Assembly (NCBI RefSeq): GCF_030813055.1
Contig: NZ_JAUSTW010000006.1
Location: forward strand, 248,001-312,000
Reading direction: 5' to 3'
Source of the DNA: Neobacillus ginsengisoli
GTDB lineage: Bacteria; Bacillota; Bacilli; Bacillales_B; DSM-18226
Length of the DNA: 64,000 nucleotides
Part shown: piece by piece, positions 1-64,000 of the stretch
Numbering within the stretch: the first letter of the stretch is position 1
How the letters are laid out: the number at the start of each line of letters is the position of its first letter
Notes under the pieces: model-generated
Databases searched by the model: none
What the model was told of the DNA's origin: nothing
Seen by the model: only the letters and a program-made list of their open reading frames with translations
Made by a program: the position numbers and the translations under genes

Positions 1-1
1 A

Positions 2-376
2 AAGCCGCTCTTTGAAAATATTTTATTTGGTCAGCAAAAAACACCACTAGGAGTTTATGAATGGAATGATGTGAATATTCAGGCCGGAATTGGCGATACC
101 ATTATCGACCTTAGCTACACGATGCTCCCAAAAGGAGAAACCGTTATTTTCATCCGAAATTTAATCGGAAATATTCAAATTCTTGTTCCCTATGAAATTG
201 AAGTAAGTGTTCATCATTCTTGTGTTGCCGGTTCAGCGACTGTCTTTAATAATCACCAATCAAAAATTTTTAATCAGGTTTATCATTTAATAACACCTGA
301 GTACGATCAAGCAGAGCAAAAGGTAAAAATCTTTACTTCGCTCGTTGTCGGGAATTTAGAGGTGAGCAGGATATGA
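2..376 (+). CDS. liaF: LiaF C-terminal part (cell-wall-active antibiotics response protein), truncated by window edge
   Basis: The reading frame is open from base 2 to the stop at 376, so this is the last ~124 residues of a longer gene that begins outside the window. The segment YEWNDVNIQAGIGDTIIDL and the following beta-rich stretch (GETVIFIRNLIGNIQILVP) match the C-terminal domain of LiaF-type proteins. LiaF is the membrane inhibitor that keeps the LiaS kinase silent without envelope stress. Its stop overlaps the liaS start by four bases (ATGA), which implies translational coupling. The liaF-liaS-liaR order agrees with the assignment. Whether liaIH lies upstream cannot be seen. Confidence 0.9.
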   Translation, partial: KPLFENILFGQQKTPLGVYEWNDVNIQAGIGDTIIDLSYTMLPKGETVIFIRNLIGNIQILVPYEIEVSVHHSCVAGSATVFNNHQSKIFNQVYHLITPEYDQAEQKVKIFTSLVVGNLEVSRI

Positions 377-1422
377 GTACAACCGGACGCCAAATTGTTT
401 GGAGTGTTGGCTTCTCCTTCCTTATTGCCATTATAGTCGGTGGAATATTTATCTACGTGTTTCCGATTACGGAATGGTCAGAGCTATGGGACAGGCATTT
501 TATGGATATCCCATTCGTCATTTTTATTCCCGCATTTAGCATTGCCGTCGGAGTCCTGCTTGGGGCTTTTTCCGGCCTTTTTTGGAGAAGACAATTTCTT
601 TCAGTCGATCATGCCCTTCATCAATTGGAGGAAGGCAGACAGGCTGAATTTAAAGGGCGGCCACCGCTCAGTGAAATGCAAACAATTGCCGAACGCATTG
701 ATAAAATAGGGAAACAAATGGCGGAGCAAGCAAAGCTTTCACAACGGCTGGCTACGGAAAAGGTAGAAGACCAGGAAACCAGAATTCAAGAGATTATTTC
801 ACAGGAACGGAACAGACTTGCACGGGAACTGCATGATTCTGTCAGCCAGCAATTATTTGCGGCATCTATGATGATGTCGGCCATCAATGAAGCCAAACAG
901 CATACAGAAGCAACTCCTGAAGCCAAACAGCTGAAATTGGTGGAAGAGATGATTCATCAATCACAATTGGAAATGCGCGCATTGCTGCTTCACTTACGTC
1001 CGGTGGCTCTAAAGAATAAATCACTTCGAGAAGGAATTGAAGAGCTATTAATCGAATTAACTCAAAAGGTAACAATGGATATTAATTGGAAGCTTGAAAC
1101 CTTCTCACTTGATAAAGGGGTGGAAGACCATCTTTTTCGAATCCTGCAGGAATCTGTTTCTAACACTCTTCGGCATGCAAAAGCCAGCAAGCTTGAAGTT
1201 CTGTTAATCAAGAGAGAGGATCTTGTGATCTTAAGAATTGTCGATGATGGAATCGGATTTGAAGTAGAGGAGACGAAAGCCGGATCGTACGGGATGCAAA
1301 ATATGCATGAGCGTGCACTTGAAGTGGGCGGTACGTTAAAGGTAATTAGTATTAAAAATAAAGGCACAAGGCTGGAAGTAAAGGTTCCAGTGATGATGAA
1401 TGGGGACGGTGCAAATGATTAG
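373..1422 (+). CDS. liaS: LiaS-type envelope-stress sensor histidine kinase
   Basis: A 349-residue histidine kinase of the NarL/LuxR-partner (HisKA_3) class. Two membrane segments lie at about residues 10-30 and 45-70 with almost no extracellular loop between them, as in intramembrane-sensing kinases. The phosphorylated histidine sits in [13 protein letters not shown] (H154). The HATPase_c domain follows with [15 protein letters not shown] (N box) and DDGIGF and GSYGMQNM (G boxes). It should autophosphorylate and pass phosphate to LiaR when cell-wall antibiotics disturb the lipid II cycle. It overlaps liaF by 4 bp and liaR by 8 bp, so the three genes are one operon. The VraS/YvqE family has the same layout; the LiaF neighbour favours LiaS. 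Confidence 0.93.
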
Positions 1423-2050
1423 GGTAGTATTTGTTGATGACCATGAAATGGTAAGAATAGGTGTTTCCTCTTATTTATCAGCACAACCTGACATTGAAGT
1501 CGTCGGTGAAGCCGCTGATGGGAAAAAGGGCGTTGAGCTCGCACTTGAACTAAGACCCGATATAATTTTAATGGACTTGGTTATGAAGGAAATGGACGGA
1601 ATCGAAGCAACAAGGCAAATAATTAACCAATGGCCCGAAGCTAAGGTTATTATTGTAACGAGCTTTTTGGACGATGAAAAAGTATATCCTGCTCTTGAAG
1701 CAGGGGCTGTCAGTTATATGTTGAAAACATCAAAGGCAAGTGAAATCGCTAATGCCGTTCGTGCTACATATCATGGACAATCCGTTCTTGAGCCGGAAGT
1801 AACCGGAAAAATGATGGTAAAAATGCGCCAAAAAAATCAGCATCTGCCCCATGAGGAACTTACCGGCAGAGAGTTAGAAATATTATTACTTATGGCAGAA
1901 GGCAAAACCAATCAGGATATCGCCGATGAATTATTTATTGCTCTAAAAACGGTGAAAACCCATGTGAGCAATATTTTAAGCAAGCTGCGTGTTCAGGACC
2001 GTACGCAAGCGGTAATTTATGCGTTTAAAAATTCATTAATAGATAAATAA
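1415..2050 (+). CDS. liaR: LiaR-type response regulator
   Basis: A NarL/FixJ response regulator of 211 residues. The receiver domain covers residues 1-120 with the acidic pocket VFVDDHE, phosphoacceptor D54 in ILMDLVM, and the conserved T/K region ([12 protein letters not shown]). A LuxR helix-turn-helix covers about 145-205 ([22 protein letters not shown]). The ATG at 1415 is preferred over the in-frame ATG at 1400 because it begins [11 protein letters not shown] exactly as family members do and gives the usual 8-bp overlap with liaS. It activates the Lia regulon when phosphorylated by LiaS. Confidence 0.93.
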
Positions 2051-2055
2051 AAATG

Positions 2056-2075
2056 GGGCGGGTAGCCCTTTTTTT
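2056..2075 (+). terminator. Weak intrinsic terminator after liaR
   Basis: GGGC, five bases, GCCC, then seven T residues directly after the liaR stop. The stem is only 4 bp, so efficiency is doubtful, but placement at the end of the operon fits. Confidence 0.5.
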
Positions 2076-2161
2076 CGTGCGCTGAAAAAAATTCCCTACT
2101 ATTCATGGAACTTGTCTCATAGGTTTATAAAAGTGAGAATGAATGAAAGGGAGTACTATAA

Positions 2162-3496
2162 ATGGCTATCTACTACAGGGGAATCTTCTTTTTAGCGGCA
2201 TCTGCATTTTTAGGAGAAGGGATTGAGTTTCTGGTCAATATGATTTTGGCAAGAGATTTAGGAAGACACGGTCTCGGATTGTATATGTCCATCCTGCCAT
2301 CGATTTTTTTACTTGTTTTGCTCTCAAGCTTTGAGCTGCACGTATCCATTTCAAAGTTTATTGCCGAAAAAGAGGAGCGATACCATCGAAATATACTCTA
2401 CCATGCGATCACCATTACGATTATTTTTACCAGTATCCTATTGGTCCTAGCCACCATTATTTTGCCGTTTATCCCCGTTTTTAATGCCTATCATCCATAT
2501 GTAAGATGGCTTGTTCTCATTCTTATTCCCGTTATCTCCTTTACATCTGTGGCACGGGGATATTTTATGGGGAAAAATCAGATGGGGAAAATTGCAGTAT
2601 CTAATTTCCTAAGAAAAATCTTTCAGGTTATCGTTTTGTTTTTGTTATTCCGTTACTTTGAATTTAATACTGAAGCGTCGCTTTTAATCGCTATCGCTAC
2701 CTTAATTGGAAGTGAAGTTGTTGTTTTTCTATATTTATTCCTCAATTTCATGATTCAATTTCAGCTTTTGAAACGCTACCCTTTTTCTAACTTAAATCGC
2801 AAAGCTGTCCGTAAGAATTTAATGGCCGTCTCAGTTCCTACAACAAGCATGCGCTTGTTTACAGCTTTTATAGGTGCTTTTCAGCCATTCTTAATTAAAG
2901 CAGCACTCGTTCGGTCGGGATTAACCCAAACGCTAGCAACAGAACAATTTGGGATGCTCATGGGTGTCGCTTTAAGTATTGGCTTTTTTCCGGCATTTAT
3001 TGCCCATTCCTTAATGACTGTTCTCATCCCGGCTGTATCGAAATCCCATTCGGAAAAAGATTACACCTCTTTGCAAAAAATGCTGAATCAGGTGATGAAG
3101 CTTACCTTACTATACGGAGTACCTGCCGTTTTCATTTTCTATCTATTTGCCGACAAGCTTACATCATTGTTCTTCCATTCACCCTCTGCAGCTGCTTATT
3201 TACAAATGCTTTGGCCATTCTTTTTATTTCACTTTTTTATCATGCCCTTGCAAGCTTTCTTAATTGGTCTGGGGCTTATCAAAGATATGTTTATTCATTC
3301 CATCTGGGCAACAGTGATTTCGTTTACCATGATTTATTTAGTAGGATCTTTACCTGAATGGAGAATGGATGGGGTCATTATCGCCATGAATACATCGTCG
3401 ATTTTGTTGGCGCTCATGCATTATTTAACGGTCTGTAAGAAAATAGGGGTAACTATTTTTATGAAAGGTGTCATCCGAAAAACAAGTGAAAGATAA
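2162..3496 (+). CDS. Polysaccharide biosynthesis/flippase protein, SpoVB/YkvU-like (MOP superfamily)
   Basis: A 444-residue integral membrane protein with 12-14 predicted hydrophobic segments. The N-terminus (GIEFLVNMILARDLGRHGLGLYM) is typical of the PST/SpoVB branch of the MOP exporter superfamily, as is the motif SVPTTSMRL near residue 220. Such proteins flip lipid-linked sugars or peptidoglycan precursors; Bacillus homologues include SpoVB and YkvU, which act in sporulation. Length matches YkvU (about 445 residues). It stands alone, with GAAAGGGAG upstream of the ATG. The substrate is unknown. Confidence 0.8.
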   Translation: MAIYYRGIFFLAASAFLGEGIEFLVNMILARDLGRHGLGLYMSILPSIFLLVLLSSFELHVSISKFIAEKEERYHRNILYHAITITIIFTSILLVLATIILPFIPVFNAYHPYVRWLVLILIPVISFTSVARGYFMGKNQMGKIAVSNFLRKIFQVIVLFLLFRYFEFNTEASLLIAIATLIGSEVVVFLYLFLNFMIQFQLLKRYPFSNLNRKAVRKNLMAVSVPTTSMRLFTAFIGAFQPFLIKAALVRSGLTQTLATEQFGMLMGVALSIGFFPAFIAHSLMTVLIPAVSKSHSEKDYTSLQKMLNQVMKLTLLYGVPAVFIFYLFADKLTSLFFHSPSAAAYLQMLWPFFLFHFFIMPLQAFLIGLGLIKDMFIHSIWATVISFTMIYLVGSLPEWRMDGVIIAMNTSSILLALMHYLTVCKKIGVTIFMKGVIRKTSER

Positions 3497-3574
3497 AAAT
3501 TACTGCAAATTGCTAGGGAGTATCGGTCTAAATTTATGTGATGCAAATAAATATGTAGCAAAGGAGGGCTCAGA

Positions 3575-5311
3575 ATGAATAGAGAATTATCAAAAAAGAT
3601 CCCTGTACATTTAAAGCAATATATTTCAAAGCAATATTACAATAGCTATACTCCAATTGACCATGCCGTTTGGAGATTTATCATGAAGCAAAATCATTAT
3701 TTTTTAAAAGAAATTGCCCATCCGGCATATGTAAATGGGCTAAGAGATTCGGGGATAAAAACCGAATCGATTCCAAAAGTGGATGAAATGAATACAAGCT
3801 TAGCAAGGTTTGGTTGGGGGGCGGTGACCATTGATGGCTTAATACCCGGGTCAGCCTTTTATGCTTTTCTGGCAAACGGCATTTTACCAATAGCAACGGA
3901 AATTAGGAAATTGCAAAATATTGCTTATACTCCTGCACCGGATATGATCCATGAAGCAGCTGGGCACGCTCCGATTTTATTAGATCAATCCTACAGGGAA
4001 TTTGTAAAAAAAATTGGCAGGATGGGTGCCAAGGCCATCTCCAGCAAGGAAAAACTGGATGTATTTAAAGCAGTTCGTCATTTAACGATTGTTGCCGAGG
4101 ACCCAAAATCTACTTCTGAACAAATTAAGGAAGCGGAAATGAAGGTGGCTGAGGCAAGAAAAAAGGTGAGAGGTATAACGGAAGCAGATCAGGTTTCACG
4201 CTTGTTTTGGTGGACAGTTGAATATGGGTTAGTAGGGGAACTAAGCAGGCCAAAAATATATGGAGCTGGCTTGCTTTCATCCGTGGGAGAGAGCCAAAGC
4301 TGTTTATCAGATGAAGTAAGAAAGATTCCATTTTCTGTTGAAGCGTGTATACAAACTGCATATGATGTGACAAAACCGCAGCCCCAATTATTTGTTTGTA
4401 GGGACTTTGAAGAATTAACGGCTGCGATTGATCAATTTGCTGCAACTATGGCCTTTCAAAAAGGCGGTACCGAAAGTCTGGAAAAAGCCTTGCATTCTGA
4501 GAGTGTAGCGACGATTGAATATTCCTCCGGCTTGCAAGTAACCGGCATTCTAACAACTATTTTAAAAGATGATGAAGGTGAAGCAGTTTATATCCGCACA
4601 AAAGGACCAACAGCGTTAGCATTAAATGATAAACAATTACCCAACCATGGTAAAGAAACTCACTATAAAGGCTTTGGAGCGCCGATTGGTAAATTAACAG
4701 GAGATCTTGTTCTGGAAGATTGTTCTAAAAAACAATTATCTGATCTGGGAATTATTGAAGGAAGTGAGGCCATTTTAAAGTTTCACAACGGCTTAACGGT
4801 AAATGGAATCGTAACGAATATCTTATTTTCAGAACAAAAACCAATACTCATTTCATTTAAGAACAGCACAGTAATATTTAAGGAACAAGTACTATTTGAA
4901 AAAGCTTGGGGGACATTTGATATGGCAGTTGGGGAAAGTATATCTTCTGTATTTGCAGGAGCGGCTGATCCGGATATGTATTTTGATTTGGAGCAGGAAG
5001 AAGGGACAGAAGGAAAGATAGCGAATAAAGATTGGACTGAAATAGAAAATTTTTACGGCGAAATTCGCAGATTACGTGAGCATTCTAATTGGGATGAACA
5101 CTTGTCACGAATCAATGAAATTTTAGCCGTATTGGATGATCAGTACCCAAATGAATGGTTGCTGCGTCTTGAATTACTGGAACTCTTTAACATTCATAAT
5201 GTTCAGAGTGAACCTGTCATAAAGATTGAAGAAATGTTAAAAAACACCAATTGGGAAAAATCCGTCAAACAGATGATTCAACGCGGTTTGACACTCATAA
5301 ATAAATGCTAA
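3575..5311 (+). CDS. Biopterin-dependent aromatic amino acid hydroxylase with long C-terminal extension
   Basis: A 578-residue protein whose first ~290 residues match the pterin-dependent phenylalanine/tyrosine/tryptophan hydroxylase fold. The iron-binding facial triad is visible as H126 and H131 in MIHEAAGHAPILL and E216 in FWWTVEYGLV. The reaction would be tetrahydropterin- and O2-dependent ring hydroxylation, most likely phenylalanine to tyrosine. Residues ~300-578 form an extension I cannot assign; classic bacterial PhhA proteins are about 260-300 residues. No pterin-carbinolamine dehydratase gene lies nearby. AAGGAGGG before the ATG fixes the start. It forms a single-gene unit ending in a strong terminator. 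Confidence 0.88.
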   Translation: MNRELSKKIPVHLKQYISKQYYNSYTPIDHAVWRFIMKQNHYFLKEIAHPAYVNGLRDSGIKTESIPKVDEMNTSLARFGWGAVTIDGLIPGSAFYAFLANGILPIATEIRKLQNIAYTPAPDMIHEAAGHAPILLDQSYREFVKKIGRMGAKAISSKEKLDVFKAVRHLTIVAEDPKSTSEQIKEAEMKVAEARKKVRGITEADQVSRLFWWTVEYGLVGELSRPKIYGAGLLSSVGESQSCLSDEVRKIPFSVEACIQTAYDVTKPQPQLFVCRDFEELTAAIDQFAATMAFQKGGTESLEKALHSESVATIEYSSGLQVTGILTTILKDDEGEAVYIRTKGPTALALNDKQLPNHGKETHYKGFGAPIGKLTGDLVLEDCSKKQLSDLGIIEGSEAILKFHNGLTVNGIVTNILFSEQKPILISFKNSTVIFKEQVLFEKAWGTFDMAVGESISSVFAGAADPDMYFDLEQEEGTEGKIANKDWTEIENFYGEIRRLREHSNWDEHLSRINEILAVLDDQYPNEWLLRLELLELFNIHNVQSEPVIKIEEMLKNTNWEKSVKQMIQRGLTLINKC

Positions 5312-5318
5312 CATAGAA

Positions 5319-5351
5319 GAGGCTGACTCAGTGAGTCAGCCTCCGCTTTTT
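5319..5351 (+). terminator. Strong intrinsic terminator between convergent genes
   Basis: A 10-bp perfect stem (GAGGCTGACT / AGTCAGCCTC), five-base loop, then CCGCTTTTT. It lies between the hydroxylase and the convergent BI-1 gene. An A-rich run upstream of the stem is weak, so it mainly serves the plus strand. Confidence 0.9.
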
Positions 5352-5986
5352 CAGTCCTTACTATTTAGGATTCCTAATATCCGAAGAATACTTAGGAACA
5401 GATTGATAAAATCCAAGTATAAGCTTAAAGCCATTAATGGAACGTCTTCTTGTCTAACACCTTGATGCTTCATAAGGCTGAAATCAAAGAGAACATAACC
5501 GCTAAAGACCATCACACCGATAAAGGAGTATGCGAGCATCCCCATCGTGCCTAGTGGCCAGAATATATTAAAAATCGAAATGGCCACTAAGGCAAGAAGG
5601 GCCGCAAGTAAAAATCCGCTTAAAAAGGAAAAGTTCCGTTTCGACTTCGATGCATAAATAGCAATTCCCGTGAACACAACAGTTGTAGTTGCAAATGACA
5701 GTAAAACAATATTAGGTCCTGAAACAGCAATATAATGAGCCACGATTGGATAAAGCGTAATCCCTGAAATAAAAGTGAAAATATAGAGAAACGAATAAGA
5801 AATGGCTTTTCTGCGTCTAAAGAAAAAGGCAGCAATAAGCATTACCGTTTCAAAAATTGCCAATGGTAAAAATAATGCAGGTGGTACATAAACGCCTGCC
5901 AATGTGCCGAGTAATGCAAATGCAAGAGAAAGAGCAAATGTTCTTAAAACCGATGGGATATATTCATTCGCTGTTTGTGTATACAA
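5351..5986 (-). CDS. Bax inhibitor-1/YetJ family membrane protein
   Basis: A 211-residue, seven-helix hydrophobic protein. The order of helices and the C-terminal FSGYVLFDFSLMKH and LSLYLDFINLFLSILRILG segments are those of the BI-1/TMBIM/YccA family. In Bacillus subtilis the counterpart YetJ is a pH-sensitive calcium leak channel of the cytoplasmic membrane; that role is inferred here. The start is TTG, supported by GAGGTGA six bases upstream. It is monocistronic. Confidence 0.88.
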   Translation of the reverse strand: MYTQTANEYIPSVLRTFALSLAFALLGTLAGVYVPPALFLPLAIFETVMLIAAFFFRRRKAISYSFLYIFTFISGITLYPIVAHYIAVSGPNIVLLSFATTTVVFTGIAIYASKSKRNFSFLSGFLLAALLALVAISIFNIFWPLGTMGMLAYSFIGVMVFSGYVLFDFSLMKHQGVRQEDVPLMALSLYLDFINLFLSILRILGILNSKD

Positions 5987-6074
5987 TTTTTTTCACCTCA
6001 AAAATAAGTCTTATTAAGGTATACGATTAAATGGTCAAGATGTTTCATTTTTTCTTAGAAAATTTTTAGCTAAT

Positions 6075-6098
6075 CAGAATTTATATCCATAAATTCTG
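6075..6098 (-). terminator. Possible hairpin downstream of mscL
   Basis: CAGAATTTAT, four bases, ATAAATTCTG: a 10-bp perfect but AT-rich stem just past the mscL stop. The T-run on the minus strand is poor, so termination is uncertain. Confidence 0.4.
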
Positions 6099-6113
6099 AA
6101 CGCATAAGTGCAA

Positions 6114-6521
6114 CTACGCTTCTGTCTTCGCCCTTAGGGGCTCGCCAATCGGCGAGTTTTCTTTATCTTCTTTCAATAAGTCACGAATTTCGGCTAAAAG
6201 CTCTTCTGTCCGATCCACTTTTTCTACTACTTTTGCTTGTTCATCTTTCTTTTTGAAACGATTAATACCTTTTACAAAAAGGAAGATTGAAAAGGAAATA
6301 ATGAAGAAATCAACAACCGATTGCAAAAAAAGACCATAATGTAAATGGCCAATAGCTAGTTTAGAGAAATTAACTCCACCCATTAGTAAGCCAATAATAG
6401 GCATCAAAACATCTTGAACAAGAGAAGTGACAATTTTACCAAACGCCCCGCCAATAATTACACCAACAGCGAGATCGAGTACGTTCCCTTTCATAGCAAA
6501 CTGTTTAAATTCATTCCACAT
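6114..6521 (-). CDS. mscL: Large-conductance mechanosensitive channel MscL
   Basis: A 135-residue homopentameric osmotic safety-valve channel of the cytoplasmic membrane. The N-terminal amphipathic helix and TM1 are diagnostic ([27 protein letters not shown]), followed by [13 protein letters not shown]2 ([17 protein letters not shown]) and a charged C-terminal helix bundle. The ATG at 6521 is chosen because GGAGG lies seven bases upstream; the in-frame GTG at 6539 lies before that site. It stands alone, divergent from queF. Confidence 0.96.
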
Positions 6522-6676
6522 GATAAAGCCTCCAATCACTATTTCTTAAATGCCCATTGTACCGTTAAGCTTGTTCCTTATGCAACCTGATTTTTTTCCC
6601 AACAAATGATTATTGACAGTACACAGTATATTTTCTATAGTTACTATGTCAATTGGTCAATGAGGAGGATCTATAA

Positions 6677-7174
6677 ATGGCAGGAAGAACTGATGCAGAA
6701 TTAGAAGGCGTCACACTACTTGGAAATCAAGGTACAAAATACTTGTTTGAATATACTCCGGACGTTTTAGAGGCTTTTGATAATAAGCATCCAAATCGCG
6801 ATTATTTTGTTAAATTCAATTTCCCTGAATTTACAAGTCTTTGCCCGAAAACAGGCCAGCCCGATTTTGCTACTATTTATATAAGCTATATTCCGGATAA
6901 AAAGATGGTCGAAAGCAAATCACTTAAACTTTATCTTTTTAGCTTCCGTAACCATGGTGATTTTCACGAAGACTGCATGAATATCATTATGAATGATTTA
7001 ATTAAATTGATGGACCCAAGGTACATCGAAGTCTGGGGCAAATTTACGCCTAGAGGCGGGATCTCAATTGACCCATACTGCAATTATGGTAAACCGGGTA
7101 CAAAGTTCGAACAAATGGCAGCCCACCGTTTGATGAACCATGATTTATACCCTGAAAAAATTGATAATCGTTAA
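6677..7174 (+). CDS. queF: NADPH-dependent 7-cyano-7-deazaguanine (preQ0) reductase
   Basis: A 165-residue unimodular QueF that reduces preQ0 to preQ1 in queuosine tRNA biosynthesis. The catalytic Cys56 and Asp63 are in [16 protein letters not shown], and the QueF signature [21 protein letters not shown] follows. GAGGAGG lies upstream of the ATG. No queC/D/E genes are adjacent, so it is separate from the rest of the pathway. I see no convincing preQ1 riboswitch in the short leader. Confidence 0.97.
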
Positions 7175-7181
7175 ATGGAAG

Positions 7182-7214
7182 GAGCAGAAACCTCTAAGGG
7201 TGCTGCTCTTTTTA
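7182..7214 (+). terminator. Intrinsic terminator after queF
   Basis: GAGCAG and CTGCTC arms separated by 15 bases and followed by TTTTTT. It also abuts the convergent LuxR gene end. Confidence 0.85.
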
Positions 7215-8717
7215 TTATGAAATTAACTTCATTCGAATGGCTTTAACTGCAGCATCTGTCCGGTTTTTGGCCGATAATTTTTGAATGATATTGGAAACAT
7301 AATCACGAACGGTGTAGCTGCTAAGATGAAGTTGCTGTGCTGCTTCATTAATAGAAGCACCGTCTGCAATCAACCTCAACACTTCTTTCTCTCGCTGAGT
7401 TAATACGCAATTGGAACTGCCAAATTGCTGTAATGCTTCATCCCAAATAGAATTTAATAATTCCCCTGCATAATGCCCGAATTTAATCAATGTAGTTAAT
7501 GTTTGCGTTGCAACTTCAAATTGAGAATCTTCCCCTTGATCTAATAATGCAATTCCCAGTAATTTATTTTCAGCTGGAACAAAAATCGGTAATACCACGA
7601 TTGATTTTAGGCGATATTCCCGAACATATTTTTCCGGCAGCACATCCGAAGCATTGGAAAAATAAAGTGGCTGAGAGTGTGTTAACGAACTGAAATAGTT
7701 ATTAATTAAAGGAAGTTGGAAAATAGCTTCTCTAATTTGCCGGACAGAGGGACTGCTTACATTATATCCTGACACGCCAATCCCTTTATTCTCATTGTGG
7801 TTATATAGGAATAAGGCGCAGCGCTTAAAAGGCATGTAATCAGTGATTCCTTGAGTGATTGCTTGTACCGCACAATCGGCACTTTTGCTTTGTAATAATC
7901 GCTGTAAATACAAAAGGGATGCATCTTTCCATTCCATTTTACTTTCAAGATGATGAAGCTTCAGCTGACGGAGATACATTCCTTTAATCAATTCTTTTTG
8001 TTGCTCCGTTACCGAAACCTCAACTTCCTGTAAGCCAATAAGGAGGATATCATTCAAACATGGAATTTGGATAACGTTGTTATGTACCTTGCTTTCTCCT
8101 AACAACCTTGTAATCGCCATCGATAGATGGTCAATATGATTGGCTTTTATACTTAAACACATTTCAATCAAATGCTTTTCAACTTTATTTTTAGCTGAAC
8201 AAACGACCTTTTCAATTTTAAAATCAATTTGCTCTTTTTTCACGATTGCTAACCATTCCATAGGGATAATGTTCGTAGCCATCATCATTTTGATCCATTT
8301 CTCGATACGGTCCTCCAAATCCTGAGTCAATAATGTATGGTCTAGTATTCTTGAAAAAAAGGCTTGAATAGCTTGATGGTCGAGAATAGATGTAGAAGGG
8401 TTTGCGGACAGAAGCTTATGAAAAATATTTTCAATCGCTGTTACGAGAAAAATAGCCTCTGATTCTTCATGTGCAGAGGAAAAACGGGTTTGCCACTCAG
8501 CAAGCAATGACAGAATAAAGGAGTCCGCACTAGGGGGATATTCTATTGAAATTTCCTGAAAGGCAAATTGAATCATTGAATCAAATTGATCTACCAATGT
8601 AGGATTTTTGTAATTGGATGATGATAATAACTGCTTCCACTCTTCTATAAATAGGTCTTTAAGGCCTATAAGCAGATTAACCCCATTCAGTAAGAGCTGC
8701 TCAACTTTTCGTTCCAT
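7215..8717 (-). CDS. Large LuxR-type transcriptional regulator with GAF-like domain
   Basis: A 500-residue regulator. The C-terminal ~65 residues are a LuxR/FixJ helix-turn-helix (LTQREKEVLRLIADGASINEA, then SSYTVRDYVSNIIQKLSAKN). The preceding ~160 residues (CAVQAITQGITDYMPFKRCALFL onward) look like a GAF small-molecule-sensing domain. The first ~260 residues are helical and unassigned. The ATG at 8717 is preferred to the upstream TTG at 8744 because GGGGGGAGG lies just before it. No receiver domain is present, so it is probably ligand-gated rather than phosphorylated. It is divergent from the DUF6230/DUF6114 operon and is its likely regulator (inference). Confidence 0.82.
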   Translation of the reverse strand: MERKVEQLLLNGVNLLIGLKDLFIEEWKQLLSSSNYKNPTLVDQFDSMIQFAFQEISIEYPPSADSFILSLLAEWQTRFSSAHEESEAIFLVTAIENIFHKLLSANPSTSILDHQAIQAFFSRILDHTLLTQDLEDRIEKWIKMMMATNIIPMEWLAIVKKEQIDFKIEKVVCSAKNKVEKHLIEMCLSIKANHIDHLSMAITRLLGESKVHNNVIQIPCLNDILLIGLQEVEVSVTEQQKELIKGMYLRQLKLHHLESKMEWKDASLLYLQRLLQSKSADCAVQAITQGITDYMPFKRCALFLYNHNENKGIGVSGYNVSSPSVRQIREAIFQLPLINNYFSSLTHSQPLYFSNASDVLPEKYVREYRLKSIVVLPIFVPAENKLLGIALLDQGEDSQFEVATQTLTTLIKFGHYAGELLNSIWDEALQQFGSSNCVLTQREKEVLRLIADGASINEAAQQLHLSSYTVRDYVSNIIQKLSAKNRTDAAVKAIRMKLIS

Positions 8718-8797
8718 ATTTAATCCTCCCCCCTTATATACCAATAATTATAAAATTCAGGTCTTGCTTTTCCTATATGTCCGTAGTAGTATCTTTA

Positions 8798-8813
8798 CCC
8801 GACATTTGACGGG
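8798..8813. promoter_or_regulatory. Imperfect 16-bp palindrome between LuxR regulator and DUF6230 operon
   Basis: CCCGACATTTGACGGG has dyad symmetry at 12 of 16 positions, in the 200-bp divergent intergenic region. It is a candidate operator for the LuxR-type protein. GTAGTAG occurs on either side (8783 and 8847 region). No function is proven. Confidence 0.35.
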
Positions 8814-8919
8814 GGAGTTAATTTTTCACGATATTTTCCGTACTTGTAGTAGAGAGAATAGGAGGGTATGGTTAAGAAAAGTAATATTTTCTTAAAATTC
8901 AAAAAACTGGAGGGCGTTT

Positions 8920-9495
8920 ATGGAAAGTTCAATGCAGCTTTTAGAGGGTACCACAAGCAAAAAGGTTTTCTGGACAGCATTAGGTTCTGGAATATTGGCG
9001 TTGGCAGTGCTATTAGTTTCGTTTGGAATCTCGGGAGTGGCTTATGCAGTACCGATTGCCGGTATAGGTGACTTCTATGTTGAGTTTGATAAGCTGGTAG
9101 GGAATGGATATACCTTTTATCCTAAAATGGGTGAAACCAGTGCTGAAGATTCTGCTCCCCAAGGGACAAACCTGATGGATAATTTGGTCATTGACAACTT
9201 GCAATTATACAAAGATTTTAAAGTAGGAAATCAATGGATTCGTGTGAAAATAGCGGCTTCCAAACCGGTTCAGATTACGGGGTTGGAGCACGATGCAAGC
9301 CTAATTGAAGCAGATGCTAAATTCCAAAACTTAGTTTTGCAGGAAAAGCACAGTGACGACTGGCAGAAGCAATTTAAACAAACCTCGACACAAATTATTT
9401 TAGAGCATGCCAAGCTAAAAACACACTATCTTTTCCAAAAAACGATTAATATGAACGGAATGAGGCTTACGGTTGAAAGAATCAATAAAAATTAA
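8920..9495 (+). CDS. DUF6230-like exported/membrane-anchored protein
   Basis: A 191-residue protein with one N-terminal hydrophobic segment (about residues 18-43, ending SGVAYAVP) and a beta-rich exported domain. The arrangement of a hydrophobic anchor, a domain beginning with a phrase like FYVEFDKLVGNGYTFYP, and an adjacent DUF6114 gene matches the DUF6230 family that I know mainly from actinobacteria. Function is unknown. GGAGG six bases upstream supports the ATG. It heads a three-gene operon and its stop overlaps the next reading frame by one base. The third gene repeats the same opening phrase (FIIQADRVVGSGMF), so the two may be paralogous domains. Confidence 0.7.
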   Translation: MESSMQLLEGTTSKKVFWTALGSGILALAVLLVSFGISGVAYAVPIAGIGDFYVEFDKLVGNGYTFYPKMGETSAEDSAPQGTNLMDNLVIDNLQLYKDFKVGNQWIRVKIAASKPVQITGLEHDASLIEADAKFQNLVLQEKHSDDWQKQFKQTSTQIILEHAKLKTHYLFQKTINMNGMRLTVERINKN

Positions 9496-9509
9496 TGCGG
9501 GGAGAGAAC

Positions 9510-9890
9510 ATGATGAGATTTAATAAATGGCGCAAAAAACGTCCGTTAGGGGGCGCGATTATTACGATTTTAAGCGGACTCATGATTTCATGGGTACCGT
9601 TAAACCTGTATCTAAGTACGTTCCTCCCGGGGTCGATTGCTATTATCGGATTATTATTTGGAGGAATTATAACCTTGATTGGAATTGTCTCATTATTTTT
9701 CCCGAATGCTTCAAGAATTCTTGGTGTTTTTACTATTTTTCTATCGATTCTGTCCGTTATCGGAGCATTAGGAGGCTTCCTAGTCGGGACACTTTTTGGA
9801 ATCATTGGCGGCGCATTGTTAATGGCATGGCGCCTCGCTCCTGCCAATGTTAATGCAGCACCGCCGGGCGATGCGCAATTAACAGCGTAA
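9510..9890 (+). CDS. DUF6114 small membrane protein
   Basis: A 126-residue protein with four hydrophobic helices. The pattern WRKKRPLGGAIITILSGL, then ALGGFLVGTLFGIIGGALLMAWR resembles DUF6114, which is typically encoded next to DUF6230. The biochemical role is unknown. The ATG at 9510 is favoured over the ATG at 9495 because GGGGAG lies five to eight bases before the ATG pair at 9510/9513. It is the second gene of the operon and 22 bp separate it from the third. It probably forms a membrane complex with its neighbours (inference from gene pairing). Confidence 0.7.
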   Translation: MMRFNKWRKKRPLGGAIITILSGLMISWVPLNLYLSTFLPGSIAIIGLLFGGIITLIGIVSLFFPNASRILGVFTIFLSILSVIGALGGFLVGTLFGIIGGALLMAWRLAPANVNAAPPGDAQLTA

Positions 9891-9912
9891 ACATGCTAAA
9901 GGAGATTAAATC

Positions 9913-11154
9913 ATGTGGTGGAAAAGCAAGCAATTCTTAATTAGCTTATGTTTCCCGCTAATATTACTTACACTTTTATCTATGGGAGGAGTCGCAAAGG
10001 CAGCAAACAGTAATGCGACAAATGGCTTTATCATTCAAGCAGACCGGGTTGTTGGCTCCGGTATGTTTGCTACGATTGTTTTCCAAGAAACATCTGCGGG
10101 AAGTGCCAAAGAGCCAATGCTTCGGATTCAATATAAATCTGCAACCATTTACGGTATGAAATTGACAAAACAAGTGCAATCACCAAGTGGAATGGTAAGT
10201 ATCACCTTAAAAGCACAGGGACCTGTAACAGTAAAAGGTATGACAGTTGATACGACAGCCATTTCATTTAAGGGTGCGTGCCTAATGGCTTCTGAGACTG
10301 TCCCAATGCTTACGATGGAGAATGTGGTGATGGTCGCTCATTATATGGATAATGAGGATAGTGAGATTAAAAAGCTAGTCCTTAATACGGTCTCCGGACA
10401 AGCCGCAGCACAAATGCCGGGGAAAATCCAACTACTCAAGGACCTAAGCCTGCTTCCGGTAAACCAATTGGAAGAAGTAATTGGAAGAATTTCAAGTGGC
10501 CACCTACCGCTTACATGTGAGGATGGGTCAAAAGCAAGCGGGGAGACCGGTGGAATCGGTAAGATAACGGACCCAATAAATAATGTGATTGGTGAGGTAA
10601 CAAATCCCCTTGATCCTATAACAAAAACATTGGACCCGGTGTTAAAGCCGATTGAGCCTGTGTTGAAAACGCTGAACCCGGTATTAAAGCCGATTGAGCC
10701 TGTGTTGAAGCCGCTGGACCCGGTATTAAAGCCGATTGAGCCTGAGTTGAAGCCGCTGGACCCGGTGATAAAGCCGATTGAGCCTGTGTTGAAGCCGCTG
10801 AACCCGGTATTAAAACCGCTGGATCCAATTATAAGCGTTCCTTCCGATAAAGTGAAGCAATCGCTGCAATCACCATGTGTTCAAATTAAAGATGCAAATG
10901 GAGCGATTTCAAAGGAGCTTGCTTTAAGTCTGATTGATGAAGCAGTTACCAAGAAATTAACGTTAACAACCGTTTGCGTGAGTGATACGTCACTTACAAA
11001 TGAACTGCAAAAATGGCAGGATAGTCTGTTAAAATCACTTGGACTTTTAGATATTTTAGGACAGTTACAACCATTGGATGCGATGCAACAGCTTTCCAAA
11101 ATGCGTGATCAAATAGCTCGGCAAAAGGACGGGTCCATTATTTTTAAACCATAG
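9913..11154 (+). CDS. Secreted protein with DUF6230-like N-domain and proline-rich heptad repeats
   Basis: A 413-residue protein. Residues 1-30 form a signal peptide (hydrophobic core ISLCFPLILLTLLS, cleavage likely after GVAKA). Residues ~35-200 are a beta-rich domain resembling the product of the first operon gene. Residues 241-305 are a run of seven-residue units of the form D/N/E-PVLKP-I/L, likely a stiff spacer. The C-terminal ~100 residues contain cysteines in SPCVQIK and TTVCVSD. No sortase motif or membrane anchor is seen. It has a good ribosome binding site (AAAGGAG) and ends the operon. I do not recognise a characterised homologue; a surface or wall-associated role is inferred. Confidence 0.72.
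   Translation: MWWKSKQFLISLCFPLILLTLLSMGGVAKAANSNATNGFIIQADRVVGSGMFATIVFQETSAGSAKEPMLRIQYKSATIYGMKLTKQVQSPSGMVSITLKAQGPVTVKGMTVDTTAISFKGACLMASETVPMLTMENVVMVAHYMDNEDSEIKKLVLNTVSGQAAAQMPGKIQLLKDLSLLPVNQLEEVIGRISSGHLPLTCEDGSKASGETGGIGKITDPINNVIGEVTNPLDPITKTLDPVLKPIEPVLKTLNPVLKPIEPVLKPLDPVLKPIEPELKPLDPVIKPIEPVLKPLNPVLKPLDPIISVPSDKVKQSLQSPCVQIKDANGAISKELALSLIDEAVTKKLTLTTVCVSDTSLTNELQKWQDSLLKSLGLLDILGQLQPLDAMQQLSKMRDQIARQKDGSIIFKP
10633..10827 (+). repeat. In-frame 42-bp tandem repeat (about 4.5 copies)
   Basis: The unit encodes 14 residues (DPVLKPIEPVLKPL), itself two 7-residue half-units. Copies are highly similar at the DNA level (cccggtattaaagccg, attgagcctgtgttga), so recent expansion or slippage is likely. 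Copy number may vary between strains. Confidence 0.9.
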
Positions 11155-11270
11155 AAAAAGTGTAACGGGTTTATTTATAAGGTACAAACATCAAAACACA
11201 AGTTTAAATAACTGATTAATTCGAACGTTTTTTCACTACTCAATTCACGGGACATTCCAAATTAGGATAT

Positions 11271-11420
11271 GGAGGACATTTTCCCTTTTTCCCTCTAAGC
11301 GAGATTTGTCCTTGAAAGCCCATTTGAAGGACATTTTTCCTGTTCACTAAGGGAGATTTGTCCTTGAAAGCCTATTTGAAGGAAATTTTCCCTGTACACT
11401 GAGCGAGTATTGTCCTTAAG
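11271..11420. repeat. Intergenic 52-bp direct repeat (about three copies)
   Basis: GAGATTTGTCCTTGAAAGCC occurs at 11301 and 11353 and in degraded form at 11405: an exact 52-bp period. Between copies lies CATTTGAAGGACATTTTTCC or a variant. No open reading frame covers it. It fills most of the 338-bp gap between the repeat-protein gene and ampS. I have an impression of similar dispersed repeats in other Bacillaceae, which needs a genome search. Confidence 0.85.
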
Positions 11421-11462
11421 CACATTATTTTTCTATTGTTTGTACCTCTGAATTAAACTCGT

Positions 11463-11494
11463 AAAAAGAGAGCAGGGTACCCTGCTCTCTTTTT
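11463..11494. terminator. Bidirectional terminator upstream of ampS end
   Basis: A perfect palindrome: AAAAAGAGAGCAGGG and its reverse complement CCCTGCTCTCTTTTT flanking TA. It has an A-run on one side and a T-run on the other, so it can terminate from both sides. It overlaps the ampS stop codon. Confidence 0.93.
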
Positions 11495-12725
11495 AAAAAG
11501 CCCAACTTCCTTTTCTGAAGACTGGTTCTGTTTTTCCGTCGGCTGTTATGCCATCGATGTCCATTTCGGCTGAGCCGATCATGAAATCAACGTGGGTAAT
11601 GCTCTCGTTAAGCCCATTCTCTTTCAATTCCTCAGAAGCCATTTTCTTTCCGCCTTCAATACAGAAGGCATAAGCACTGCCGATAGCTAAATGGTTTGAA
11701 GCATTTTCATCAAATAAAGTGTTAAAGAAAAGAGTGTTTGATTGGGAAATAGGTGAATTAAACGGTACCAGTGCTACTTCTCCAAGGTAATGAGAGCCTT
11801 CGTCTGTATCCACCAAACGCTTCAGAATTTCTTCGCCTTCTTCCGCTTTCACGCCAACGATTTTTCCGCTTTCAAATGTAATTGAAAAACGGTCAATGAT
11901 ATTGCCGCCGTAGCTAAGCGGCTTTGTGCTCGCTACTGTACCATTCACTCCTGTTTTAAATGGAACGGTAAACACTTCTTCCGTCGGCATATTGGCCATA
12001 AATTCGATCCCGTTCTCATTTACACTGCCCGCACCTACCCAAATATGGTTTTTCGGAAGTTCGATTGTAAGGTCTGTTCCTGGAGCACGGTAGTGAAGCT
12101 TGGCATAGCGTTTTTCATTTAAATAATGAACCTTTTCATGCAGTGTTTCATCATGTTTTTTCCAGGCTTCAACAGGATTTTCAAGGTCTGTACGAGTTGC
12201 TTTAAAAATCGCATCCCATAGTTTGTTTACTTGATTTTCAACTGGTTCATCAGGAAAAACCATTGCTGCCCACGCCGGTGACGGGGCTGCTATAACAGTC
12301 CAACTCACCTTATCAGATTGTATCGCTTTACGGTATTTAGATAATGCTTTCCCGGCGGCTTTTTGGAAGTTGGAGATACGTTCAGGATTCACACCCTTTA
12401 ACAAATCCGGGCTAGCGGAAATGACAGACATGAATGCGGCACCTTGCTCGGCTAGCTCTTCAGTCTCTTTGGCACGCCAAACAGGATATTCTAAAAAGGC
12501 ATCATCGGGAGCCAGATCATACTTTGTTTTCGTGATGGTATCATCATTCCAGTTAACAACAACATTTTGGGCACCCGTTTCGTATCCTTTTTTGACAATC
12601 AGACGGACAAACTCTGCTGCATCTAAGGATGCATTGACGACTAATGTTTGTCCCTTTTGAATATTTACCCCTACCTTAACGGCAAGTTCGGCATATTTTT
12701 CAAGATTTTTTTGAAAATCATTCAT
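11493..12725 (-). CDS. ampS: Aminopeptidase, M29 family (AmpS)
   Basis: A 410-residue metallo-aminopeptidase of the thermophilic M29 family. Recognisable blocks are VVNWNDDTITK, NMPTEEVFTVP (metal-ligand Glu), ITFESGKIVGVKAEEGEE, DEGSHYLGEVALVPFNSPI and ENASNHLAIGSAYAFCIEGG, which carry the conserved metal-binding acidic residues and His. The ATG at 12725 is chosen over 12755 because AAGGAG lies upstream of it; the resulting length equals B. subtilis AmpS. It is a cytoplasmic, single-gene unit. Confidence 0.95.
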   Translation of the reverse strand: MNDFQKNLEKYAELAVKVGVNIQKGQTLVVNASLDAAEFVRLIVKKGYETGAQNVVVNWNDDTITKTKYDLAPDDAFLEYPVWRAKETEELAEQGAAFMSVISASPDLLKGVNPERISNFQKAAGKALSKYRKAIQSDKVSWTVIAAPSPAWAAMVFPDEPVENQVNKLWDAIFKATRTDLENPVEAWKKHDETLHEKVHYLNEKRYAKLHYRAPGTDLTIELPKNHIWVGAGSVNENGIEFMANMPTEEVFTVPFKTGVNGTVASTKPLSYGGNIIDRFSITFESGKIVGVKAEEGEEILKRLVDTDEGSHYLGEVALVPFNSPISQSNTLFFNTLFDENASNHLAIGSAYAFCIEGGKKMASEELKENGLNESITHVDFMIGSAEMDIDGITADGKTEPVFRKGSWAF

Positions 12726-12832
12726 CTCTTTAGTCTCCTTTACCAAAATCTTCATGTTTATTGTAGTCTTTTTGATTGGAAAAAGAAACTTCGAGCCGGG
12801 TCAGGAGGTTTAAGTCCCAATTGAAAAAAGTC

Positions 12833-12866
12833 AAAAAAAAAACAGTAAAGAAATTAATCTTTACTG
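12833..12866 (-). terminator. Intrinsic terminator of a short minus-strand transcript
   Basis: On the minus strand CAGTAAAG, eight bases, CTTTACTG is followed by about ten T residues. It overlaps the stop of the 50-codon reading frame at 12861-13013. Confidence 0.88.
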
Positions 12867-13013
12867 AAGTTTGCTACCGTATACTTTTATATTAAAATAA
12901 ACACCTGCGGAAAATAATACAACAAAAGTAATAATGCCTGACAATGAAGTTGGAGACATAAATTGAGACCAATCCATCCATCCCACCGCCCATTTAATAG
13001 AAATCGTTTTCAT
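12861..13013 (-). CDS. Putative 50-residue small membrane protein (or small RNA)
   Basis: A short frame MKTISIKWAVGWMDWSQF... with one hydrophobic helix (LSGIITFVVLFSAGVYF), ending inside a good terminator. Upstream is a near-consensus promoter whose predicted start point falls on the ATG itself, so the message would be leaderless, and no Shine-Dalgarno site is visible. An internal start (ATG at codon 13) is possible but also has a poor site. The unit could equally be a ~180-nt small RNA. I do not recognise the peptide. Confidence 0.45.
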   Translation of the reverse strand: MKTISIKWAVGWMDWSQFMSPTSLSGIITFVVLFSAGVYFNIKVYGSKLQ

Positions 13014-13017
13014 GTTA

Positions 13018-13046
13018 ATTATAATATTAAAAGAGATAAATGTGAA
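13018..13046 (-). promoter_or_regulatory. SigA-type promoter for the small minus-strand transcript
   Basis: On the minus strand TTCACA, 17-bp spacer, TATAAT. The -10 is perfect and the -35 has five of six matches. Predicted initiation is at about 13011-13012. Confidence 0.7.
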
Positions 13047-13105
13047 TAATTTAGTACAATTTATTGAACTTTTTTGAACTCTATGAAATGTAAGAGGGAC
13101 ACTTT

Positions 13106-14374
13106 TTAGGATCCCTTAGCAGATCGTCTATTAAATGAATAAAACATAATCCAATACGTTCCGGCACTCAACAAAGCAAGTACCGAAAGTACGAAAAACG
13201 TCCAGCCATAACCAAGCGAAACCGTCAACGGAATCGATAACGGTGCAATGGTGCGGCTGATGGTAAACCTCAGGCTGGCTGCTGCAAAATATTGGCCCCT
13301 AATGTGCTCCGGTGCAAGCTTGGAAACAAAGCTTTGCTGGAGCCCGGCTCCCATTAATTCAGCAAAAGTGAAGATAGCCATCGCAATCATAAACCCCCAC
13401 ACCCAGTGTGTTAGACTAAAGAGAATGATTGAAATAGCGTAAACAACAGATGAAAGGACAAATACATTCCGCTCATGAAAATGATCCATCCATTTCGTGA
13501 CCAAAACCGTTAATAGGGCAACAAGGAAGCCGTTCTCGGCAAGGACAATCCCAAATGCTTGGGCTCCGCTGACAGTAAACGACCAATCTCCGAGTGAAAA
13601 AAGGCTTTGATTTTTCACTACATCCTTAATATAAACAGGAATTAATAAATCCAATTGCATAAACGTTTGACCAGCTAAAACTCCTGCGATAATAAACAAC
13701 AAGAAGGTCCTATCTTTAATAATTAGCGAATAATCTCTGAGTTGGTTTTGAATGAAATAATACCATTTTCCATCAAATTCCTTAGTGGTTTTATTTTGAA
13801 ATGGTGCCGTCTCACGAATCCATTTTGCTAAAATGAATCCTAATAACATGCAAACTGCGGCAGCCACAAGTAACATTTGAAAGCGATGCTCAACATAAAA
13901 AATAGCTCCAAGGATGGGGCCAATGACCACAGCTATATTAATAGATGTGTAAAAAATAGCAAAAACACTGCTTCTATTCTTTTCATTGACTAAATCAACG
14001 ACCATTGCCTGGCTTGCAGGCCAATAGATGGATCCAAAAACACCAGCGACCGCGAAAGAAATGAATCCAATCCATGGGGAGTGAAGCCAGGGTGAATTGG
14101 CAATGGCAAACGATAAAAAAGAAAGTCCTTGGCCAATAGATGAGATCACCATCATTCGTTTTCGGCCAAAGCGGTCGGCACAATATCCTCCCATCAGGTT
14201 GGCCAGGACGGAAAAAGCCTGAGAGAAAACTAACAATAATCCGGCTTTATTTTTACCGAACTCATCCGCAAAATAAATGGTTAAGAATGGAAAGAACATC
14301 CAATAGGTAATATTCATCATGGCTTCCCCAACTAAGCGCACCTTTAAATTTGGATCCCAATCCCTAATTTTCAT
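13106..14374 (-). CDS. MFS transporter, multidrug-type
   Basis: A 422-residue major facilitator with 12 predicted helices. The A-motif between TM2 and TM3 is clear (GGYCADRFGRKRMM) and the TM5 motif region reads GPILGAIFYVEHR. It resembles the MDR/LmrP-YttB group of drug:H+ antiporters. The substrate cannot be inferred. The central loop (residues ~190-215) is charged. It is transcribed alone, convergent with nothing close. Confidence 0.85.
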   Translation of the reverse strand: MKIRDWDPNLKVRLVGEAMMNITYWMFFPFLTIYFADEFGKNKAGLLLVFSQAFSVLANLMGGYCADRFGRKRMMVISSIGQGLSFLSFAIANSPWLHSPWIGFISFAVAGVFGSIYWPASQAMVVDLVNEKNRSSVFAIFYTSINIAVVIGPILGAIFYVEHRFQMLLVAAAVCMLLGFILAKWIRETAPFQNKTTKEFDGKWYYFIQNQLRDYSLIIKDRTFLLFIIAGVLAGQTFMQLDLLIPVYIKDVVKNQSLFSLGDWSFTVSGAQAFGIVLAENGFLVALLTVLVTKWMDHFHERNVFVLSSVVYAISIILFSLTHWVWGFMIAMAIFTFAELMGAGLQQSFVSKLAPEHIRGQYFAAASLRFTISRTIAPLSIPLTVSLGYGWTFFVLSVLALLSAGTYWIMFYSFNRRSAKGS

Positions 14375-14441
14375 TGTTATTTCCTCGTTTCTTTATACAT
14401 AGACCATACCATCATACTATCAAAATGGAAGGGCTTTCAAG

Positions 14442-14472
14442 AAAAAAAGTAAGCACATTTTGATGTGCTTAC
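14442..14472 (-). terminator. Intrinsic terminator after topB
   Basis: Minus strand GTAAGCACA, six bases, TGTGCTTAC, then seven T residues, ten bases past the topB stop. Confidence 0.9.
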
Positions 14473-14481
14473 CCTTAACCG

Positions 14482-16572
14482 TTACTCTTGATCCTTTAAT
14501 GCCTGCTTCAACAAATCACCAAAACTTGTGCCAAAATCCTCTTTCTGGGTATATTTTTGAACAAGTTTCCGTTCTTCACGCTTATTCACAGCTTTTTTCT
14601 TTTCTTCTGCTTTTTCTACGACATTACAGGCACGGCATTGGAAGTATAGACCAGCCTTTCCTTCGTGCATTTCCATTTTTTTATGGCACTGAGGGCAGCG
14701 GCGATTGGAAAGCTTTGGATCCTTCCGTTTGCGATAAGAACATTCTAAATTGGAGCAAACAAGAATTTTTCCCTCTTTCGTATTTCTTTCCTTTAAAAAT
14801 GCGCTGCACTCAGGACATTTTGAGCCGGTTAAGTTGTGAGCGCGATAGGATTTGTCACTAGATTTAATTTCGGAAACAAGTTGCTCTGTCTGGCGGCGGA
14901 TTTTTTGTGAAAAGGCCTTTGGATCCGACTTTCCTTTAGAAATTTGCTCTAATTCATGCTCCCACTTTGCGGTTAATTCGGGCGACTTTAACTCATCATT
15001 TACAAGGTCGATTAGCTGTTTGCCCTTCTTAGTAGGGTGGAAGCGGCCGTTTTGCCGTTCTACTACCTCTGTTTCAACCAGTCTCTCAATAATTTCTGCT
15101 CTTGTTGCAGGGGTACCTAGACCGAATTTTTCCATCTGTGCCAAAACATCCGCTTCAGAGTATCTATTTGGCGGCTCTGTCCATTTTTGGTTGAGGCTTA
15201 CGTTCTTGACCGTAAACGTTTGACCATGTGTTAATTTTTGCAGGCCGGTTATTGATTGTTCGGCTTCCTCTTTTCCGAGTACCTTTTTGAAGCCTAAATC
15301 GATTACATTCGTTTCTTTTGCCGTAAAGGTTTCGCCTTCTGTCATAAATGTGGCGTGAATGGTTTCGTATTCATAAGCAGGTAAAAATAAGGCAAGGAAA
15401 CGTCGGGCAATCAGGTCATAAATTTTTCGTTCGTCCGAATCTAAATCACTAAGATTTAGGCGTTGTTCTGTTGGGATAATTGCATGATGGTCGGTTACTT
15501 TTTCATTATTGAAGACGCGTTTTGCCAGCACTTTGCCATTGGTAGCAAGGAGTGGGCGTACTTCTTCCTTATATCCTGATGCCATCCCCTGCAAGCGGTC
15601 GGCCATCGTACTCATCATATCTGTAGTTAAATAGCGGGAATCTGTTCTTGGATAGGTCACCGTTTTGTGTTGCTCATATAATTTTTGCAAAACATTTAAT
15701 GTTTTTTTCGCAGAAAAGCCAAATCGTTTATTGGCATCTCTTTGAAGCTCAGTTAAATCATACGGCAGTGGCTGAGACTCAGATTTTTTCTTTCGGTCAA
15801 CTTTTTCAAGTACTGCCTTTACTCCGGATATTTTCTTTTGGATGCTTTCGGCTTTCGACTTTTCAAACAGACGCTTCTCATTGTCTCGTTCCCAGTCGGT
15901 TGAAAATGGTCCAATATCGGCACGAATCGTCCAATATTCTTTCGGAACAAATTTTTGAATTTGTTGCTCCCGGTCGAGAACCATCGCTAGGGTAGGTGTT
16001 TGCACCCGCCCGGCTGAAAGCGGATCCTTATATTTGGTTGTTAAAGCTCTAGTCACATTCAGTCCAATTAACCAATCAGCCTCGGCCCGGCAAACAGCAG
16101 AATGATAGAGGTCCTCAAATTGTTTTCCAGGCTTTAATTGCTTGAAGCCTTCCTCTATAGCCCGATCGGTTTGGGATGAGATCCATAATCTTTTAAGAGG
16201 TTTGTTCCACTGGATTTTCTCAAGAATCCAGCGGGCAACAAGCTCACCTTCACGGCCTGCATCCGTAGCAATAATACATTCTTGGATCTCTTTCCGTTTT
16301 GCTAAGGCTTCTATCGCCCTAAATTGGTGATTGGTTTGCTTCATCACCTTCAAGCCCATTTTTGGGGGGATGATTGGTAGGTCCTCTAAATTCCAGGTTT
16401 TATATTTCGTGTCATAATGCTCTGGCATTTTTAATTCAATTAAGTGACCAAGTGCCCATGTGACAATATATTGATTACCTTCCATATAGCTTTTGTGTTT
16501 TTGATTACAGCCAAGGACGCGGGCAAGTTCCCGGGCCACACTTGGCTTTTCTGCAAGTACGAGAGATTTCAT
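14482..16572 (-). CDS. topB: DNA topoisomerase III
   Basis: A 696-residue type IA topoisomerase. The Toprim domain begins at the N-terminus (SLVLAEKPSVARELARVLG, later ATDAGREGELVARWI). The catalytic tyrosine lies in TVTYPRTDSRYL, with SAGRVQTPTLAMVLDRE upstream. The C-terminus carries zinc-ribbon cysteines (CPECSAFL, CSNLECSYRKR, CPQCHKK, CRACN). It decatenates and relaxes negatively supercoiled DNA. AGAAAGGAG precedes the ATG. It is slightly shorter than B. subtilis TopB and appears intact. Confidence 0.96.
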   Translation of the reverse strand: MKSLVLAEKPSVARELARVLGCNQKHKSYMEGNQYIVTWALGHLIELKMPEHYDTKYKTWNLEDLPIIPPKMGLKVMKQTNHQFRAIEALAKRKEIQECIIATDAGREGELVARWILEKIQWNKPLKRLWISSQTDRAIEEGFKQLKPGKQFEDLYHSAVCRAEADWLIGLNVTRALTTKYKDPLSAGRVQTPTLAMVLDREQQIQKFVPKEYWTIRADIGPFSTDWERDNEKRLFEKSKAESIQKKISGVKAVLEKVDRKKKSESQPLPYDLTELQRDANKRFGFSAKKTLNVLQKLYEQHKTVTYPRTDSRYLTTDMMSTMADRLQGMASGYKEEVRPLLATNGKVLAKRVFNNEKVTDHHAIIPTEQRLNLSDLDSDERKIYDLIARRFLALFLPAYEYETIHATFMTEGETFTAKETNVIDLGFKKVLGKEEAEQSITGLQKLTHGQTFTVKNVSLNQKWTEPPNRYSEADVLAQMEKFGLGTPATRAEIIERLVETEVVERQNGRFHPTKKGKQLIDLVNDELKSPELTAKWEHELEQISKGKSDPKAFSQKIRRQTEQLVSEIKSSDKSYRAHNLTGSKCPECSAFLKERNTKEGKILVCSNLECSYRKRKDPKLSNRRCPQCHKKMEMHEGKAGLYFQCRACNVVEKAEEKKKAVNKREERKLVQKYTQKEDFGTSFGDLLKQALKDQE

Positions 16573-16680
16573 AGTTACTCCTTTCTATCTAGGCAAAAGC
16601 TCATAATTTACCTTCACTCAGTATAACGGATTTAAACGGATTTTTGTAATTCTAACATCTACTTTGCTTTAGTGAAATAG

Positions 16681-16722
16681 TGAATTAACGTATCGGTTGA
16701 ATAACGTCCTTGCGTTAATTCA
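16681..16722. promoter_or_regulatory. 10-bp inverted repeat between topB and hutH
   Basis: TGAATTAACG and CGTTAATTCA are perfectly complementary and 22 bases apart. They lie about 45-85 bp upstream of the hutH promoter. This may be an operator or loop site; no factor can be named. Confidence 0.45.
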
Positions 16723-16766
16723 TTATTCTGATAAAGTGATATTATACTAAAATTTTGAATATTCCG

Positions 16767-16796
16767 TTGACAAATAGATTTACAAACACATATAAT
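16767..16796 (+). promoter_or_regulatory. SigA-type promoter of hutH
   Basis: Perfect TTGACA, 18-bp spacer, perfect TATAAT. It gives a leader of roughly 155 nucleotides before hutH. Confidence 0.8.
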
Positions 16797-16875
16797 GACA
16801 ATAATTATAGAATATTATGAATGGGATGATTAGGATGAGACATTCAAAAAAAATTCAATATTCAATAATGATTTT

Positions 16876-16930
16876 AAAGAGGCTGGATTCCAAATCTATT
16901 TAGATAAAGGAATCCAGCCTCTTTCTTTAT
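16876..16930 (+). promoter_or_regulatory. Large hairpin in the hutH leader, candidate attenuator
   Basis: AAAGAGGCTGGATTCC and GGAATCCAGCCTCTTT form a 16-bp perfect stem with a 17-base loop, followed by CTTTATTAT. It lies between the promoter and the ribosome binding site. It could terminate the leader unless an antiterminator acts. B. subtilis hut is controlled by HutP antitermination, but no hutP gene or clear NAG triplet array is seen here. Confidence 0.65.
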
Positions 16931-16959
16931 TATACTAAAGTGATAGAGGAGAGATGGAA

Positions 16960-18486
16960 ATGATAACATTAACAGGTAACAGTTTAACCCTAGAACAAAT
17001 GAAAGAAGTATTAGTTGGTAACCAAAAGGTCCATGCTTCAGTAACAAGCATGGAGGCTGTACAAAAAAGCAGGGAAGCAGTGGAGAGAATCGTAGCAGAA
17101 TCACGTGTGGTCTATGGGATTACTACGGGTTTTGGGAAATTCAGTGATGTCCTGATTGACAAAAAACATGTTCAGGATCTTCAGCTTAATTTAATTCGTT
17201 CCCATGCTTGCGGTGTGGGCGAGCCATTCCCTGAGAATGTTGCAAAAGCGATGGTTCTTCTCCGTGCGAATGCCCTGTTAAAAGGTTTTTCCGGTGTAAG
17301 ACCTGTAGTTATTGAGAAATTATTAGAGCTGGTTAACAAAGATATCATCCCGGTGATCCCACAGCAAGGCTCACTTGGTGCAAGCGGTGATTTGGCTCCA
17401 CTTTCGCATTTAGCTTTGGTGTTAATTGGAGAGGGAGAGGTATTTTACAAAGGGAATCGCATGGATTCACTGGAAGCTTTTCAGAAAGAAGGAATCCTGC
17501 CGGTTACACTTGAAGCGAAGGAAGGCCTCGGAATTATAAATGGAACTCAAGCGATGACGGCCATGGGGGTTGTCGGTTATTTAGAGGCAGAACAACTAGC
17601 ATATGAAAGTGAATTAATCGCTTCGATGACGATTGAAGGATTAAACGGAATCATCGATGCTTTTGCAGAAGAGGTACATGTAGCGAGGGGCTATAAGCAG
17701 CAAATTGATACAGCTGCCAGAATCCGTTCTTACTTAAGTGATAGTCTATTAACAACGATGCAGGGAGAAATAAGAGTTCAGGATGCTTATTCGTTAAGAT
17801 GCATACCGCAGGTGCATGGAGCAACTTGGCAGGCCCTTGATTATGTGAAAGAAAAGTTAGAGATTGAAATGAATGCTGCTACCGATAATCCATTAATTTT
17901 TGATGATGGTGATAAGGTTATTTCCGGGGGGAACTTTCATGGACAGCCAATCGCTTTTGCCATGGATTTTATGAAAATTGCCGTTGCAGAAATGGCGAAT
18001 ATATCTGAAAGACGGATTGAACGATTAATCAATCCACAATTAAATGACCTGCCGCCATTCTTAAGCCCTGAACCAGGTTTACAATCCGGGGCCATGATCA
18101 TGCAATATGTTGCGGCTTCGCTTGTTTCCGAAAATAAAACATTAGCACATCCGGCAAGTGTGGATTCGATTCCATCATCGGCTAATCAAGAGGACCACGT
18201 GAGTATGGGAACGATTGCTTCAAGACACGCCCATCAAATTATCCAAAACACAAGAAGAGTTCTGGCTATTGAACTGATTTGTGCGATGCAGGCAGTGGAA
18301 TACCGCGGCGTCGAAAAAATGGCAACACAAACGAAAAGGTTATTTGATAAAGGGCGGGAGCAAGTTGCTTCTATTAAACAAGATCGTGTTTTTTCTAAAG
18401 ATATTGAAACCGCTGCGGCTTGGCTGAAAACAGTTGATTTCAATAAGTTTACCAAGAAATTATCTGTGGAAAATGGCTCTTATTAA
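16960..18486 (+). CDS. hutH: Histidine ammonia-lyase
   Basis: A 508-residue enzyme that deaminates histidine to urocanate, the first step of histidine degradation. The MIO prosthetic group forms from Ala-Ser-Gly in [14 protein letters not shown] at residues 141-143, the same numbering as B. subtilis HutH. This supports the ATG at 16960 rather than 16954, as does the GAGGAG spacing. Other signatures are [13 protein letters not shown] and [10 protein letters not shown]. Unusually, no hutP, hutU, hutI, hutG or permease gene is adjacent, so the rest of the pathway must be elsewhere or absent. Confidence 0.96.
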
Positions 18487-18503
18487 TAAAAAAGGTCCAA
18501 ATG

Positions 18504-18534
18504 AAAAAGGCGTGATGATGATTCACGCCTTTTA
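18504..18534. terminator. Terminator between hutH and a convergent small gene
   Basis: GGCGTGA, seven bases, TCACGCC with AAAAA before and TTTTA after, so it can work in both directions. It overlaps the stop of the minus-strand small gene. Confidence 0.85.
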
Positions 18535-18687
18535 CTCTTCTTCTACTCGATTTTTAAAAGCTTCCTGGGTTACGATTAGTTCTTCATCTTCAATCCGTTC
18601 GTGAGTCTTTTTCTCGGCTATACTGTTTTTCGGAAATTCACCCGGATGGTTCTTGTTTTTATGATTAAAATGTTCTCCGCGTGCCAA
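18532..18687 (-). CDS. Small charged conserved protein, unknown function (51 residues)
   Basis: It starts with TTG, supported by GAAAGGAG eight to nine bases upstream. The product begins ARGEHFNHKNKNHPGEFP and is rich in His, Lys and Glu, with no hydrophobic segment; the tail reads TQEAFKNRVEEE. The composition is like small Bacillus sporulation or stress proteins, but I cannot name the family. It ends inside the bidirectional terminator shared with hutH. Confidence 0.68.
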   Translation of the reverse strand: MARGEHFNHKNKNHPGEFPKNSIAEKKTHERIEDEELIVTQEAFKNRVEEE

Positions 18688-18828
18688 TCTCAACACTCCT
18701 TTCAGTCATCAAAAGTAGAATTCCCAAATCGCTCTTATAATATTACGGTTGCAAAGTATTCTATTTTATTTAAAAAATAGAACTTGGTATAATTGACACA
18801 ATGAGTAAAGTGAAAAGGAGGCCAAAAA

Positions 18829-19203
18829 ATGGATATGTTTCACATCATCTCTGAAGATCGTATAAAACAAGCGTATAAAGATGGGGAATTTGATAACCTC
18901 CCCGGTTTGGGTAAGCCAATTCAGCTAGAGGATTTATCAGGAATTCCTGAAGAATTGCGGATGGCGTATAAAATATTAAAAAATGCAGGATATACCCGGG
19001 ACGAAAGCCAATTGAGACAAGAAATGATGACGATCGAGGACTTAATCAAAAAATGTGATGACAGTAAAGAAAAAGAGAGCCTTCAAAAGAAATTAAACGA
19101 AAACCTTCTGCGCTTTAATCAAATGATGTCAAAGAGACGGGTAAAAACCAATTCTGCTTTTTTCAAAAATTACGAGCAAAAGGTTTACAGCAAATTGAAA
19201 TAA
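18829..19203 (+). CDS. DUF1992 (DnaJ homologue subfamily C28 conserved domain) protein
   Basis: A 124-residue cytoplasmic protein. The start (ISEDRIKQAYKDGEFDNLPGLGKPI) is the hallmark of DUF1992, with GIPEELRMAYKILKNAGY and a coiled-coil tail. No J-domain HPD motif is present, so chaperone activity should not be assumed. AAGGAGG before the ATG is strong. It is monocistronic. Function is unknown. Confidence 0.88.
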   Translation: MDMFHIISEDRIKQAYKDGEFDNLPGLGKPIQLEDLSGIPEELRMAYKILKNAGYTRDESQLRQEMMTIEDLIKKCDDSKEKESLQKKLNENLLRFNQMMSKRRVKTNSAFFKNYEQKVYSKLK

Positions 19204-19214
19204 ACATTAAACGC

Positions 19215-19238
19215 AAAAACACCCAAAGGGTGTTTTTT
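19215..19238 (+). terminator. Intrinsic terminator after DUF1992 gene
   Basis: AAAAACACCC, AAA loop, GGGTGTTTTT then T residues. Confidence 0.88.
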
Positions 19239-19406
19239 AATTTAATTGAAATGTGAAAACTTCCTTGCTAAAACACGCTGATTTTGCATTTTAGCTCCTC
19301 CTCCGTCGTAATTCTACTTTCACTTTACATGAGAAGTTATTATTAGTGAAATATATATTATATAAATGGTATTATTAAAAAAATTAATAATTAAAGGAGC
19401 AATGAT

Positions 19407-20294
19407 ATGTATTATGATGCACTGCGAACATTTGTCACGGTAGTGGAGGAAGGGAATTTTACAAGGGCAGCTGAAAAACGGTTAATATCCCAACCTAGCG
19501 TTAGTGTTCATATCCAAAACCTCGAGAAGGAATTTCAAACCTCGCTGTTTGTCCGTTCTCCAAAGCAGCTTCAATTAACGTCGACGGGAGAACTTCTATA
19601 TGAACGGGCCAAGCAAATCATTCAAATTTATGAAAGTACCAAGGAAGAAATTATCGCGCATCATCAATCTTTAACATTAGAGCTGAAAATTGGGGCAAGT
19701 TTCACGATTGGAGAATATGTCCTGCCTTCCTTATTAGAGGAACTTGGAAAAATCTATCCTGAAATCAAGTTGGAGGTTATCATCGGCAATACAGAGGAAA
19801 TTATTGAACATGTAAAGCTATTTCATGTCGATATAGGGCTAATTGAAGGGCAAAGCAACGATAAAAGTCTCGAAGTTTTTCCGTTTATGATAGATGAATT
19901 AAAAGTCGTGGCTTCGCCTAACCATCCACTTTCATCACAAAAGGGGGCTACCATTGAAGAACTGCAAAACCAAACATGGATTACGAGGGAAAAAGGCTCC
20001 GGGACCCGTGCCTATTTGGAACATGTATTAAGATCCCACGGATTAAAAACGAAAAATGTGATATCTATCAGCAGCACACAGGGGGTAAAAGAAGCTGTCA
20101 TTCGTGGTTTAGGCTTTTCATTAATTTCGAAATTTGCAATTGCCAGAGAGATTGAAAGCCAATATCTCTCGATAATTCCTTTAAAAGATGCCTCTTTTTT
20201 ACGTAGGTTTTCCTATGCTACCTCAAGGTTTGTGAGTAAACAAAAAGAACTGGAAGAGTTTATAAATTTACTAAAAAATAATTGGGTTAAATGA
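19407..20294 (+). CDS. LysR-family regulator, CysL/YwfK-like
   Basis: A 295-residue LysR-type activator. The N-terminal winged helix reads MYYDALRTFVTVVEEGNFTRAAEKRLISQ (split for clarity: helix-turn-helix at residues ~18-37), followed by a substrate-binding domain with KIGASFTIGEYVLPSLL and TREKGSGTRAYLE. This combination is typical of the CysL/YwfK-CbbR branch, which in B. subtilis activates sulfite reductase genes. No cysJI genes are in view, so the target is uncertain. AAAGGAG precedes the ATG. An AT-rich promoter lies upstream. Confidence 0.83.
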   Translation: MYYDALRTFVTVVEEGNFTRAAEKRLISQPSVSVHIQNLEKEFQTSLFVRSPKQLQLTSTGELLYERAKQIIQIYESTKEEIIAHHQSLTLELKIGASFTIGEYVLPSLLEELGKIYPEIKLEVIIGNTEEIIEHVKLFHVDIGLIEGQSNDKSLEVFPFMIDELKVVASPNHPLSSQKGATIEELQNQTWITREKGSGTRAYLEHVLRSHGLKTKNVISISSTQGVKEAVIRGLGFSLISKFAIAREIESQYLSIIPLKDASFLRRFSYATSRFVSKQKELEEFINLLKNNWVK

Positions 20295-20301
20295 TTAATT
20301 G

Positions 20302-20381
20302 GAAAAAATAAAAAAGCCGGTGAAGTGGTGACTAAAAAAGAATCACTCTTCCCTAGCTTTTTGTTCTGATTTTGCCGGCTT
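20302..20381 (-). terminator. Minus-strand terminator-like hairpin with long loop
   Basis: AAGCCGG and CCGGCTT arms, with 54 bases between them, followed on the minus strand by TTTTTTATTTTTT. It would end a transcript reading from about 20520 towards 20300. Confidence 0.5.
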
Positions 20382-20483
20382 ACACATTCGATCTAGTAAA
20401 AAACCGAAAAATATCATAAAGCCGATTGGAATCGAGTAGTTTAAGACATGTAAAAGAGTCGTAACCGCATCACTCCATATTAT
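20343..20483 (-). pseudogene. Small membrane-peptide reading frame lacking a start codon
   Basis: On the minus strand a frame reading WSDAVTTLLHVLNYSIPIGF, then MIFFGFLLDRMCKPAKSEQK, ends at TGA (20343) within a terminator. It has one hydrophobic helix and a basic tail, like a real small membrane protein. No ATG/GTG/TTG precedes W in frame; ATG GAG lies one base out of frame just upstream, so loss of one base would join it. A TATAAT box (about 20530, minus strand) is upstream. It may be a frameshifted remnant or chance. Confidence 0.3.
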
Positions 20484-20937
20484 TTAAATATTAAAAATAT
20501 TATGACTTTTGTAATATTACTTTCATTATATGCTGATTGACATAAAAAAGACAAATTTATTCGTTATATTAAAAAGGGGTAAAACTTAGGATTTTCCCAC
20601 AAAATGAAAAGCAAAAAATTAGCCTACTTATTGAAAAAGTTTATAAAAATTTCCAGAAATTGCAGACAAAAAGGGGGGATTCGACTGAAATTACCTCTTT
20701 TTTTCATTATTTTTACAAGAATCAGTGGTCAAAATGGTTATTTTGGATAATTTAACCAAGTAATTTGTAGAAATATAGACTATTTTGTGAGAAAAAATGA
20801 TTAGAATTTTTTGAAAAATTGACAAAATCTAACACCCTACTAAAAAAGGACTATATATAATGTAAATATAATTCGGAATTAAGTAATTAGCCCTATCGGG
20901 ATAGAGAAATAAAAAGGTATGAAGCTGATAGTAAGCA

Positions 20938-21042
20938 ATAACGGAAACAGAAAAAGGCAAACCTATTGAAAAAGAGGGACGCAAAGCCGAGGATCTAAGG
21001 TAATGTAGATTGCTATGATGGCCGGGCTACCTGGGATACGAA
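20938..21042 (+). ncRNA. Cyclic-di-GMP-I (GEMM-I) riboswitch
   Basis: The conserved core is present in order: AAAAAGGCAAACC, a GAAA-type loop helix, GGGACGCAAAGCC (tetraloop receptor strand), then P3 closing with CTATGATGGCCGGGCTACC. This is the class I c-di-GMP aptamer as I know it. It ends only about ten bases before the SD sequence AGGGGG of the sinI-like gene, and no terminator stem with U-run lies between them, so control of translation initiation is more likely than attenuation. Whether ligand turns the gene on or off cannot be read from the sequence. Confidence 0.92.
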
Positions 21043-21064
21043 ATGTATTTTAGGGGGTAAGATT

Positions 21065-21217
21065 GTGGTGGTAGAAACGGAAAGAAAAGTAGAAAGAATG
21101 GATGAGGATTGGGTCGCATTAATTTTAGAGGCAAAAGAACTAGGAATTACGAAAGAATCGGTTCGTGATTTTCTAAAACAGAAGGATGTAAAAGAACGGT
21201 TAATTGAAAACCGATAA
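21065..21217 (+). CDS. sinI: SinI-like antirepressor of SinR, preceded by c-di-GMP riboswitch
   Basis: A 50-residue protein beginning with GTG (AGGGGG seven bases upstream). The core DEDWVALILEAKELGITKESVRDFL matches the SinI antirepressor domain that dimerises with SinR and pulls it off DNA. In B. subtilis sinI lies directly upstream of sinR on the same strand; here the two are convergent, with a shared terminator between them. The in-frame ATG at 21098 would cut into the domain and has no ribosome binding site. Expression is presumably set by c-di-GMP through the leader aptamer (inference). Confidence 0.85.
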   Translation: MVVETERKVERMDEDWVALILEAKELGITKESVRDFLKQKDVKERLIENR

Positions 21218-21233
21218 TTTACATACGCAAAAC

Positions 21234-21285
21234 AAAAAAGCATTTCTACAAATGATGTTACTATTTGTAGAATGCTTTCTTCTTT
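21234..21285. terminator. Bidirectional terminator between sinI and sinR
   Basis: AAAGCATTTCTACAAAT and ATTTGTAGAATGCTTT form a 16-bp stem with one bulged T. It is flanked by an A-run (AAAAAA) and TCTTCTTTT. Confidence 0.88.
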
Positions 21286-21302
21286 TGTAAACATGCCTGA
21301 GT

Positions 21303-21632
21303 CTATTGGTTGTTATTCTGGTTAATGCGCCACTTATTAAATTCAAGGAAATCTCGAAATTGCTCCTTGGATACTCCGGAATTCATTGCTTCTTTGACAA
21401 GATTCATCCAATCGCTGTCTAAATCCTCTTTATTAATTTGTTCAAGGATTAAATTCTCAACAGGGACGCTTAAAACAGAGGAAATCTTTTCAAGAACCTG
21501 TATTGAAGGGTTACTTTGCAAATTTCTTTCAATAGCACTTAAATAAGATTTAGCGACCCCTGCTTGATCCGCAAGTTCAGATAGTGACATCTTTTTTTCT
21601 AATCGTAATTTTTTTATTCGTTCACCGATCAT
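21303..21632 (-). CDS. sinR: SinR-like master repressor of biofilm genes
   Basis: A 109-residue protein with the length and two-domain layout of SinR (111 in B. subtilis). The N-terminal XRE helix-turn-helix reads MSLSELADQAGVAKSYLSAI with ERNLQSNPSIQVLEKIS. The C-terminal helical hook DLDSDWMNLVKEAMNSGVSK, QFRDFLEFNKW is the part that contacts SinI. SinR represses matrix genes (eps, tapA) in relatives. The AT-rich upstream region contains several CGAAC/GTTCG half-sites but no proven operator. It faces the sinI-like gene. Confidence 0.92.
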   Translation of the reverse strand: MIGERIKKLRLEKKMSLSELADQAGVAKSYLSAIERNLQSNPSIQVLEKISSVLSVPVENLILEQINKEDLDSDWMNLVKEAMNSGVSKEQFRDFLEFNKWRINQNNNQ

Positions 21633-21769
21633 TGAGACTCACACACCCATTTTTATTTATATATATACGATAATTTTATCAAAAAGAATGAAAAAGTTCC
21701 ATATTACGAACGAATTATTTTGAACCAAAAAACGAACATTAAACATCATTATAGCGATTAGAGGTTAAA

Positions 21770-21902
21770 AATCACACGAAAAGGCAGCAATTAATTGCAG
21801 TTGCTTGGAAAAATTATTAGATAGCGATAATATAAAGAGAGTGTTCCCAAAACTCTCCTTTAATATTAAAGTTCGTGTGATTAAGAGAAATCTTTCACGA
21901 AC
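21770..21902 (+). other. Nested inverted-repeat element, candidate structured leader RNA
   Basis: AATCACACGAA (21770) and TTCGTGTGATT (21872) form an 11-bp perfect outer stem. Inside are GCAGC/GTTGC, ATTAT/ATAAT and AAAGAGAGT/ACTCTCCTTT hairpins. The 3' outer arm (GTTCGTG at 21871) can instead pair with CACGAAC at 21896-21902, giving mutually exclusive folds. A G-U pair in one inner stem favours the plus strand as RNA. It fills most of the 318-bp gap between divergent sinR and the aminopeptidase gene. A DNA-level element, such as a MITE relic, is possible. Confidence 0.4.
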
Positions 21903-21950
21903 GATAACGCTTAGTATACATAAAAATAATTAAAAAAGGCTGGGAAGAAA

Positions 21951-22697
21951 ATGATTGTACTTAAGTCTGTTCGGGAAATTGAAGCCATGAAAAAAGCAGG
22001 AGAAATACTTGCTACATGTCATAAAGAAATAGCCAAATTGATTAAACCCGGCATTACAACTTGGGAAATTGACGAGTTTGTTGAAAAGTTCCTGAGAGAG
22101 CATCAGGCCACCCCTGAACAAAAGGGGTATAAAGGCTATAAGTATGCAACGTGTGCAAGTATAAATGATGAAATCTGTCATGGTTTTCCACGAAAGGAAC
22201 CGTTAAAGGAGGGAGATATTGTTACGGTTGATATGGTCGTAAAATACAACGGTGCATTGGCTGATTCTGCGTGGTCATATGCAGTCGGTAATGTCTCTGA
22301 AGAAACAGTTCATTTATTAAAAGTGACAAAACAGGCTTTGTATAAGGGAATAGAACAATCAGTTGTAGGAAACCGGATTGGGGATATAGGTCACGCAATT
22401 CAAGTCTACGTTGAAAGCGAAGGCCTATCAGTTGTCCGTGATTTTATTGGCCATGGAATTGGTGCTGTGATTCATGAGAAGCCGGATGTACCGCATTACG
22501 GTCTGCCTGGAAAAGGGCCTAGGATCAAGGAAGGTATGGTTTTTACAATTGAACCGATGGTGAATATCGGACTGTATCAAACGAAAATGGATGACAACGG
22601 CTGGACCGCAAGAACGGTTGACGGCAAATATTCAGCGCAATATGAGCATACAATTGCCATCACCAAAGATGGACCGATCATCTTAACTGAACAATAA
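21951..22697 (+). CDS. map: Methionine aminopeptidase, type I (YflG-like)
   Basis: A 248-residue M24 metallopeptidase that removes N-terminal methionine from new proteins. Metal ligands appear as D in VTVDMVVKYNG and DSAWSYAVG, H in GHGIGAVIHEKPDV, E in FTIEPMVNIG and E in QYEHTIAI. The length equals the second B. subtilis enzyme YflG rather than the one in the ribosomal protein operon, so the genome probably has two copies. The ribosome binding site is modest (AAAAAAGG with a long spacer). It is monocistronic, downstream of an unusual inverted-repeat leader. Confidence 0.94.
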   Translation: MIVLKSVREIEAMKKAGEILATCHKEIAKLIKPGITTWEIDEFVEKFLREHQATPEQKGYKGYKYATCASINDEICHGFPRKEPLKEGDIVTVDMVVKYNGALADSAWSYAVGNVSEETVHLLKVTKQALYKGIEQSVVGNRIGDIGHAIQVYVESEGLSVVRDFIGHGIGAVIHEKPDVPHYGLPGKGPRIKEGMVFTIEPMVNIGLYQTKMDDNGWTARTVDGKYSAQYEHTIAITKDGPIILTEQ

Positions 22698-22814
22698 AAG
22701 AAAAGCGCCCGTTTAGCAAAGTAAACTAGTCGCTGGGCGCTCCTCGGAAAAGCTAACGCTTTTCCTTCGTGCGATGTATCGCTTCCGAAGCTGACTCTTG
22801 TGGAGCTAGACAGT
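22698..22814. repeat. Structured intergenic repeat-like element after map
   Basis: AGCGCCC/GGGCGCT (22704-22741) and GGAAAAGC/GCTTTTCC (22746-22765) are perfect stems in tandem. They are followed by GCGATGTATCGC and the tail GTGGAGCTAGACAG. It is GC-richer than its surroundings. The arrangement recalls dispersed Bacillaceae intergenic repeats ending in TGTCTAGCTCC on the other strand; the first stem may act as the map terminator. Copy number was not measured. Confidence 0.5.
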
Positions 22815-22853
22815 AATCAGTTCAAAAATTTTTATCTTCTTAATTATTAAAAG

Positions 22854-22881
22854 AGAGGATGTCCCAAGGCGGTCATCCTCT
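22854..22881 (-). terminator. Terminator of the yfkK-like gene
   Basis: Minus strand AGAGGATG, 12 bases, CATCCTCT, followed by CTTTTAATAATT directly after the stop codon. Confidence 0.75.
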
Positions 22882-23106
22882 TTATTTCTTGCGAAGATTT
22901 CCCAGTTCTTCAGCAAGGGCTTGCATTTCACTTGGACTAAACGAATTTTTTCTTAATACCATTTCATAGATTTCTTTTAATTCTTCATACATTTCCTCAT
23001 CGAAGTGTGAAGGTTTAATGGCCCCGAAATTTAATACCTTTAATCTTTCTTTTATTTGTTCAATCATATATTCGACATTTTCTACGGATTTTTGTGATAA
23101 ATTCAC
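22882..23106 (-). CDS. yfkK: UPF0435/DUF1128 protein YfkK
   Basis: A 74-residue cytoplasmic helical protein. The segments KSVENVEYMIEQIKERLKVLN and SFSPSEMQALAEELG are diagnostic for the YfkK/DUF1128 family. Function is unknown. The GTG at 23106 is preferred to the GTG at 23115 because AAAGG lies at a proper distance. It belongs with the yfkI/H/F/E/D block by synteny with B. subtilis. Confidence 0.88.
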   Translation of the reverse strand: MNLSQKSVENVEYMIEQIKERLKVLNFGAIKPSHFDEEMYEELKEIYEMVLRKNSFSPSEMQALAEELGNLRKK

Positions 23107-23342
23107 TCCGGTCACCCTTTCTGAATTAATAATCCCATCTTTTCATGTTAAAAAGTATATGTCAATATAAAAACTGTCAAGACAACTTTCCTTTGCTTTT
23201 GATGAAAATAGAGGATAAAATTTTTCAATTGGACTTGCATAGGTTTTCCGCTTAAAGCAAAATGGATGTTGAGATGAAGTTTGGTATTATTTTCTTTATG
23301 TAATGATGGATGATAAATAATGTAGTGAAAGGAGAGGTTAAG

Positions 23343-23723
23343 ATGACGAGGAAAAATCAATTTTGGAAAGGGATGCTATTCGGAGCAATCGCGGGTGGTG
23401 CTTTAAGCTTATTGGACAAACAAACCCGAAGTGTAATGAAGGAAAACCTTCAGAATGCAACGGATCAGGCATCTTATATTTTACGAAACCCTGGAGAAAT
23501 TTCTAAAAAAGTTAAAGGAACAGCGGTAAAAATTAAATATACCGTTGAGCAGGTTAGTGAAGATATCAACTACATTATAGGAAAAGTTGATGAATTGAAG
23601 GAGCTAACCCCACAAGTAACAGATATGTTGAAGGATACTAAAGATGCCTTCTCAAAAAGTGAGGAAAATGAACTATTTGAAGATATTCTTGGAGAAGATG
23701 ACAAAGATTTAACAAGACAATAA
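23343..23723 (+). CDS. YtxH-like protein (YfkI position)
   Basis: A 126-residue protein. A short hydrophobic N-terminal glycine-rich segment (MLFGAIAGGALSLLDKQTR) is followed by a long amphipathic, coiled-coil-prone helix and an acidic tail, as in YtxH-domain and gas-vesicle-like accessory proteins. AAAGGAGAGG fixes the ATG at 23343, downstream of the longer open frame. It is 13 bp from the YihY-family gene and is probably co-transcribed with it. The position corresponds to yfkI of B. subtilis. Confidence 0.8.
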   Translation: MTRKNQFWKGMLFGAIAGGALSLLDKQTRSVMKENLQNATDQASYILRNPGEISKKVKGTAVKIKYTVEQVSEDINYIIGKVDELKELTPQVTDMLKDTKDAFSKSEENELFEDILGEDDKDLTRQ

Positions 23724-23736
23724 AGGAGACGTGGAA

Positions 23737-24573
23737 ATGGAAAGAGTAGGGAATGTTCGATCCTCTTTAATAAAATTGCTATGGCACCGAATTGAAGAAG
23801 ATGATCTCACGGGGCTATCTGCCCAACTGGCCTATTTTTTTCTGCTTTCACTGTTTCCATTGCTGATTGTTTTATTAACGCTTCTTCCGTATATTTCGAT
23901 TCCACATCAGGATATTCTTGGACTGTTTAGTGGTTTTGCGCCCGCAGAGGTAATGGATCTAATTGAAAGTAATATTACTTATGTAATGAATAATCGGAAT
24001 GGCGGATTGCTTTCTTTCGGGATTATCGGAACCATTTGGTCGGCCTCGACCGGTATTAGTGCGATAGTGAGGGCTTTTAATAAGGCATACAATGTGGAGG
24101 AAAGCCGTTCCTATTTTGTTGCTCAGGGAATGTCTATCTTGTTGACATTCGGGGCGATTTTTGTATTTATCCTCGCTATTGTTCTACCTGTTTTTGGAAA
24201 AGCAATTGGTATCTTTCTGTTTTCTAAACTAGGATTTGCAAATGAATTTTTAACTGTTTGGAAAGCCTTAAGCTGGCTTGTAAGCACAATCATTTTGTTT
24301 CTCATTTTTACTATCCTGTATTGGATTACTCCGAATGTGAAATTGCGTTGCCGAAGTGCCTTTCCGGGCGCGACATTTGCCACGATCGGCTGGATTATTT
24401 CCTCTTTGGGTTTGTCTTTTTATGTTGAGAGAATTAGCAACTATTCGCTCACATATGGCGGGATTGGGACGATCATTGTCCTAATGATTTGGTTGTACAT
24501 ATCTGCTTTCATTATTATTATTGGCGGAGAAATCAATGCTTTTTATACTGAAAGGAGTAAAACGAACTGCTAA
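23737..24573 (+). CDS. yfkH: YihY/BrkB-family membrane protein (YfkH-like)
   Basis: A 278-residue integral membrane protein with six hydrophobic segments. The family phrases LTGLSAQLAYFFLLSLFPLL, SASTGISAIVRAFNKAYNVEE, RSAFPGATFATIGWI and YGGIGTIIVLMIWLYISAF are all present. The older name ribonuclease BN is wrong for this family; the transported substrate, if any, is unknown. The ATG at 23737 has the better spacing from GGAG than the GTG at 23731. It follows the YtxH-like gene closely. Confidence 0.9.
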   Translation: MERVGNVRSSLIKLLWHRIEEDDLTGLSAQLAYFFLLSLFPLLIVLLTLLPYISIPHQDILGLFSGFAPAEVMDLIESNITYVMNNRNGGLLSFGIIGTIWSASTGISAIVRAFNKAYNVEESRSYFVAQGMSILLTFGAIFVFILAIVLPVFGKAIGIFLFSKLGFANEFLTVWKALSWLVSTIILFLIFTILYWITPNVKLRCRSAFPGATFATIGWIISSLGLSFYVERISNYSLTYGGIGTIIVLMIWLYISAFIIIIGGEINAFYTERSKTNC

Positions 24574-24657
24574 TTTCCCTTCATTTCCCTTTATGAAAAC
24601 TACCTATTTGTTCAAACTATGATTGGGGAGTAATTATAAAAAAGGGAGGTTTTCATT

Positions 24658-24762
24658 TTGACAAAACATACAAAAAAAGATGGCGGCACAAAACAAAAAG
24701 GGAAAGCTCGTCCGAAGCATAAGACTTCAGGATCTGCAAATGGTTCAAATGGCTATCATTAA
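24658..24762 (+). CDS. 34-residue basic hydrophilic peptide, unknown
   Basis: It starts with TTG eight bases after a strong AAAGGGAGG site. The peptide TKHTKKDGGTKQKGKARPKH ends SANGSNGYH; it is highly basic, without hydrophobic residues, like minor small acid-soluble spore proteins, but I cannot assign it to one. It is followed at once by a strong terminator. Confidence 0.62.
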   Translation: MTKHTKKDGGTKQKGKARPKHKTSGSANGSNGYH

Positions 24763-24768
24763 TAATAG

Positions 24769-24797
24769 GACCGGGTGATTTTTCACCCGGTCTCTCT
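24769..24797. terminator. Terminator after the 34-residue gene
   Basis: GACCGGGTGA, TTTT, TCACCCGGTC: a 10-bp GC-rich stem followed by a pyrimidine tract. The convergent pfeT gene ends just beyond it. Confidence 0.85.
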
Positions 24798-24802
24798 CTT
24801 CT

Positions 24803-26728
24803 CTATTGGCGCCTTGTTTTTAACAGCCTTAGGCTATTTAAAATTACAAGGATGGTACTTCCCTCATGACCTATAACTCCGTATGGCAAATCAAGTATCC
24901 GGAAAAAATTTGATGCGATTAAAAGCATGATGACGGTAATCGAGAAGACCACATTTTGTTTAATAATTTTATTCATCCGTTCAGAAAGCCGAATCGCTTC
25001 TGCAATCCGCGGCAGATCATTTTTCATCAGCACAACATCAGCAGTTTCAAGAGCAACATCCGTTCCTTCACCCATTGCAATCCCAACATTCGCCAGTGCT
25101 AATGCAGGTGCATCATTTATCCCATCACCAACCATGGCGACGGTTTTAAATTTTTCCTTTAATTTCCTAAGCTGTTCCACTTTTTCTTCAGGTAAGCATT
25201 CAGCGAAATATTGGTCAACATGGCTTTCAGCCGCAATCGCTCTGGCTGTCTTTTCACTGTCTCCTGTTAGCATAACAGTATAGATACCCTTCTTTTTCAG
25301 ATCGTCGATCGCCACTTTCGTCTCATCGCGAACAACATCCCTTAAGGCAAGCATGGCGACGAGTGATTCGTTCCTTTGAACATAAACGAGTGTATTTCCT
25401 TGGCTCGCTATCTCTTTCGCTAAGACGTCAGCGAAGGCCTCGGACGCTTCTTTTCCAACAAAATCTGCTTTTCCGATTTTCCACTGTTCGCCGCGAATTT
25501 CTGCTCGAACACCCCAGCCTGGTACATCTTCAAGGCTATCAGGATGAATGAGCTCTTGTTTGATCGTTCGTTTAGCATGTTTTACAATCGCTTGTGCAAG
25601 CGGGTGATTGGAATGATTTTCAATTGATGCTGTTATCCATATAAGATGTTCTTTTTCAACCCCGTCTCTCACGATCACCTCGGTCACTTCCGGTTTTCCT
25701 TTTGTTAATGTTCCAGTTTTATCAAAGGCAATGGCTTCTAAATGGCTCAGATTCTCAAGATGGACCCCGCCTTTTACCAATATACCGTGCTTAGCACCAT
25801 TGGAAATCGCTGATAATGTCGCAGGCATGATAGACGCTACAAGGGCACAAGGTGAAGCAACAACCAGCAAAATCATTGCGCGGTAGAATGATTCATGCCA
25901 GTTCCACCCCAGCAAAAAGTGGGGGATAAAAAACATCAACAATACAACAGCAAGAACCGCTTTGACATATGTTCCTTCAAACCGTTCAATAAATAGCTGG
26001 GAAGGTGATTTTTCACTTTGTGCTGATTGAACGAGCTGAATGATTTTTTGAAAAAGGGTATCTTCATTCGTTTTCGAAACCTGAACGGTAATCAAGCCTG
26101 TCATGTTCACAGTGCCTGCAAAGACTTCATCCTGATCGCCCTTTGCTACAGGCATTGACTCACCTGTAATGGCTGCTTCATCAATATTCGATTGTCCTTT
26201 GATGATTATTCCATCAGAAGGCACCCGTTCACCCGGTTTAACAAGGATTTCGTCACCGACTTGAAGCATTGCTACGGAAATTCTTTTTTCAATGCCATCT
26301 TGGATGAGAAGAGCTTCCTCCGGCTGCAGCTCCATAAGAGATGAAATTTCCTTATGGCTTTTATTCATGGTATAGGTTTCTAAGGCACCGCTAACGGCAA
26401 AGATAAATATTAGCACTGCACCTTCTGTCCAATAGCCAATGATTGCTGAGCCTACTGCTGCAAAAATCATCAGCATTTCCACGTTTAATTCTTTATTTTC
26501 AAATGTCTCTTCAATACCTTCTTTTGCTTTTGCAAATCCGCCAATCACAAACGCCAGTAGGTAGGCGATGATGGAATCGGCGCCATAATCATATTTATTA
26601 AAAAGCCAACCAACTGCAATAAATATGCCACTTAAAGCAGCAGCAACCAGCTCAGCGTGCGGTTTGATTTTTTCTATGAAGCTTACATCCTGAATACCTT
26701 TTGCAAGAGATTTTGCTTCAGAACTCAT
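24803..26728 (-). CDS. pfeT: P1B-4-type metal efflux ATPase, PfeT (ZosA/YkvW)-like
   Basis: A 641-residue heavy-metal P-type ATPase. The phosphorylation motif is DKTGTLTKG, the actuator loop is ITGESMPVAKGD and the hinge is MVGDGINDAPALA. The membrane metal motif is SPC (VVASPCALVAS) instead of CPC and the C-terminal helix carries HEGSTILVILNSLRLL. Both mark subclass P1B-4, which exports Fe2+ or Co2+. No N-terminal HMA domain is present. The closest known protein is B. subtilis PfeT, formerly ZosA, induced through PerR. GGAGGGGG precedes the ATG. It sits inside the yfk block, where B. subtilis has no such gene, so local insertion is likely. Confidence 0.88.
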   Translation of the reverse strand: MSSEAKSLAKGIQDVSFIEKIKPHAELVAAALSGIFIAVGWLFNKYDYGADSIIAYLLAFVIGGFAKAKEGIEETFENKELNVEMLMIFAAVGSAIIGYWTEGAVLIFIFAVSGALETYTMNKSHKEISSLMELQPEEALLIQDGIEKRISVAMLQVGDEILVKPGERVPSDGIIIKGQSNIDEAAITGESMPVAKGDQDEVFAGTVNMTGLITVQVSKTNEDTLFQKIIQLVQSAQSEKSPSQLFIERFEGTYVKAVLAVVLLMFFIPHFLLGWNWHESFYRAMILLVVASPCALVASIMPATLSAISNGAKHGILVKGGVHLENLSHLEAIAFDKTGTLTKGKPEVTEVIVRDGVEKEHLIWITASIENHSNHPLAQAIVKHAKRTIKQELIHPDSLEDVPGWGVRAEIRGEQWKIGKADFVGKEASEAFADVLAKEIASQGNTLVYVQRNESLVAMLALRDVVRDETKVAIDDLKKKGIYTVMLTGDSEKTARAIAAESHVDQYFAECLPEEKVEQLRKLKEKFKTVAMVGDGINDAPALALANVGIAMGEGTDVALETADVVLMKNDLPRIAEAIRLSERMNKIIKQNVVFSITVIMLLIASNFFRILDLPYGVIGHEGSTILVILNSLRLLKTRRQ

Positions 26729-26795
26729 TGTATCCCCCTCCGTGATTTCCTATTGAGAAAAATAATCATCTTCATTACCCTTAAAAAACACGAAA

Positions 26796-26817
26796 GCTGT
26801 CATCAAACGATGACAGC
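26796..26817 (-). promoter_or_regulatory. Leader hairpin upstream of pfeT
   Basis: Minus strand GCTGTCATC, GTTT, GATGACAGC: a 9-bp perfect stem, followed by TTTCGTGTTTTTT, about 70 bp before the pfeT start. It may be a leaky terminator or attenuator. Confidence 0.45.
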
Positions 26818-26836
26818 GAAAATCTCTAAGGTTAAT

Positions 26837-26851
26837 TATTAATCATGATAG
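26837..26851. promoter_or_regulatory. Weak PerR/Fur-like box upstream of pfeT
   Basis: TATTAATCATGATAG agrees with the PerR consensus TTATAATNATTATAA at 10 of 14 fixed positions. The location in the pfeT upstream region fits PerR control known for PfeT, but the match alone is weak in AT-rich DNA. Confidence 0.3.
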
Positions 26852-26935
26852 TTAATTCTATTTTACCACATATTTTATGCGTAAGATACGAAATTGCTCC
26901 TAAATAATAGAGGTACAGAATTCTATCCGCTTTTC

Positions 26936-28111
26936 TTAATTATGCTGCTCAAGCATTGGATAAGTTCTTTTTCCAAAAATATAAATGATAATGGATAAAA
27001 CTAAGAGCATGGTACTAATAATGTAAAAGAAGCTGAACTGGTTGAAATATTGTATAAATAAGCCGCCAATAATCGGTCCGCTCAAGCTGCCCAAACTAAA
27101 AAAAATCCCGCAAAGCAAATTTCCTGTTGGTAATAAAGATTTCGGAACTAAATCAGTCATATAACTAATGCCAAGTGAGAAGGTAGAGCCAACAACCATT
27201 CCGGCGATTAAAAAGGATAAGAAAAGTCCGAAAAAAATATGTTCGAGTAAGCTTGCTGAGGTAAAGCACAAAAATCCTAGGAAAAGAACAGTCATTAATA
27301 TATACCTTCGACTAAACCTGTCACTTAACATTCCTAAAGGAAGTTGCGTCAAAATGCTGCCTATGGCAAAAGCGGATAAAACGAGAGAAACGCTTGATAC
27401 ATCAATTTCCATTCTTAACGCATAGACAGGAAAAATGCCATTTAACGAGGATTCTAAGAAACCGTATGAAAATGGAGGCAAGAAAGCTACCCAGCCAAAT
27501 TTAAAAGCTTGTTTGAATCGATTCATGGTATCAGGGAATGAATTAATGGAAGCCCCTTGCTCCGGATATTCATTTTTTAAAATAAACAAAAAGAACCATC
27601 CTGCTAAACAAAGAAGTGAAGATATGATAAAGGGCAGTGATTCATTCACCTTTACTAATGGAGTCATTAATGGACCTGTTGCAAAGCCAATCCCAAAAAA
27701 CAACCCATATAAAGAAATATTTCGGCCCCTTTTATCGTTAGGGGAGGATGAGGTAATCCAGGTTTGTGTGGCGAAATGAAGCGAGTGATCTCCAATTCCG
27801 ATCAGTAAACGCAAACAAAACCAAAACCAAAATGACTTCCATAAGGGAAATAATGCAAGTGAAACAATGACGAGGCCGGCGCCAACTATAATAATGGGTT
27901 TATAGCCGTATTTACGCAGAGGCATCTCCATAAAAGGAGAGACAATGAGAATTCCAATATATAGGGCCGTTGCATTTAATCCATTTAAGGTAGAAGGAAC
28001 CCCGCTTTTTTCCAAAATTACCGCGATAAGCGGAAGAAGCATTCCTTGCGAAAACCCTGAAATGGCGACAATACTGACTAATATCCAAAAACGAAGATTG
28101 CTCTTTTTCAT
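26936..28111 (-). CDS. yfkF: MFS transporter YfkF-like
   Basis: A 391-residue major facilitator with about 12 helices, the same length as B. subtilis YfkF. Signature regions are GFSQGMLLPLIAVILEKSGV (TM1), LRLLIGIGDHSLHFATQTW and LPLGMLSDRFSRRYIL (repeat A-motif). A drug or metabolite efflux role is only inferred. It is divergent from chaA/yfkE, the same arrangement partner as in B. subtilis. The ribosome binding site is weak (GAAAGG). Confidence 0.85.
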   Translation of the reverse strand: MKKSNLRFWILVSIVAISGFSQGMLLPLIAVILEKSGVPSTLNGLNATALYIGILIVSPFMEMPLRKYGYKPIIIVGAGLVIVSLALFPLWKSFWFWFCLRLLIGIGDHSLHFATQTWITSSSPNDKRGRNISLYGLFFGIGFATGPLMTPLVKVNESLPFIISSLLCLAGWFFLFILKNEYPEQGASINSFPDTMNRFKQAFKFGWVAFLPPFSYGFLESSLNGIFPVYALRMEIDVSSVSLVLSAFAIGSILTQLPLGMLSDRFSRRYILMTVLFLGFLCFTSASLLEHIFFGLFLSFLIAGMVVGSTFSLGISYMTDLVPKSLLPTGNLLCGIFFSLGSLSGPIIGGLFIQYFNQFSFFYIISTMLLVLSIIIYIFGKRTYPMLEQHN

Positions 28112-28353
28112 AAAAAAGGTCCACTATTTTCCTTTCAAAAGTGAAAAATTCAAATATTAAAATTAGTTCCTAAATGATGGTAACCTAAAAAACTTAACAT
28201 TTGCAAGAAAAAAATAATTACAAGGCTTTTCAGAATGGAAAAAATAGTGTAACCTCAACGGATAGATATTATAGGGTAATTTTGGGATAAATGGAAATGG
28301 AAAATGGATTAGAAAAAGAGGCGGGATAAAAACTATTTAATGGAGGGAATGCG

Positions 28354-29412
28354 GTGACAAACAAGATTTTTATGCTCATGACAATGATTGGAGTTCCACT
28401 TTCCGTAATCGGAACATTTTTGCATTGGTCAAATATTGTCCTGTTTATTATTTACTGTTTAACCATTATTGCTTTAGCCAGTTTTATGGGCAGGGCTACC
28501 GAAAGCCTTGCGATTGTTGCAGGACCGAGGATTGGCGGTTTGTTGAATGCTACTTTTGGAAACGCAGTTGAATTAATTATTTCCGTTTATGCACTAAAGG
28601 CAGGATTAGTCGGAGTGGTACTTGCCTCGTTAACAGGATCTGTTCTTGGAAACTTGCTCCTTGTTGCGGGATTATCGTTTTTCGTTGGCGGTCTTAAATA
28701 TAAACGCCAGGAATTTAATGTGTATGATGCCCGGCATAATTCAGGACTGCTAATGTTTGCAGTAATCATTGCCTTTGTGATCCCTGAAGTTTTCTCGATG
28801 AACATGAATGAGTCAAAAAGGATTTCTTTGAGTGTGGGGATATCGATTATTCTCATCATCCTCTATTTGGCAGCGTTATTTTTTAAGCTCGTTACACATC
28901 GGGGAGTTTACCAGCATGAAACAGAAACAGAAGGTCATGATGAAGAAGAACCGGAGTGGGGTAAAGGGAAAGCCATTTCAGTTTTAGCGATTGCAACTGT
29001 AGCCGTCGCTTATATCTCAGAGCATCTCGTTCATACGTTTGAATATGTTGCTACATCATTTGGCTGGACGGAACTGTTTATCGGCGTCATTATTGTAGCA
29101 ATTGTCGGTAACGCAGCGGAACACGCATCAGCCGTTTTAATGGCTCATAAAAATAAAATGGATGTAGCAGTTGAGATTGCAATCGGGTCCACGCTTCAAG
29201 TTGCCATGTTTGTTGCCCCGGTGCTTGTAATTATTTCACTCTTCTTCCAAACCTCTATGCCATTGTTATTCACCTGGCAAGAGTTAATTGCGATGGCTTC
29301 GTCAGTATTATTGATCGTAGTCATTTCCAATGACGGAGAATCAAACTGGTTTGAAGGACTAACCTTAATTGCCGCATATGTGATCATGGGGATTGGTTTC
29401 TTTTTGTTATAA
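28354..29412 (+). CDS. chaA: Ca2+/H+ antiporter ChaA (YfkE)
   Basis: A 352-residue CaCA-superfamily exchanger with ten to eleven helices. The two alpha repeats are GLLNATFGNAVELIISVYAL and AIVGNAAEHASAVLMAHKNK, containing the essential Asn/Glu ion-coordinating residues. An acidic loop (ETETEGHDEEEPEWG) joins the halves. It exports calcium from the cytoplasm using the proton gradient. The start is GTG with GGAGGG upstream. A strong terminator follows, so it is a single gene. Confidence 0.94.
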   Translation: MTNKIFMLMTMIGVPLSVIGTFLHWSNIVLFIIYCLTIIALASFMGRATESLAIVAGPRIGGLLNATFGNAVELIISVYALKAGLVGVVLASLTGSVLGNLLLVAGLSFFVGGLKYKRQEFNVYDARHNSGLLMFAVIIAFVIPEVFSMNMNESKRISLSVGISIILIILYLAALFFKLVTHRGVYQHETETEGHDEEEPEWGKGKAISVLAIATVAVAYISEHLVHTFEYVATSFGWTELFIGVIIVAIVGNAAEHASAVLMAHKNKMDVAVEIAIGSTLQVAMFVAPVLVIISLFFQTSMPLLFTWQELIAMASSVLLIVVISNDGESNWFEGLTLIAAYVIMGIGFFLL

Positions 29413-29420
29413 CAAATATA

Positions 29421-29455
29421 AAGACTCTGACCAGGGTGGCTCAGAGTCTTTTTTT
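29421..29455 (+). terminator. Strong terminator after chaA
   Basis: AAGACTCTGA, ten bases, TCAGAGTCTT, then TTTTT: a 10-bp perfect stem. Confidence 0.93.
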
Positions 29456-29790
29456 CAGAAAACATTTCATTTAATTAGTTTTTCACATGTACAGTGTTAC
29501 ATTTGTTCCTGTGATATAATGGGTTAATCGTTCTTCTTACTTAGGGAAAATCAATCGCTTTCATTTGGGACCATCAATCACCAACCTTCATGTTTAGTTA
29601 TGAATTAGAAAAACACGAGTGTTGAATTTCATAATAAGACGGGAATCCCAACCTCCTTAAATAATAAATAGTTAGCAGATTGATTACTGCCCTCCTTTTT
29701 TAAAAGGTTAAGTTTATTATAAATTAATATTATAATTTTGTAAATGTTCTGATTATTACTTTTTTATTACTAATCTTAAAGGAGCAACAA
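29456..29790 (+). other. Intergenic region before the YczE-like gene
   Basis: About 335 bases without a gene. An extended -10 element (TGATATAAT, ending 29520) may be a promoter, though no good -35 is visible. If used, it would give a 270-nt leader. CCTCCTTTTTTAAAAGG near 29692 is a short AT-rich palindrome. I see nothing else. Confidence 0.4.
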
Positions 29791-30399
29791 ATGGCATTTT
29801 TGTATCGGTTTTTATTTTTCATTATTGGATTATTTATTATGACTTTTGGGGTTTGTTTAACAATTAAAGCTAACCTTGGGGCAGGGGCATGGGATGCTCT
29901 TAATGTTGCGCTTACAAGGTGGGTTGGTCTGACAATCGGAACATGGGTAATGATTGCAGGCGGGGTATTAATTATTGTAAATGCTATTTTATTAAGAAAA
30001 AGGCCGGAATTGCTTTCTGTCATTACATTTGTGGTAATTGGTTCTATGATTGATTTTTGGATGAGTAATGTCTTTGGTAATTTGCAAGGAGGACATTTCA
30101 TTGTCAAATTAGGTGCCTTAATTCTCGGGTTAGCCATAATCGGTTTTGGAGCATCGATTTATTTGCAGGCAAAATTCCCATTGAATCCAATTGATAATTT
30201 TATGATGGCAATAAAAAAACGTCTTTCTGTGAATCTAATGGTTGCCAAAACCATTGGGGAAGTTGTTGCTTTAATCCCGGCCCTTCTTTTAAAAGGACCC
30301 ATTGGAGTTGGAACGATTATCATCACGTTTGCTGTTGGACCCTTCATTCAGCTCTTCTTTCCTTATTTTGAAAAATTAATGCAAAAGCTAGAGGCTTAA
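29791..30399 (+). CDS. YczE/YyaS/YitT-family membrane protein
   Basis: A 202-residue protein with five to six hydrophobic helices. The N-terminal GVCLTIKANLGAGAWDALNV phrase is characteristic of the YczE/YitT group, as is FPLNPIDNFMMAI. B. subtilis YczE is needed for bacillaene or surfactin production by an unknown mechanism; this homologue need not share that role. AAAGGAG precedes the ATG. The gene ends 75 bp before yfkD and may be co-transcribed with it. Confidence 0.82.
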   Translation: MAFLYRFLFFIIGLFIMTFGVCLTIKANLGAGAWDALNVALTRWVGLTIGTWVMIAGGVLIIVNAILLRKRPELLSVITFVVIGSMIDFWMSNVFGNLQGGHFIVKLGALILGLAIIGFGASIYLQAKFPLNPIDNFMMAIKKRLSVNLMVAKTIGEVVALIPALLLKGPIGVGTIIITFAVGPFIQLFFPYFEKLMQKLEA

Positions 30400-30411
30400 T
30401 GGATAATATTG

Positions 30412-30468
30412 ATGAACTCCGAAAAAACTATGGATAGATTATAAATGCCATTTGCGAAAGGAGTTCAT
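30412..30468 (+). promoter_or_regulatory. Inverted repeat that can sequester the yfkD ribosome binding site
   Basis: ATGAACTCC (30412-30420) pairs perfectly with GGAGTTCAT (30460-30468). The second arm contains the AAAGGAG Shine-Dalgarno of yfkD. Pairing would hide it in transcripts starting upstream of 30412. Confidence 0.45.
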
Positions 30469-30474
30469 TTTACA

Positions 30475-31284
30475 GTGAAAAAAAATGTCGCTATTCTTAT
30501 GACGCTGCTATTAATGCTTTCTTTTTTACCGTCTGCTTTTGCTGCAAAAGCTCCGGTGAAAAAAGAAGCGGTAAAATATCAAGTCCCTCCTTCCGTTCGG
30601 AATATTACGAAGGAAAATACCTATCCGAATTCGACACAGGATTTGCCATTATTACAGCCTAGCGATTTAACAAAAAAACTAATTAATTCTTCAAGAGTTA
30701 AGATCCAAAATCCTGATTTGATCCGTATGCTAAATGAGTCAAGCATCAACAGCTCTCCATTTGCCGTTGGATACCGTGCCATCGTATACCTGGGGCAGTG
30801 GCCCTTGAATTACGAGTCATCTGAAACCTCACCAAATTGGGAATATCAAAAGATTAATACCAATTATTTCGATAATCGCGGCGGCAGAGTGCCATACCAA
30901 ATTCACTATGTCCAGGAAGCACAAAAAATAGTAAGAGGCGGTCTAACAGCAAAAATCCCGAATGCGGAAGAAGTAAAGAAAATGATGCTTCTAACTGCAA
31001 TGGAAAAAACGCATCTCCCGCTTGCATTTGAGACTGTAATCGGTGGAGGTACAAAAAATGACCACGTATACAATATCCCTCCTAATCGCTTAGGATACTT
31101 ATATGCCTATGCACCGGGTGTAAATGAAAAAGGTAAAGTTACCTATGGTGAAGTTTATTTAATGTTAAAAGGAAATAGAAAGTTTATTGTTATTAAAAAT
31201 GTCACCTCACAGGGCATTGGAGCCTGGATACCGGTTCAGGATTATGTGTCATTTGGTTTCGCTGCATCTGAAAGGCCAAGATAA
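30475..31284 (+). CDS. yfkD: YfkD-family exported protein
   Basis: A 269-residue protein with a signal peptide (VAILMTLLLMLSFLPSAFAAK; cleavage near AFA-AK). The mature part contains YQVPPSVRNITKENTYPNST and FDNRGGRVPYQIHYVQEAQK, as in YfkD of B. subtilis, a conserved exported protein of unknown role. The GTG at 30475 is chosen because it directly begins the KKN signal-peptide N-region and lies about 11 bases after AAAGGAG. A terminator follows. Confidence 0.88.
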   Translation: MKKNVAILMTLLLMLSFLPSAFAAKAPVKKEAVKYQVPPSVRNITKENTYPNSTQDLPLLQPSDLTKKLINSSRVKIQNPDLIRMLNESSINSSPFAVGYRAIVYLGQWPLNYESSETSPNWEYQKINTNYFDNRGGRVPYQIHYVQEAQKIVRGGLTAKIPNAEEVKKMMLLTAMEKTHLPLAFETVIGGGTKNDHVYNIPPNRLGYLYAYAPGVNEKGKVTYGEVYLMLKGNRKFIVIKNVTSQGIGAWIPVQDYVSFGFAASERPR

Positions 31285-31295
31285 TTTTTACGAAA

Positions 31296-31325
31296 AAAGA
31301 CTCCGGGTGTCGGAGTCTTTTATTA
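31296..31325 (+). terminator. Terminator after yfkD
   Basis: AAAGACTCCG, GGTGT, CGGAGTCTTT, T residues: a 10-bp perfect stem. Confidence 0.93.
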
Positions 31326-31406
31326 TTAAATAATTGGGCAAAATATTGCCAAAGACCTAATATTTCGGGTAGGATGAAAAAGGTAAATGAAAGGAGAGAA
31401 CCAATT

Positions 31407-31607
31407 TTGGGTAGCCCTACACATGATAAGAATTCACAAGTTGATTTTTTAAAGCATCGATTAAATATGTTCCTTGATGTGCTTGATGCCATCGATCCCG
31501 AGGATACAAATTTAGAAGATATTGACCGATTACTTTCTATGCTAGATGATATGGAATCAAAATGCAGGGAGTTCAATAACCGTGAGGAAGTCAGTGAGTC
31601 TGTTTAA
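31407..31607 (+). CDS. SE1561-family small conserved protein
   Basis: A 66-residue acidic helical protein. FLKHRLNMFLDVLDAIDPED and EDIDRLLSMLDDMESKC match the SE1561 family of Bacillales, whose function is unknown. TTG at 31407 is the likely start, with AAAGGAGAG eight bases upstream; the open frame extends further but lacks a site. Its stop lies in a terminator stem. Confidence 0.82.
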   Translation: MGSPTHDKNSQVDFLKHRLNMFLDVLDAIDPEDTNLEDIDRLLSMLDDMESKCREFNNREEVSESV

Positions 31608-31622
31608 TACAGGCTCTTTTTT
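31596..31622 (+). terminator. Terminator overlapping the SE1561-family gene end
   Basis: GAGTCTGT, TTAAT, ACAGGCTC (one G-U pair), then TTTTTT. Confidence 0.8.
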
Positions 31623-31772
31623 ATAGATTTAAGGAATTTTCCCTCATACTACCATGTAACCGGCTGCAATCAAATTCTTTAATTCCAATGCATATAGGAG
31701 TATAATGGAACAGTCAAATCGTTATAAAATTTAAAAAGATTCTTATGGATACATGGGGAAGGGGTACTCGAA

Positions 31773-33317
31773 TTGAATATTGTTAAATTTCAAGAAAGCA
31801 TGTACAAGCTAATAGTTGAAACCTCCACGAAACTTCCAAAGGATGTTCGTCGTGCCGTTAAGTCGGCTAAAGAAAGGGAAAATGCCGGCACCAGTGCGGC
31901 AATGAGTCTTGCCACCATCACGAACAATATTAAAATGGCAGACGATCAAGTCTCACCGATTTGCCAAGATACCGGCTTGCCGACATTTAAAATTAAAACG
32001 CCGGTTGGTGTAAACCAGTTAGAAATTAAAGATGCAATTAAAAATGCGATTGTTCTTGCAACAAAAGAAGGAAAATTACGACCAAACTCTGTCGATTCGT
32101 TAACGGGAGAAAACAGCGGAGATAATCTTGGCGCAGGACTTCCTGTTATCAAATTTGACCAATGGGAAAAAGATTACATCGATGTCCGCCTGATTCTAAA
32201 GGGCGGCGGTTGTGAAAATAAGAACATTCAATATAGCTTACCATGTGAGTTAGACGGTCTGGGCCGTGCAGGCCGTGACCTTGACGGTATCCGCAAATGT
32301 GTCATGCATTCCGTTTACCAGGCTCAAGGACAAGGCTGCAGTGCCGGTTTTATCGGCGTTGGGATTGGGGGAGACCGTTCCTCAGGCTACGATTTAGCTA
32401 AAGAACAATTATTCCGCTCCGTTGATGATGTCAATCCGCATGAGGACCTTCGCCGTTTGGAAGAGTACGTGTTGGAAAATGCAAATAAACTTGGTATTGG
32501 TACAATGGGCTTTGGCGGGGAAGCTACGTTATTAGGTTGTAAAATCGGTGTGATGAACCGTATCCCTGCTAGCTTCTATGTTTCTGTTGCCTACAACTGC
32601 TGGGCTTTCCGCCGCTTAGGTGTAAGTGTAGACCCTGTGACAGGTGAAATTAATGAGTGGATGTACCAAGATGGCGAATTCATTGATTTTGCTGAGACCG
32701 CGGCTGAAAGAGAAACAGCAGCATCGAGGTCAGAGGCCGTGATTTCGCTGCAAGCACCGATTACCGAAGAACAAATCCGTGAATTAAAAGTCGGTGATGT
32801 TGTTCAAATTAACGGCATGATGTATACCGGCCGCGATGCAATTCATAAATATTTGAGCGACCATGATGCTCCTGTTGATTTAAACGGGCAGGTGATTTAC
32901 CACTGCGGACCCGTTATGTTAAAAGACGAAGCAGGGGAGTGGCATGTAAAAGCAGCAGGACCAACCACAAGTATTCGTGAGGAGCCTTACCAAGGTGATA
33001 TTATGAAAAAATTCGGCATCCGCGCCGTTATTGGTAAAGGCGGTATGGGACCGAAAACCTTAGCAGCACTAAAAGAGCATGGCGGCGTTTATTTGAATGC
33101 GATCGGCGGCGCTGCTCAGTATTATGCGGATTGTATTAAATCAGTTGAAGGTGTTGACCTCATGCAGTTTGGTATTCCTGAGGCTATGTGGCATCTTCGC
33201 GTTGAAGGCTTCACAGCTGTTGTTACAATGGATTCACATGGAAACAGCCTTCATGCTGATGTGGATAAATCGTCTTTAGAAAAATTGGCGCAATTTAAAG
33301 AGCCGGTTTTTAAATAA
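31773..33317 (+). CDS. fumA: Class I fumarate hydratase (single chain)
   Basis: A 514-residue iron-sulfur fumarase that interconverts fumarate and malate. The alpha half includes VSPICQDTGLPTFKI and a second cysteine in KGGGCENKN; the third cluster cysteine is in VYQAQGQGCSAGF. The beta half (from ~residue 335) has VGDVVQINGMMYTGRDAIHK and GPTTSIREEPYQG. The start is TTG after GGAAGGGG. It is oxygen-sensitive in known members. A second, two-subunit version of the same enzyme lies at 54253-55671. A single-gene unit. Confidence 0.95.
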   Translation: MNIVKFQESMYKLIVETSTKLPKDVRRAVKSAKERENAGTSAAMSLATITNNIKMADDQVSPICQDTGLPTFKIKTPVGVNQLEIKDAIKNAIVLATKEGKLRPNSVDSLTGENSGDNLGAGLPVIKFDQWEKDYIDVRLILKGGGCENKNIQYSLPCELDGLGRAGRDLDGIRKCVMHSVYQAQGQGCSAGFIGVGIGGDRSSGYDLAKEQLFRSVDDVNPHEDLRRLEEYVLENANKLGIGTMGFGGEATLLGCKIGVMNRIPASFYVSVAYNCWAFRRLGVSVDPVTGEINEWMYQDGEFIDFAETAAERETAASRSEAVISLQAPITEEQIRELKVGDVVQINGMMYTGRDAIHKYLSDHDAPVDLNGQVIYHCGPVMLKDEAGEWHVKAAGPTTSIREEPYQGDIMKKFGIRAVIGKGGMGPKTLAALKEHGGVYLNAIGGAAQYYADCIKSVEGVDLMQFGIPEAMWHLRVEGFTAVVTMDSHGNSLHADVDKSSLEKLAQFKEPVFK

Positions 33318-33325
33318 ATTTTAGA

Positions 33326-33355
33326 GGGTAGGCGCTGCATGCGTCTATCCTTTTT
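33326..33355 (+). terminator. Terminator after fumarase gene
   Basis: GGGTAGGCGC, TGCAT, GCGTCTATCC (two G-U pairs), then TTTTT. Confidence 0.88.
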
Positions 33356-33586
33356 CGCAAATCCTCTTGGAAATAAATGATTATTTTCTACTCATCAATT
33401 ACATAAATTTCTTCATCTTCCATCAAAGGACTTCAGCCTACATACTAACTTTGCTTAAATTTCATACTGCCGGGAAAAATAAAGGCCGAGTCTACAACAA
33501 ACCCACAATCATTTCCTATTTCTGCTAATCATGTTTTCCCCACTAAAAACAAACACTAAAAAAAAACAAAAATAGGGGGAACATGG

Positions 33587-34354
33587 ATGAGAAAATTCCT
33601 ATGCATCCTTAGTTTGCTGCTTTTAATGACGCCTCATGTTACATATGGTGCGGTCTCCAATCAACCCTTCCACTGGGGAATTAAAAGAGCTTCCAATGAA
33701 CAGCCGGCGGAAGCAGGCGCGCAGTTGGACCAGTTGATTGCGAAATATGGCGCCTTTTATAAAAGTGACACAAAAGCAAAGACATTATACCTTACCTTCG
33801 ATAATGGTTATGAAAATGGGTATACCTCAAAGATTCTTGATGTTTTAAAAAAGGAAAAAGTTCCTGCCACTTTTTTTGTGACGGGCCATTACTTACTTTC
33901 GGCACCGGAACTAGCCAAACGAATGGTGGAAGAAGGACATATAATAGGAAACCACTCCTGGCATCATCCTGATATGACGGCCATAAGTGACGCAAGAATT
34001 CAGGAAGAGCTTGAAAAAGTCCGTGTCAAAACAAAAGAATTAACTGGTCAAAAAGAAATGAAATATCTTCGCCCGCCAAGGGGCGTTTTTAGCGAAAGGA
34101 CATTAAAAATTGCCAAGGAAGCAGGCTATACCCATGTATTTTGGTCACTCGCGTTTGTCGATTGGAAAGTCAATCAGCAACGGGGAGCTCAATTTGCTTA
34201 CGAAAGCATTATGAAGCAAATCCACCCTGGAGCCGTCATGCTTCTACACACCATCTCAAAAGATAACGCCGATGCCCTTGATAAAGTGATTCGGGATTTG
34301 AAAAAGAAGGGTTACAATTTTAAAAGCCTTGATGATTTCCCCCAGAAAAAATAA
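33587..34354 (+). CDS. pdaA: Polysaccharide deacetylase PdaA (muramic delta-lactam synthesis)
   Basis: A 255-residue NodB-family deacetylase with a signal peptide (LCILSLLLLMTPHVTYG). Catalytic motifs are TFDNGYENG (where most NodB proteins have TFDDG), HSWHHPD zinc histidines, RPPRG and LLHT. The TFDNGYENGYT variant is the mark of PdaA, which removes the acetyl group from N-acetylmuramic acid in spore cortex so the delta-lactam can form. It is therefore a sporulation/germination gene. GGGGGAAC precedes the ATG. Confidence 0.94.
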   Translation: MRKFLCILSLLLLMTPHVTYGAVSNQPFHWGIKRASNEQPAEAGAQLDQLIAKYGAFYKSDTKAKTLYLTFDNGYENGYTSKILDVLKKEKVPATFFVTGHYLLSAPELAKRMVEEGHIIGNHSWHHPDMTAISDARIQEELEKVRVKTKELTGQKEMKYLRPPRGVFSERTLKIAKEAGYTHVFWSLAFVDWKVNQQRGAQFAYESIMKQIHPGAVMLLHTISKDNADALDKVIRDLKKKGYNFKSLDDFPQKK

Positions 34355-34362
34355 TTACAATC

Positions 34363-34391
34363 AAACCGAATTTCCGCTGAAATTCGGTTTT
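34363..34391 (+). terminator. Terminator after pdaA
   Basis: AAACCGAATTT, six bases, AAATTCGGTTT then T and C residues. Confidence 0.85.
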
Positions 34392-34454
34392 CAATTGTAG
34401 AATTTAATTACAGATTGTCTAAACTGATAAAAAGATGAAATTTAGAAGAAAACT

Positions 34455-34673
34455 ATGTGGGTAACGGAAGTATGGTCCAATGAGGATGCACACCAAAAAT
34501 CGCTTGCTTTAAAGAAAACAAAGGAAACCATCCAGCGAGCAAGGCCGCTAATTGCAGGGATAGAGTCCATAAAGATACTCCAGCAAGGAGGCAAAGGAAG
34601 GAATCAAGTCGGGCATTCATGGTTGAAACATGCTATAATACGGGGATTATGTTATACAGGAAACGCTACATAA
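34455..34673 (+). pseudogene. N-truncated antibiotic-biosynthesis-monooxygenase (ABM) domain remnant
   Basis: The frame opens with WVTEVWSNEDAHQKSL, then KETIQRARPLIAGIESI and QQGGKG, which is the second half of a small ABM-fold quinol monooxygenase. The first ~45 residues expected before TEVW are missing, and no ribosome binding site lies upstream. After GGKG, where family members usually stop, the frame runs on into the next promoter. It is best read as a decayed gene, although a sequencing frameshift cannot be excluded. Confidence 0.5.
34631..34639 (+). promoter_or_regulatory. Extended -10 promoter of rlmD
   Basis: TGCTATAAT (TG-n-TATAAT) about 70 bp before the gene. The -35 region is poor, as is usual for extended -10 promoters. 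Confidence 0.55.
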
Positions 34674-34706
34674 TGGAAAAGCGTTGAATAATTTGGAGTG
34701 AACTAG

Positions 34707-36086
34707 ATGAAAATCGAACAAAATATCAAAATTCAATTAAACCAGACCTTCCCTTTAACTATCAAAAGACTAGGCATTAATGGCGAAGGTGTCGGTTATT
34801 TTAAAAAGCAGGTCGTTTTCGTACCCGGTGCTCTTCCAGGGGAAGAAGTTGTTGTTGAGGCAACCAAAATCAACCCAAAATTTGCGGAGGCAAAAATCAA
34901 AAAGATCCGCATCAAGTCTCCACATCGTGTGCAGCCGCTTTGCCCCGTTTATGATGTTTGCGGGGGCTGTCAGCTCCAGCATTTGCACTATGCCCAGCAA
35001 TTAAAAGAAAAAAGGGATATCGTCATTCAATCACTTGAACGCCATACGAAGCTAGCGATCGATAAGCTCGATATCCGCGAAACGATCGGCATGCAGGACC
35101 CTTGGGGCTACCGCAATAAAAGCAGTTTTCAAGTCGGTCAAAAAGATGGAAAGGTTCTTGCAGGATTATATGGTTTAAACTCCCATCAATTGATTGACAT
35201 TGACCAATGTGCCGTTCAGCATTCACAAACAAATGAAGCAACAACAAAGGTTAAAAAGATTTTAGAGGAATTAAAAATCCCAATCTATAATGAAAAATCG
35301 CGAAAAGGGATCGTTCGAACAATTGTAACAAGGGTTGGAGTACAGACAGGTGAATTGCAGGTCGTGCTTATTACTTCACAAAAAGAGCTGTCCAAAGAAG
35401 ATTTAATAATAGCAGAAATTCAAAAAAGATTACCAAACATCAAATCAATTGTGCAAAATGTTAACGGTCAAAAAACATCGCTCATTTTTGGAGAGGAAAC
35501 AACCGCTTTGGCCGGTAGCGAATTTATTCAAGAAACACTGGGCGACCTTCAGTTTGAATTATCGGCTAGAACTTTCTTTCAGCTGAACCCAATTCAAACC
35601 GTAAATCTTTACAATGAAGTAAAGAAAGCAGCGGCTTTGTCAGGGAAAGAAAAAGTGGTCGACGCTTACTGTGGCGTTGGTACGATTGGGCTATGGCTGG
35701 CTGATCAAGCAGGGGAAATTCGTGGAATGGATATTATTCCTGAGTCGATTGAGGATGCCAAGAAAAATGCAAAGCGTCATGGGTTCAGCAATACAAAATA
35801 CGTACCGGGAAAAGCGGAAGAAGTACTTCCAAAATGGGTGAAAAAAGGGTGGCAGCCGGATGTCGTGGTCGTGGATCCACCAAGAACCGGACTCGACAAT
35901 CAGCTGATCCAAACGATCTTACAAGTTAAACCACAAAAACTTATTTATGTCTCATGCAACCCATCTACCCTGGCAAAGGACATTCAAACCCTGAGTTCGA
36001 AATATGAAGTAAAGTATATCCAGCCTGTCGATATGTTCCCGCAGACGGCGCACGTTGAGTGCTGTTCACTACTAGTATTGAAATAA
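34707..36086 (+). CDS. rlmD: 23S rRNA (uracil-C5)-methyltransferase RlmD/RlmCD family
   Basis: A 459-residue SAM-dependent m5U methyltransferase, the same length as B. subtilis RlmCD (YefA). An N-terminal TRAM domain (residues ~10-65) is followed by the [4Fe-4S] cysteines in [15 protein letters not shown], the SAM site [16 protein letters not shown], the catalytic cysteine in [12 protein letters not shown] and the catalytic base near HVECCSLL. It probably modifies one or both of U747 and U1939. It is transcribed alone from an extended -10 promoter. Confidence 0.93.
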
Positions 36087-36109
36087 TAACGAATATGGCC
36101 GTGTGTACA

Positions 36110-36143
36110 ATAAATCTCTCTGGATATTCAGGGGGATTTTTTA
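36110..36143 (+). terminator. Terminator after rlmD
   Basis: AATCTCTCTG, six bases, CAGGGGGATT, TTTTT (internal mismatches). Confidence 0.7.
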
Positions 36144-36318
36144 TTTGTTCCTACAACCTTATGCTAATTGTTAGGAAGCCAAGATGAAATTTGCTTTGGG
36201 ACAATGTTGTGAATAAAGTAGTAGCTGCTTTTCTAAAAATCCAAATTGTAAATTCGGATACACGATTTACGGATGAAGTAAATGTTCCTATTAATCAACA
36301 GTGCGATAGTTATGAGGG

Positions 36319-36411
36319 TTGCTGGATTTATCCGAGGTTAAAAATATATTAGAGGATTATTGGGAAAACACTCCAATACATTCAGCAGAATATTATTATA
36401 AAGTCTGGTAA
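36319..36411 (+). pseudogene. C-terminal gene fragment, unidentified
   Basis: A 30-codon open stretch (LLDLSEVKNILEDYWENTPI, then HSAEYYYKVW) reads like the end of a real protein. It has no ribosome binding site and stops in the same frame just upstream. It lies in the 840-bp decayed region between rlmD and the MpsC gene. The parent family was not recognised. Confidence 0.28.
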
Positions 36412-36493
36412 TAATTCTAGTATAATAAGGGTTAAAGAAATTAAAATACGTAGATCACGTACATAATTCAAGAATAAGTAAAAAGAGGGGGAA

Positions 36494-36607
36494 ATGCTGT
36501 TATTTATTATTACAAATTTAATAACTGGTATGTTGATAACAGTTTCTTACTTTGTGAATAATAAACCTTTTTTTAGAAAAAAAAAGAAATATTATTATCC
36601 TGTATAA
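36494..36607 (+). CDS. Putative 37-residue membrane peptide in decayed region
   Basis: ATG after AGAGGGGG; the product has a hydrophobic N-terminal helix (LLFIITNLITGMLITVSYF) and a very basic tail (RKKKKYYYPV). It resembles short phage-derived or type I toxin-like peptides in composition only. Neighbouring remnants suggest prophage debris. The protein is not recognised and may not be expressed. Confidence 0.35.
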   Translation: MLLFIITNLITGMLITVSYFVNNKPFFRKKKKYYYPV

Positions 36608-36772
36608 TCAACTCGGTTAAGTTTGAAAAATTTGAATGACCTCTACAAACCGTCTACTCTTTTCAAATGGTTGTGAAAAACATTCGTTAAATGCTGGGAA
36701 ATATTTCTATTTTTATGGTAAAATTAAACAAGAAAATAAGTTCTCGATAATAAAAACGATGGTAGGTGTTCC

Positions 36773-36874
36773 ATGGATGAGATAAAAATTAAGCAAAGAA
36801 AATTTGCCAAATATTATATAGAAACAGGCAATGCAACAGCCAGCTATTTGAAAGCTGGTTATGATGAGATGTAA
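36773..36874 (+). pseudogene. Truncated phage terminase small subunit
   Basis: A 33-codon frame, MDEIKIKQRKFAKYYIETGN then ATASYLKAGYDEM, followed by TAA. This is the N-terminal DNA-binding helix-turn-helix start of phage TerS proteins (consensus KQ..FA.YYI.TGNAT.AY..AGY). The remaining ~100 or more residues are gone. It marks a former prophage or phage-like insertion between rlmD and the MpsC gene. Confidence 0.7.
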
Positions 36875-36927
36875 AATTCGTAAAATTGTATTTCTCTCTC
36901 TTTTTTCAGATGGCATTAAATCTCGAA

Positions 36928-37296
36928 CTATTCTTCTAATAACTTTTCTAAATCCTTATCAACAATAAATACCTCTATTCTCTCGCCCATTTTAGTGCTT
37001 ATATCACTATGACTGGATAGGACTTTACAATGAGTAACATTTTCTACAATTTTTTCAAACTCGTTACTATACATTTCACGTAGGACTTGTCTCATTTGTT
37101 TTACCAGCTTTCTTCCTGTATCATGGTTAACAAGATGCTTTTCCTCTGTAGTCAATACTCCTTTGAAGCGAGTTATAACCATGTCTTGTACAATGTATGT
37201 CTTTGCCTCTTGTGGACCTCGACCAAGTAATTCCCTTTGAAATTTTATAAATGCTGAGCTAATCTCAGCCTCCAGCTTTTTTTTTGAAATAGGCAT
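36928..37296 (-). CDS. MpsC/DUF2294 family protein
   Basis: A 122-residue cytoplasmic protein. SAFIKFQRELLGRGPQEAKT and VITRFKGVLTTEEKHLV match the DUF2294 family, now called MpsC after the staphylococcal membrane-potential-generating system. MpsA and MpsB partners are not adjacent, so participation in sodium transport is uncertain. The ATG has a modest site (GGGGGTTAAA). It is divergent from the kdp leader. Confidence 0.82.
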   Translation of the reverse strand: MPISKKKLEAEISSAFIKFQRELLGRGPQEAKTYIVQDMVITRFKGVLTTEEKHLVNHDTGRKLVKQMRQVLREMYSNEFEKIVENVTHCKVLSSHSDISTKMGERIEVFIVDKDLEKLLEE

Positions 37297-37481
37297 CTTT
37301 TAACCCCCAGATTAACAAAACGTTCCCTTAACGTATGAACATAATATTACTTTCGGCCTTTAGGACATGTCAATAAGAAAAATGAATATAAAATAATGAG
37401 TAATGATGAGAAAAATAAAGAAATTCTAATGTTTTCTTTAAAATATTGTAGATAATGGCTTTATTTAATTAAATATAGCTA

Positions 37482-37511
37482 TTTACAAGCATTGTTTCAG
37501 AGACATACAAT
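37482..37511 (+). promoter_or_regulatory. Promoter of the kdp leader
   Basis: TTTACA, 18-bp spacer, TACAAT: five of six matches in each box. It starts a transcript about 20-30 nt before the c-di-AMP aptamer. Confidence 0.65.
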
Positions 37512-37537
37512 AACATCATACTTCAACAAATTAATAA

Positions 37538-37704
37538 ATCGGCTTAATCCTGAGGGAACTCAGGTACGGAGGAACCAATATTTTGGGGTTAATTCTGGGC
37601 AACCAGAAGGGATGAGAAACTCTTTCGCCATCCTACCCGTCAGCTAACTTCGTCGGCTAAAGCGAAGGAGGTCTAAAGACCGCCTAATTCAGGGGGCTTT
37701 TTTG
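37538..37704 (+). ncRNA. Cyclic-di-AMP (ydaO/yuaA) riboswitch with terminator, upstream of kdp
   Basis: Conserved ydaO elements appear in order: GGCTTAATCCTGAGGG, TACGGAGGAACCAAT, TTTTGGGGTTAATTC, the GGGATGAGAAACTC loop region, CCCGTCAGCTAAC and the closing AAAGCGAAGGAGG. A GGTCTAAAGACC hairpin and the run GGGGGCTTTTTT (to 37704) form the expression platform. High c-di-AMP would promote termination and shut potassium uptake, as known for ydaO aptamers on K+ transporter genes. This agrees with the downstream kdp operon. Confidence 0.95.
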
Positions 37705-37996
37705 TTTATAGCAAAAGGGCAGCTTGAGTAATAAGTAGGTCTTTTTATTATGCCTATTTTTAGAAAAAGGAAAATGGAAGACAGAACGCAAAGAGAGCGG
37801 TAATGCTTACTGGGCGTTAAGTAGACCAATGAATACTTTTTCTCCAATATGTTGATCAAATTAATTCAACAATTTCCTTAGGAGAATATCATTTTTGATA
37901 TTTCTAATTTGGATATCGTTGCAATTGACTCAACTGGGGAAGGAGTATGCATTGGTCTATTTTTTTTACCTTTCCAACCAAGAAGGAGGTATAGAA
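37705..37996 (+). other. Untranslated stretch between riboswitch and first kdp-linked ORF
   Basis: About 290 bases with no supported gene and no further conserved RNA that I recognise. The open frame beginning at 37895 lacks a ribosome binding site and is only an upstream extension of the 28-residue peptide frame. Confidence 0.5.
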
Positions 37997-38083
37997 ATGA
38001 ATAACGATTTTGTAACAATTGGACTTTTAGTTTTAGTTTTTGCCCTTTTTTGGGGATTTACTCTATTTAGTGAAAAAGCATAG
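37997..38083 (+). CDS. 28-residue membrane peptide, first gene of kdp operon
   Basis: ATG seven bases after AAGGAGG. The peptide is a single hydrophobic helix: MNNDFVTIGLLVLVFALFWG, then FTLFSEKA. It is distinct from KdpF, which follows 14 bp later with its own site. A role as an accessory subunit or regulator of the Kdp pump is inferred only from position and size. The strong ribosome binding site and clean stop argue it is translated. Confidence 0.72.
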   Translation: MNNDFVTIGLLVLVFALFWGFTLFSEKA

Positions 38084-38097
38084 GGAGGTTATCGGAT

Positions 38098-38175
38098 ATG
38101 CTCATACCAGGAATTATTGGAGTAGCTTTGATTGTTTATTTGTTATACGTCTTAATTAAACCAGAAAAATTTTAG
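38098..38175 (+). CDS. kdpF: KdpF small stabilising subunit of K+-ATPase
   Basis: A 25-residue single-helix peptide, IPGIIGVALIVYLLYVLIKP ending EKF. The LIKPEKF tail is characteristic of KdpF. It stabilises the KdpABC complex. GGGAGG lies before the ATG; kdpA follows after 41 bp. Confidence 0.88.
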   Translation: MLIPGIIGVALIVYLLYVLIKPEKF

Positions 38176-38216
38176 TGGGATTTTTACAATGATTAACAAA
38201 TGGGAGGAATACCGAA

Positions 38217-39896
38217 ATGACCATGGGGTTAATACAGGTAGTAGTTACCTTAGTTATCGCTGGCTTATTAGTAAAGCCGATTGGTGTCTACCTAGTGAAA
38301 GTTTTCGATTATGAAACAACAGGATTGGATCGTTTCTTTGGGCCGGTAGAACGGTTAATCTACCGTATTATTGGAGTACGGGAAAAAGAGGCGATGGGTT
38401 GGAAGAAATATGTGTCTGCCATATTAATGAGTAACTTTGTTATGTTGATTCTGATATATGCCATTTTTAGGGTGCAAAAATATCTTCCATGGAATCCAGA
38501 TGGAATAGATAATATGCCCCCTGCATTAGCATTCAATACGGCCATTTCATTTATTACAAACACAAACTGGCAAGCTTATAGCGGCGAAAATTCACTTTCG
38601 TACTTATCTCAAATGATTGCTATTACATTCCCAATGTTTACATCGGCGGCTACAGGATTTGCGTTGGCTATTGCCTTTATTCGCGGCTTAGTAGCTCGTC
38701 AGAATAACCTTGGAAACTTCTATGTTGATATAGTTCGTTCCATCACACGTATATTCTTGCCTTTATCTTTTATTGTTGCATTATTCCTGGTATTTCAAGG
38801 AGTACCTCAGACACTACATGGAGCGGTGGATGCTACAACAATAGATGGAGTAAAACAAACGATTACTAGAGGACCTGTTGCATCATTAGAATCGATTAAG
38901 CATATAGGAACAAATGGTGGTGGTTATTTTGGAACTAATTCGGCACATCCATTTGAAAATCCAACACCACTATCAAACCTTATGGAAATTCTCTGTATGC
39001 TGCTGCTGCCAACGGCATTGGTGTATGCCTTTGGAGTTATGATTAAGAACAAACGTCAAGGCTGGTCTGTTTTTGCTGCAATGGGTATAATGCTTTTGGT
39101 TTTTCTTTCAGTAGTATTTGTTGCTGAATATAACGGTACACCAGCTCTAAATGCAGCAGGTGTCCACGGGAACATGGAAGGGAAAGAGGTTCGCTTCGGA
39201 ATCTCAGAATCTGCGTTATTTACGGCTGTGACGACAGCTGCTACTACCGGATCTGTTAATAATATGCATGACTCTTTGACTCCAATGGGAGGTCTTGTTC
39301 CTCTAGCAGAAATGATGCTAAATAACGTGTTTGGCGGTAAAGGGGTCGGGTTGTTAAACGGATTGCTTTATGTGATATTAACGGTATTTATTTGCGGCTT
39401 GATGGTTGGCCGTACACCAGAATTTTTAGGAAAGAAAATTGAGTCGAAAGAAGTGAAGTTGGCTTCGATTACCTTACTAATTCATCCTGTTATTATTCTT
39501 GTTCCGACAGCGATTGCCTTGTTCACACCTGGAGCCATATCGTCTATTTTAAATCCGGGATACCATGGTATTTCTGAAGTCTTGTACGCTTTTACATCAG
39601 GTGCTGCTAACAATGGTTCAGCTTTTGGCGGTCTTACCGCAAATACCAACTTCTATAACATCGCGATCGGTTTAGTTATGTTGTTGGGTCGATATATTTC
39701 CATCATTGCCATGTTAGCAATAGCAGGATCTTTTGCTACTAAGAAAATGGTAGCAGCAACTTCGGGAACGTTTCGCACTGATACACCACTATTCACTGGT
39801 ATCTTAGTCGTGATTATTGCAGTAATCGGTGCATTAACGTTCTTCCCAGCACTTGCATTAGGTCCAATTGCGGAACATCTTGGCATGTTTCACTAG
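38217..39896 (+). CDS. kdpA: Potassium-transporting ATPase subunit KdpA
   Basis: A 559-residue channel-like K+-translocating subunit with about ten helices. Selectivity-filter loops are visible: NTAISFITNTNWQAYSGE, TNGGGYFGTNSAHPFENP, TTGSVNNMHDSLTPMGGL and SGAANNGSAFGGL. It imports K+ with high affinity at very low external potassium. GGGAGGAA precedes the ATG. It forms one operon with kdpB and kdpC, under the c-di-AMP riboswitch. Confidence 0.97.
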   Translation: MTMGLIQVVVTLVIAGLLVKPIGVYLVKVFDYETTGLDRFFGPVERLIYRIIGVREKEAMGWKKYVSAILMSNFVMLILIYAIFRVQKYLPWNPDGIDNMPPALAFNTAISFITNTNWQAYSGENSLSYLSQMIAITFPMFTSAATGFALAIAFIRGLVARQNNLGNFYVDIVRSITRIFLPLSFIVALFLVFQGVPQTLHGAVDATTIDGVKQTITRGPVASLESIKHIGTNGGGYFGTNSAHPFENPTPLSNLMEILCMLLLPTALVYAFGVMIKNKRQGWSVFAAMGIMLLVFLSVVFVAEYNGTPALNAAGVHGNMEGKEVRFGISESALFTAVTTAATTGSVNNMHDSLTPMGGLVPLAEMMLNNVFGGKGVGLLNGLLYVILTVFICGLMVGRTPEFLGKKIESKEVKLASITLLIHPVIILVPTAIALFTPGAISSILNPGYHGISEVLYAFTSGAANNGSAFGGLTANTNFYNIAIGLVMLLGRYISIIAMLAIAGSFATKKMVAATSGTFRTDTPLFTGILVVIIAVIGALTFFPALALGPIAEHLGMFH

Positions 39897-39927
39897 TGTG
39901 GTAAGGAATTTATAAGGAGGATGTCTT

Positions 39928-41967
39928 ATGGCAATTCAAAATAAAGGGATATCAAAAGATATTATCTTTCAAGCAGTTATAGATTCGTTTAAAAAGTTAA
40001 ATCCGCTCGTTTTGATTAAAAATCCCGTTATGTTTGTGGTAGAAGTCGGGACATTAATAACGCTTATCCTTTCTATTAAACCAGATATTTTCGGATTTAG
40101 TACAGTTGGCCGAGGGTATAATGTAGCTGTATTTTTTATCCTTCTAATTACGGTACTATTCGCAAACTTTGCTGAAGCACTTGCGGAGGGGCGAGGTAAG
40201 GCACAGGCAGATACATTACGAAAAACAAAATCGGAAACGATGGCGAAGGTAAGACAAAAAGATGGTTCATACAAAGAGGCTCCATCTACTTCATTACGCA
40301 AAGGCGATATCGTTCGTGTAGATACAGGCGAAATTATTCCTTCTGATGGAGAAATTATTGAAGGGCTGGCGTCAATTGATGAGTCAGCCATTACAGGAGA
40401 ATCTGCCCCAGTCATTAAAGAGGCGGGTGGGGATTTTTCATCCGTTACAGGTGGAACAAGAGTTGTTTCGGATTATATCATCGTAAAAATCTTAACAGAT
40501 CCGGGTGAATCTTTCCTTGATCGGATGATTTCATTAGTAGAAGGTGCATCTCGTCAAAAAACACCGAATGAAATTGCCTTAACAACTCTTTTGGCTGTGT
40601 TAACACTCATTTTCTTGTTTGTCATTATGACGTTGGTGCCTATCGCTGACTATTTAAAGGTAAATTTGGATGTGGCAACTCTAATTGCTCTTCTCGTTTG
40701 CCTAATCCCAACCACGATAGGGGGCTTGCTTTCGGCAATTGGGATTGCAGGGATGAACCGTGTAACCCAATTTAATGTCTTGGCGATGTCAGGTAAAGCA
40801 GTAGAAGCAGCTGGTGACATTGATACCATGATCCTTGATAAAACAGGAACCATTACCTTCGGAAACAGAATGGCAAGTGAGTTTTTGCCGGTATCCAATG
40901 TGTCGGAACAGGAAGTTACATTATCCTCTTTAAAGGCATCTGTAAAAGATGAAACACCAGAAGGGCGTTCAGTTGTAGAGTTGGCTCGTAAACTGGGTGT
41001 CAATTGGGATGAAAAGGAATACGATGGTGCAGAGATTATTGAATTTACAGCAGAAACTAGGATGTCAGGTCTAACATTAAATGATGGAACAGAGATTAGA
41101 AAAGGTGCAGTAGATGCCATAAAGAAATATGTAACAGTTAAAGGGGGAACCATTCCTGCTGACTTGGATGAGAAAGCCACTGTAATAGCAAAGGCGGGAG
41201 GAACACCTCTAGCTGTCGCTATTAATAATAAGGTATATGGAGTCATCTATTTAAAAGATACTGTTAAGCCTGGACTGAAGGAACGTTTTGCTGAACTTCG
41301 AGCAATGGGTATCAAAACGATTATGTGTACGGGTGATAATCCGTTGACAGCCGCTACCATTGCGAAAGAAGCAGGTGTAGACGAGTTTATCGCGGAAGCG
41401 AAGCCAGAAGACAAGATTGCAGCGATTAAAGGGGAACAGCAAGAAGGCAAACTGGTAGCGATGACAGGTGACGGAACCAATGATGCCCCAGCTCTCGCGC
41501 AAGCAGATGTTGGATTAGCGATGAATTCCGGGACAATGGCAGCAAAAGAAGCCGCCAATATGATTGATTTAGATTCTGATCCAACCAAGCTTCTGTCTGT
41601 TATCGCAATTGGCAAGCAATTATTGATTACGCGAGGGGCATTAACGACCTTCTCGATTTCCAATGACATTGCAAAATACTTTGCGATCATTCCGGCACTA
41701 TTTATTGCAGTTATACCGCAATTACAATCACTTAATGTTATGGGATTGGCATCACCAAAATCGGCGATTCTTTCCGCTTTAATTTTTAACGCCATTATCA
41801 TTCCTCTCCTTATCCCGATTGCGATGAAAGGGGCAAAATATAAGGCGATGGATGCAAATAAACTTCTTTCCCGAAATCTTCTTATTTATGGGCTCGGTGG
41901 AGTGGTTGTACCTTTTATCGGAATCAAAATAATTGATATGATTGTTTCTGCTTTACATCTAGTTTAA
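39928..41967 (+). CDS. kdpB: Potassium-transporting P-type ATPase subunit KdpB
   Basis: A 679-residue P1A-ATPase energising KdpA. The phosphorylated aspartate is D304 in [13 protein letters not shown]. The actuator motif is [16 protein letters not shown] and the hinge [18 protein letters not shown]. The KdpB-specific [21 protein letters not shown] is present. The ribosome binding site AAGGAGG is strong and the gap to kdpA is 31 bp. Complete and apparently functional. Confidence 0.98.
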
Positions 41968-41993
41968 TTCATGAAAAGTGGAGGAGAGAATTG

Positions 41994-42554
41994 ATGAGGT
42001 CATTAATGATTGCAATTCGGTCATCTGTGTTCCTGATGATATTATGTGGACTAATCTATCCGTTAGCAACAACGGGAGTTTCACAAGTTCTATTTAACAA
42101 ACAAGCAGAGGGAAGTCTTGTGAGTATAAACGGAAAAATTCAAGGATCAGAGCTTTTAGCTCAAGGGTTTAAGGGTCCGCAATGGTTTCATCCAAGGGCT
42201 TCCGCGGCAAAATATGATCCAAAAGCTTCTGCTGCTACAAATGCGGCTGTTGCATCAAAAGAATATATTAAAACAATTAAAGACAACGTGAATCATTTGA
42301 AAAAGGAAAATGATAATATTGGTACTTCCATTCCTGCTGATTTAGTTACGACTTCTGGTTCTGGGTTCGATCCGGATTTATCTCCAGAAGCAGCAAAAGC
42401 TCAAGTGCCAAGAATTTCACAAGCAAAGGGTATTTCCCAAGATCGATTACTATCCCTGATTAATCAACATACAAAAGGGCGTTCATTAGGGATTTTTGGT
42501 GAACCACGTGTCAATGTGCTAGACCTAAACCTGGCATTACAAAACATAAAATAA
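41994..42554 (+). CDS. kdpC: Potassium-transporting ATPase subunit KdpC
   Basis: A 186-residue single-pass subunit. One N-terminal helix (SSVFLMILCGLIYPLATTG), then the periplasm-side domain with QGSELLAQGFKGPQWFHPR, SGSGFDPDLSPEAAKAQVPR and NVLDLNLAL. ATG 41994 is preferred to TTG 41991 because of the distance from GGAGGAG. It acts as the catalytic chaperone for nucleotide binding. A terminator-like hairpin follows before the KdpD-like gene. Confidence 0.96.
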   Translation: MRSLMIAIRSSVFLMILCGLIYPLATTGVSQVLFNKQAEGSLVSINGKIQGSELLAQGFKGPQWFHPRASAAKYDPKASAATNAAVASKEYIKTIKDNVNHLKKENDNIGTSIPADLVTTSGSGFDPDLSPEAAKAQVPRISQAKGISQDRLLSLINQHTKGRSLGIFGEPRVNVLDLNLALQNIK

Positions 42555-42582
42555 AAAAGGGGAGATTCTTTCTCTCCTTTTC
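42553..42582 (+). terminator. Hairpin between kdpC and the KdpD-like gene
   Basis: AAAGGGGAGA, TTCT, TTCTCTCCTTTTC: a stem of about 9 bp with a T-rich tail. Partial termination would lower expression of the sensor relative to the pump. Confidence 0.65.
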
Positions 42583-42612
42583 TGTATGGTATTAAAGATG
42601 GGAGGGTCATGA

Positions 42613-44937
42613 ATGAGTGAAGAGGGGTTCCGCAGAAAGACATCAGAGGAAATTCTACAGTCCATACAAAAAATACGAAAAGGCCATCTGAAAATTATTC
42701 TTGGGGCTGTAAGTGGTACTGGCAAAACCTATTATATGCTGCAGGAAGGAAATATTTTAAAAAAACGAGGGTTAGACGTTGTCATTGGAATAGTCAGTAC
42801 TTCAAACCGTCCGAAAACCATCGAACAAATTGGCTGTTTAGAAATTATTCCTTCTATAGAATGGTTGAACAAGGGTGAAGTGAAATACGATCTTGATGTT
42901 GATGCGATCATGGCCCGTAATCCTGAAGTGGTTTTAGTCGATGACTTATCTCATCGAAATCGGCCGGAAGCCCCCAGGGCAACTCGATTGGATGATATTA
43001 ACTATCTATTAAATATGAAAATTAGTGTGATCACAAGTGTTAACATATATGAGCTTGAAGGGGTTAGAGGGATAGCGGACAAATTAACTGGTGGAAGGGT
43101 CAGGGTCAATTGTAGTGTCCCAGAAGATACGCTAGCATTAGCGGATGAAGTTAAGCTGTTGGATGTAACACCTGAAGTAATCCTAAGCAGGCTCCAAGAA
43201 GGAGATATTGAGATTAGCCATGAGGAAAATCGAGGGAGAGATAACCTCTTTCACAGGAACAACCTAGCTGTACTCCGTGAACTTGCTCTCCGCTTTTTAG
43301 CTGGGGAGGTAAATGATGCACTTGATGAGTATAGAGAAAAGCATGGAATGATTGGTCCATCTGGAGCATCTGAAAAAATTTTAGTGACAGTTCAATACCA
43401 CTGGAATGGATCCATTCTGATTAGACGTGGGCAGCAAATTTCTAAAAGATTAGGTGGGGAGTTGTTAGTTGTCTGTTTTGCTAATAAAAATTTATCTAAG
43501 AATGAACAAACCTTTAAACGTTCGATTATAAAGCTGGTAGAGAAAGTGGGAGGGGATTTTGAGGAATTACCAATCGGACACGATTCGGTTGCTGATCAAA
43601 TTGTAAGATATGCAACAGAGCACAATGTAACAAGGATTGTAATGGGGCAATCAAAGCGGACTCGTTGGGAGGAAATCGCTTATGGTTCAATTATCAATAA
43701 AATCCTTCGAAAAACAAGAAATATTGATTTATTTATTGTTGCAGATCGTGCAGAAAAAGCTGGGGAACGTGTTATCCCTACAAAACAAATGAAGAATAAA
43801 GAAGTTACCAATCCTTATCGTCGCCTTACACTTAAAGAACTAGAAGAGGAAATTAATAATATTAATCGTGGTACGTTAAAAGTATATATTGGAGCAGCAC
43901 CAGGAGTAGGAAAAACATACACCATGTTACGGGAAGCAAATGAACTAAATAAAAAAGGTATAGACATTGTCATCGGGCTATTAGAAACACACGGACGGAA
44001 AGAGACGATCGAACAGGTTGGCTCATTAGAATTTATTTCTCGAAAGAAGATTTTCTATAAAGGCACCACACTTGAAGAAATGGATACAGTGGCCATAATA
44101 AAGCGTAATCCGGAGGTCGTGTTAGTCGATGAGTTAGCACATACCAATGTGCCTGGGAGCAACTATCACAAACGATATGAAGATGTAGATGATATTTTAA
44201 AATCTGGTATCTCGGTGATATCCACGATGAACATTCAACATCTAGAAAGTCTGAATGACAGTGTAGAACAAATAACAGGGGTGAGAGTTAGGGAAACAGT
44301 TCCCGATCATATTCTCCGAACAGCGGATGAGATTGAATTGATTGATATCTCACCAAAGGCATTGCGCGAACGGATGAAGGAAGGACGTATTTATGCACCC
44401 ATAAAAATAGATCAGTCTCTAAATAACTTCTTTAAAACAGGTAATCTCATTGCTCTTAGAGAACTGGCTCTAAGAGAAGTAGCGGATGATGTGGACGAAC
44501 GTCTAGAGGCATGGGAAAGAAAACGAACATTAAGAGGACCTTGGAGACAGCAAGAAGTAATTTTTGTTTGTACGAATTTGAGACCTGATAGCGAAAGGCT
44601 CATTCGTCGTGGATTTCGTATTGCGTATCGCCTAAAAGCTGCTTGGTACGTTGCTCATGTGAAAGATCATCATCCTTTAACGAATGAAGAGGAGCAAAAG
44701 TTGAGTAAAATTCAACAACTCACTGAACGGCTTGGCGGAGTATTTGAATTGTATGAAACAAATGATCGACGTCATGTCTTCAGGAAGTTGGTAAGTGAAA
44801 TGAATGAAAAAAAGGCAACACAAGTTATTATTGGTCAATCTGCCCGTACCCGGTGGGAGGAGATAATAAAGGGTTCCGTTACACAACGATTGTTAAGGGA
44901 AGTCCGACATATGGATGTTTTAGTGGTAGCTGATTAA
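42613..44937 (+). CDS. Tandem-duplicated KdpD N-terminal/USP protein without histidine kinase
   Basis: A 774-residue protein made of two KdpD-N plus universal-stress-protein units. Unit 1 (about residues 10-378) has Walker A GAVSGTGKT (31-39) and VVLVDDLSHRN. Unit 2 (about 408-774) has GAAPGVGKT (427-435) and VVLVDELAHTNVPGS, close to standard KdpD. Each unit ends in a USP domain (MGQSKRTRWEEIAYGSI; IGQSARTRWEEIIKGSV). The membrane, HisKA and ATPase domains of full KdpD are absent, and no kdpE follows. Truncated KdpDs exist in other bacilli; the internal duplication is unusual. KdpD USP domains can bind c-di-AMP in relatives, so sensing is plausible but unproven. GGGAGG precedes the ATG. Confidence 0.9.
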   Translation: MSEEGFRRKTSEEILQSIQKIRKGHLKIILGAVSGTGKTYYMLQEGNILKKRGLDVVIGIVSTSNRPKTIEQIGCLEIIPSIEWLNKGEVKYDLDVDAIMARNPEVVLVDDLSHRNRPEAPRATRLDDINYLLNMKISVITSVNIYELEGVRGIADKLTGGRVRVNCSVPEDTLALADEVKLLDVTPEVILSRLQEGDIEISHEENRGRDNLFHRNNLAVLRELALRFLAGEVNDALDEYREKHGMIGPSGASEKILVTVQYHWNGSILIRRGQQISKRLGGELLVVCFANKNLSKNEQTFKRSIIKLVEKVGGDFEELPIGHDSVADQIVRYATEHNVTRIVMGQSKRTRWEEIAYGSIINKILRKTRNIDLFIVADRAEKAGERVIPTKQMKNKEVTNPYRRLTLKELEEEINNINRGTLKVYIGAAPGVGKTYTMLREANELNKKGIDIVIGLLETHGRKETIEQVGSLEFISRKKIFYKGTTLEEMDTVAIIKRNPEVVLVDELAHTNVPGSNYHKRYEDVDDILKSGISVISTMNIQHLESLNDSVEQITGVRVRETVPDHILRTADEIELIDISPKALRERMKEGRIYAPIKIDQSLNNFFKTGNLIALRELALREVADDVDERLEAWERKRTLRGPWRQQEVIFVCTNLRPDSERLIRRGFRIAYRLKAAWYVAHVKDHHPLTNEEEQKLSKIQQLTERLGGVFELYETNDRRHVFRKLVSEMNEKKATQVIIGQSARTRWEEIIKGSVTQRLLREVRHMDVLVVAD

Positions 44938-45043
44938 CATAAATAATAATTTATGAAAAAAATGACTTCAATAGCTTGTCTGGAAATGATTAATCAAATT
45001 TTATCTTGGATATATATTTATTGATTTAAAAAATTTTGCCTAT

Positions 45044-45103
45044 AAAAAAATTGGAACTACCTTCCCAAAAGTCATTCTATTACTTTTGGGAAGGTAGTTC
45101 CAA
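45044..45103 (-). terminator. Very strong hairpin (22-bp perfect stem)
   Basis: Arms at 45051-45072 and 45082-45103 (beginning TTGGAACTACC and ending GGTAGTTCCAA) are perfectly complementary with a nine-base loop. On the minus strand a TTTTTTT run follows (complement of 45044-45050), so it can end minus-strand transcription reading through from gntR. The stem is much longer than needed. Confidence 0.75.
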
Positions 45104-45174
45104 TGAGTAAACTTTCTCATAGGAATAGTTTCCAATCATGTTTTTTCTTTGACTCGAGTTAAGTTCCTACTAAG

Positions 45175-45203
45175 AGCATCTGCAATTTTGCAGATGCTTT
45201 TTT
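45175..45203 (+). terminator. Plus-strand terminator downstream of the kdp region
   Basis: AGCATCTGCA, ATTT, TGCAGATGCT, TTTTT: a 10-bp perfect stem. It lies 240 bp past the KdpD-like gene, in a 367-bp region where I see no gene. Confidence 0.88.
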
Positions 45204-45239
45204 AAAATAAGAAATTATTATTAAATGCTGCCTAAAATT

Positions 45240-45276
45240 AAAAAACACATCCCCCAAAGGTTCGGAAGATGTATCC
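45240..45276 (-). terminator. Terminator after the gntR gene
   Basis: Minus strand ACATCTTCC, about eight bases, GGGGGATGT, then GTTTTTT. Confidence 0.7.
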
Positions 45277-45304
45277 TAATGTTGGATTTATTTAAATCAA
45301 ACGC

Positions 45305-45934
45305 CTAGGTTCCTATTAGATGCAAACAAAAGTCTAAATCAGCCTGTAAATGGTCTTTCATCAGTAATTCGGCTTTTTGACCATCCCTTGCTTTTATTGC
45401 CTCATAAATTTCTTCGTGTTCATCGATAAGATGGGGGCGATTGTAGAAAACAACCGTTTTTCTGAAAAGATAAATCGTAGATTGCATGCGGTCAATAATA
45501 TCAATCATGACGGGATTATTGCTGGCACCCACAATAATTTCATGAAAGCGTTCATTTGCTATCATTACCTCTTCGATTTTTCCTTTCCTACCGATCTCAA
45601 CACATTCATATAAAGAACCAAGTTCATTTTCTTTTAAATAGGATGCAGCACATTTAGCGGAATGGCCTTCTAATAAAATGCGGACTTGAAACATATTTCT
45701 GAGGTCCTTTTCTGTAGGCTTGACCACCCTTTTATTCACTATAAGTCCTTCTTGTTCCAATTTCCGAATGGACTCCCTTATCGGTGTTCGGCTGACACCT
45801 AAATCAGCGGCTATTTTTTCTTCTACAATCTTAGTGCCGCCCGGAAGTTCCCCATTTAAGATCCTATCACGAATAATTTCATAGGATTGATGGTAAGCAG
45901 GACGAGAACGATCACTCCCTAGCACATTTTTCAC
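45305..45934 (-). CDS. GntR/FCD-family transcriptional repressor
   Basis: A 209-residue regulator. The winged helix (IIRDRILNGELPGGTKIVEE, AADLGVSRTPIRESIRKLEQ) is followed by the all-helical FCD ligand domain with the metal/ligand histidines (ANERFHEIIVGAS, IDEHEEIYEAI, MKDHLQADLDF). The start is GTG with AAGGA upstream. It is divergent from the reductase-kinase-permease operon and probably represses it by binding the two TGTATACA sites. The effector is likely a sugar acid or hydroxy acid. Confidence 0.88.
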   Translation of the reverse strand: MKNVLGSDRSRPAYHQSYEIIRDRILNGELPGGTKIVEEKIAADLGVSRTPIRESIRKLEQEGLIVNKRVVKPTEKDLRNMFQVRILLEGHSAKCAASYLKENELGSLYECVEIGRKGKIEEVMIANERFHEIIVGASNNPVMIDIIDRMQSTIYLFRKTVVFYNRPHLIDEHEEIYEAIKARDGQKAELLMKDHLQADLDFCLHLIGT

Positions 45935-46010
45935 CTCATATCCTTTTAGTAGCTAAATGTATCTTATCAAAATTCATAACAAAAAAATACAGAAGAAAGC
46001 ATTTTCAATA

Positions 46011-46043
46011 TTTTTGTATACAAAAAATAAAAAAGTGTATACA
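46011..46043. promoter_or_regulatory. Two TGTATACA operator sites for the GntR regulator
   Basis: TTTTTGTATACAAAAA (46011-46026) is a perfect 16-bp palindrome; a second TGTATACA core lies at 46036-46043. The spacing is 21 bp, two helical turns. The second overlaps the -35 box of the plus-strand promoter. The form is typical of FCD-type GntR operators. Confidence 0.75.
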
Positions 46044-46066
46044 AAAATTACAGATTCGTGTACAAT
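46038..46066 (+). promoter_or_regulatory. Promoter of the reductase-kinase-permease operon
   Basis: TATACA (-35, four of six), 17-bp spacer, TACAAT (-10, five of six). The weak -35 lies inside the second GntR operator. Confidence 0.6.
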
Positions 46067-46085
46067 GACAATTGTAAACACTATT

Positions 46086-46099
46086 TGAAAGCGGTTGCA
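46086..46099 (+). promoter_or_regulatory. Catabolite-responsive element (cre) for CcpA
   Basis: TGAAAGCGGTTGCA fits the consensus TGWAANCGNTNWCA with one mismatch. Position just downstream of the promoter suits roadblock-type CcpA repression by preferred sugars. Confidence 0.75.
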
Positions 46100-46170
46100 A
46101 ATAGAGCGGTTCAAATAAATAGTAATTGCTTAGTATAAAAAAATGGATCAAACATTAAGGAGGAATTAAG

Positions 46171-47064
46171 ATGGAACGCAATGTAGGTTTTATTGGAATA
46201 GGAATAATGGGAAAACCGATGTCTTTAAACCTGATGAAGGCAGGACATTCTCTTACTGTTTTTGATTTGAATCAAGAGGCAGTAAATAGTTTAGTAGAGG
46301 CTGGTGCAACCGCTGCAGGATCTCCCAAAGAACTTGCCGAAAAAAGCGATGTCATTATTACCATGTTACCTGCTTCTAAACATGTGAAAGAAGTAGTTTT
46401 AGGTGAAAATGGAATCTTGGAAGGGGCAAAAGAAGGTTCTGTAATCATTGATATGAGTTCGATTACACCTGAGGTTTCACGAGAACTTGCCGAAGAAGCT
46501 GCTAAAAAGGGTGTAGGAATGCTTGATGCACCTGTCAGCGGTGGGGAGCCTAAAGCGATTGACGGTACATTAGCGATCATGGTTGGTGGTAAAGAAGATA
46601 TTTTTGAAAGCGTTAAATCAGTGTTTTACGCTATGGGAAAGGACGTTACCTTAGTTGGTGATAATGGATGCGGGGTTACGGCAAAACTAGCCAATCAAAT
46701 CATTGTAAACCTTAACATTGCTGCCATGTCTGAAGCACTTGTATTAGCAGCAAAAGCAGGAATTGACATTGAAAAGATGTACCAAGCTATCAGAGGAGGG
46801 CTTGCTGGAAGTGCAGTTCTAGATGCGAAGGTGCCAATGATTCTTGATCGAAATTTTGTTGCCGGCGGAAGCATTGCCATCAATCTTAAAGATATTACAA
46901 ATGTAATGGATACATCCCATGAAATCGGTGTCCCACTACCGTTATCCAGTCAATTGCTAGAAATCTTTCATGCGTTAAAAGTAGATGGAAAAATAAAAGA
47001 TGATCATGGAAGCATTGTGAGATATTACGAAAAACTGGCAAATGTAGAAGTAAAGAGGGTTTAA
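46171..47064 (+). CDS. Beta-hydroxyacid dehydrogenase, tartronate-semialdehyde reductase (GarR/GlxR)-like
   Basis: A 297-residue NAD(P)-dependent dehydrogenase. The Rossmann motif is GFIGIGIMGKPMSLNL, the substrate signature DAPVSGGEPKAIDG, and the catalytic lysine lies in GVTAKLANQI. Candidate reactions are tartronate semialdehyde to glycerate, or oxidation of a tetronate as in L-threonate dehydrogenase; the adjacent DUF1537 kinase favours the latter context. AAGGAGG precedes the ATG. It is the first gene of the operon, controlled by GntR operators and a cre site. Confidence 0.85.
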   Translation: MERNVGFIGIGIMGKPMSLNLMKAGHSLTVFDLNQEAVNSLVEAGATAAGSPKELAEKSDVIITMLPASKHVKEVVLGENGILEGAKEGSVIIDMSSITPEVSRELAEEAAKKGVGMLDAPVSGGEPKAIDGTLAIMVGGKEDIFESVKSVFYAMGKDVTLVGDNGCGVTAKLANQIIVNLNIAAMSEALVLAAKAGIDIEKMYQAIRGGLAGSAVLDAKVPMILDRNFVAGGSIAINLKDITNVMDTSHEIGVPLPLSSQLLEIFHALKVDGKIKDDHGSIVRYYEKLANVEVKRV

Positions 47065-47067
47065 ACA

Positions 47068-48504
47068 ATGAGCGAAAATATGAGATTACCAATTGAATTT
47101 TTGGAAACTCTTCCTAAGGTCGACCGTCAGATTGTAGATACATTATTAGAAGAAGCGCTAAGCAGCTTAAATAAAAAAATTATTGTTCTTGATGATGACC
47201 CAACAGGTGTTCAAACGGTCCATGATATTTCTGTCTTTACAGATTGGTCAGTAGAAAGTATTGAACAAGGGTTTAAAGAAGAGCAGTCGATGTTTTTTAT
47301 TCTAACAAATTCGAGAGGGTTTACAGCAGAGGAGACTGAAAAAGCACATCGAGAAATAGCTGGAAATATTCTAACAGTCGCGTCGAAACTAAATCGCGAG
47401 TTTATGATCATCAGCCGTGGAGATTCAACCCTCAGAGGACATTATCCTTTGGAGACAAACGTTTTAAAAGAAACGATTGAATCAGCATCAGAGAGGAAGA
47501 TAGATGGAGAAGTAATCCTCCCGTTTTTTAAAGAAGGAGGACGTTTGACCATCAATAATATCCATTTTGTTCAGTACGGCCAGGAATTGGTGCCGGCAGG
47601 TGAAACCGAATTTGCAAAAGACCGCACATTTGGTTATTCAAAATCACATTTAGGTAAATGGATCGAGGAAAAGTCAAATGGAGAATATTTAGCTGAAAAA
47701 ACTTTATATCTTTCTCTCAAACAGCTTCGTTCATTGGACTTTGAAAAAATAACCGAACAGCTACTTAACATAAACGATTTTAATAAAGTGGTTGTCAATG
47801 CTGTTGATGAGGTAGATGTTAAAGTATTTACGATTGCTTTAGTTCGGGCTATTAACGCCGGAAAGAACTTCATTTTTAGAAGTGCTGCTGCCCTGCCAAA
47901 AGTTATTGGAGGAGTTAGTGATAAATCACTTCTTACTAGAGAAGAATTGGTTGGAGAAGAAACAGGGAATGGCGGATTAATTATTATTGGTTCCCATGTT
48001 AAAAAAACGACCGAGCAGCTTGAAGAGTTAAAAACATTAACAGATATTGAATTCATTGAGTTTAATAGTCATTTAGTTTTAGAGCCTGATCAATTTCAAA
48101 AAGAAATCGACCGAGTAATCGACACCACCGAAACTCTTATCAGAGAAGGCAAAACCGTTGCCGTCTATACAAGAAGAGAGCGTCTAGACCTTGAGGAAGA
48201 TAAGAAGGAAGAGGAATTGAAATTATCGGTAGCGATTTCGGATGCTGTTACAAATATTGTAACAAGATTACAGGTTAGACCGAATTTCCTTATCGCCAAA
48301 GGCGGCATTACTTCGAGTGATGTTGGTACGAAAGGTTTGAAGGCTAAAAGAGCAAAGGTTGAGGGACAAATCAGGCCGGGAATCCCAGTTTGGAGAACAG
48401 GCAAAGAAAGTAAATATCCAGGTATGGCTTATGTAATCTTTCCGGGCAACGTGGGAACTAAAACCGATTTAAAAGAAGTTGTTGAATTATTAAACAAAAA
48501 ATAA
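47068..48504 (+). CDS. Four-carbon acid sugar kinase family (DUF1537) protein
   Basis: A 478-residue kinase of the OtnK/DtnK/YgbK class. The N-terminal substrate domain begins IIVLDDDPTGVQTVHDI and includes ISRGDSTLRGHYPLE; the C-terminal ATP-binding domain has FLIAKGGITSSDVGTKGL and GNVGTKTDL. Known members phosphorylate D-threonate, D-erythronate or 3-oxo-tetronates. It is three bases downstream of the reductase gene. The class II aldolase/decarboxylase and isomerase usually linked to OtnK are missing here, so the exact substrate is open. Confidence 0.85.
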   Translation: MSENMRLPIEFLETLPKVDRQIVDTLLEEALSSLNKKIIVLDDDPTGVQTVHDISVFTDWSVESIEQGFKEEQSMFFILTNSRGFTAEETEKAHREIAGNILTVASKLNREFMIISRGDSTLRGHYPLETNVLKETIESASERKIDGEVILPFFKEGGRLTINNIHFVQYGQELVPAGETEFAKDRTFGYSKSHLGKWIEEKSNGEYLAEKTLYLSLKQLRSLDFEKITEQLLNINDFNKVVVNAVDEVDVKVFTIALVRAINAGKNFIFRSAAALPKVIGGVSDKSLLTREELVGEETGNGGLIIIGSHVKKTTEQLEELKTLTDIEFIEFNSHLVLEPDQFQKEIDRVIDTTETLIREGKTVAVYTRRERLDLEEDKKEEELKLSVAISDAVTNIVTRLQVRPNFLIAKGGITSSDVGTKGLKAKRAKVEGQIRPGIPVWRTGKESKYPGMAYVIFPGNVGTKTDLKEVVELLNKK

Positions 48505-48521
48505 CTATGAAACAATTTATA

Positions 48522-48555
48522 TGGAATGCCAATTAGCTAGCTAACTGGTATTCCA
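48522..48555 (+). promoter_or_regulatory. Intercistronic hairpin between DUF1537 kinase and permease
   Basis: TGGAATGCCAATTAGC and GCTAACTGGTATTCCA pair over 16 positions (two G-U) with a two-base centre, followed by ATTTT. It may attenuate or protect the upstream message. Confidence 0.6.
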
Positions 48556-48583
48556 ATTTTACAAAGGGGAAGAGGGAGAAAAA

Positions 48584-49906
48584 ATGCCAATCGTTTTTAT
48601 CGGTATCGGGATTGTCGTCTTACTATTATTAATGGTGGTCTTTAAAGTAAACGCCTTCATTTCGTTAATTATTACTGGTTTGCTTGTTGGAATTATGGAG
48701 GGAATGTCACCGACCCAAGCCATGACCTCTGTTACAACAGGATTGGGCGGTACATTGGGAAGTCTGGCTTTGGTTATTGTTTTTGGGGGGATGATTGGGA
48801 AATTAATGGCTGATTCCGGTGGTGCTCAGCGAATTTCTTTAACCTTAATCAAAGCATTTGGCAAAAAGAGAGTCCAGTTAGCGGCTGTCCTTACTGCGTT
48901 TATTGTTGGAATCGCTTTATTCTTTGAAACAGGTGTTGTTGTTTTAATCCCGTTAGTTTTCACCATTGCTGCTGAAGCTGGGGTGCCAATTCTCTATATC
49001 GGAATGCCGGTTATTGCTGCTTTAATTACCATGCATGGCTTTGTTCCACCGCATCCTGGGCCAACAGCTGTTGCTGGAATCTATCATGCTAATTTGGGAA
49101 AGACCTTATTATACGGAATTATTATTGCTATTCCTGCTGTCTTTCTTAGCGGACCTTTATATACCAAGTTATTTAAAAAAGAAGATTTAGAAGTAGAGAT
49201 TCCAAAAGGGCTATTTACTCCAAAACATTTTAAAGAAGAAGAAATGCCTGGATTTGGTATTAGTATGTTTACAGCCCTTATTCCGGTTATTCTTATCGCG
49301 TTCCAGGCTATTGTAGAAATTGTGGCGCCTAAATCAGCGCTTTTACCAACAGCTCAATTTTTAGGTAATCCTGGTATTGCTTTATTAATTGCTGTAATCT
49401 TTGCTATTTTCACATTCGGTCTAAATCGTGGTAAAAAAATGCCGGAAATAATGAATTCACTTACTGAATCTATTAGTAGTATTGCTGTCATTTTATTAAT
49501 CATCGGCGGCGGCGGTGCGTTTAAACAAGTGCTGATTGACAGCCATGTGGATAAATACGTCGCTCATCTGATGGCAGGGTCGTCGATTTCTCCGCTAGTT
49601 CTAGCTTGGTTAATTGCAGCTGTTTTACGGATTGTATTAGGTTCTGCCACTGTAGCAGGTATGACTGCAGCTGGTATAGCAGCTCCACTCGTTGCGACCA
49701 CACATGTAAGTCCAGAGCTTATGGTTTTAGCCACTGGTGCTGGAAGTATGACCTTTTCCCATGTGAATGATGCAGGCTTTTGGATTTACAAAGAATTCTT
49801 TAACCTTTCAATCGGTAAAACGATTAAAACATGGTCAGTTATGGTTACGATTGCTTCCCTTGTGGGACTAGCTGGTGTATTAATCATAAATATGTTTGTA
49901 AAATAA
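48584..49906 (+). CDS. GntP-family sugar-acid:H+ symporter
   Basis: A 440-residue permease with 12 or more helices. The GntP family signatures are present (ALVIVFGGMIGKLMADSGGA, MHGFVPPHPGPTAVAGIYHA, GAGSMTFSHVNDAGFWIYKE). Relatives carry gluconate, D-glycerate or other hydroxy acids. It follows the reductase and kinase and is presumably the uptake system for their substrate. AAAGGGGAAGAGGGAG is upstream of the ATG. Confidence 0.9.
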   Translation: MPIVFIGIGIVVLLLLMVVFKVNAFISLIITGLLVGIMEGMSPTQAMTSVTTGLGGTLGSLALVIVFGGMIGKLMADSGGAQRISLTLIKAFGKKRVQLAAVLTAFIVGIALFFETGVVVLIPLVFTIAAEAGVPILYIGMPVIAALITMHGFVPPHPGPTAVAGIYHANLGKTLLYGIIIAIPAVFLSGPLYTKLFKKEDLEVEIPKGLFTPKHFKEEEMPGFGISMFTALIPVILIAFQAIVEIVAPKSALLPTAQFLGNPGIALLIAVIFAIFTFGLNRGKKMPEIMNSLTESISSIAVILLIIGGGGAFKQVLIDSHVDKYVAHLMAGSSISPLVLAWLIAAVLRIVLGSATVAGMTAAGIAAPLVATTHVSPELMVLATGAGSMTFSHVNDAGFWIYKEFFNLSIGKTIKTWSVMVTIASLVGLAGVLIINMFVK

Positions 49907-49944
49907 AGAAATTGAGTAGAATTTGAATAAAGTCAATGCTTTGA

Positions 49945-49999
49945 AGTGAGTAACCTATTACCTTACACATGTGCAAAAGTAAGAAGGTTGCTTTTTTTT
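49945..49999. terminator. Terminator between GntP permease and convergent chromate transporter genes
   Basis: AACCTATTACCTTAC and GTAAGAAGGTT arms with mismatches, then GCTTTTTTT. It also lies at the end of the minus-strand pair. Confidence 0.65.
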
Positions 50000-50011
50000 A
50001 GTTCCAAACTA

Positions 50012-50548
50012 CTAAATATGCGGAAGTACCAGGCCTCCATAAATGAAAGCGGCGCAAATCATAAATGCCGGATGGATTTTAAACTTAATAAGTGCCAGTA
50101 CCGCAATAAGCCCGATCACTAATGACTGGACAATTCCGATAGAGCTAAAAGAATTGGCTGACATTTTCCATGTTAAAGCCAGCATCATGACGGCAATGAC
50201 GGGTTGTACTAATAGAGTCATGCCCTTAACGAAGAGCGATTGCCGATGGCGATGAAGTATTTTTAAAAGCAAAATTAACGCAAAGGCAGATGGAAATATC
50301 GTAGCAAACAATGCTATTAGCACTCCCCACCAGCCATATACATCATAGCCTACATAGGTAGCAATATTGGTAGCAATTGGTCCGGGGAGGGCATTTCCAA
50401 GTGCCAGCATTTGCGAAAATTCGGTATCATTTAACCATTTATAATGATTGACGATTTCCTCATACATAAGTGGAATCGTAGCTGGACCGCCCCCATATCC
50501 CAAAAGATTTGAAATAAGAAATCCTAAAAAAATATGTAGTAATGTCAT
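50012..50548 (-). CDS. Chromate transporter, half-size (ChrA C-type subunit)
   Basis: A 178-residue, six-helix half-size member of the CHR family. YGGGPATIPLMYEEIV and LALGNALPGPIATNIATYVG are the conserved CHR motifs (GGGP, NALPGP). Short-chain CHR proteins work as heterodimers encoded by paired genes, as here with the gene 15 bp upstream. In B. subtilis such a pair exports chromate; physiological substrate otherwise unknown. Confidence 0.9.
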   Translation of the reverse strand: MTLLHIFLGFLISNLLGYGGGPATIPLMYEEIVNHYKWLNDTEFSQMLALGNALPGPIATNIATYVGYDVYGWWGVLIALFATIFPSAFALILLLKILHRHRQSLFVKGMTLLVQPVIAVMMLALTWKMSANSFSSIGIVQSLVIGLIAVLALIKFKIHPAFMICAAFIYGGLVLPHI

Positions 50549-50563
50549 GTATCAGATAACCCC

Positions 50564-51124
50564 TTATTTAGAAGTTTGCCTTATTTTGTTTTTAATGTTG
50601 AAATGAAAAGCTCCATAGGTCAAAAAGATTAAGATGACAATGGCAGGATGGATGGGTACAACATAAAGCAGGATGAAAGATAGGACTAAAAAAATAATGC
50701 CGAGTATTTTACCTAACCCCTTCAATGCTTTAAATCCAAATTCATAGGCCATCTGGCCCAGCATAACAGCGATAACCGGCATAACCGCGCTAACCATTTT
50801 AGTAAATGTTTTAGAAAAACTAAGAACATGTACAAGTGAAAGAAGAAGTACCGTGGCAAGACAGGTCGGAGCTATATGAGATAAAACGGCAATAATAGCC
50901 CCGATAACTCCTTTTTGTCTGTATCCCAGATAAGCGGCCATTTTGGGGGCAATCGGTCCCGGTAAAGCATTTGCTATCGCCCATGTCTCTCCAAATTCCT
51001 CATCATCTAACCATCGATAGCGTGTTACCGCTTCGTAGCGTATTAATGGAATGACGGATGGCCCGCCGCCAAACCCTAATATTCCTGTACGGAGCATTGC
51101 AAGGATTAATTCTTTATAAAACAC
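50564..51124 (-). CDS. Chromate transporter, half-size (ChrA N-type subunit)
   Basis: A 186-residue partner of the preceding gene, with GFGGGPSVIPLIRYEAV and IANALPGPIAPKMAAYLGYR. The two halves are similar to one another but clearly diverged, consistent with antiparallel membrane topology in the pair. It is the first gene of the two-gene operon. It lies between the sugar-acid operon and the response regulator without an obvious link to either. Confidence 0.9.
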   Translation of the reverse strand: MFYKELILAMLRTGILGFGGGPSVIPLIRYEAVTRYRWLDDEEFGETWAIANALPGPIAPKMAAYLGYRQKGVIGAIIAVLSHIAPTCLATVLLLSLVHVLSFSKTFTKMVSAVMPVIAVMLGQMAYEFGFKALKGLGKILGIIFLVLSFILLYVVPIHPAIVILIFLTYGAFHFNIKNKIRQTSK

Positions 51125-51475
51125 TTCGATTTCCCCCTAATTTTTTAAAACTCTTACTTTTTCTTTAATAAAATTAAAATTGTCTATCTTTAATATAGAA
51201 TTGTTTCAAAAATAGTAAAGCATGTTTTCAATAAATTACCCAAAAAGACTTTTAAGGAGAGAGAACCTTTCTGATAATAAAAGAAAAGGCTCCTCTTTGG
51301 TTATACATAGGAACTCTGCGAAGTTATGTCTTGACTCATAACCTTTTCTTCACAATATTGAAACAGTTTCTGACCTAATTCAGCATTACAATATAAAAAA
51401 GTGAGAAATAGGTAAATAAATGTTTTAATCTGTGATTATATTATTATTTCATATGAGGCGTAGGAGTGGAGAATC
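51125..51475. other. Divergent intergenic region, chr pair / response regulator
   Basis: About 350 bases without a gene. GGAGAGAGAACCTTT and AAAAGGCTCCTCTTT around 51255-51300 can form an interrupted hairpin. AT-rich promoter-like DNA precedes the response regulator at 51476. Nothing else is recognised. Confidence 0.4.
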
Positions 51476-52195
51476 ATGATTAAGACGTTCATAGTTGAAG
51501 ATGATCCAATGGTAGCAGAATTTAACCGAAGATATCTTGAGAAAATAAACGGATTTGAATTGGTAGGAATTGCTTCCTCGTTCGATGAAGCTCTGCCGAT
51601 CATCGAAAATGAGGAGATCAATCTTATCCTATTGGATATTTATATGCCTGGAGAAAATGGCTGGAGTCTGCTGTCAAAAATAAGAGGTTTAGGAAAAGGG
51701 ATTGATGTCATCATCATAACAGCGGCTTGTGATAAGCAAAGTATAAAAAACGGATTAAGGTTCGGTGCTGTAGATTATTTGATAAAACCATTTGAATTTG
51801 GAAGGTTTAAAGCTGCCCTTACCTCTTATCAAGAGGAACAAATCTTAATAAATAACCAGGAAAAGCTGAATCAAAACGACTTGGATAATATAATCCATCA
51901 TAAAGAACAGCAAATCCTGTCGGGCTTTGAGATTCCTAAAGGGTTAACTAAAAGTACCTTAATAAAGGTTTGGGAAAAAATTGTTGAAAAGAAGAATGAC
52001 TTTTTTTCAACAGATGAATTAGCTCAGCTTGTAGGGATATCGAGAGTTTCAATGCGGAAATATCTGTTTTTTTTAACGGAAATTAATATTTTGGAAACAG
52101 AGGTCGTATATGGAGCTATAGGTCGGCCTGTTTATATGCATCGCATTAATAATGAGGATTACACTTTAATAAATAAATACATTGGCAGTCCATAG
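51476..52195 (+). CDS. CitB/DcuR-family response regulator (orphan)
   Basis: A 239-residue regulator. The receiver domain holds FIVEDDPMVAEFN, phosphoacceptor D54 in LILLDIYMPGENGW and the lysine in YLIKPFEFGRF. A C-terminal helix-turn-helix (STDELAQLVGISRVSMRKYL) follows, as in CitT, MalR and DcuR, which control C4-dicarboxylate or citrate transport. Those regulators are normally next to a CitA/DcuS-type sensor kinase; none is present here. It probably controls the DASS transporter operon just downstream, where TTTGTGAA repeats occur. Confidence 0.9.
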   Translation: MIKTFIVEDDPMVAEFNRRYLEKINGFELVGIASSFDEALPIIENEEINLILLDIYMPGENGWSLLSKIRGLGKGIDVIIITAACDKQSIKNGLRFGAVDYLIKPFEFGRFKAALTSYQEEQILINNQEKLNQNDLDNIIHHKEQQILSGFEIPKGLTKSTLIKVWEKIVEKKNDFFSTDELAQLVGISRVSMRKYLFFLTEINILETEVVYGAIGRPVYMHRINNEDYTLINKYIGSP

Positions 52196-52204
52196 CATAA
52201 CAAT

Positions 52205-52241
52205 AAAGAGGGTAGAGAGCGATCTCAATCCTCTTTTTTTT
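52205..52241 (+). terminator. Terminator after the response regulator gene
   Basis: AAAGAGG and CCTCTTT arms with an inner GAG/CTC pair, then TTTTT. Confidence 0.78.
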
Positions 52242-52485
52242 AGTTTTACTTTCCTTAATTACAAAACTCTTTATAAATTTTCATTAACTATTAACTGCTC
52301 GGCTTTTTAAGTAAGATTTGATCGTAGAGTAAATAGAATTTTATTCGTGTATATTAAATGGGGGGATTTTCGAAAATTATTCTTATCTGCAAAGGTCATT
52401 CTAGAAAGTCAAATTTTTTCTTGCAAATCGAATGAGTTGTTTTGAAAGCTTCTAATTAAAATTAGCGGCTATTTTAAAACAATAG

Positions 52486-52522
52486 TTTGTGAAGTTTTTC
52501 ACAAATATGTACATTTTGTGAA
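52486..52522. promoter_or_regulatory. TTTGTGAA repeats upstream of the DASS transporter, candidate CitB-type sites
   Basis: TTTGTGAA (52486), its inverted copy TTCACAAA (52498-52505) and a third TTTGTGAA (52515-52522) lie 35-70 bp before the transporter start. Such clustered half-sites fit response-regulator binding; the nearby regulator at 51476 is the obvious candidate. Confidence 0.5.
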
Positions 52523-52556
52523 CTTTACTAAATCTAAATTTAAAGGGAGTGAAAAG

Positions 52557-54032
52557 ATGTCTGTTCAAGCTAAAAAGCTAAGACAAAATCCGACCGATCC
52601 ACTAGTCAATAATCCAAAGAAAACGAGTGAGGTAAAACTAGTTCCTTTATTGATTACACTTGCTGTTGGAATTGGAATTTGGATGATTGGGCCGCCGGCA
52701 GGTTTGAAACCTCAGGCTTGGCATTTATTTGCAATTTTTGTGGCGACCATTATTGGTTTAATAAGCAAACCACTGCCAATGGGAAGTGTAGCTATATTAT
52801 CGTTAACTTCAACAGTAATTACACAAACATTGACAATCGAACAGTCATTGAGCGGTTTTCAAAATTCAACAATCTGGCTGATTGTCATTGCATTTTTTAT
52901 TTCAAGAGGATTTATAAAAACAGGATTAGGTTCACGTGTAGCCTATGTGTTTGTAAAGAAATTCGGTAAAAAAACCCTTGGTTTATCCTATTCTCTGATC
53001 GCTAGTGACCTTATATTATCACCGGCAATGCCATCAAATACGGCTAGAGCGGGTGGAATCCTTCTTCCGATTATCCGTTCCCTTTCAGAATCATATGGTT
53101 CTCGGGTTGGGGATGGTACCGAACGAAAAATTGGAGCATTTTTAACAAAAGTTTCTTTTCAGGGTGACATGATCACATCTGCTATGTTTTTAACGGCAAT
53201 GGCTGCCAATCCATTAGCCGTTCAAATTACAAAGGACCTAACAGGCAAATCAATTTCTTGGATGGGCTGGGCAACAGCAGCAATCGTACCCGGACTGATA
53301 AGTTTGATCTTAATCCCTTATATCATTTATAAATTGTACCCGCCCGAGATTAAGGAAACACCTGCTGCTACTGAAATGGCAGCCCAAAAGCTGAAAGAAA
53401 TGGGACCTCTTAAAAAAGAAGAATGGTACATGATTGGTGTATTTCTTCTAATTTTATCGTTATGGATTTTTGGAACGAGCTTAAATATAAATGCTACAAC
53501 CACTGCTTTTATTGGTTTAGGAATGCTTCTACTAACACAAGTTTTATCATGGTCAGATATTAAGAAAGAAGAAGGGGCCTGGGATACATTAATCTGGTTT
53601 TCCGTTTTGGTCATGATGGCAACGTTCTTAAATCAGTTAGGTATGATTCCATGGTTTAGCAGCACCATGAAAGGCGCTGTAAGCGGAATGCCTTGGGTAT
53701 GGGCATTGGTCATTCTATCAATTGTTTACTTCTATTCCCATTATTTCTTTGCAAGTAATACAGCACATGTCAGTGCTATGTTTGCTGCGTTTCTGACAGT
53801 AGTTATTGCAGCAGGAGCACCTCCTTTGGTGGCAGCATTAATACTTGCATTCTTTAGTAATTTATTCGGATGTATGACACATTACGGCTGTGGACCAGCC
53901 CCAGTTTTCTTTGGCAGCGGTTATGTTACCCAAAATAAATGGTGGTCATTAGGTTTCCTTATTTCCATTATTCATATTGTCGTGTGGATAGGAATTGGAG
54001 GACTATGGTGGAAATTACTTGGCCTTTGGTAA
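52557..54032 (+). CDS. DASS-family dicarboxylate/tartrate transporter (CitT/TtdT-like)
   Basis: A 491-residue DASS permease. FQNSTIWLIVIAFFISRGFI and the SNT motif (SPAMPSNTARAGGILLP; second half FASNTAHVSAMFAAF) are diagnostic for the family, with MTHYGCGPAPVFFGSGYV. Members exchange or import citrate, 2-oxoglutarate, malate, tartrate or succinate. Co-location with class I dehydratase genes suggests malate/fumarate/tartrate. The ATG at 52557 follows AAAGGGAGTG; the frame upstream lacks a site. Confidence 0.9.
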   Translation: MSVQAKKLRQNPTDPLVNNPKKTSEVKLVPLLITLAVGIGIWMIGPPAGLKPQAWHLFAIFVATIIGLISKPLPMGSVAILSLTSTVITQTLTIEQSLSGFQNSTIWLIVIAFFISRGFIKTGLGSRVAYVFVKKFGKKTLGLSYSLIASDLILSPAMPSNTARAGGILLPIIRSLSESYGSRVGDGTERKIGAFLTKVSFQGDMITSAMFLTAMAANPLAVQITKDLTGKSISWMGWATAAIVPGLISLILIPYIIYKLYPPEIKETPAATEMAAQKLKEMGPLKKEEWYMIGVFLLILSLWIFGTSLNINATTTAFIGLGMLLLTQVLSWSDIKKEEGAWDTLIWFSVLVMMATFLNQLGMIPWFSSTMKGAVSGMPWVWALVILSIVYFYSHYFFASNTAHVSAMFAAFLTVVIAAGAPPLVAALILAFFSNLFGCMTHYGCGPAPVFFGSGYVTQNKWWSLGFLISIIHIVVWIGIGGLWWKLLGLW

Positions 54033-54067
54033 AAATTTATCCAAAAAGTTGATATGGGGGACAGTTT

Positions 54068-54253
54068 ATGAAATCCAACTGTTGCTTTGCTGCTTTAAAA
54101 ACGGAACATCGGGTAGAACTATATCATGGTTCTGATGATGGATACGAATTAGTCGTTCCCTTTCTAGTTTGTTCAAAATGCGGCGAGATTCAACTAACGA
54201 TCGTAGCAGACGAAGATAGCAGGAAATTGCTATCAATTGGAGGAGTTAAATAA
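54068..54253 (+). CDS. 61-residue zinc-ribbon-like protein, unknown
   Basis: A small cytoplasmic protein with cysteines at NCCFAAL and a CSKCGE knuckle, suggesting Zn or iron-sulfur binding. No family was recognised. Its stop overlaps the next gene's start (TAATG), so it is translationally coupled to the dehydratase alpha subunit. It could assist cluster assembly or simply be an accessory peptide; this is inference from position. GGGGGACAG precedes the ATG. Confidence 0.72.
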   Translation: MKSNCCFAALKTEHRVELYHGSDDGYELVVPFLVCSKCGEIQLTIVADEDSRKLLSIGGVK

Positions 54254-55098
54254 TGCGCGAAGTTTCTGCAAAGTTAATTACGGAGACAGTTAAAGAGCTT
54301 TGTATAAAGGCTGCATGTGATTTACCAGAAGATGTAGAAAATCTTATTGCAGCAGGATTGGAACAGGAAGAATCTCAATTTGGAATTTATAGCTTGGAGA
54401 AAATCTTGAAAAATGTGAAACTAGCACGGTCAGAACATGCTCCAATTTGCCAGGATACAGGGATGACGGTGATTTTTGTAGAAATTGGACAGGATCTCAG
54501 GGTTACGGAGGGTGATTTAACAGAGGCGATCAATGAGGGAGTACGCCAGGGTTATGAAGAGGGTTATTTAAGAAAATCAGTCGTTTCAGATCCTGTCTTA
54601 GATAGAAGAAATACAGGTGATAACACACCAGCCGTTATTCATATGGAAATCGTTCCTGGAGATAAACTTACTATTCAAGTTTTACCAAAAGGTGCCGGCA
54701 GCGAAAATATGGGTGCCGTAAAAATGTGTAAACCTGCTGAAGGTATCGATGGGGTAAAAGATTTCATTGTTAATTCGATTACACAGGCTGGCGGTAACCC
54801 CTGTCCTCCAGTAATAGTAGGTGTAGGAATCGGCGGCACGATGGATAAGTGCACCTTGCTCGCAAAAAAAGCATTGGCTAGAAAAGCAGGAGCACCAAAC
54901 CCAAATCCGGCTTATGCGGAAGTAGAAAAAGAATTTCTTGAACGGATTAATAAATTGGGAATTGGCCCACAAGGTTTTGGGGGAAAAGTAACAGCTCTTG
55001 CTGTCCATATCGAAACTTATCCTACCCATATCGCCATGATGCCTGTCTGTGTGACATTAAATTGCCACGCAGCAAGACATACAGAGGCAACATTATAA
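54253..55098 (+). CDS. Class I fumarate hydratase / L(+)-tartrate dehydratase, alpha subunit
   Basis: A 281-residue iron-sulfur hydro-lyase subunit. Cluster cysteines are in EHAPICQDTGMTV, VKMCKPAEG (in place of GGGC) and GNPCPPVIVGVGIGG. It pairs with the beta subunit encoded 12 bp downstream. Known two-subunit members are L(+)-tartrate dehydratase (TtdAB) and archaeal-type fumarase; sequence alone does not settle which. Fumarate reductase genes follow, so fumarate production for respiration is a good reading. Confidence 0.9.
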   Translation: MREVSAKLITETVKELCIKAACDLPEDVENLIAAGLEQEESQFGIYSLEKILKNVKLARSEHAPICQDTGMTVIFVEIGQDLRVTEGDLTEAINEGVRQGYEEGYLRKSVVSDPVLDRRNTGDNTPAVIHMEIVPGDKLTIQVLPKGAGSENMGAVKMCKPAEGIDGVKDFIVNSITQAGGNPCPPVIVGVGIGGTMDKCTLLAKKALARKAGAPNPNPAYAEVEKEFLERINKLGIGPQGFGGKVTALAVHIETYPTHIAMMPVCVTLNCHAARHTEATL

Positions 55099-55110
55099 GG
55101 GGGCGAAAAA

Positions 55111-55671
55111 ATGACAACAATTAAAACACTTACTACACCACTTACCTATGATCAAGTTAAAGATTTAAAAGCCGGTGATCAGGTTAGCATTACTGGAGTC
55201 ATTTATTCAGCGAGGGACGCAGCCCATAAAAATATGGTAGAAGCATTAAACAACCATAGGCCATTGCCGGTAGAGGTAAAGGACCAAATCATTTACTATG
55301 CAGGACCGACACCGGCTAAACCGGGAAAAGCGATCGGTTCTTGCGGACCAACCACAAGCGGCCGAATGGATGTTTATTCACCGGCTATGATGGAGCAGGG
55401 ACTTCGCGGCATGATAGGAAAAGGCCCACGCAGCAAGGAAGTTATTGAATCAATGAAAAAACATGGAGCTGTTTACTTTGCTGCAATTGGCGGAGCGGCA
55501 GCATTAATTGCCGATACAATTAAAAAAGTTGAGATCGTTGCATTCCCTGACTTGGGTCCGGAAGCTATTCGCCGGATGGAAGTAGAAAATTATCCGTGTA
55601 TTGTTGCTGTTGATTGTGAAGGAAATGATCTCTATGAAATTGGTGTAAAACAATACAGAATGGAAGACTAA
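55111..55671 (+). CDS. Class I fumarate hydratase / L(+)-tartrate dehydratase, beta subunit
   Basis: A 186-residue beta subunit with VSITGVIYSARDAAHKNMVE, IIYYAGPTPAKPG, SCGPTTSGRMD and MIGKGPRSKEVIE. It completes the active site with the alpha subunit and corresponds to the C-terminal third of single-chain class I fumarases such as the one at 31773. AAGGGGGCG precedes the ATG. The flavoprotein gene begins 24 bp later. Confidence 0.92.
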   Translation: MTTIKTLTTPLTYDQVKDLKAGDQVSITGVIYSARDAAHKNMVEALNNHRPLPVEVKDQIIYYAGPTPAKPGKAIGSCGPTTSGRMDVYSPAMMEQGLRGMIGKGPRSKEVIESMKKHGAVYFAAIGGAAALIADTIKKVEIVAFPDLGPEAIRRMEVENYPCIVAVDCEGNDLYEIGVKQYRMED

Positions 55672-55695
55672 CAGAATATTGAGGTGGAATTTTCC

Positions 55696-57405
55696 ATGCT
55701 AACTTATGATGTTGTTATAGTAGGTGCCGGCGGTGCAGGAATGATGGCTGCACTTTCAGCTAGCGAAGATAAAAGTTTGCGAGTTGCTTGCCTATCAAAG
55801 ATATTCCCTACCCGTTCCCATACAGGTGCGGCTCAGGGCGGAATAAATGCAGCAATGGCTTATCGCGATTCAACCGATTCAACAGAAAAGCATTTTCGCG
55901 ATACGGTTAAAGGAAGCGATTTTTTGGCAGACCAGGATGCGGTGGAGTTTTTCACTTCTAATATGCCAAAAGTAATTTCTGAATTGGATTTTTACGGCGT
56001 TCCATTTTCCCGTGATGAAAATGGACGTATAGCCCAAAGACCATTTGGGGGTGCCTCAAGTCCAAGAACCTGTTATTCAGCTGATAAAACAGGTCACGTT
56101 ATCCTGCATGCACTGTACGAACAGTGCCTAAAAAATAAGGTGAAGTTTTTCGATGATTGGCACTTATTATCCCTTGCTGTGGAGGATGGGAAGTTTCAGG
56201 GCATAGTTGCAATGGATATTCGCAGTGGAGAAATCCATCCAATTCAGGCAAAAGCAGTTGTCATTGCAACAGGAGGGTTCGGCCGAGTTTATTGGAGTAG
56301 AACGACCAACGCCATTAATATGACAGGAGACGGTACGGCTGCGTGTTTCGAAGCCGGGATACCACTAAAGGATCCTGAGTTTGTCCAATTTCATCCGACA
56401 GGACTTGCATCGACGGGAGTTCTTTTATCAGAAGCTTGCCGTGGTGAAGGCGGGTATTTAATCAATAAAGATGGAGAAAGATTTATGGCAAGATACGCTC
56501 CGGAAAAAATGGAGCTTGGTCCCCGTGACCTTGTTTCAAGATCTATTGAAACAGAAATTAAAGAGGGCCGGGGTTTTGGGGAAGGAATGGGTTCATACGT
56601 TCTGATGGATTTACGTCATTTGGGAGAGGAAAAAATAATGGAGCGTCTTCCTCAAGTCCGAGAGCTTGCATTGGAATTTGAAGGCGTAGACCTAATAAAA
56701 GAACCCGTTCCGATTAGGCCGAGCTGTCATTACATGATGGGTGGTATACATGTTAGTGACTATAAAACATGCAGCACACCGATAGAGGGTGTCCATGCTG
56801 CTGGAGAATGTTCAAGCGTTTCGATCCATGGTGCAAACCGTCTTGGCGGAAATTCCGTTGCAGATGTAGTCCTATTCGGTAAATATGCCGGACTGGGGGC
56901 AAAAGAAACAGCGAGGAAACGTTCTTTCTTAGGAACAAACAAATTGGAATCTGAAACCGATAAATGGAAAAAAAAGTTTGAAACAATCCGAAATAAAAAG
57001 TCAGGAATCAACATGTTTAGCATTCGTGATCGATTAGCAGAAACCATGTGGTACAATGTTGGTATTTTTCGTACTGAAAAGGATATGGAAAAAGCTTTAA
57101 AAATCGTTGAACAATTATTAGAAGAATATAAGGATGCTTATGCCGGTGATCCATCTAAAACGTACAATATGGCTTTTATCAATTATGTTGAGATTGGTAA
57201 TATATTGAAACTTGCAAAAGCAGTCGCGTTAGGAGCAATCGCACGTAAAGAGAGCAGGGGCTCCCATTCCAGAGCGGATTATACTGAACGTAATGATGCC
57301 GAATTCCTTAAACATACTTTGATTTATAAAGAATGTGATCAGTATCGATTAGATTACATCCCGGTCAAAATCACGAAATATCAACCGGAGGAGCGTAAAT
57401 ACTAA
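55696..57405 (+). CDS. Succinate dehydrogenase/fumarate reductase flavoprotein subunit
   Basis: A 569-residue flavoprotein. The FAD site starts YDVVIVGAGGAGMMAAL; the covalent-FAD histidine is H42 in RSHTGAAQGGIN. Active-site motifs HPTGLASTGVLLSEACRGEG and RPSCHYMMGGIHV, and HGANRLGGNSVADVV, are complete. ATG 55696 is favoured over GTG 55684 because GAGGTGG lies eight bases upstream. Together with the next two genes it forms a type E enzyme. It converts fumarate and succinate at the cytoplasmic face. Confidence 0.95.
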   Translation: MLTYDVVIVGAGGAGMMAALSASEDKSLRVACLSKIFPTRSHTGAAQGGINAAMAYRDSTDSTEKHFRDTVKGSDFLADQDAVEFFTSNMPKVISELDFYGVPFSRDENGRIAQRPFGGASSPRTCYSADKTGHVILHALYEQCLKNKVKFFDDWHLLSLAVEDGKFQGIVAMDIRSGEIHPIQAKAVVIATGGFGRVYWSRTTNAINMTGDGTAACFEAGIPLKDPEFVQFHPTGLASTGVLLSEACRGEGGYLINKDGERFMARYAPEKMELGPRDLVSRSIETEIKEGRGFGEGMGSYVLMDLRHLGEEKIMERLPQVRELALEFEGVDLIKEPVPIRPSCHYMMGGIHVSDYKTCSTPIEGVHAAGECSSVSIHGANRLGGNSVADVVLFGKYAGLGAKETARKRSFLGTNKLESETDKWKKKFETIRNKKSGINMFSIRDRLAETMWYNVGIFRTEKDMEKALKIVEQLLEEYKDAYAGDPSKTYNMAFINYVEIGNILKLAKAVALGAIARKESRGSHSRADYTERNDAEFLKHTLIYKECDQYRLDYIPVKITKYQPEERKY

Positions 57406-58361
57406 TGTATACAACAATATATTTTAAGATTAAAAGATTTGATGGAAACAATGAATGGTTTCAAAACTATGAGCTTCCATATGAAAAAGGAAAAACGATC
57501 CTGTGGGCATTAACCTCCATTCGTGAGCACAAAGATCCAACCTTGAATTTTACATCAGCGTGCAGGCATGCTATTTGTGGAAGCTGTGCTGTCAGAGTAA
57601 ATGACAATGCATTTCTTGCTTGTAAGACCTCTTTGGATGAAGTATTAGAAACATTTGATACAAATAGGTTGACATTTGAACCATTAAATAATTTTGAAGT
57701 AATCAAAGACCTGGTGGTTGCATGGGAACCAAAGATGGAAAAAATGGAACAGGTTAAACCATGGTTACTGCCATCAGATGAAGGAAGCAAGGAAATGGGT
57801 TTTATTCAGGATGAATCCGATTATCATGAAATTGCCGCACCAACAGATTGCATCCTTTGCGGTGTTTGTACATCTGAATGTAATCAGCTTGCAGTGAATG
57901 ATGGAACATATTTAGATCCATTTATTTTAAACAGAGCATATCGTTTTGCGATTGATTCCAGGGATGCCTCACCGGAAGAGCATATTAACCCTGTGTTTGA
58001 AAATGAATTATGGAAATGCCTCCATTGTATGCAGTGTGTATCAAAATGCCCAAAAGGTATTCCTTTGACTGACCAAATTGCATACTTAAGACAGGAATCT
58101 ATGAAAATGGGTGAAGTTAATAATAAGGGAGCTAAACACGCATACGCCTTCCATGATGATGTGAAAAATAAAGGGCGGCTTAATGAGGTTATGCTTCCTG
58201 TGAAAACAGAGGGAGTTATTAACACAATGTCACGCATTCCTTTTGCATTACGAATGATCAGAAAAGGAAAAATCAATCCTTTACACATGCCAAAAGCTGT
58301 TGAAGGGATCAAAGGTGTCAGAGAAATTTATAAATTTGCCGAGGGGGTTAGCGAATCATGA
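57405..58361 (+). CDS. Succinate dehydrogenase/fumarate reductase iron-sulfur subunit, type E
   Basis: A 318-residue protein, longer than usual SdhB. The [2Fe-2S] ligands are in SACRHAICGSCAV and FLACKT. Further clusters are in DCILCGVCTSECN and CLHCMQCVSKCPKG. The C-terminal extension of ~80 residues is typical of enzymes lacking SdhC/SdhD. The ATG overlaps the previous stop by one base (TAATG). It passes electrons between the flavin and the CCG-domain subunit. Confidence 0.93.
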   Translation: MYTTIYFKIKRFDGNNEWFQNYELPYEKGKTILWALTSIREHKDPTLNFTSACRHAICGSCAVRVNDNAFLACKTSLDEVLETFDTNRLTFEPLNNFEVIKDLVVAWEPKMEKMEQVKPWLLPSDEGSKEMGFIQDESDYHEIAAPTDCILCGVCTSECNQLAVNDGTYLDPFILNRAYRFAIDSRDASPEEHINPVFENELWKCLHCMQCVSKCPKGIPLTDQIAYLRQESMKMGEVNNKGAKHAYAFHDDVKNKGRLNEVMLPVKTEGVINTMSRIPFALRMIRKGKINPLHMPKAVEGIKGVREIYKFAEGVSES

Positions 58362-59242
58362 GATATGCATTTTTTCCAGGATGTACATTAGAATCAGCGG
58401 CTGAAGAACTCATGATCTCTACACAAAAAGTTGCTTCTGCTCTGGGAATTGAATTAATTGAACTAAAGGGCTGGACTTGCTGTGGTGCAAGTCATATTCA
58501 AGACGTAGATACCTTTTTAGCAACCTCTATTAATGCCAGAAATATTGCTTTAGCTGAAGAACTGGATACTTTAAAATTATTAACAGTTTGCAATACTTGT
58601 ACATTAATGTTACGTACAGCAAAACTTAAAATGGATAAAAATGAAAAGCTTAAAACAAAGGTGAATGAAGGACTAAAAAATGCAGGGCTTGAGTATAAAG
58701 GAACAGTCGAAGTAACTCATTTTTTATGGGCGTTAATTCAAGACTATGGGTTAGAGAATCTAAGGAAAAAAGTAAAAAGGCCTCTAACGGGACTAAAAGT
58801 AGCAAATTTTTATGGCTGTCATATTCTAATGCCCCCTGATATTATGGGATTTGAAAACCATATGAACCCACAATCAATGGAGATGGTGGCAGAGGTATTA
58901 GGAGCTGAGAGTGTCGACTTTGATCAACGCCTTGCCTGTTGTGGGTTCCACGCTGTATTTCCAGCTGAAAAAGAAGTCATGGATCTTACTGCTAAAAACT
59001 GTTTGTCACCGAAATATTCCGGTGCAGATTGTATTGTAACCCCTTGTCCTTTATGTCAAATGCAGCTTGATGCTTATCAGCCGGATGCTCAAAAAGCCTT
59101 TAATGAGGATATTACGATGCCGATCCTTCATTTACCACAGCTGATCGGTCTTGCATTAGGCTTTTCACCTGAGGAACTCGCAATCCAACGACATGTTGTA
59201 GATGCCATTCCTGTATTAAAAGAGAGCTTAGTATTGGTTTAA
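58358..59242 (+). CDS. CCG-domain (HdrB-like) subunit SdhE of type E enzyme
   Basis: A 294-residue protein with two cysteine-rich CCG domains: FPGCTLESAAEE with GWTCCGASH and CNTCTLML; then FYGCHILMPP with RLACCGFHAVF and CPLCQMQLD. This arrangement matches the non-classical quinone-interacting subunit of type E succinate:quinone reductases and thiol or methylmenaquinol:fumarate reductases. No transmembrane anchor gene follows, as expected. It overlaps the iron-sulfur subunit gene by 4 bp (ATGA). Confidence 0.92.
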   Translation: MRYAFFPGCTLESAAEELMISTQKVASALGIELIELKGWTCCGASHIQDVDTFLATSINARNIALAEELDTLKLLTVCNTCTLMLRTAKLKMDKNEKLKTKVNEGLKNAGLEYKGTVEVTHFLWALIQDYGLENLRKKVKRPLTGLKVANFYGCHILMPPDIMGFENHMNPQSMEMVAEVLGAESVDFDQRLACCGFHAVFPAEKEVMDLTAKNCLSPKYSGADCIVTPCPLCQMQLDAYQPDAQKAFNEDITMPILHLPQLIGLALGFSPEELAIQRHVVDAIPVLKESLVLV

Positions 59243-59291
59243 GTTTAATTAAACATTCTACAGTGTAATATGACTAAGGGGATATATTTTA

Positions 59292-59633
59292 ATGAAATAT
59301 ACCTATCAAAAAAAAGCAAAATTAGTCGGAAATATTAATAAAGGAAGGCTTTGGCTCTTAAATACACATGACGATTGGATTCATGATCAGTATGGTGAGA
59401 GCTATATTTACTACGGAACTATACATTCTATTAAGAAAGCTTTCCACCCATTATCGAATTCGATTACAGGGTATTTCCAGGATGAAGATACGAAAAAGTG
59501 GATTAAAGTAAATGATGGTGTAGCAACCTTTTTTAAAGGAAATAAGAACCTAGCCTGGAAAGAAAATATAGAAGAATTTATAAAAGTCTCAATAACCAGC
59601 GGTGTTTATAAGTTTTATAGAATTCGGCATTAA
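59292..59633 (+). CDS. Hypothetical 113-residue protein
   Basis: Soluble, rich in aromatic and basic residues (KGRLWLLNTHDDWIHDQYG, YYGTIHSIKKAFHPLS, GVYKFYRIRH), with no signal peptide, motif or repeat that I recognise. The ribosome binding site is poor (AAGGGG with an 11-base gap). It lies 49 bp after the type E enzyme genes and before a shared terminator, so co-transcription is possible. Function unknown. Confidence 0.6.
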   Translation: MKYTYQKKAKLVGNINKGRLWLLNTHDDWIHDQYGESYIYYGTIHSIKKAFHPLSNSITGYFQDEDTKKWIKVNDGVATFFKGNKNLAWKENIEEFIKVSITSGVYKFYRIRH

Positions 59634-59639
59634 AAATAA

Positions 59640-59683
59640 AAAAGGAGGTCATCGGGATTTAATGCCGATAACCTCCTTTTTAT
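59640..59683. terminator. Bidirectional terminator between hypothetical gene and RND permease
   Basis: AAAGGAGGTCATCGG and CCGATAACCTCCTTT arms (one bulge), A-run before, T-run after. Confidence 0.88.
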
Positions 59684-62600
59684 TACGCTTCTACCACCGC
59701 TTTTCTCTTAAAAAGTTTCCCTCTAATTTTATCCAAAATAGAATAAACAACCGGCACAATCACAAGTGTCAACAATGTTGATGTTGTTAATCCGGAAATT
59801 ACCACGATTGCTAACGAACGTGAGATAAGCCCGCCTTCCGTCGATAGAGCTAACGGAGTAAGAGCACCGACTGTGGCGACGGCTGTCATTAATATTGGAC
59901 GAATCCGGATTGTTCCTGCCTCAATAAGTGCATCAAACGTATTCATCCCGGCAGTCTCATTTTGTTTAACCTTATCTACAAGTACAATGGCGTTGGTTAC
60001 AACAATACCTATTAACATGAGAATCCCTACCAAAGCAGGCATGCCGAGAGATTCGTGCGTAAGTAATAATCCAAAAATGACTCCGACAAAGACAAATGGT
60101 AAGGAGAAGAGAATGGCAAATGGGGCCAACATCTCGCTAAATGTCACAATCATGACTAAATAGACGAGGATGATGCTTACGCCAATAGCCAAGAACATGT
60201 TTGTAAAGCCTTCACTGATTGATTTTGCTTCTCCTTCAAAATAATAGCTTACCCCTTTAGGCACTTTTACTGTAGATACCTTTTGTTGAATCAGTTTTTG
60301 GATTTGAGCACTATTATTTGATGTGAATTTCCCGTTGATCGACACATACTCCATTTTATTCAAGCGTTGGATGGAGGTAGGTCCTGTTGTTTCTTCCACT
60401 GTGGCGATATCCTTTAATGAAACATCGTCCCCAATGGAATTGGTAATTTTTTGATCGGCAATTTTCTGCAATGAATCCAGTTTTCCTGTATCAAGCTGTA
60501 CGTTGATATCTGTTGTCTTATTGTTCAGAACAACTTTGGAAACTGTGGAGCCGCTAATCATATTGCGAACAGTACTAGCGATCATTCCCTGATAAATCCC
60601 GTTTTGTACGGCTTTGTCATTGTCCACTTTTACCGATATTTGCGGACGGACTGCTTTCACGTTAGAGGTTACTTCGGCTAAACCCGGGATATTTTTAATT
60701 GCTTCTTCATATTTAGTAGCCGCTTTGTTTAGGGAGTTCACATTTGAACCCGTTATAATCATCGAGAGACCGCCGCCGCCCGGAGTGTTGCCTGTTGCTT
60801 TAAGAGTAGTGATAAAATCCTTGCCGAAATCATTTGTACTTTTACGAACGGTATCCTCAAACTTCTTGGTATCAGCGTTTTCTTTTAATGTTACCTGAAT
60901 GGCAGAATGTCCTGCGGTGACAGTTGTTTGATAATTTGCAACCTCATTTGTATCTGCAAGGACCTTTTCCACTTGAGCAGCTATAGAATTTGCTTTATCT
61001 AAGGAGGTACCGACCGGCATGTCTGTGGAAACATTATAATAACTGGATTTCTCTTGCGGGAAAAAGTTTATCGGGACTTTTTTTACCCCAAGAATCGAAG
61101 TCAGTAATAATAAAACACTGAAAACCAAAACAATTGTTTTATGATGTAAGGACCAATCGAGTACCTTTTTGTAAGTTTTTTGGATGACCGTTTCACGGTG
61201 CTCCACAGGTTTTAAATTCAAAAGAAACAGTTTCGATAAAACAGGAATGACTGTTACAGCAATTACCAGAGAGAAAGCAATTGAAATGACTACACTCCAG
61301 GCAAATGGCGCAAAAAACTTTCCAACAATCCCCGGAACAAACGCCAAAGGTATAAATACTCCAATGGTTGTAACCGTTGAGGAAGTTATAGCCGACGATA
61401 CTTCTTTTGTTGCACTTAAAACAAATTCGGCATTCCGTACTTCCTTCCCGGAAGTGAGAATCCGGCGATATAAATTTTCAATCACGACGATACTATCATC
61501 GACAACCCGCCCGACTGCTACGGCGATCCCTGCGAGTGTCATCATATTAAGTGAGTAATCCATTTGCTTCATAATGAACATCGTGACAAAAATAGATAAC
61601 GGAATGGAAAGCAACGCGATAATGGTCGTACGTAAATTTCTCAAAAATAATAGAGTGACCACAGCTGCTAAAAGTGCACCAAACAGTGCTTCACGCAACA
61701 TCGATTGAACTGAATTGTAAATAGAAACTGATTCATCGCGAAGGGTTGAAATTTCATAGCCCTTTGGCAATGAAACTTCTTTTAATTTTGCTTTTACATT
61801 TTTTACAATCTCCACCGTGTTGGAGCCGAGGTTTGGCTGAATAGCTACGACGGTTGCCGGTTTTCCGTTTAACCTCGTAATATTAGCCTGTTCACCTGCC
61901 TCATAGGTTACCGTAGCAATATCGCTAAGTTTTACAGTGTTAATGGTTACTGCCGAACTCGTGCTTGTTGATGGAGCCGAATTAATTGCACCTGAATTAT
62001 TTCCTTTAGACATGGAAGAAAGGTTTTGTGCATTACTTTTGCTAATACTATCAATTCCGGCCTGTAATTTCTTCAGAGCTCCTTGCAACTCTGTAAGCTT
62101 GTTTTGTTCAGCTTGAATTTTCAATTTTAATGCTTGTGCTTCTTGAGCAGTTCCTTGTGTAGAACCACCTTGCCCGGCCCCTTGTCCACCGTTCCCCTGA
62201 GAGGCAGAAGTATTGCTCATTAACGATTGCAGTTTCATTTGGTCAGCTTGCAGTTGTCCTGCAAGCTGACTGATGCCTGTTGTCACAAGAATTTCTTGTT
62301 GCAATAGCTCAGCTTGCTTGGATGTCATTCCAACAGATTTCCCCAGAGTACCAATAGTGCCGCCTATTTGTTTAAATCCGTTGCCGATCGATGAAAAGGC
62401 ATCGGTCATCCCTTTGTTATTTTGTTGGATACTCATAATGGAAATATTTTTAATTTCATCTAAAGATCCGAGCTGTTTCCCGACTTGAACTGCCATTTCT
62501 TTATCATTTATCGTAACTTGACCTGTTGGTGCTGATAGATTGCTTGCCTGTATGGCTTGGTTCACTTTATCAAGCGTTAAATTATTCTGCTTGAGTTTAT

Positions 62601-63168
62601 CGGGATCAATTTTAATTATGACCTGTTTGTCTGTAATTCCATAAATGGTAACATCAGAAATATCCGGAATGTCAGCCAATTTCGGTTTAATGTTGTCTTC
62701 AATAAAAGACTGCACTTTGTCCGGTGCCTCTCCATTGCCCTTTACCGCGAATAGGTAGATGGGTTGGGAAGTAGGCCCTAGTTTTTGAATAGGAGCCGCT
62801 TTTGCTGTGTCGGGTAATTTTACCTTTGCCAAAGCTTCCGTGACATCTGATGCCGCTTTGTCCATATCAGCTGTCATCGAAAACTCCAACATGACATTGG
62901 CATTATTGGCTGAAGAAATCACATATAAGTTGTTTAAATTTGCTAACTTTGAGAGTTCTTCCTCAATCGGCTTACCTACATCCTCGGAAACTTGGGATGG
63001 TGTAGCGCCGGGATAAACGACATTTAGTGATAAATAAGGGACATCGACATTCGGATATTGCTCCATCTTCATCGAGGTGGTCGCATAGACTCCCCCGCCA
63101 ATAATGAGAGCAATAATAATAAAAATTAATCCTATATTTTTTAATGAAAATCGTGTAAAAAAACTCAC
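59683..63168 (-). CDS. RND-superfamily efflux permease, SwrC/AcrB-like, with extra coiled-coil insert
   Basis: A 1161-residue proton-driven exporter. Twelve helices occur in two halves, with the TM4 acidic pair in AGIAVAVGRVVDDSIVVIEN and the second-half motif MLIGIVVTNAIVLVDKV. The N-terminus (LIIGGGVYATTSMKMEQYPN) and overall pattern match Gram-positive SwrC/YerP, which protects against surfactin. Residues ~265-400 of the first porter loop contain an additional helical, Gln/Gly/Ser-rich insert (QGNGGQGAGQGGSTQGT) not expected in the ~1050-residue family norm. The start is GTG with AAAGGAG seven bases upstream. No membrane-fusion protein gene is adjacent. Confidence 0.92.
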   Translation of the reverse strand: MSFFTRFSLKNIGLIFIIIALIIGGGVYATTSMKMEQYPNVDVPYLSLNVVYPGATPSQVSEDVGKPIEEELSKLANLNNLYVISSANNANVMLEFSMTADMDKAASDVTEALAKVKLPDTAKAAPIQKLGPTSQPIYLFAVKGNGEAPDKVQSFIEDNIKPKLADIPDISDVTIYGITDKQVIIKIDPDKLKQNNLTLDKVNQAIQASNLSAPTGQVTINDKEMAVQVGKQLGSLDEIKNISIMSIQQNNKGMTDAFSSIGNGFKQIGGTIGTLGKSVGMTSKQAELLQQEILVTTGISQLAGQLQADQMKLQSLMSNTSASQGNGGQGAGQGGSTQGTAQEAQALKLKIQAEQNKLTELQGALKKLQAGIDSISKSNAQNLSSMSKGNNSGAINSAPSTSTSSAVTINTVKLSDIATVTYEAGEQANITRLNGKPATVVAIQPNLGSNTVEIVKNVKAKLKEVSLPKGYEISTLRDESVSIYNSVQSMLREALFGALLAAVVTLLFLRNLRTTIIALLSIPLSIFVTMFIMKQMDYSLNMMTLAGIAVAVGRVVDDSIVVIENLYRRILTSGKEVRNAEFVLSATKEVSSAITSSTVTTIGVFIPLAFVPGIVGKFFAPFAWSVVISIAFSLVIAVTVIPVLSKLFLLNLKPVEHRETVIQKTYKKVLDWSLHHKTIVLVFSVLLLLTSILGVKKVPINFFPQEKSSYYNVSTDMPVGTSLDKANSIAAQVEKVLADTNEVANYQTTVTAGHSAIQVTLKENADTKKFEDTVRKSTNDFGKDFITTLKATGNTPGGGGLSMIITGSNVNSLNKAATKYEEAIKNIPGLAEVTSNVKAVRPQISVKVDNDKAVQNGIYQGMIASTVRNMISGSTVSKVVLNNKTTDINVQLDTGKLDSLQKIADQKITNSIGDDVSLKDIATVEETTGPTSIQRLNKMEYVSINGKFTSNNSAQIQKLIQQKVSTVKVPKGVSYYFEGEAKSISEGFTNMFLAIGVSIILVYLVMIVTFSEMLAPFAILFSLPFVFVGVIFGLLLTHESLGMPALVGILMLIGIVVTNAIVLVDKVKQNETAGMNTFDALIEAGTIRIRPILMTAVATVGALTPLALSTEGGLISRSLAIVVISGLTTSTLLTLVIVPVVYSILDKIRGKLFKRKAVVEA

Positions 63169-63541
63169 AGTGACACTCCTTTAAAATGATTGGTCCATCT
63201 ATTGAAGAAAATTAGTCAACTTTATTTGATAAAGAGCGGTCTTGTCCCTCCGTTTCAACTTGTTGATTTTTGTAATAAAAATAGTACCTCGAGCCTACAA
63301 TAACAGGTTTATATAATAACATCCAGAGGGAAGAGAGGCATCAACACAAAAAGTTTTTTCTTCTGTTTTAATTGCTGTAACAATAGGAAATCCCCTTCAA
63401 ACGGAGAGCTTTTTTTGAAAATTCTATTAATTATAAAGGATATTTTATGAGTTATAGAAATAAGCATAGATACTTCAATACAGGTTAAAAAATCTATATT
63501 ATTAATAATACATTTAAAATTATTATTTATAGGAGTAAACC
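63169..63541. other. Divergent intergenic region, RND permease / methyltransferase
   Basis: About 370 AT-rich bases. No open frame with a ribosome binding site, no strong hairpin with U-run and no recognised RNA. Promoters for both flanking genes presumably lie here. Confidence 0.5.
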
Positions 63542-64000
63542 ATGAATGAACAGTATTATGATACCTTGCTGAATATAAAAACAGTTGGAAATCAGAAAGG
63601 ATTTAACAAGTCCTTGCATTATCATCGGTATGAACCAACGCCATATAGTGCTCTTGATACGTTATTTAATCAATATGAATTGAAAAGCAGTGATTGCATT
63701 ATTGACTTTGGGTGCGGAAAAGGACGATTAAACTTCTATATCCATTATTTTTTTAATGCGTCTGTTGCAGGGGTAGAAATGAATGAGGTGTTTTATCAAG
63801 AAGCGATGGAAAATCGAAAGAATTATTTAAAGAAAAAGAAAAATAATGAAAATAGAATTCATTTCCATCGTTGCTTAGCGGAAGAGTACCAAATCGAACC
63901 ATCAGACAATCGATTTTATTTTTTTAATCCATTTACCGTACAAATTTTCATGAAAATCATAAAAAATATTTTAGTTTCAGTGGAAAAATCTGCACGGGAA
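63542..64000 (+). CDS. SAM-dependent methyltransferase, N-terminal part (runs off window)
   Basis: The frame is open from ATG 63542 (TAGGAG six bases upstream) to the window end, 153 codons with no stop. The SAM-binding motif I is CIIDFGCGKGRLNFY, followed by acidic GVEMNEVFYQEAM (motif II position) and FYFFNPF in place of motif IV. It looks like a class I methyltransferase. The substrate cannot be inferred. Confidence 0.8.
   Translation, partial: MNEQYYDTLLNIKTVGNQKGFNKSLHYHRYEPTPYSALDTLFNQYELKSSDCIIDFGCGKGRLNFYIHYFFNASVAGVEMNEVFYQEAMENRKNYLKKKKNNENRIHFHRCLAEEYQIEPSDNRFYFFNPFTVQIFMKIIKNILVSVEKSARE

Follow-up and report, generated by a model that had tools for sequence, protein, structure and literature searches.

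The leader of a sinI gene in the window (the whole 64,000-nucleotide stretch of Neobacillus ginsengisoli DNA that was analysed) carries a real and widely conserved c-di-GMP riboswitch, which most likely switches translation ON and is accompanied by a Spo0A-type promoter. SinI relieves biofilm genes of their repression, and in B. subtilis its dose decides which cells make matrix; we know of no such direct route from c-di-GMP to SinI dose in that organism, nor of any riboswitch on its sinI gene. In many soil and industrial relatives of Bacillus, c-di-GMP would instead set the dose of SinI by means of a 20-base hairpin, giving a testable answer to the question of how c-di-GMP gets to the SinR circuit. 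The riboswitch would thereby sit on the protein anti-repressor of a master repressor, as opposed to an enzyme, a transporter or an adhesin. The features are listed in Table 1.

Table 1. Features of the sinI-sinR locus, in window coordinates.
Feature	Position	Strand	Basis
Promoter-like block TTGACAAAAT-CTAACACCC-...-AAAAAAGGACTATA-TATAAT	20819..20861	+	Recurring pattern upstream of leaders
c-di-GMP-I (GEMM-I) aptamer	20946..21034	+	RF01051 match, 75.2 bits, gathering 35
CAG, candidate 5′ strand of closing helix P1 (partner CUG, 21031-21033)	20948..20950	+	Conserved position
Expression platform: hairpin CCUGGGAUACG / loop AAA / UGUAUUUUAGG	21030..21054	+	11 pairs, alignment and folds
Shine-Dalgarno (SD) AGGGGG	21052..21057	+	Read from sequence
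sinI, 50 aa, GTG start (second in-frame GTG at 21068)	21065..21217	+	PF08671
A+T-rich hairpin between convergent sinI and sinR, T runs on both strands	21240..21275	.	Both-strand folds
sinR, 109 aa, helix-turn-helix and SinI-type dimerisation domain	21303..21632	-	PF01381 58.1 bits, PF08671 56.7 bits

The 50-codon gene, in which the earlier note had recognised a SinI core, indeed encodes a protein whose sole detected family was SinI (PF08671, 46.1 bits for a cut-off of 31.4), with no helix-turn-helix; its GTG start lies seven bases 3′ of the SD AGGGGG. Against the NCBIfam model of the Bacillus SinI equivalog (NF046031) the protein reached 27.9 bits, below the cut-off of 80, so that it is designated here as SinI-family and not as an established orthologue of B. 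subtilis SinI. The SinI core aligned with B. subtilis SinI (1b0n_B) over 28 residues with an E value of 0.0013, and also with the dimerisation domain of SinR, which SinI mimics. The gene converging with sinI from the opposite strand was likewise identified as the full-length SinR homologue proposed beforehand, with an HTH_3 domain, a C-terminal SinI domain and a score of 127.3 bits against B. subtilis SinR (1b0n_A; query residues 1-106 on chain residues 1-109). The two genes share with B. subtilis sinI-sinR (1b0n) their domains, their expected roles as antagonist and repressor and their proximity on the chromosome, but B. subtilis sinI and sinR are arranged in tandem, whereas those of the window are convergent. 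From the similarity of its core, the 50-aa SinI is predicted to bind the neighbouring SinR. Between the two genes, the region 21222-21292 folded with -20.8 and -24.5 kcal/mol on the two strands, and the A+T-rich hairpin within it is a probable two-way terminator; the consensus terminator scanner did not list this hairpin.

The aptamer was confirmed by homology, an Rfam search of the entire window yielding an RF01051 match (E 5.9e-13) that spans the whole model (positions 1-87 of 87), with four positions flagged as non-standard pairs, and upholding the GEMM-I core that had been read before the small gene. The letters GGCAAA, GACGCAAA and the 3′ CC, which correspond to the ligand contacts of Vc2, were all present in the RF01051 alignment; in crystal structures of the c-di-GMP-I class, one of the two 3′ C's pairs with the ligand. 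By this homology the aptamer is predicted to bind c-di-GMP. A distance of about ten bases between the end of the aptamer and the ribosome binding site had been proposed and needs correcting, as the 3′ CC has its last base at 21031 and some 20 bases separate it from the SD; these 20 bases are a conserved stretch and form the switching hairpin described below. The trinucleotide CAG was found at the 5′ position of P1 in most of the leaders tabulated (n=112 distinct), and from it we infer a closing helix with the CUG partner, a pairing that cannot form as written in several leaders. Insertions occur within the aptamers of four leaders (L082, L236, L042 and L206), by position in the P3 loop and with the remainder of the aptamer intact, and they stretch the aptamer matches to 142-187 bases in L042, L206 and L236; some of these inserts resemble mobile or repeat sequence.

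Eleven base pairs join the segment 21030-21040 to the segment 21044-21054, and the feet of this hairpin belong to both neighbouring elements: its first two C's are the aptamer CC (21030-21031) and its last AGG is the start of the SD (21052-21054). When distinct segments from relatives were aligned (n=95), 94.6% of the cells were paired, compared to 25-60% with one arm slid. The alignment comprised 95 of 113 distinct segments, the 18 omitted being 14 that resembled retained rows, one of which (L227) had lost the second C, and four short-platform leaders unable to form a hairpin of this type (L051, L183, L202 and L203). Covariation was rejected as proof of the platform: changes on both sides affected 3 pairs and 4 cells among the 95 segments, no more than in shuffles, and RNAalifold retained the upper six pairs alone. 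The signal for the platform hairpin is conservation, not covariation.

Partition-function folds were then considered for 142 of the 143 distinct leaders (L115 was left out). The probability of pairing between the CC and the SD had a mean of 0.886 and a median of 0.990, versus a mean of 0.254 with the spacer shuffled. Because the CC is fixed by the aptamer and the G's are fixed by the SD, complementarity between them is partly forced, an objection which the spacer-shuffle control meets only in part. Withholding the two C's raised the median openness of the SD from 0.34 to 0.79, with an increase in 138 of the 142 leaders, and smaller fold runs were concordant. The SD failed to open in four leaders and five more paired weakly or hardly at all; L159, L243, L223, L175 and L227 are among these weak leaders, and in some of them the C's or the SD were mislocated. 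Imposing P1 on the window leader left the SD 86-99% unpaired. As a check of specificity, none of 24 c-di-GMP-I loci in the same genomes without SinI downstream carried the hairpin motif, versus 3 of 6 loci with SinI, in a comparison covering 30 of the 54 RF01051 matches. Two paralogous and more distant leaders, L026 and L020, retained a hairpin of different sequence (CCUAAAAUA/UAUUUUAGG); L020, from a N. muris genome, places a like aptamer and SD hairpin before a 70-aa gene that the SinI pattern does not match.

These predicted, mutually exclusive pairings suggest how the switch would operate. Without c-di-GMP, the CC would start the hairpin whose far arm contains the beginning of the SD, and ribosomes would be excluded; with c-di-GMP bound, ligand and closing helix would occupy the CC, preventing the hairpin from closing at its base and leaving the SD free. 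Since the ligand-held CC and P1 are both incompatible with the foot of the hairpin that covers the SD, and since the SD opens when the CC is taken, sinI translation should be switched ON by c-di-GMP, a direction that follows from the folding models. The SinI so produced would bind SinR and derepress the SinR targets, from which a matrix output may follow. It could be argued that the element, though a genuine riboswitch, switches sinI OFF, or that its effect falls on the length or stability of the transcript and not on the SD. The c-di-GMP-I class does include both ON and OFF riboswitches, the upper part of the platform hairpin is A-U rich with few U's after it, and the -20.8 kcal/mol hairpin 3′ of sinI could influence stability. 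We regard this as rather unlikely, however, given that the scanner listed nothing resembling a terminator, stem plus U run, on the + strand between the aptamer and sinI, and that in 138 of 142 leaders the SD becomes accessible under the pairings predicted with ligand. A c-di-GMP-I riboswitch that works as a translational ON switch of sinI, with input from a Spo0A-type promoter and with SinI lifting SinR repression, is what we consider probable. Expression of sinI in B. thuringiensis 407 has been reported to rise at high c-di-GMP, the same direction as the predicted ON response, and the same source names two switches, one 'off', ahead of a chemotaxis gene, and one 'on', ahead of cbpA (PMC7793685).

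Genome-wide counts were obtained from the genomes of relatives. A search of relatives' contigs with the 50-aa protein found seven relatives, five of them with a c-di-GMP-I aptamer immediately upstream of the gene; the nearest was Neobacillus pocheonensis, with 92% identity in the part that matched. GGDEF proteins were present in 7 of 7 relatives searched for them. In the family of N. pocheonensis, PF08671 matches were present in at least 188 of the 193 genomes, and matches to a stand-alone SinI alignment in at least 187 of 193. Loci were fetched, among the matches listed, from 179 of these genomes, the other 14 lying outside the set. The proposed search of other genomes for GEMM-I followed by SinI turned out positive in 160 of the 179: 146 by a text pattern combining the aptamer core with a downstream SinI pattern, 13 by Rfam, and one further genome (G132) with an aptamer of 71.8 bits. 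The Rfam scans covered 40 loci, mostly pattern-negative, and added 14 genomes to those with the aptamer, the SinI pattern being present in 13 of the 14; in G015 the aptamer was present and the adjoining gene missed the SinI pattern. The aptamer was not detected in 18 fetched genomes, some of which were covered by a paralogous SinI or SinR neighbourhood alone. Gene order was conserved as well: of the 148 cases checked, window counted in, 138 had a convergent sinR no more than 1.3 kb away. RF01051 matched none of 14 control genomes, B. subtilis among them, and a plasmid collection gave no match to window positions 20500-22000. With the Rfam match, its recurrence in 160 of 179 genomes and a shared SD-sequestering platform, the view of the earlier note that sinI is wired to c-di-GMP through RNA is well supported.

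The association extends to the Peribacillus family, where SinI-like matches were found in 41 of 43 genomes and the aptamer preceded the SinI gene in 19 of the 20 loci scanned (30 were fetched). Most aptamer-sinI loci of this family have a different leader type; P. frigoritolerans (L021) combines the aptamer, a hairpin platform like that at 21030-21054, sinI and a convergent sinR. The Peribacillus-type platform (UUACCACAAG...GGGUGG) was discarded as independent support, with a pairing probability of 0.62 versus 0.59 when shuffled and an SD that opened in 8 of 16 leaders. As to additional copies, N. pocheonensis has two more SinI genes away from sinR (L026 and L033), each with a c-di-GMP-I aptamer, scoring 66.5-67.4 bits with RF03167. 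On contig 1 of N. muris, an aptamer-less sinI copy (L006/L072) retains ATTTTAGGGGTGAG before its start and looks as if its aptamer had decayed; the same genome also has an aptamer-sinI copy at L236.

Such copies bear on whether the 50-aa protein, behind an intact aptamer, might serve some other SinR-like partner and not be the antagonist of the adjoining SinR. A score under the NCBIfam equivalog cut-off would be compatible with this, as would the presence in some genomes of several SinI-like genes, each behind an aptamer of the c-di-GMP-I class, including the two of N. pocheonensis found besides the sinR-adjacent one. But sinR is convergent in 138 of 148 cases, and the core can be aligned to SinI of B. 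subtilis as well as to the dimerisation domain of SinR, so we consider it quite improbable. That the element is an aptamer-like sequence arisen by chance, or a decayed one with a non-functional switch, is hardly credible: although 18 fetched family genomes had no detected aptamer and G015 had one without the SinI pattern, the match reaches 75.2 bits against a gathering threshold of 35 and the aptamer accompanies sinI in 160 of 179 genomes.

Returning to the translational ON switch, a promoter-like block upstream of the leader would supply its transcriptional input. The block combines a Spo0A-box-like TTGACAA with a -10 hexamer (20856-20861) and has no -35 at normal spacing, resembling activator-dependent promoters in this respect; in relatives it recurs as TTGACAAAAT-AACACCC-...-TATAAT. 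Among 116 non-redundant upstream regions, the pattern GACARR..WAYA..WAAT was present in 92, where shuffles gave 1.7 (sd 1.2); YGACAAA was present in 86 versus 6.8, and the exact Spo0A (0A) box in 27 versus 3.1. A SinR-box-like AAAGNAC lay beside the -10 in 62 regions versus 1.1, and the exact SinR box in 18 versus 0.3. A promoter scanner reported three sites where shuffles gave 6.1, with none at the conserved block. Assignment of the block to Spo0A, which we infer from its box-like sequence, would mean that Spo0A probably sets transcription of the leader. Since the block precedes the leader in most relatives, the contrast with Spo0A control implied in the earlier note is not supported; Spo0A control has probably been kept, with c-di-GMP as a second, translational input to sinI.

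If Spo0A sets transcription and c-di-GMP sets translation, sinI would need both inputs. A broader reading, which we put forward tentatively and would not yet favour, is that of a two-key biofilm switch in two families of Bacillus relatives. Were this true, matrix repression would be lifted only with Spo0A and c-di-GMP both high, the SinR-box-like AAAGNAC beside the -10 may add feedback, B. subtilis, whose control genome gave no c-di-GMP-I match, would either have dropped the RNA half or have lacked it all along, and the aptamers on further SinI paralogues would feed c-di-GMP into a set of anti-repressors. Concerning possible outputs, TasA-like matches (PF12389) were found in 94 of the 193 family genomes, and in 23 genomes picked by eye, B. 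methanolicus included, they lie no more than 4 kb from sinI or sinR; the same search of 193 genomes gave no TasA match in N. pocheonensis, the nearest to the window, a result that counts against the main reading.

The earlier note also held that no system of this kind had been described. As a prediction it has been listed: in B. methanolicus MGA3, four putative c-di-GMP riboswitches precede genes including sinI, and a table entry reads (c-di-GMP)-sinI, BMMGA3_08510 (PMC4342826, 2015). It is the same aptamer class before sinI, obtained from 5′-UTRs defined by RNA-seq together with Rfam; in the portions of that article available, the report consists of the table row and half a sentence, without platform, direction, distribution, sinR convergence or test (PMC4342826). 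The B. methanolicus leader (L120) scored 82.2 bits in our set. No experimental study of it was found in the papers searched, which did not cover subscription journals and preprints. The available portions of PMC2614493, PMC12747935 and PMC10240345 contain nothing on a sinI riboswitch, and the sinI named in PMC10240345 is a Sinorhizobium gene of the same name.

The c-di-GMP-I riboswitches known from the B. cereus group, Bc1, Bc2/cap (cbpA) and the triple-tandem Bc3-5, have the same ligand class, also occur in relatives of Bacillus and connect c-di-GMP to adhesion or regulation; Bc1 is described as acting through two terminators and Bc2 as controlling an adhesin (PMC11218506, PMC4933901, PMC4759541). 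Unlike Bc1 and Bc2, the sinI platform is predicted to be translational and its target is the anti-repressor of a master regulator. The parts are known, and aptamer and sinI have appeared together in one earlier listing; as far as the literature was searched, what is new is the platform, the direction, the convergence and the breadth.

Elsewhere in the window, a c-di-AMP (ydaO) riboswitch at 37531-37673 (73.8 bits) constitutes a second cyclic-dinucleotide riboswitch, and downstream of it lie kdpA, a kdpB-like gene, kdpC and a gene for KdpD with a universal-stress domain. Positions 3575-5311 encode a biopterin-dependent aromatic amino acid hydroxylase (PF00351, 111.8 bits), an enzyme less usual in Bacillus.
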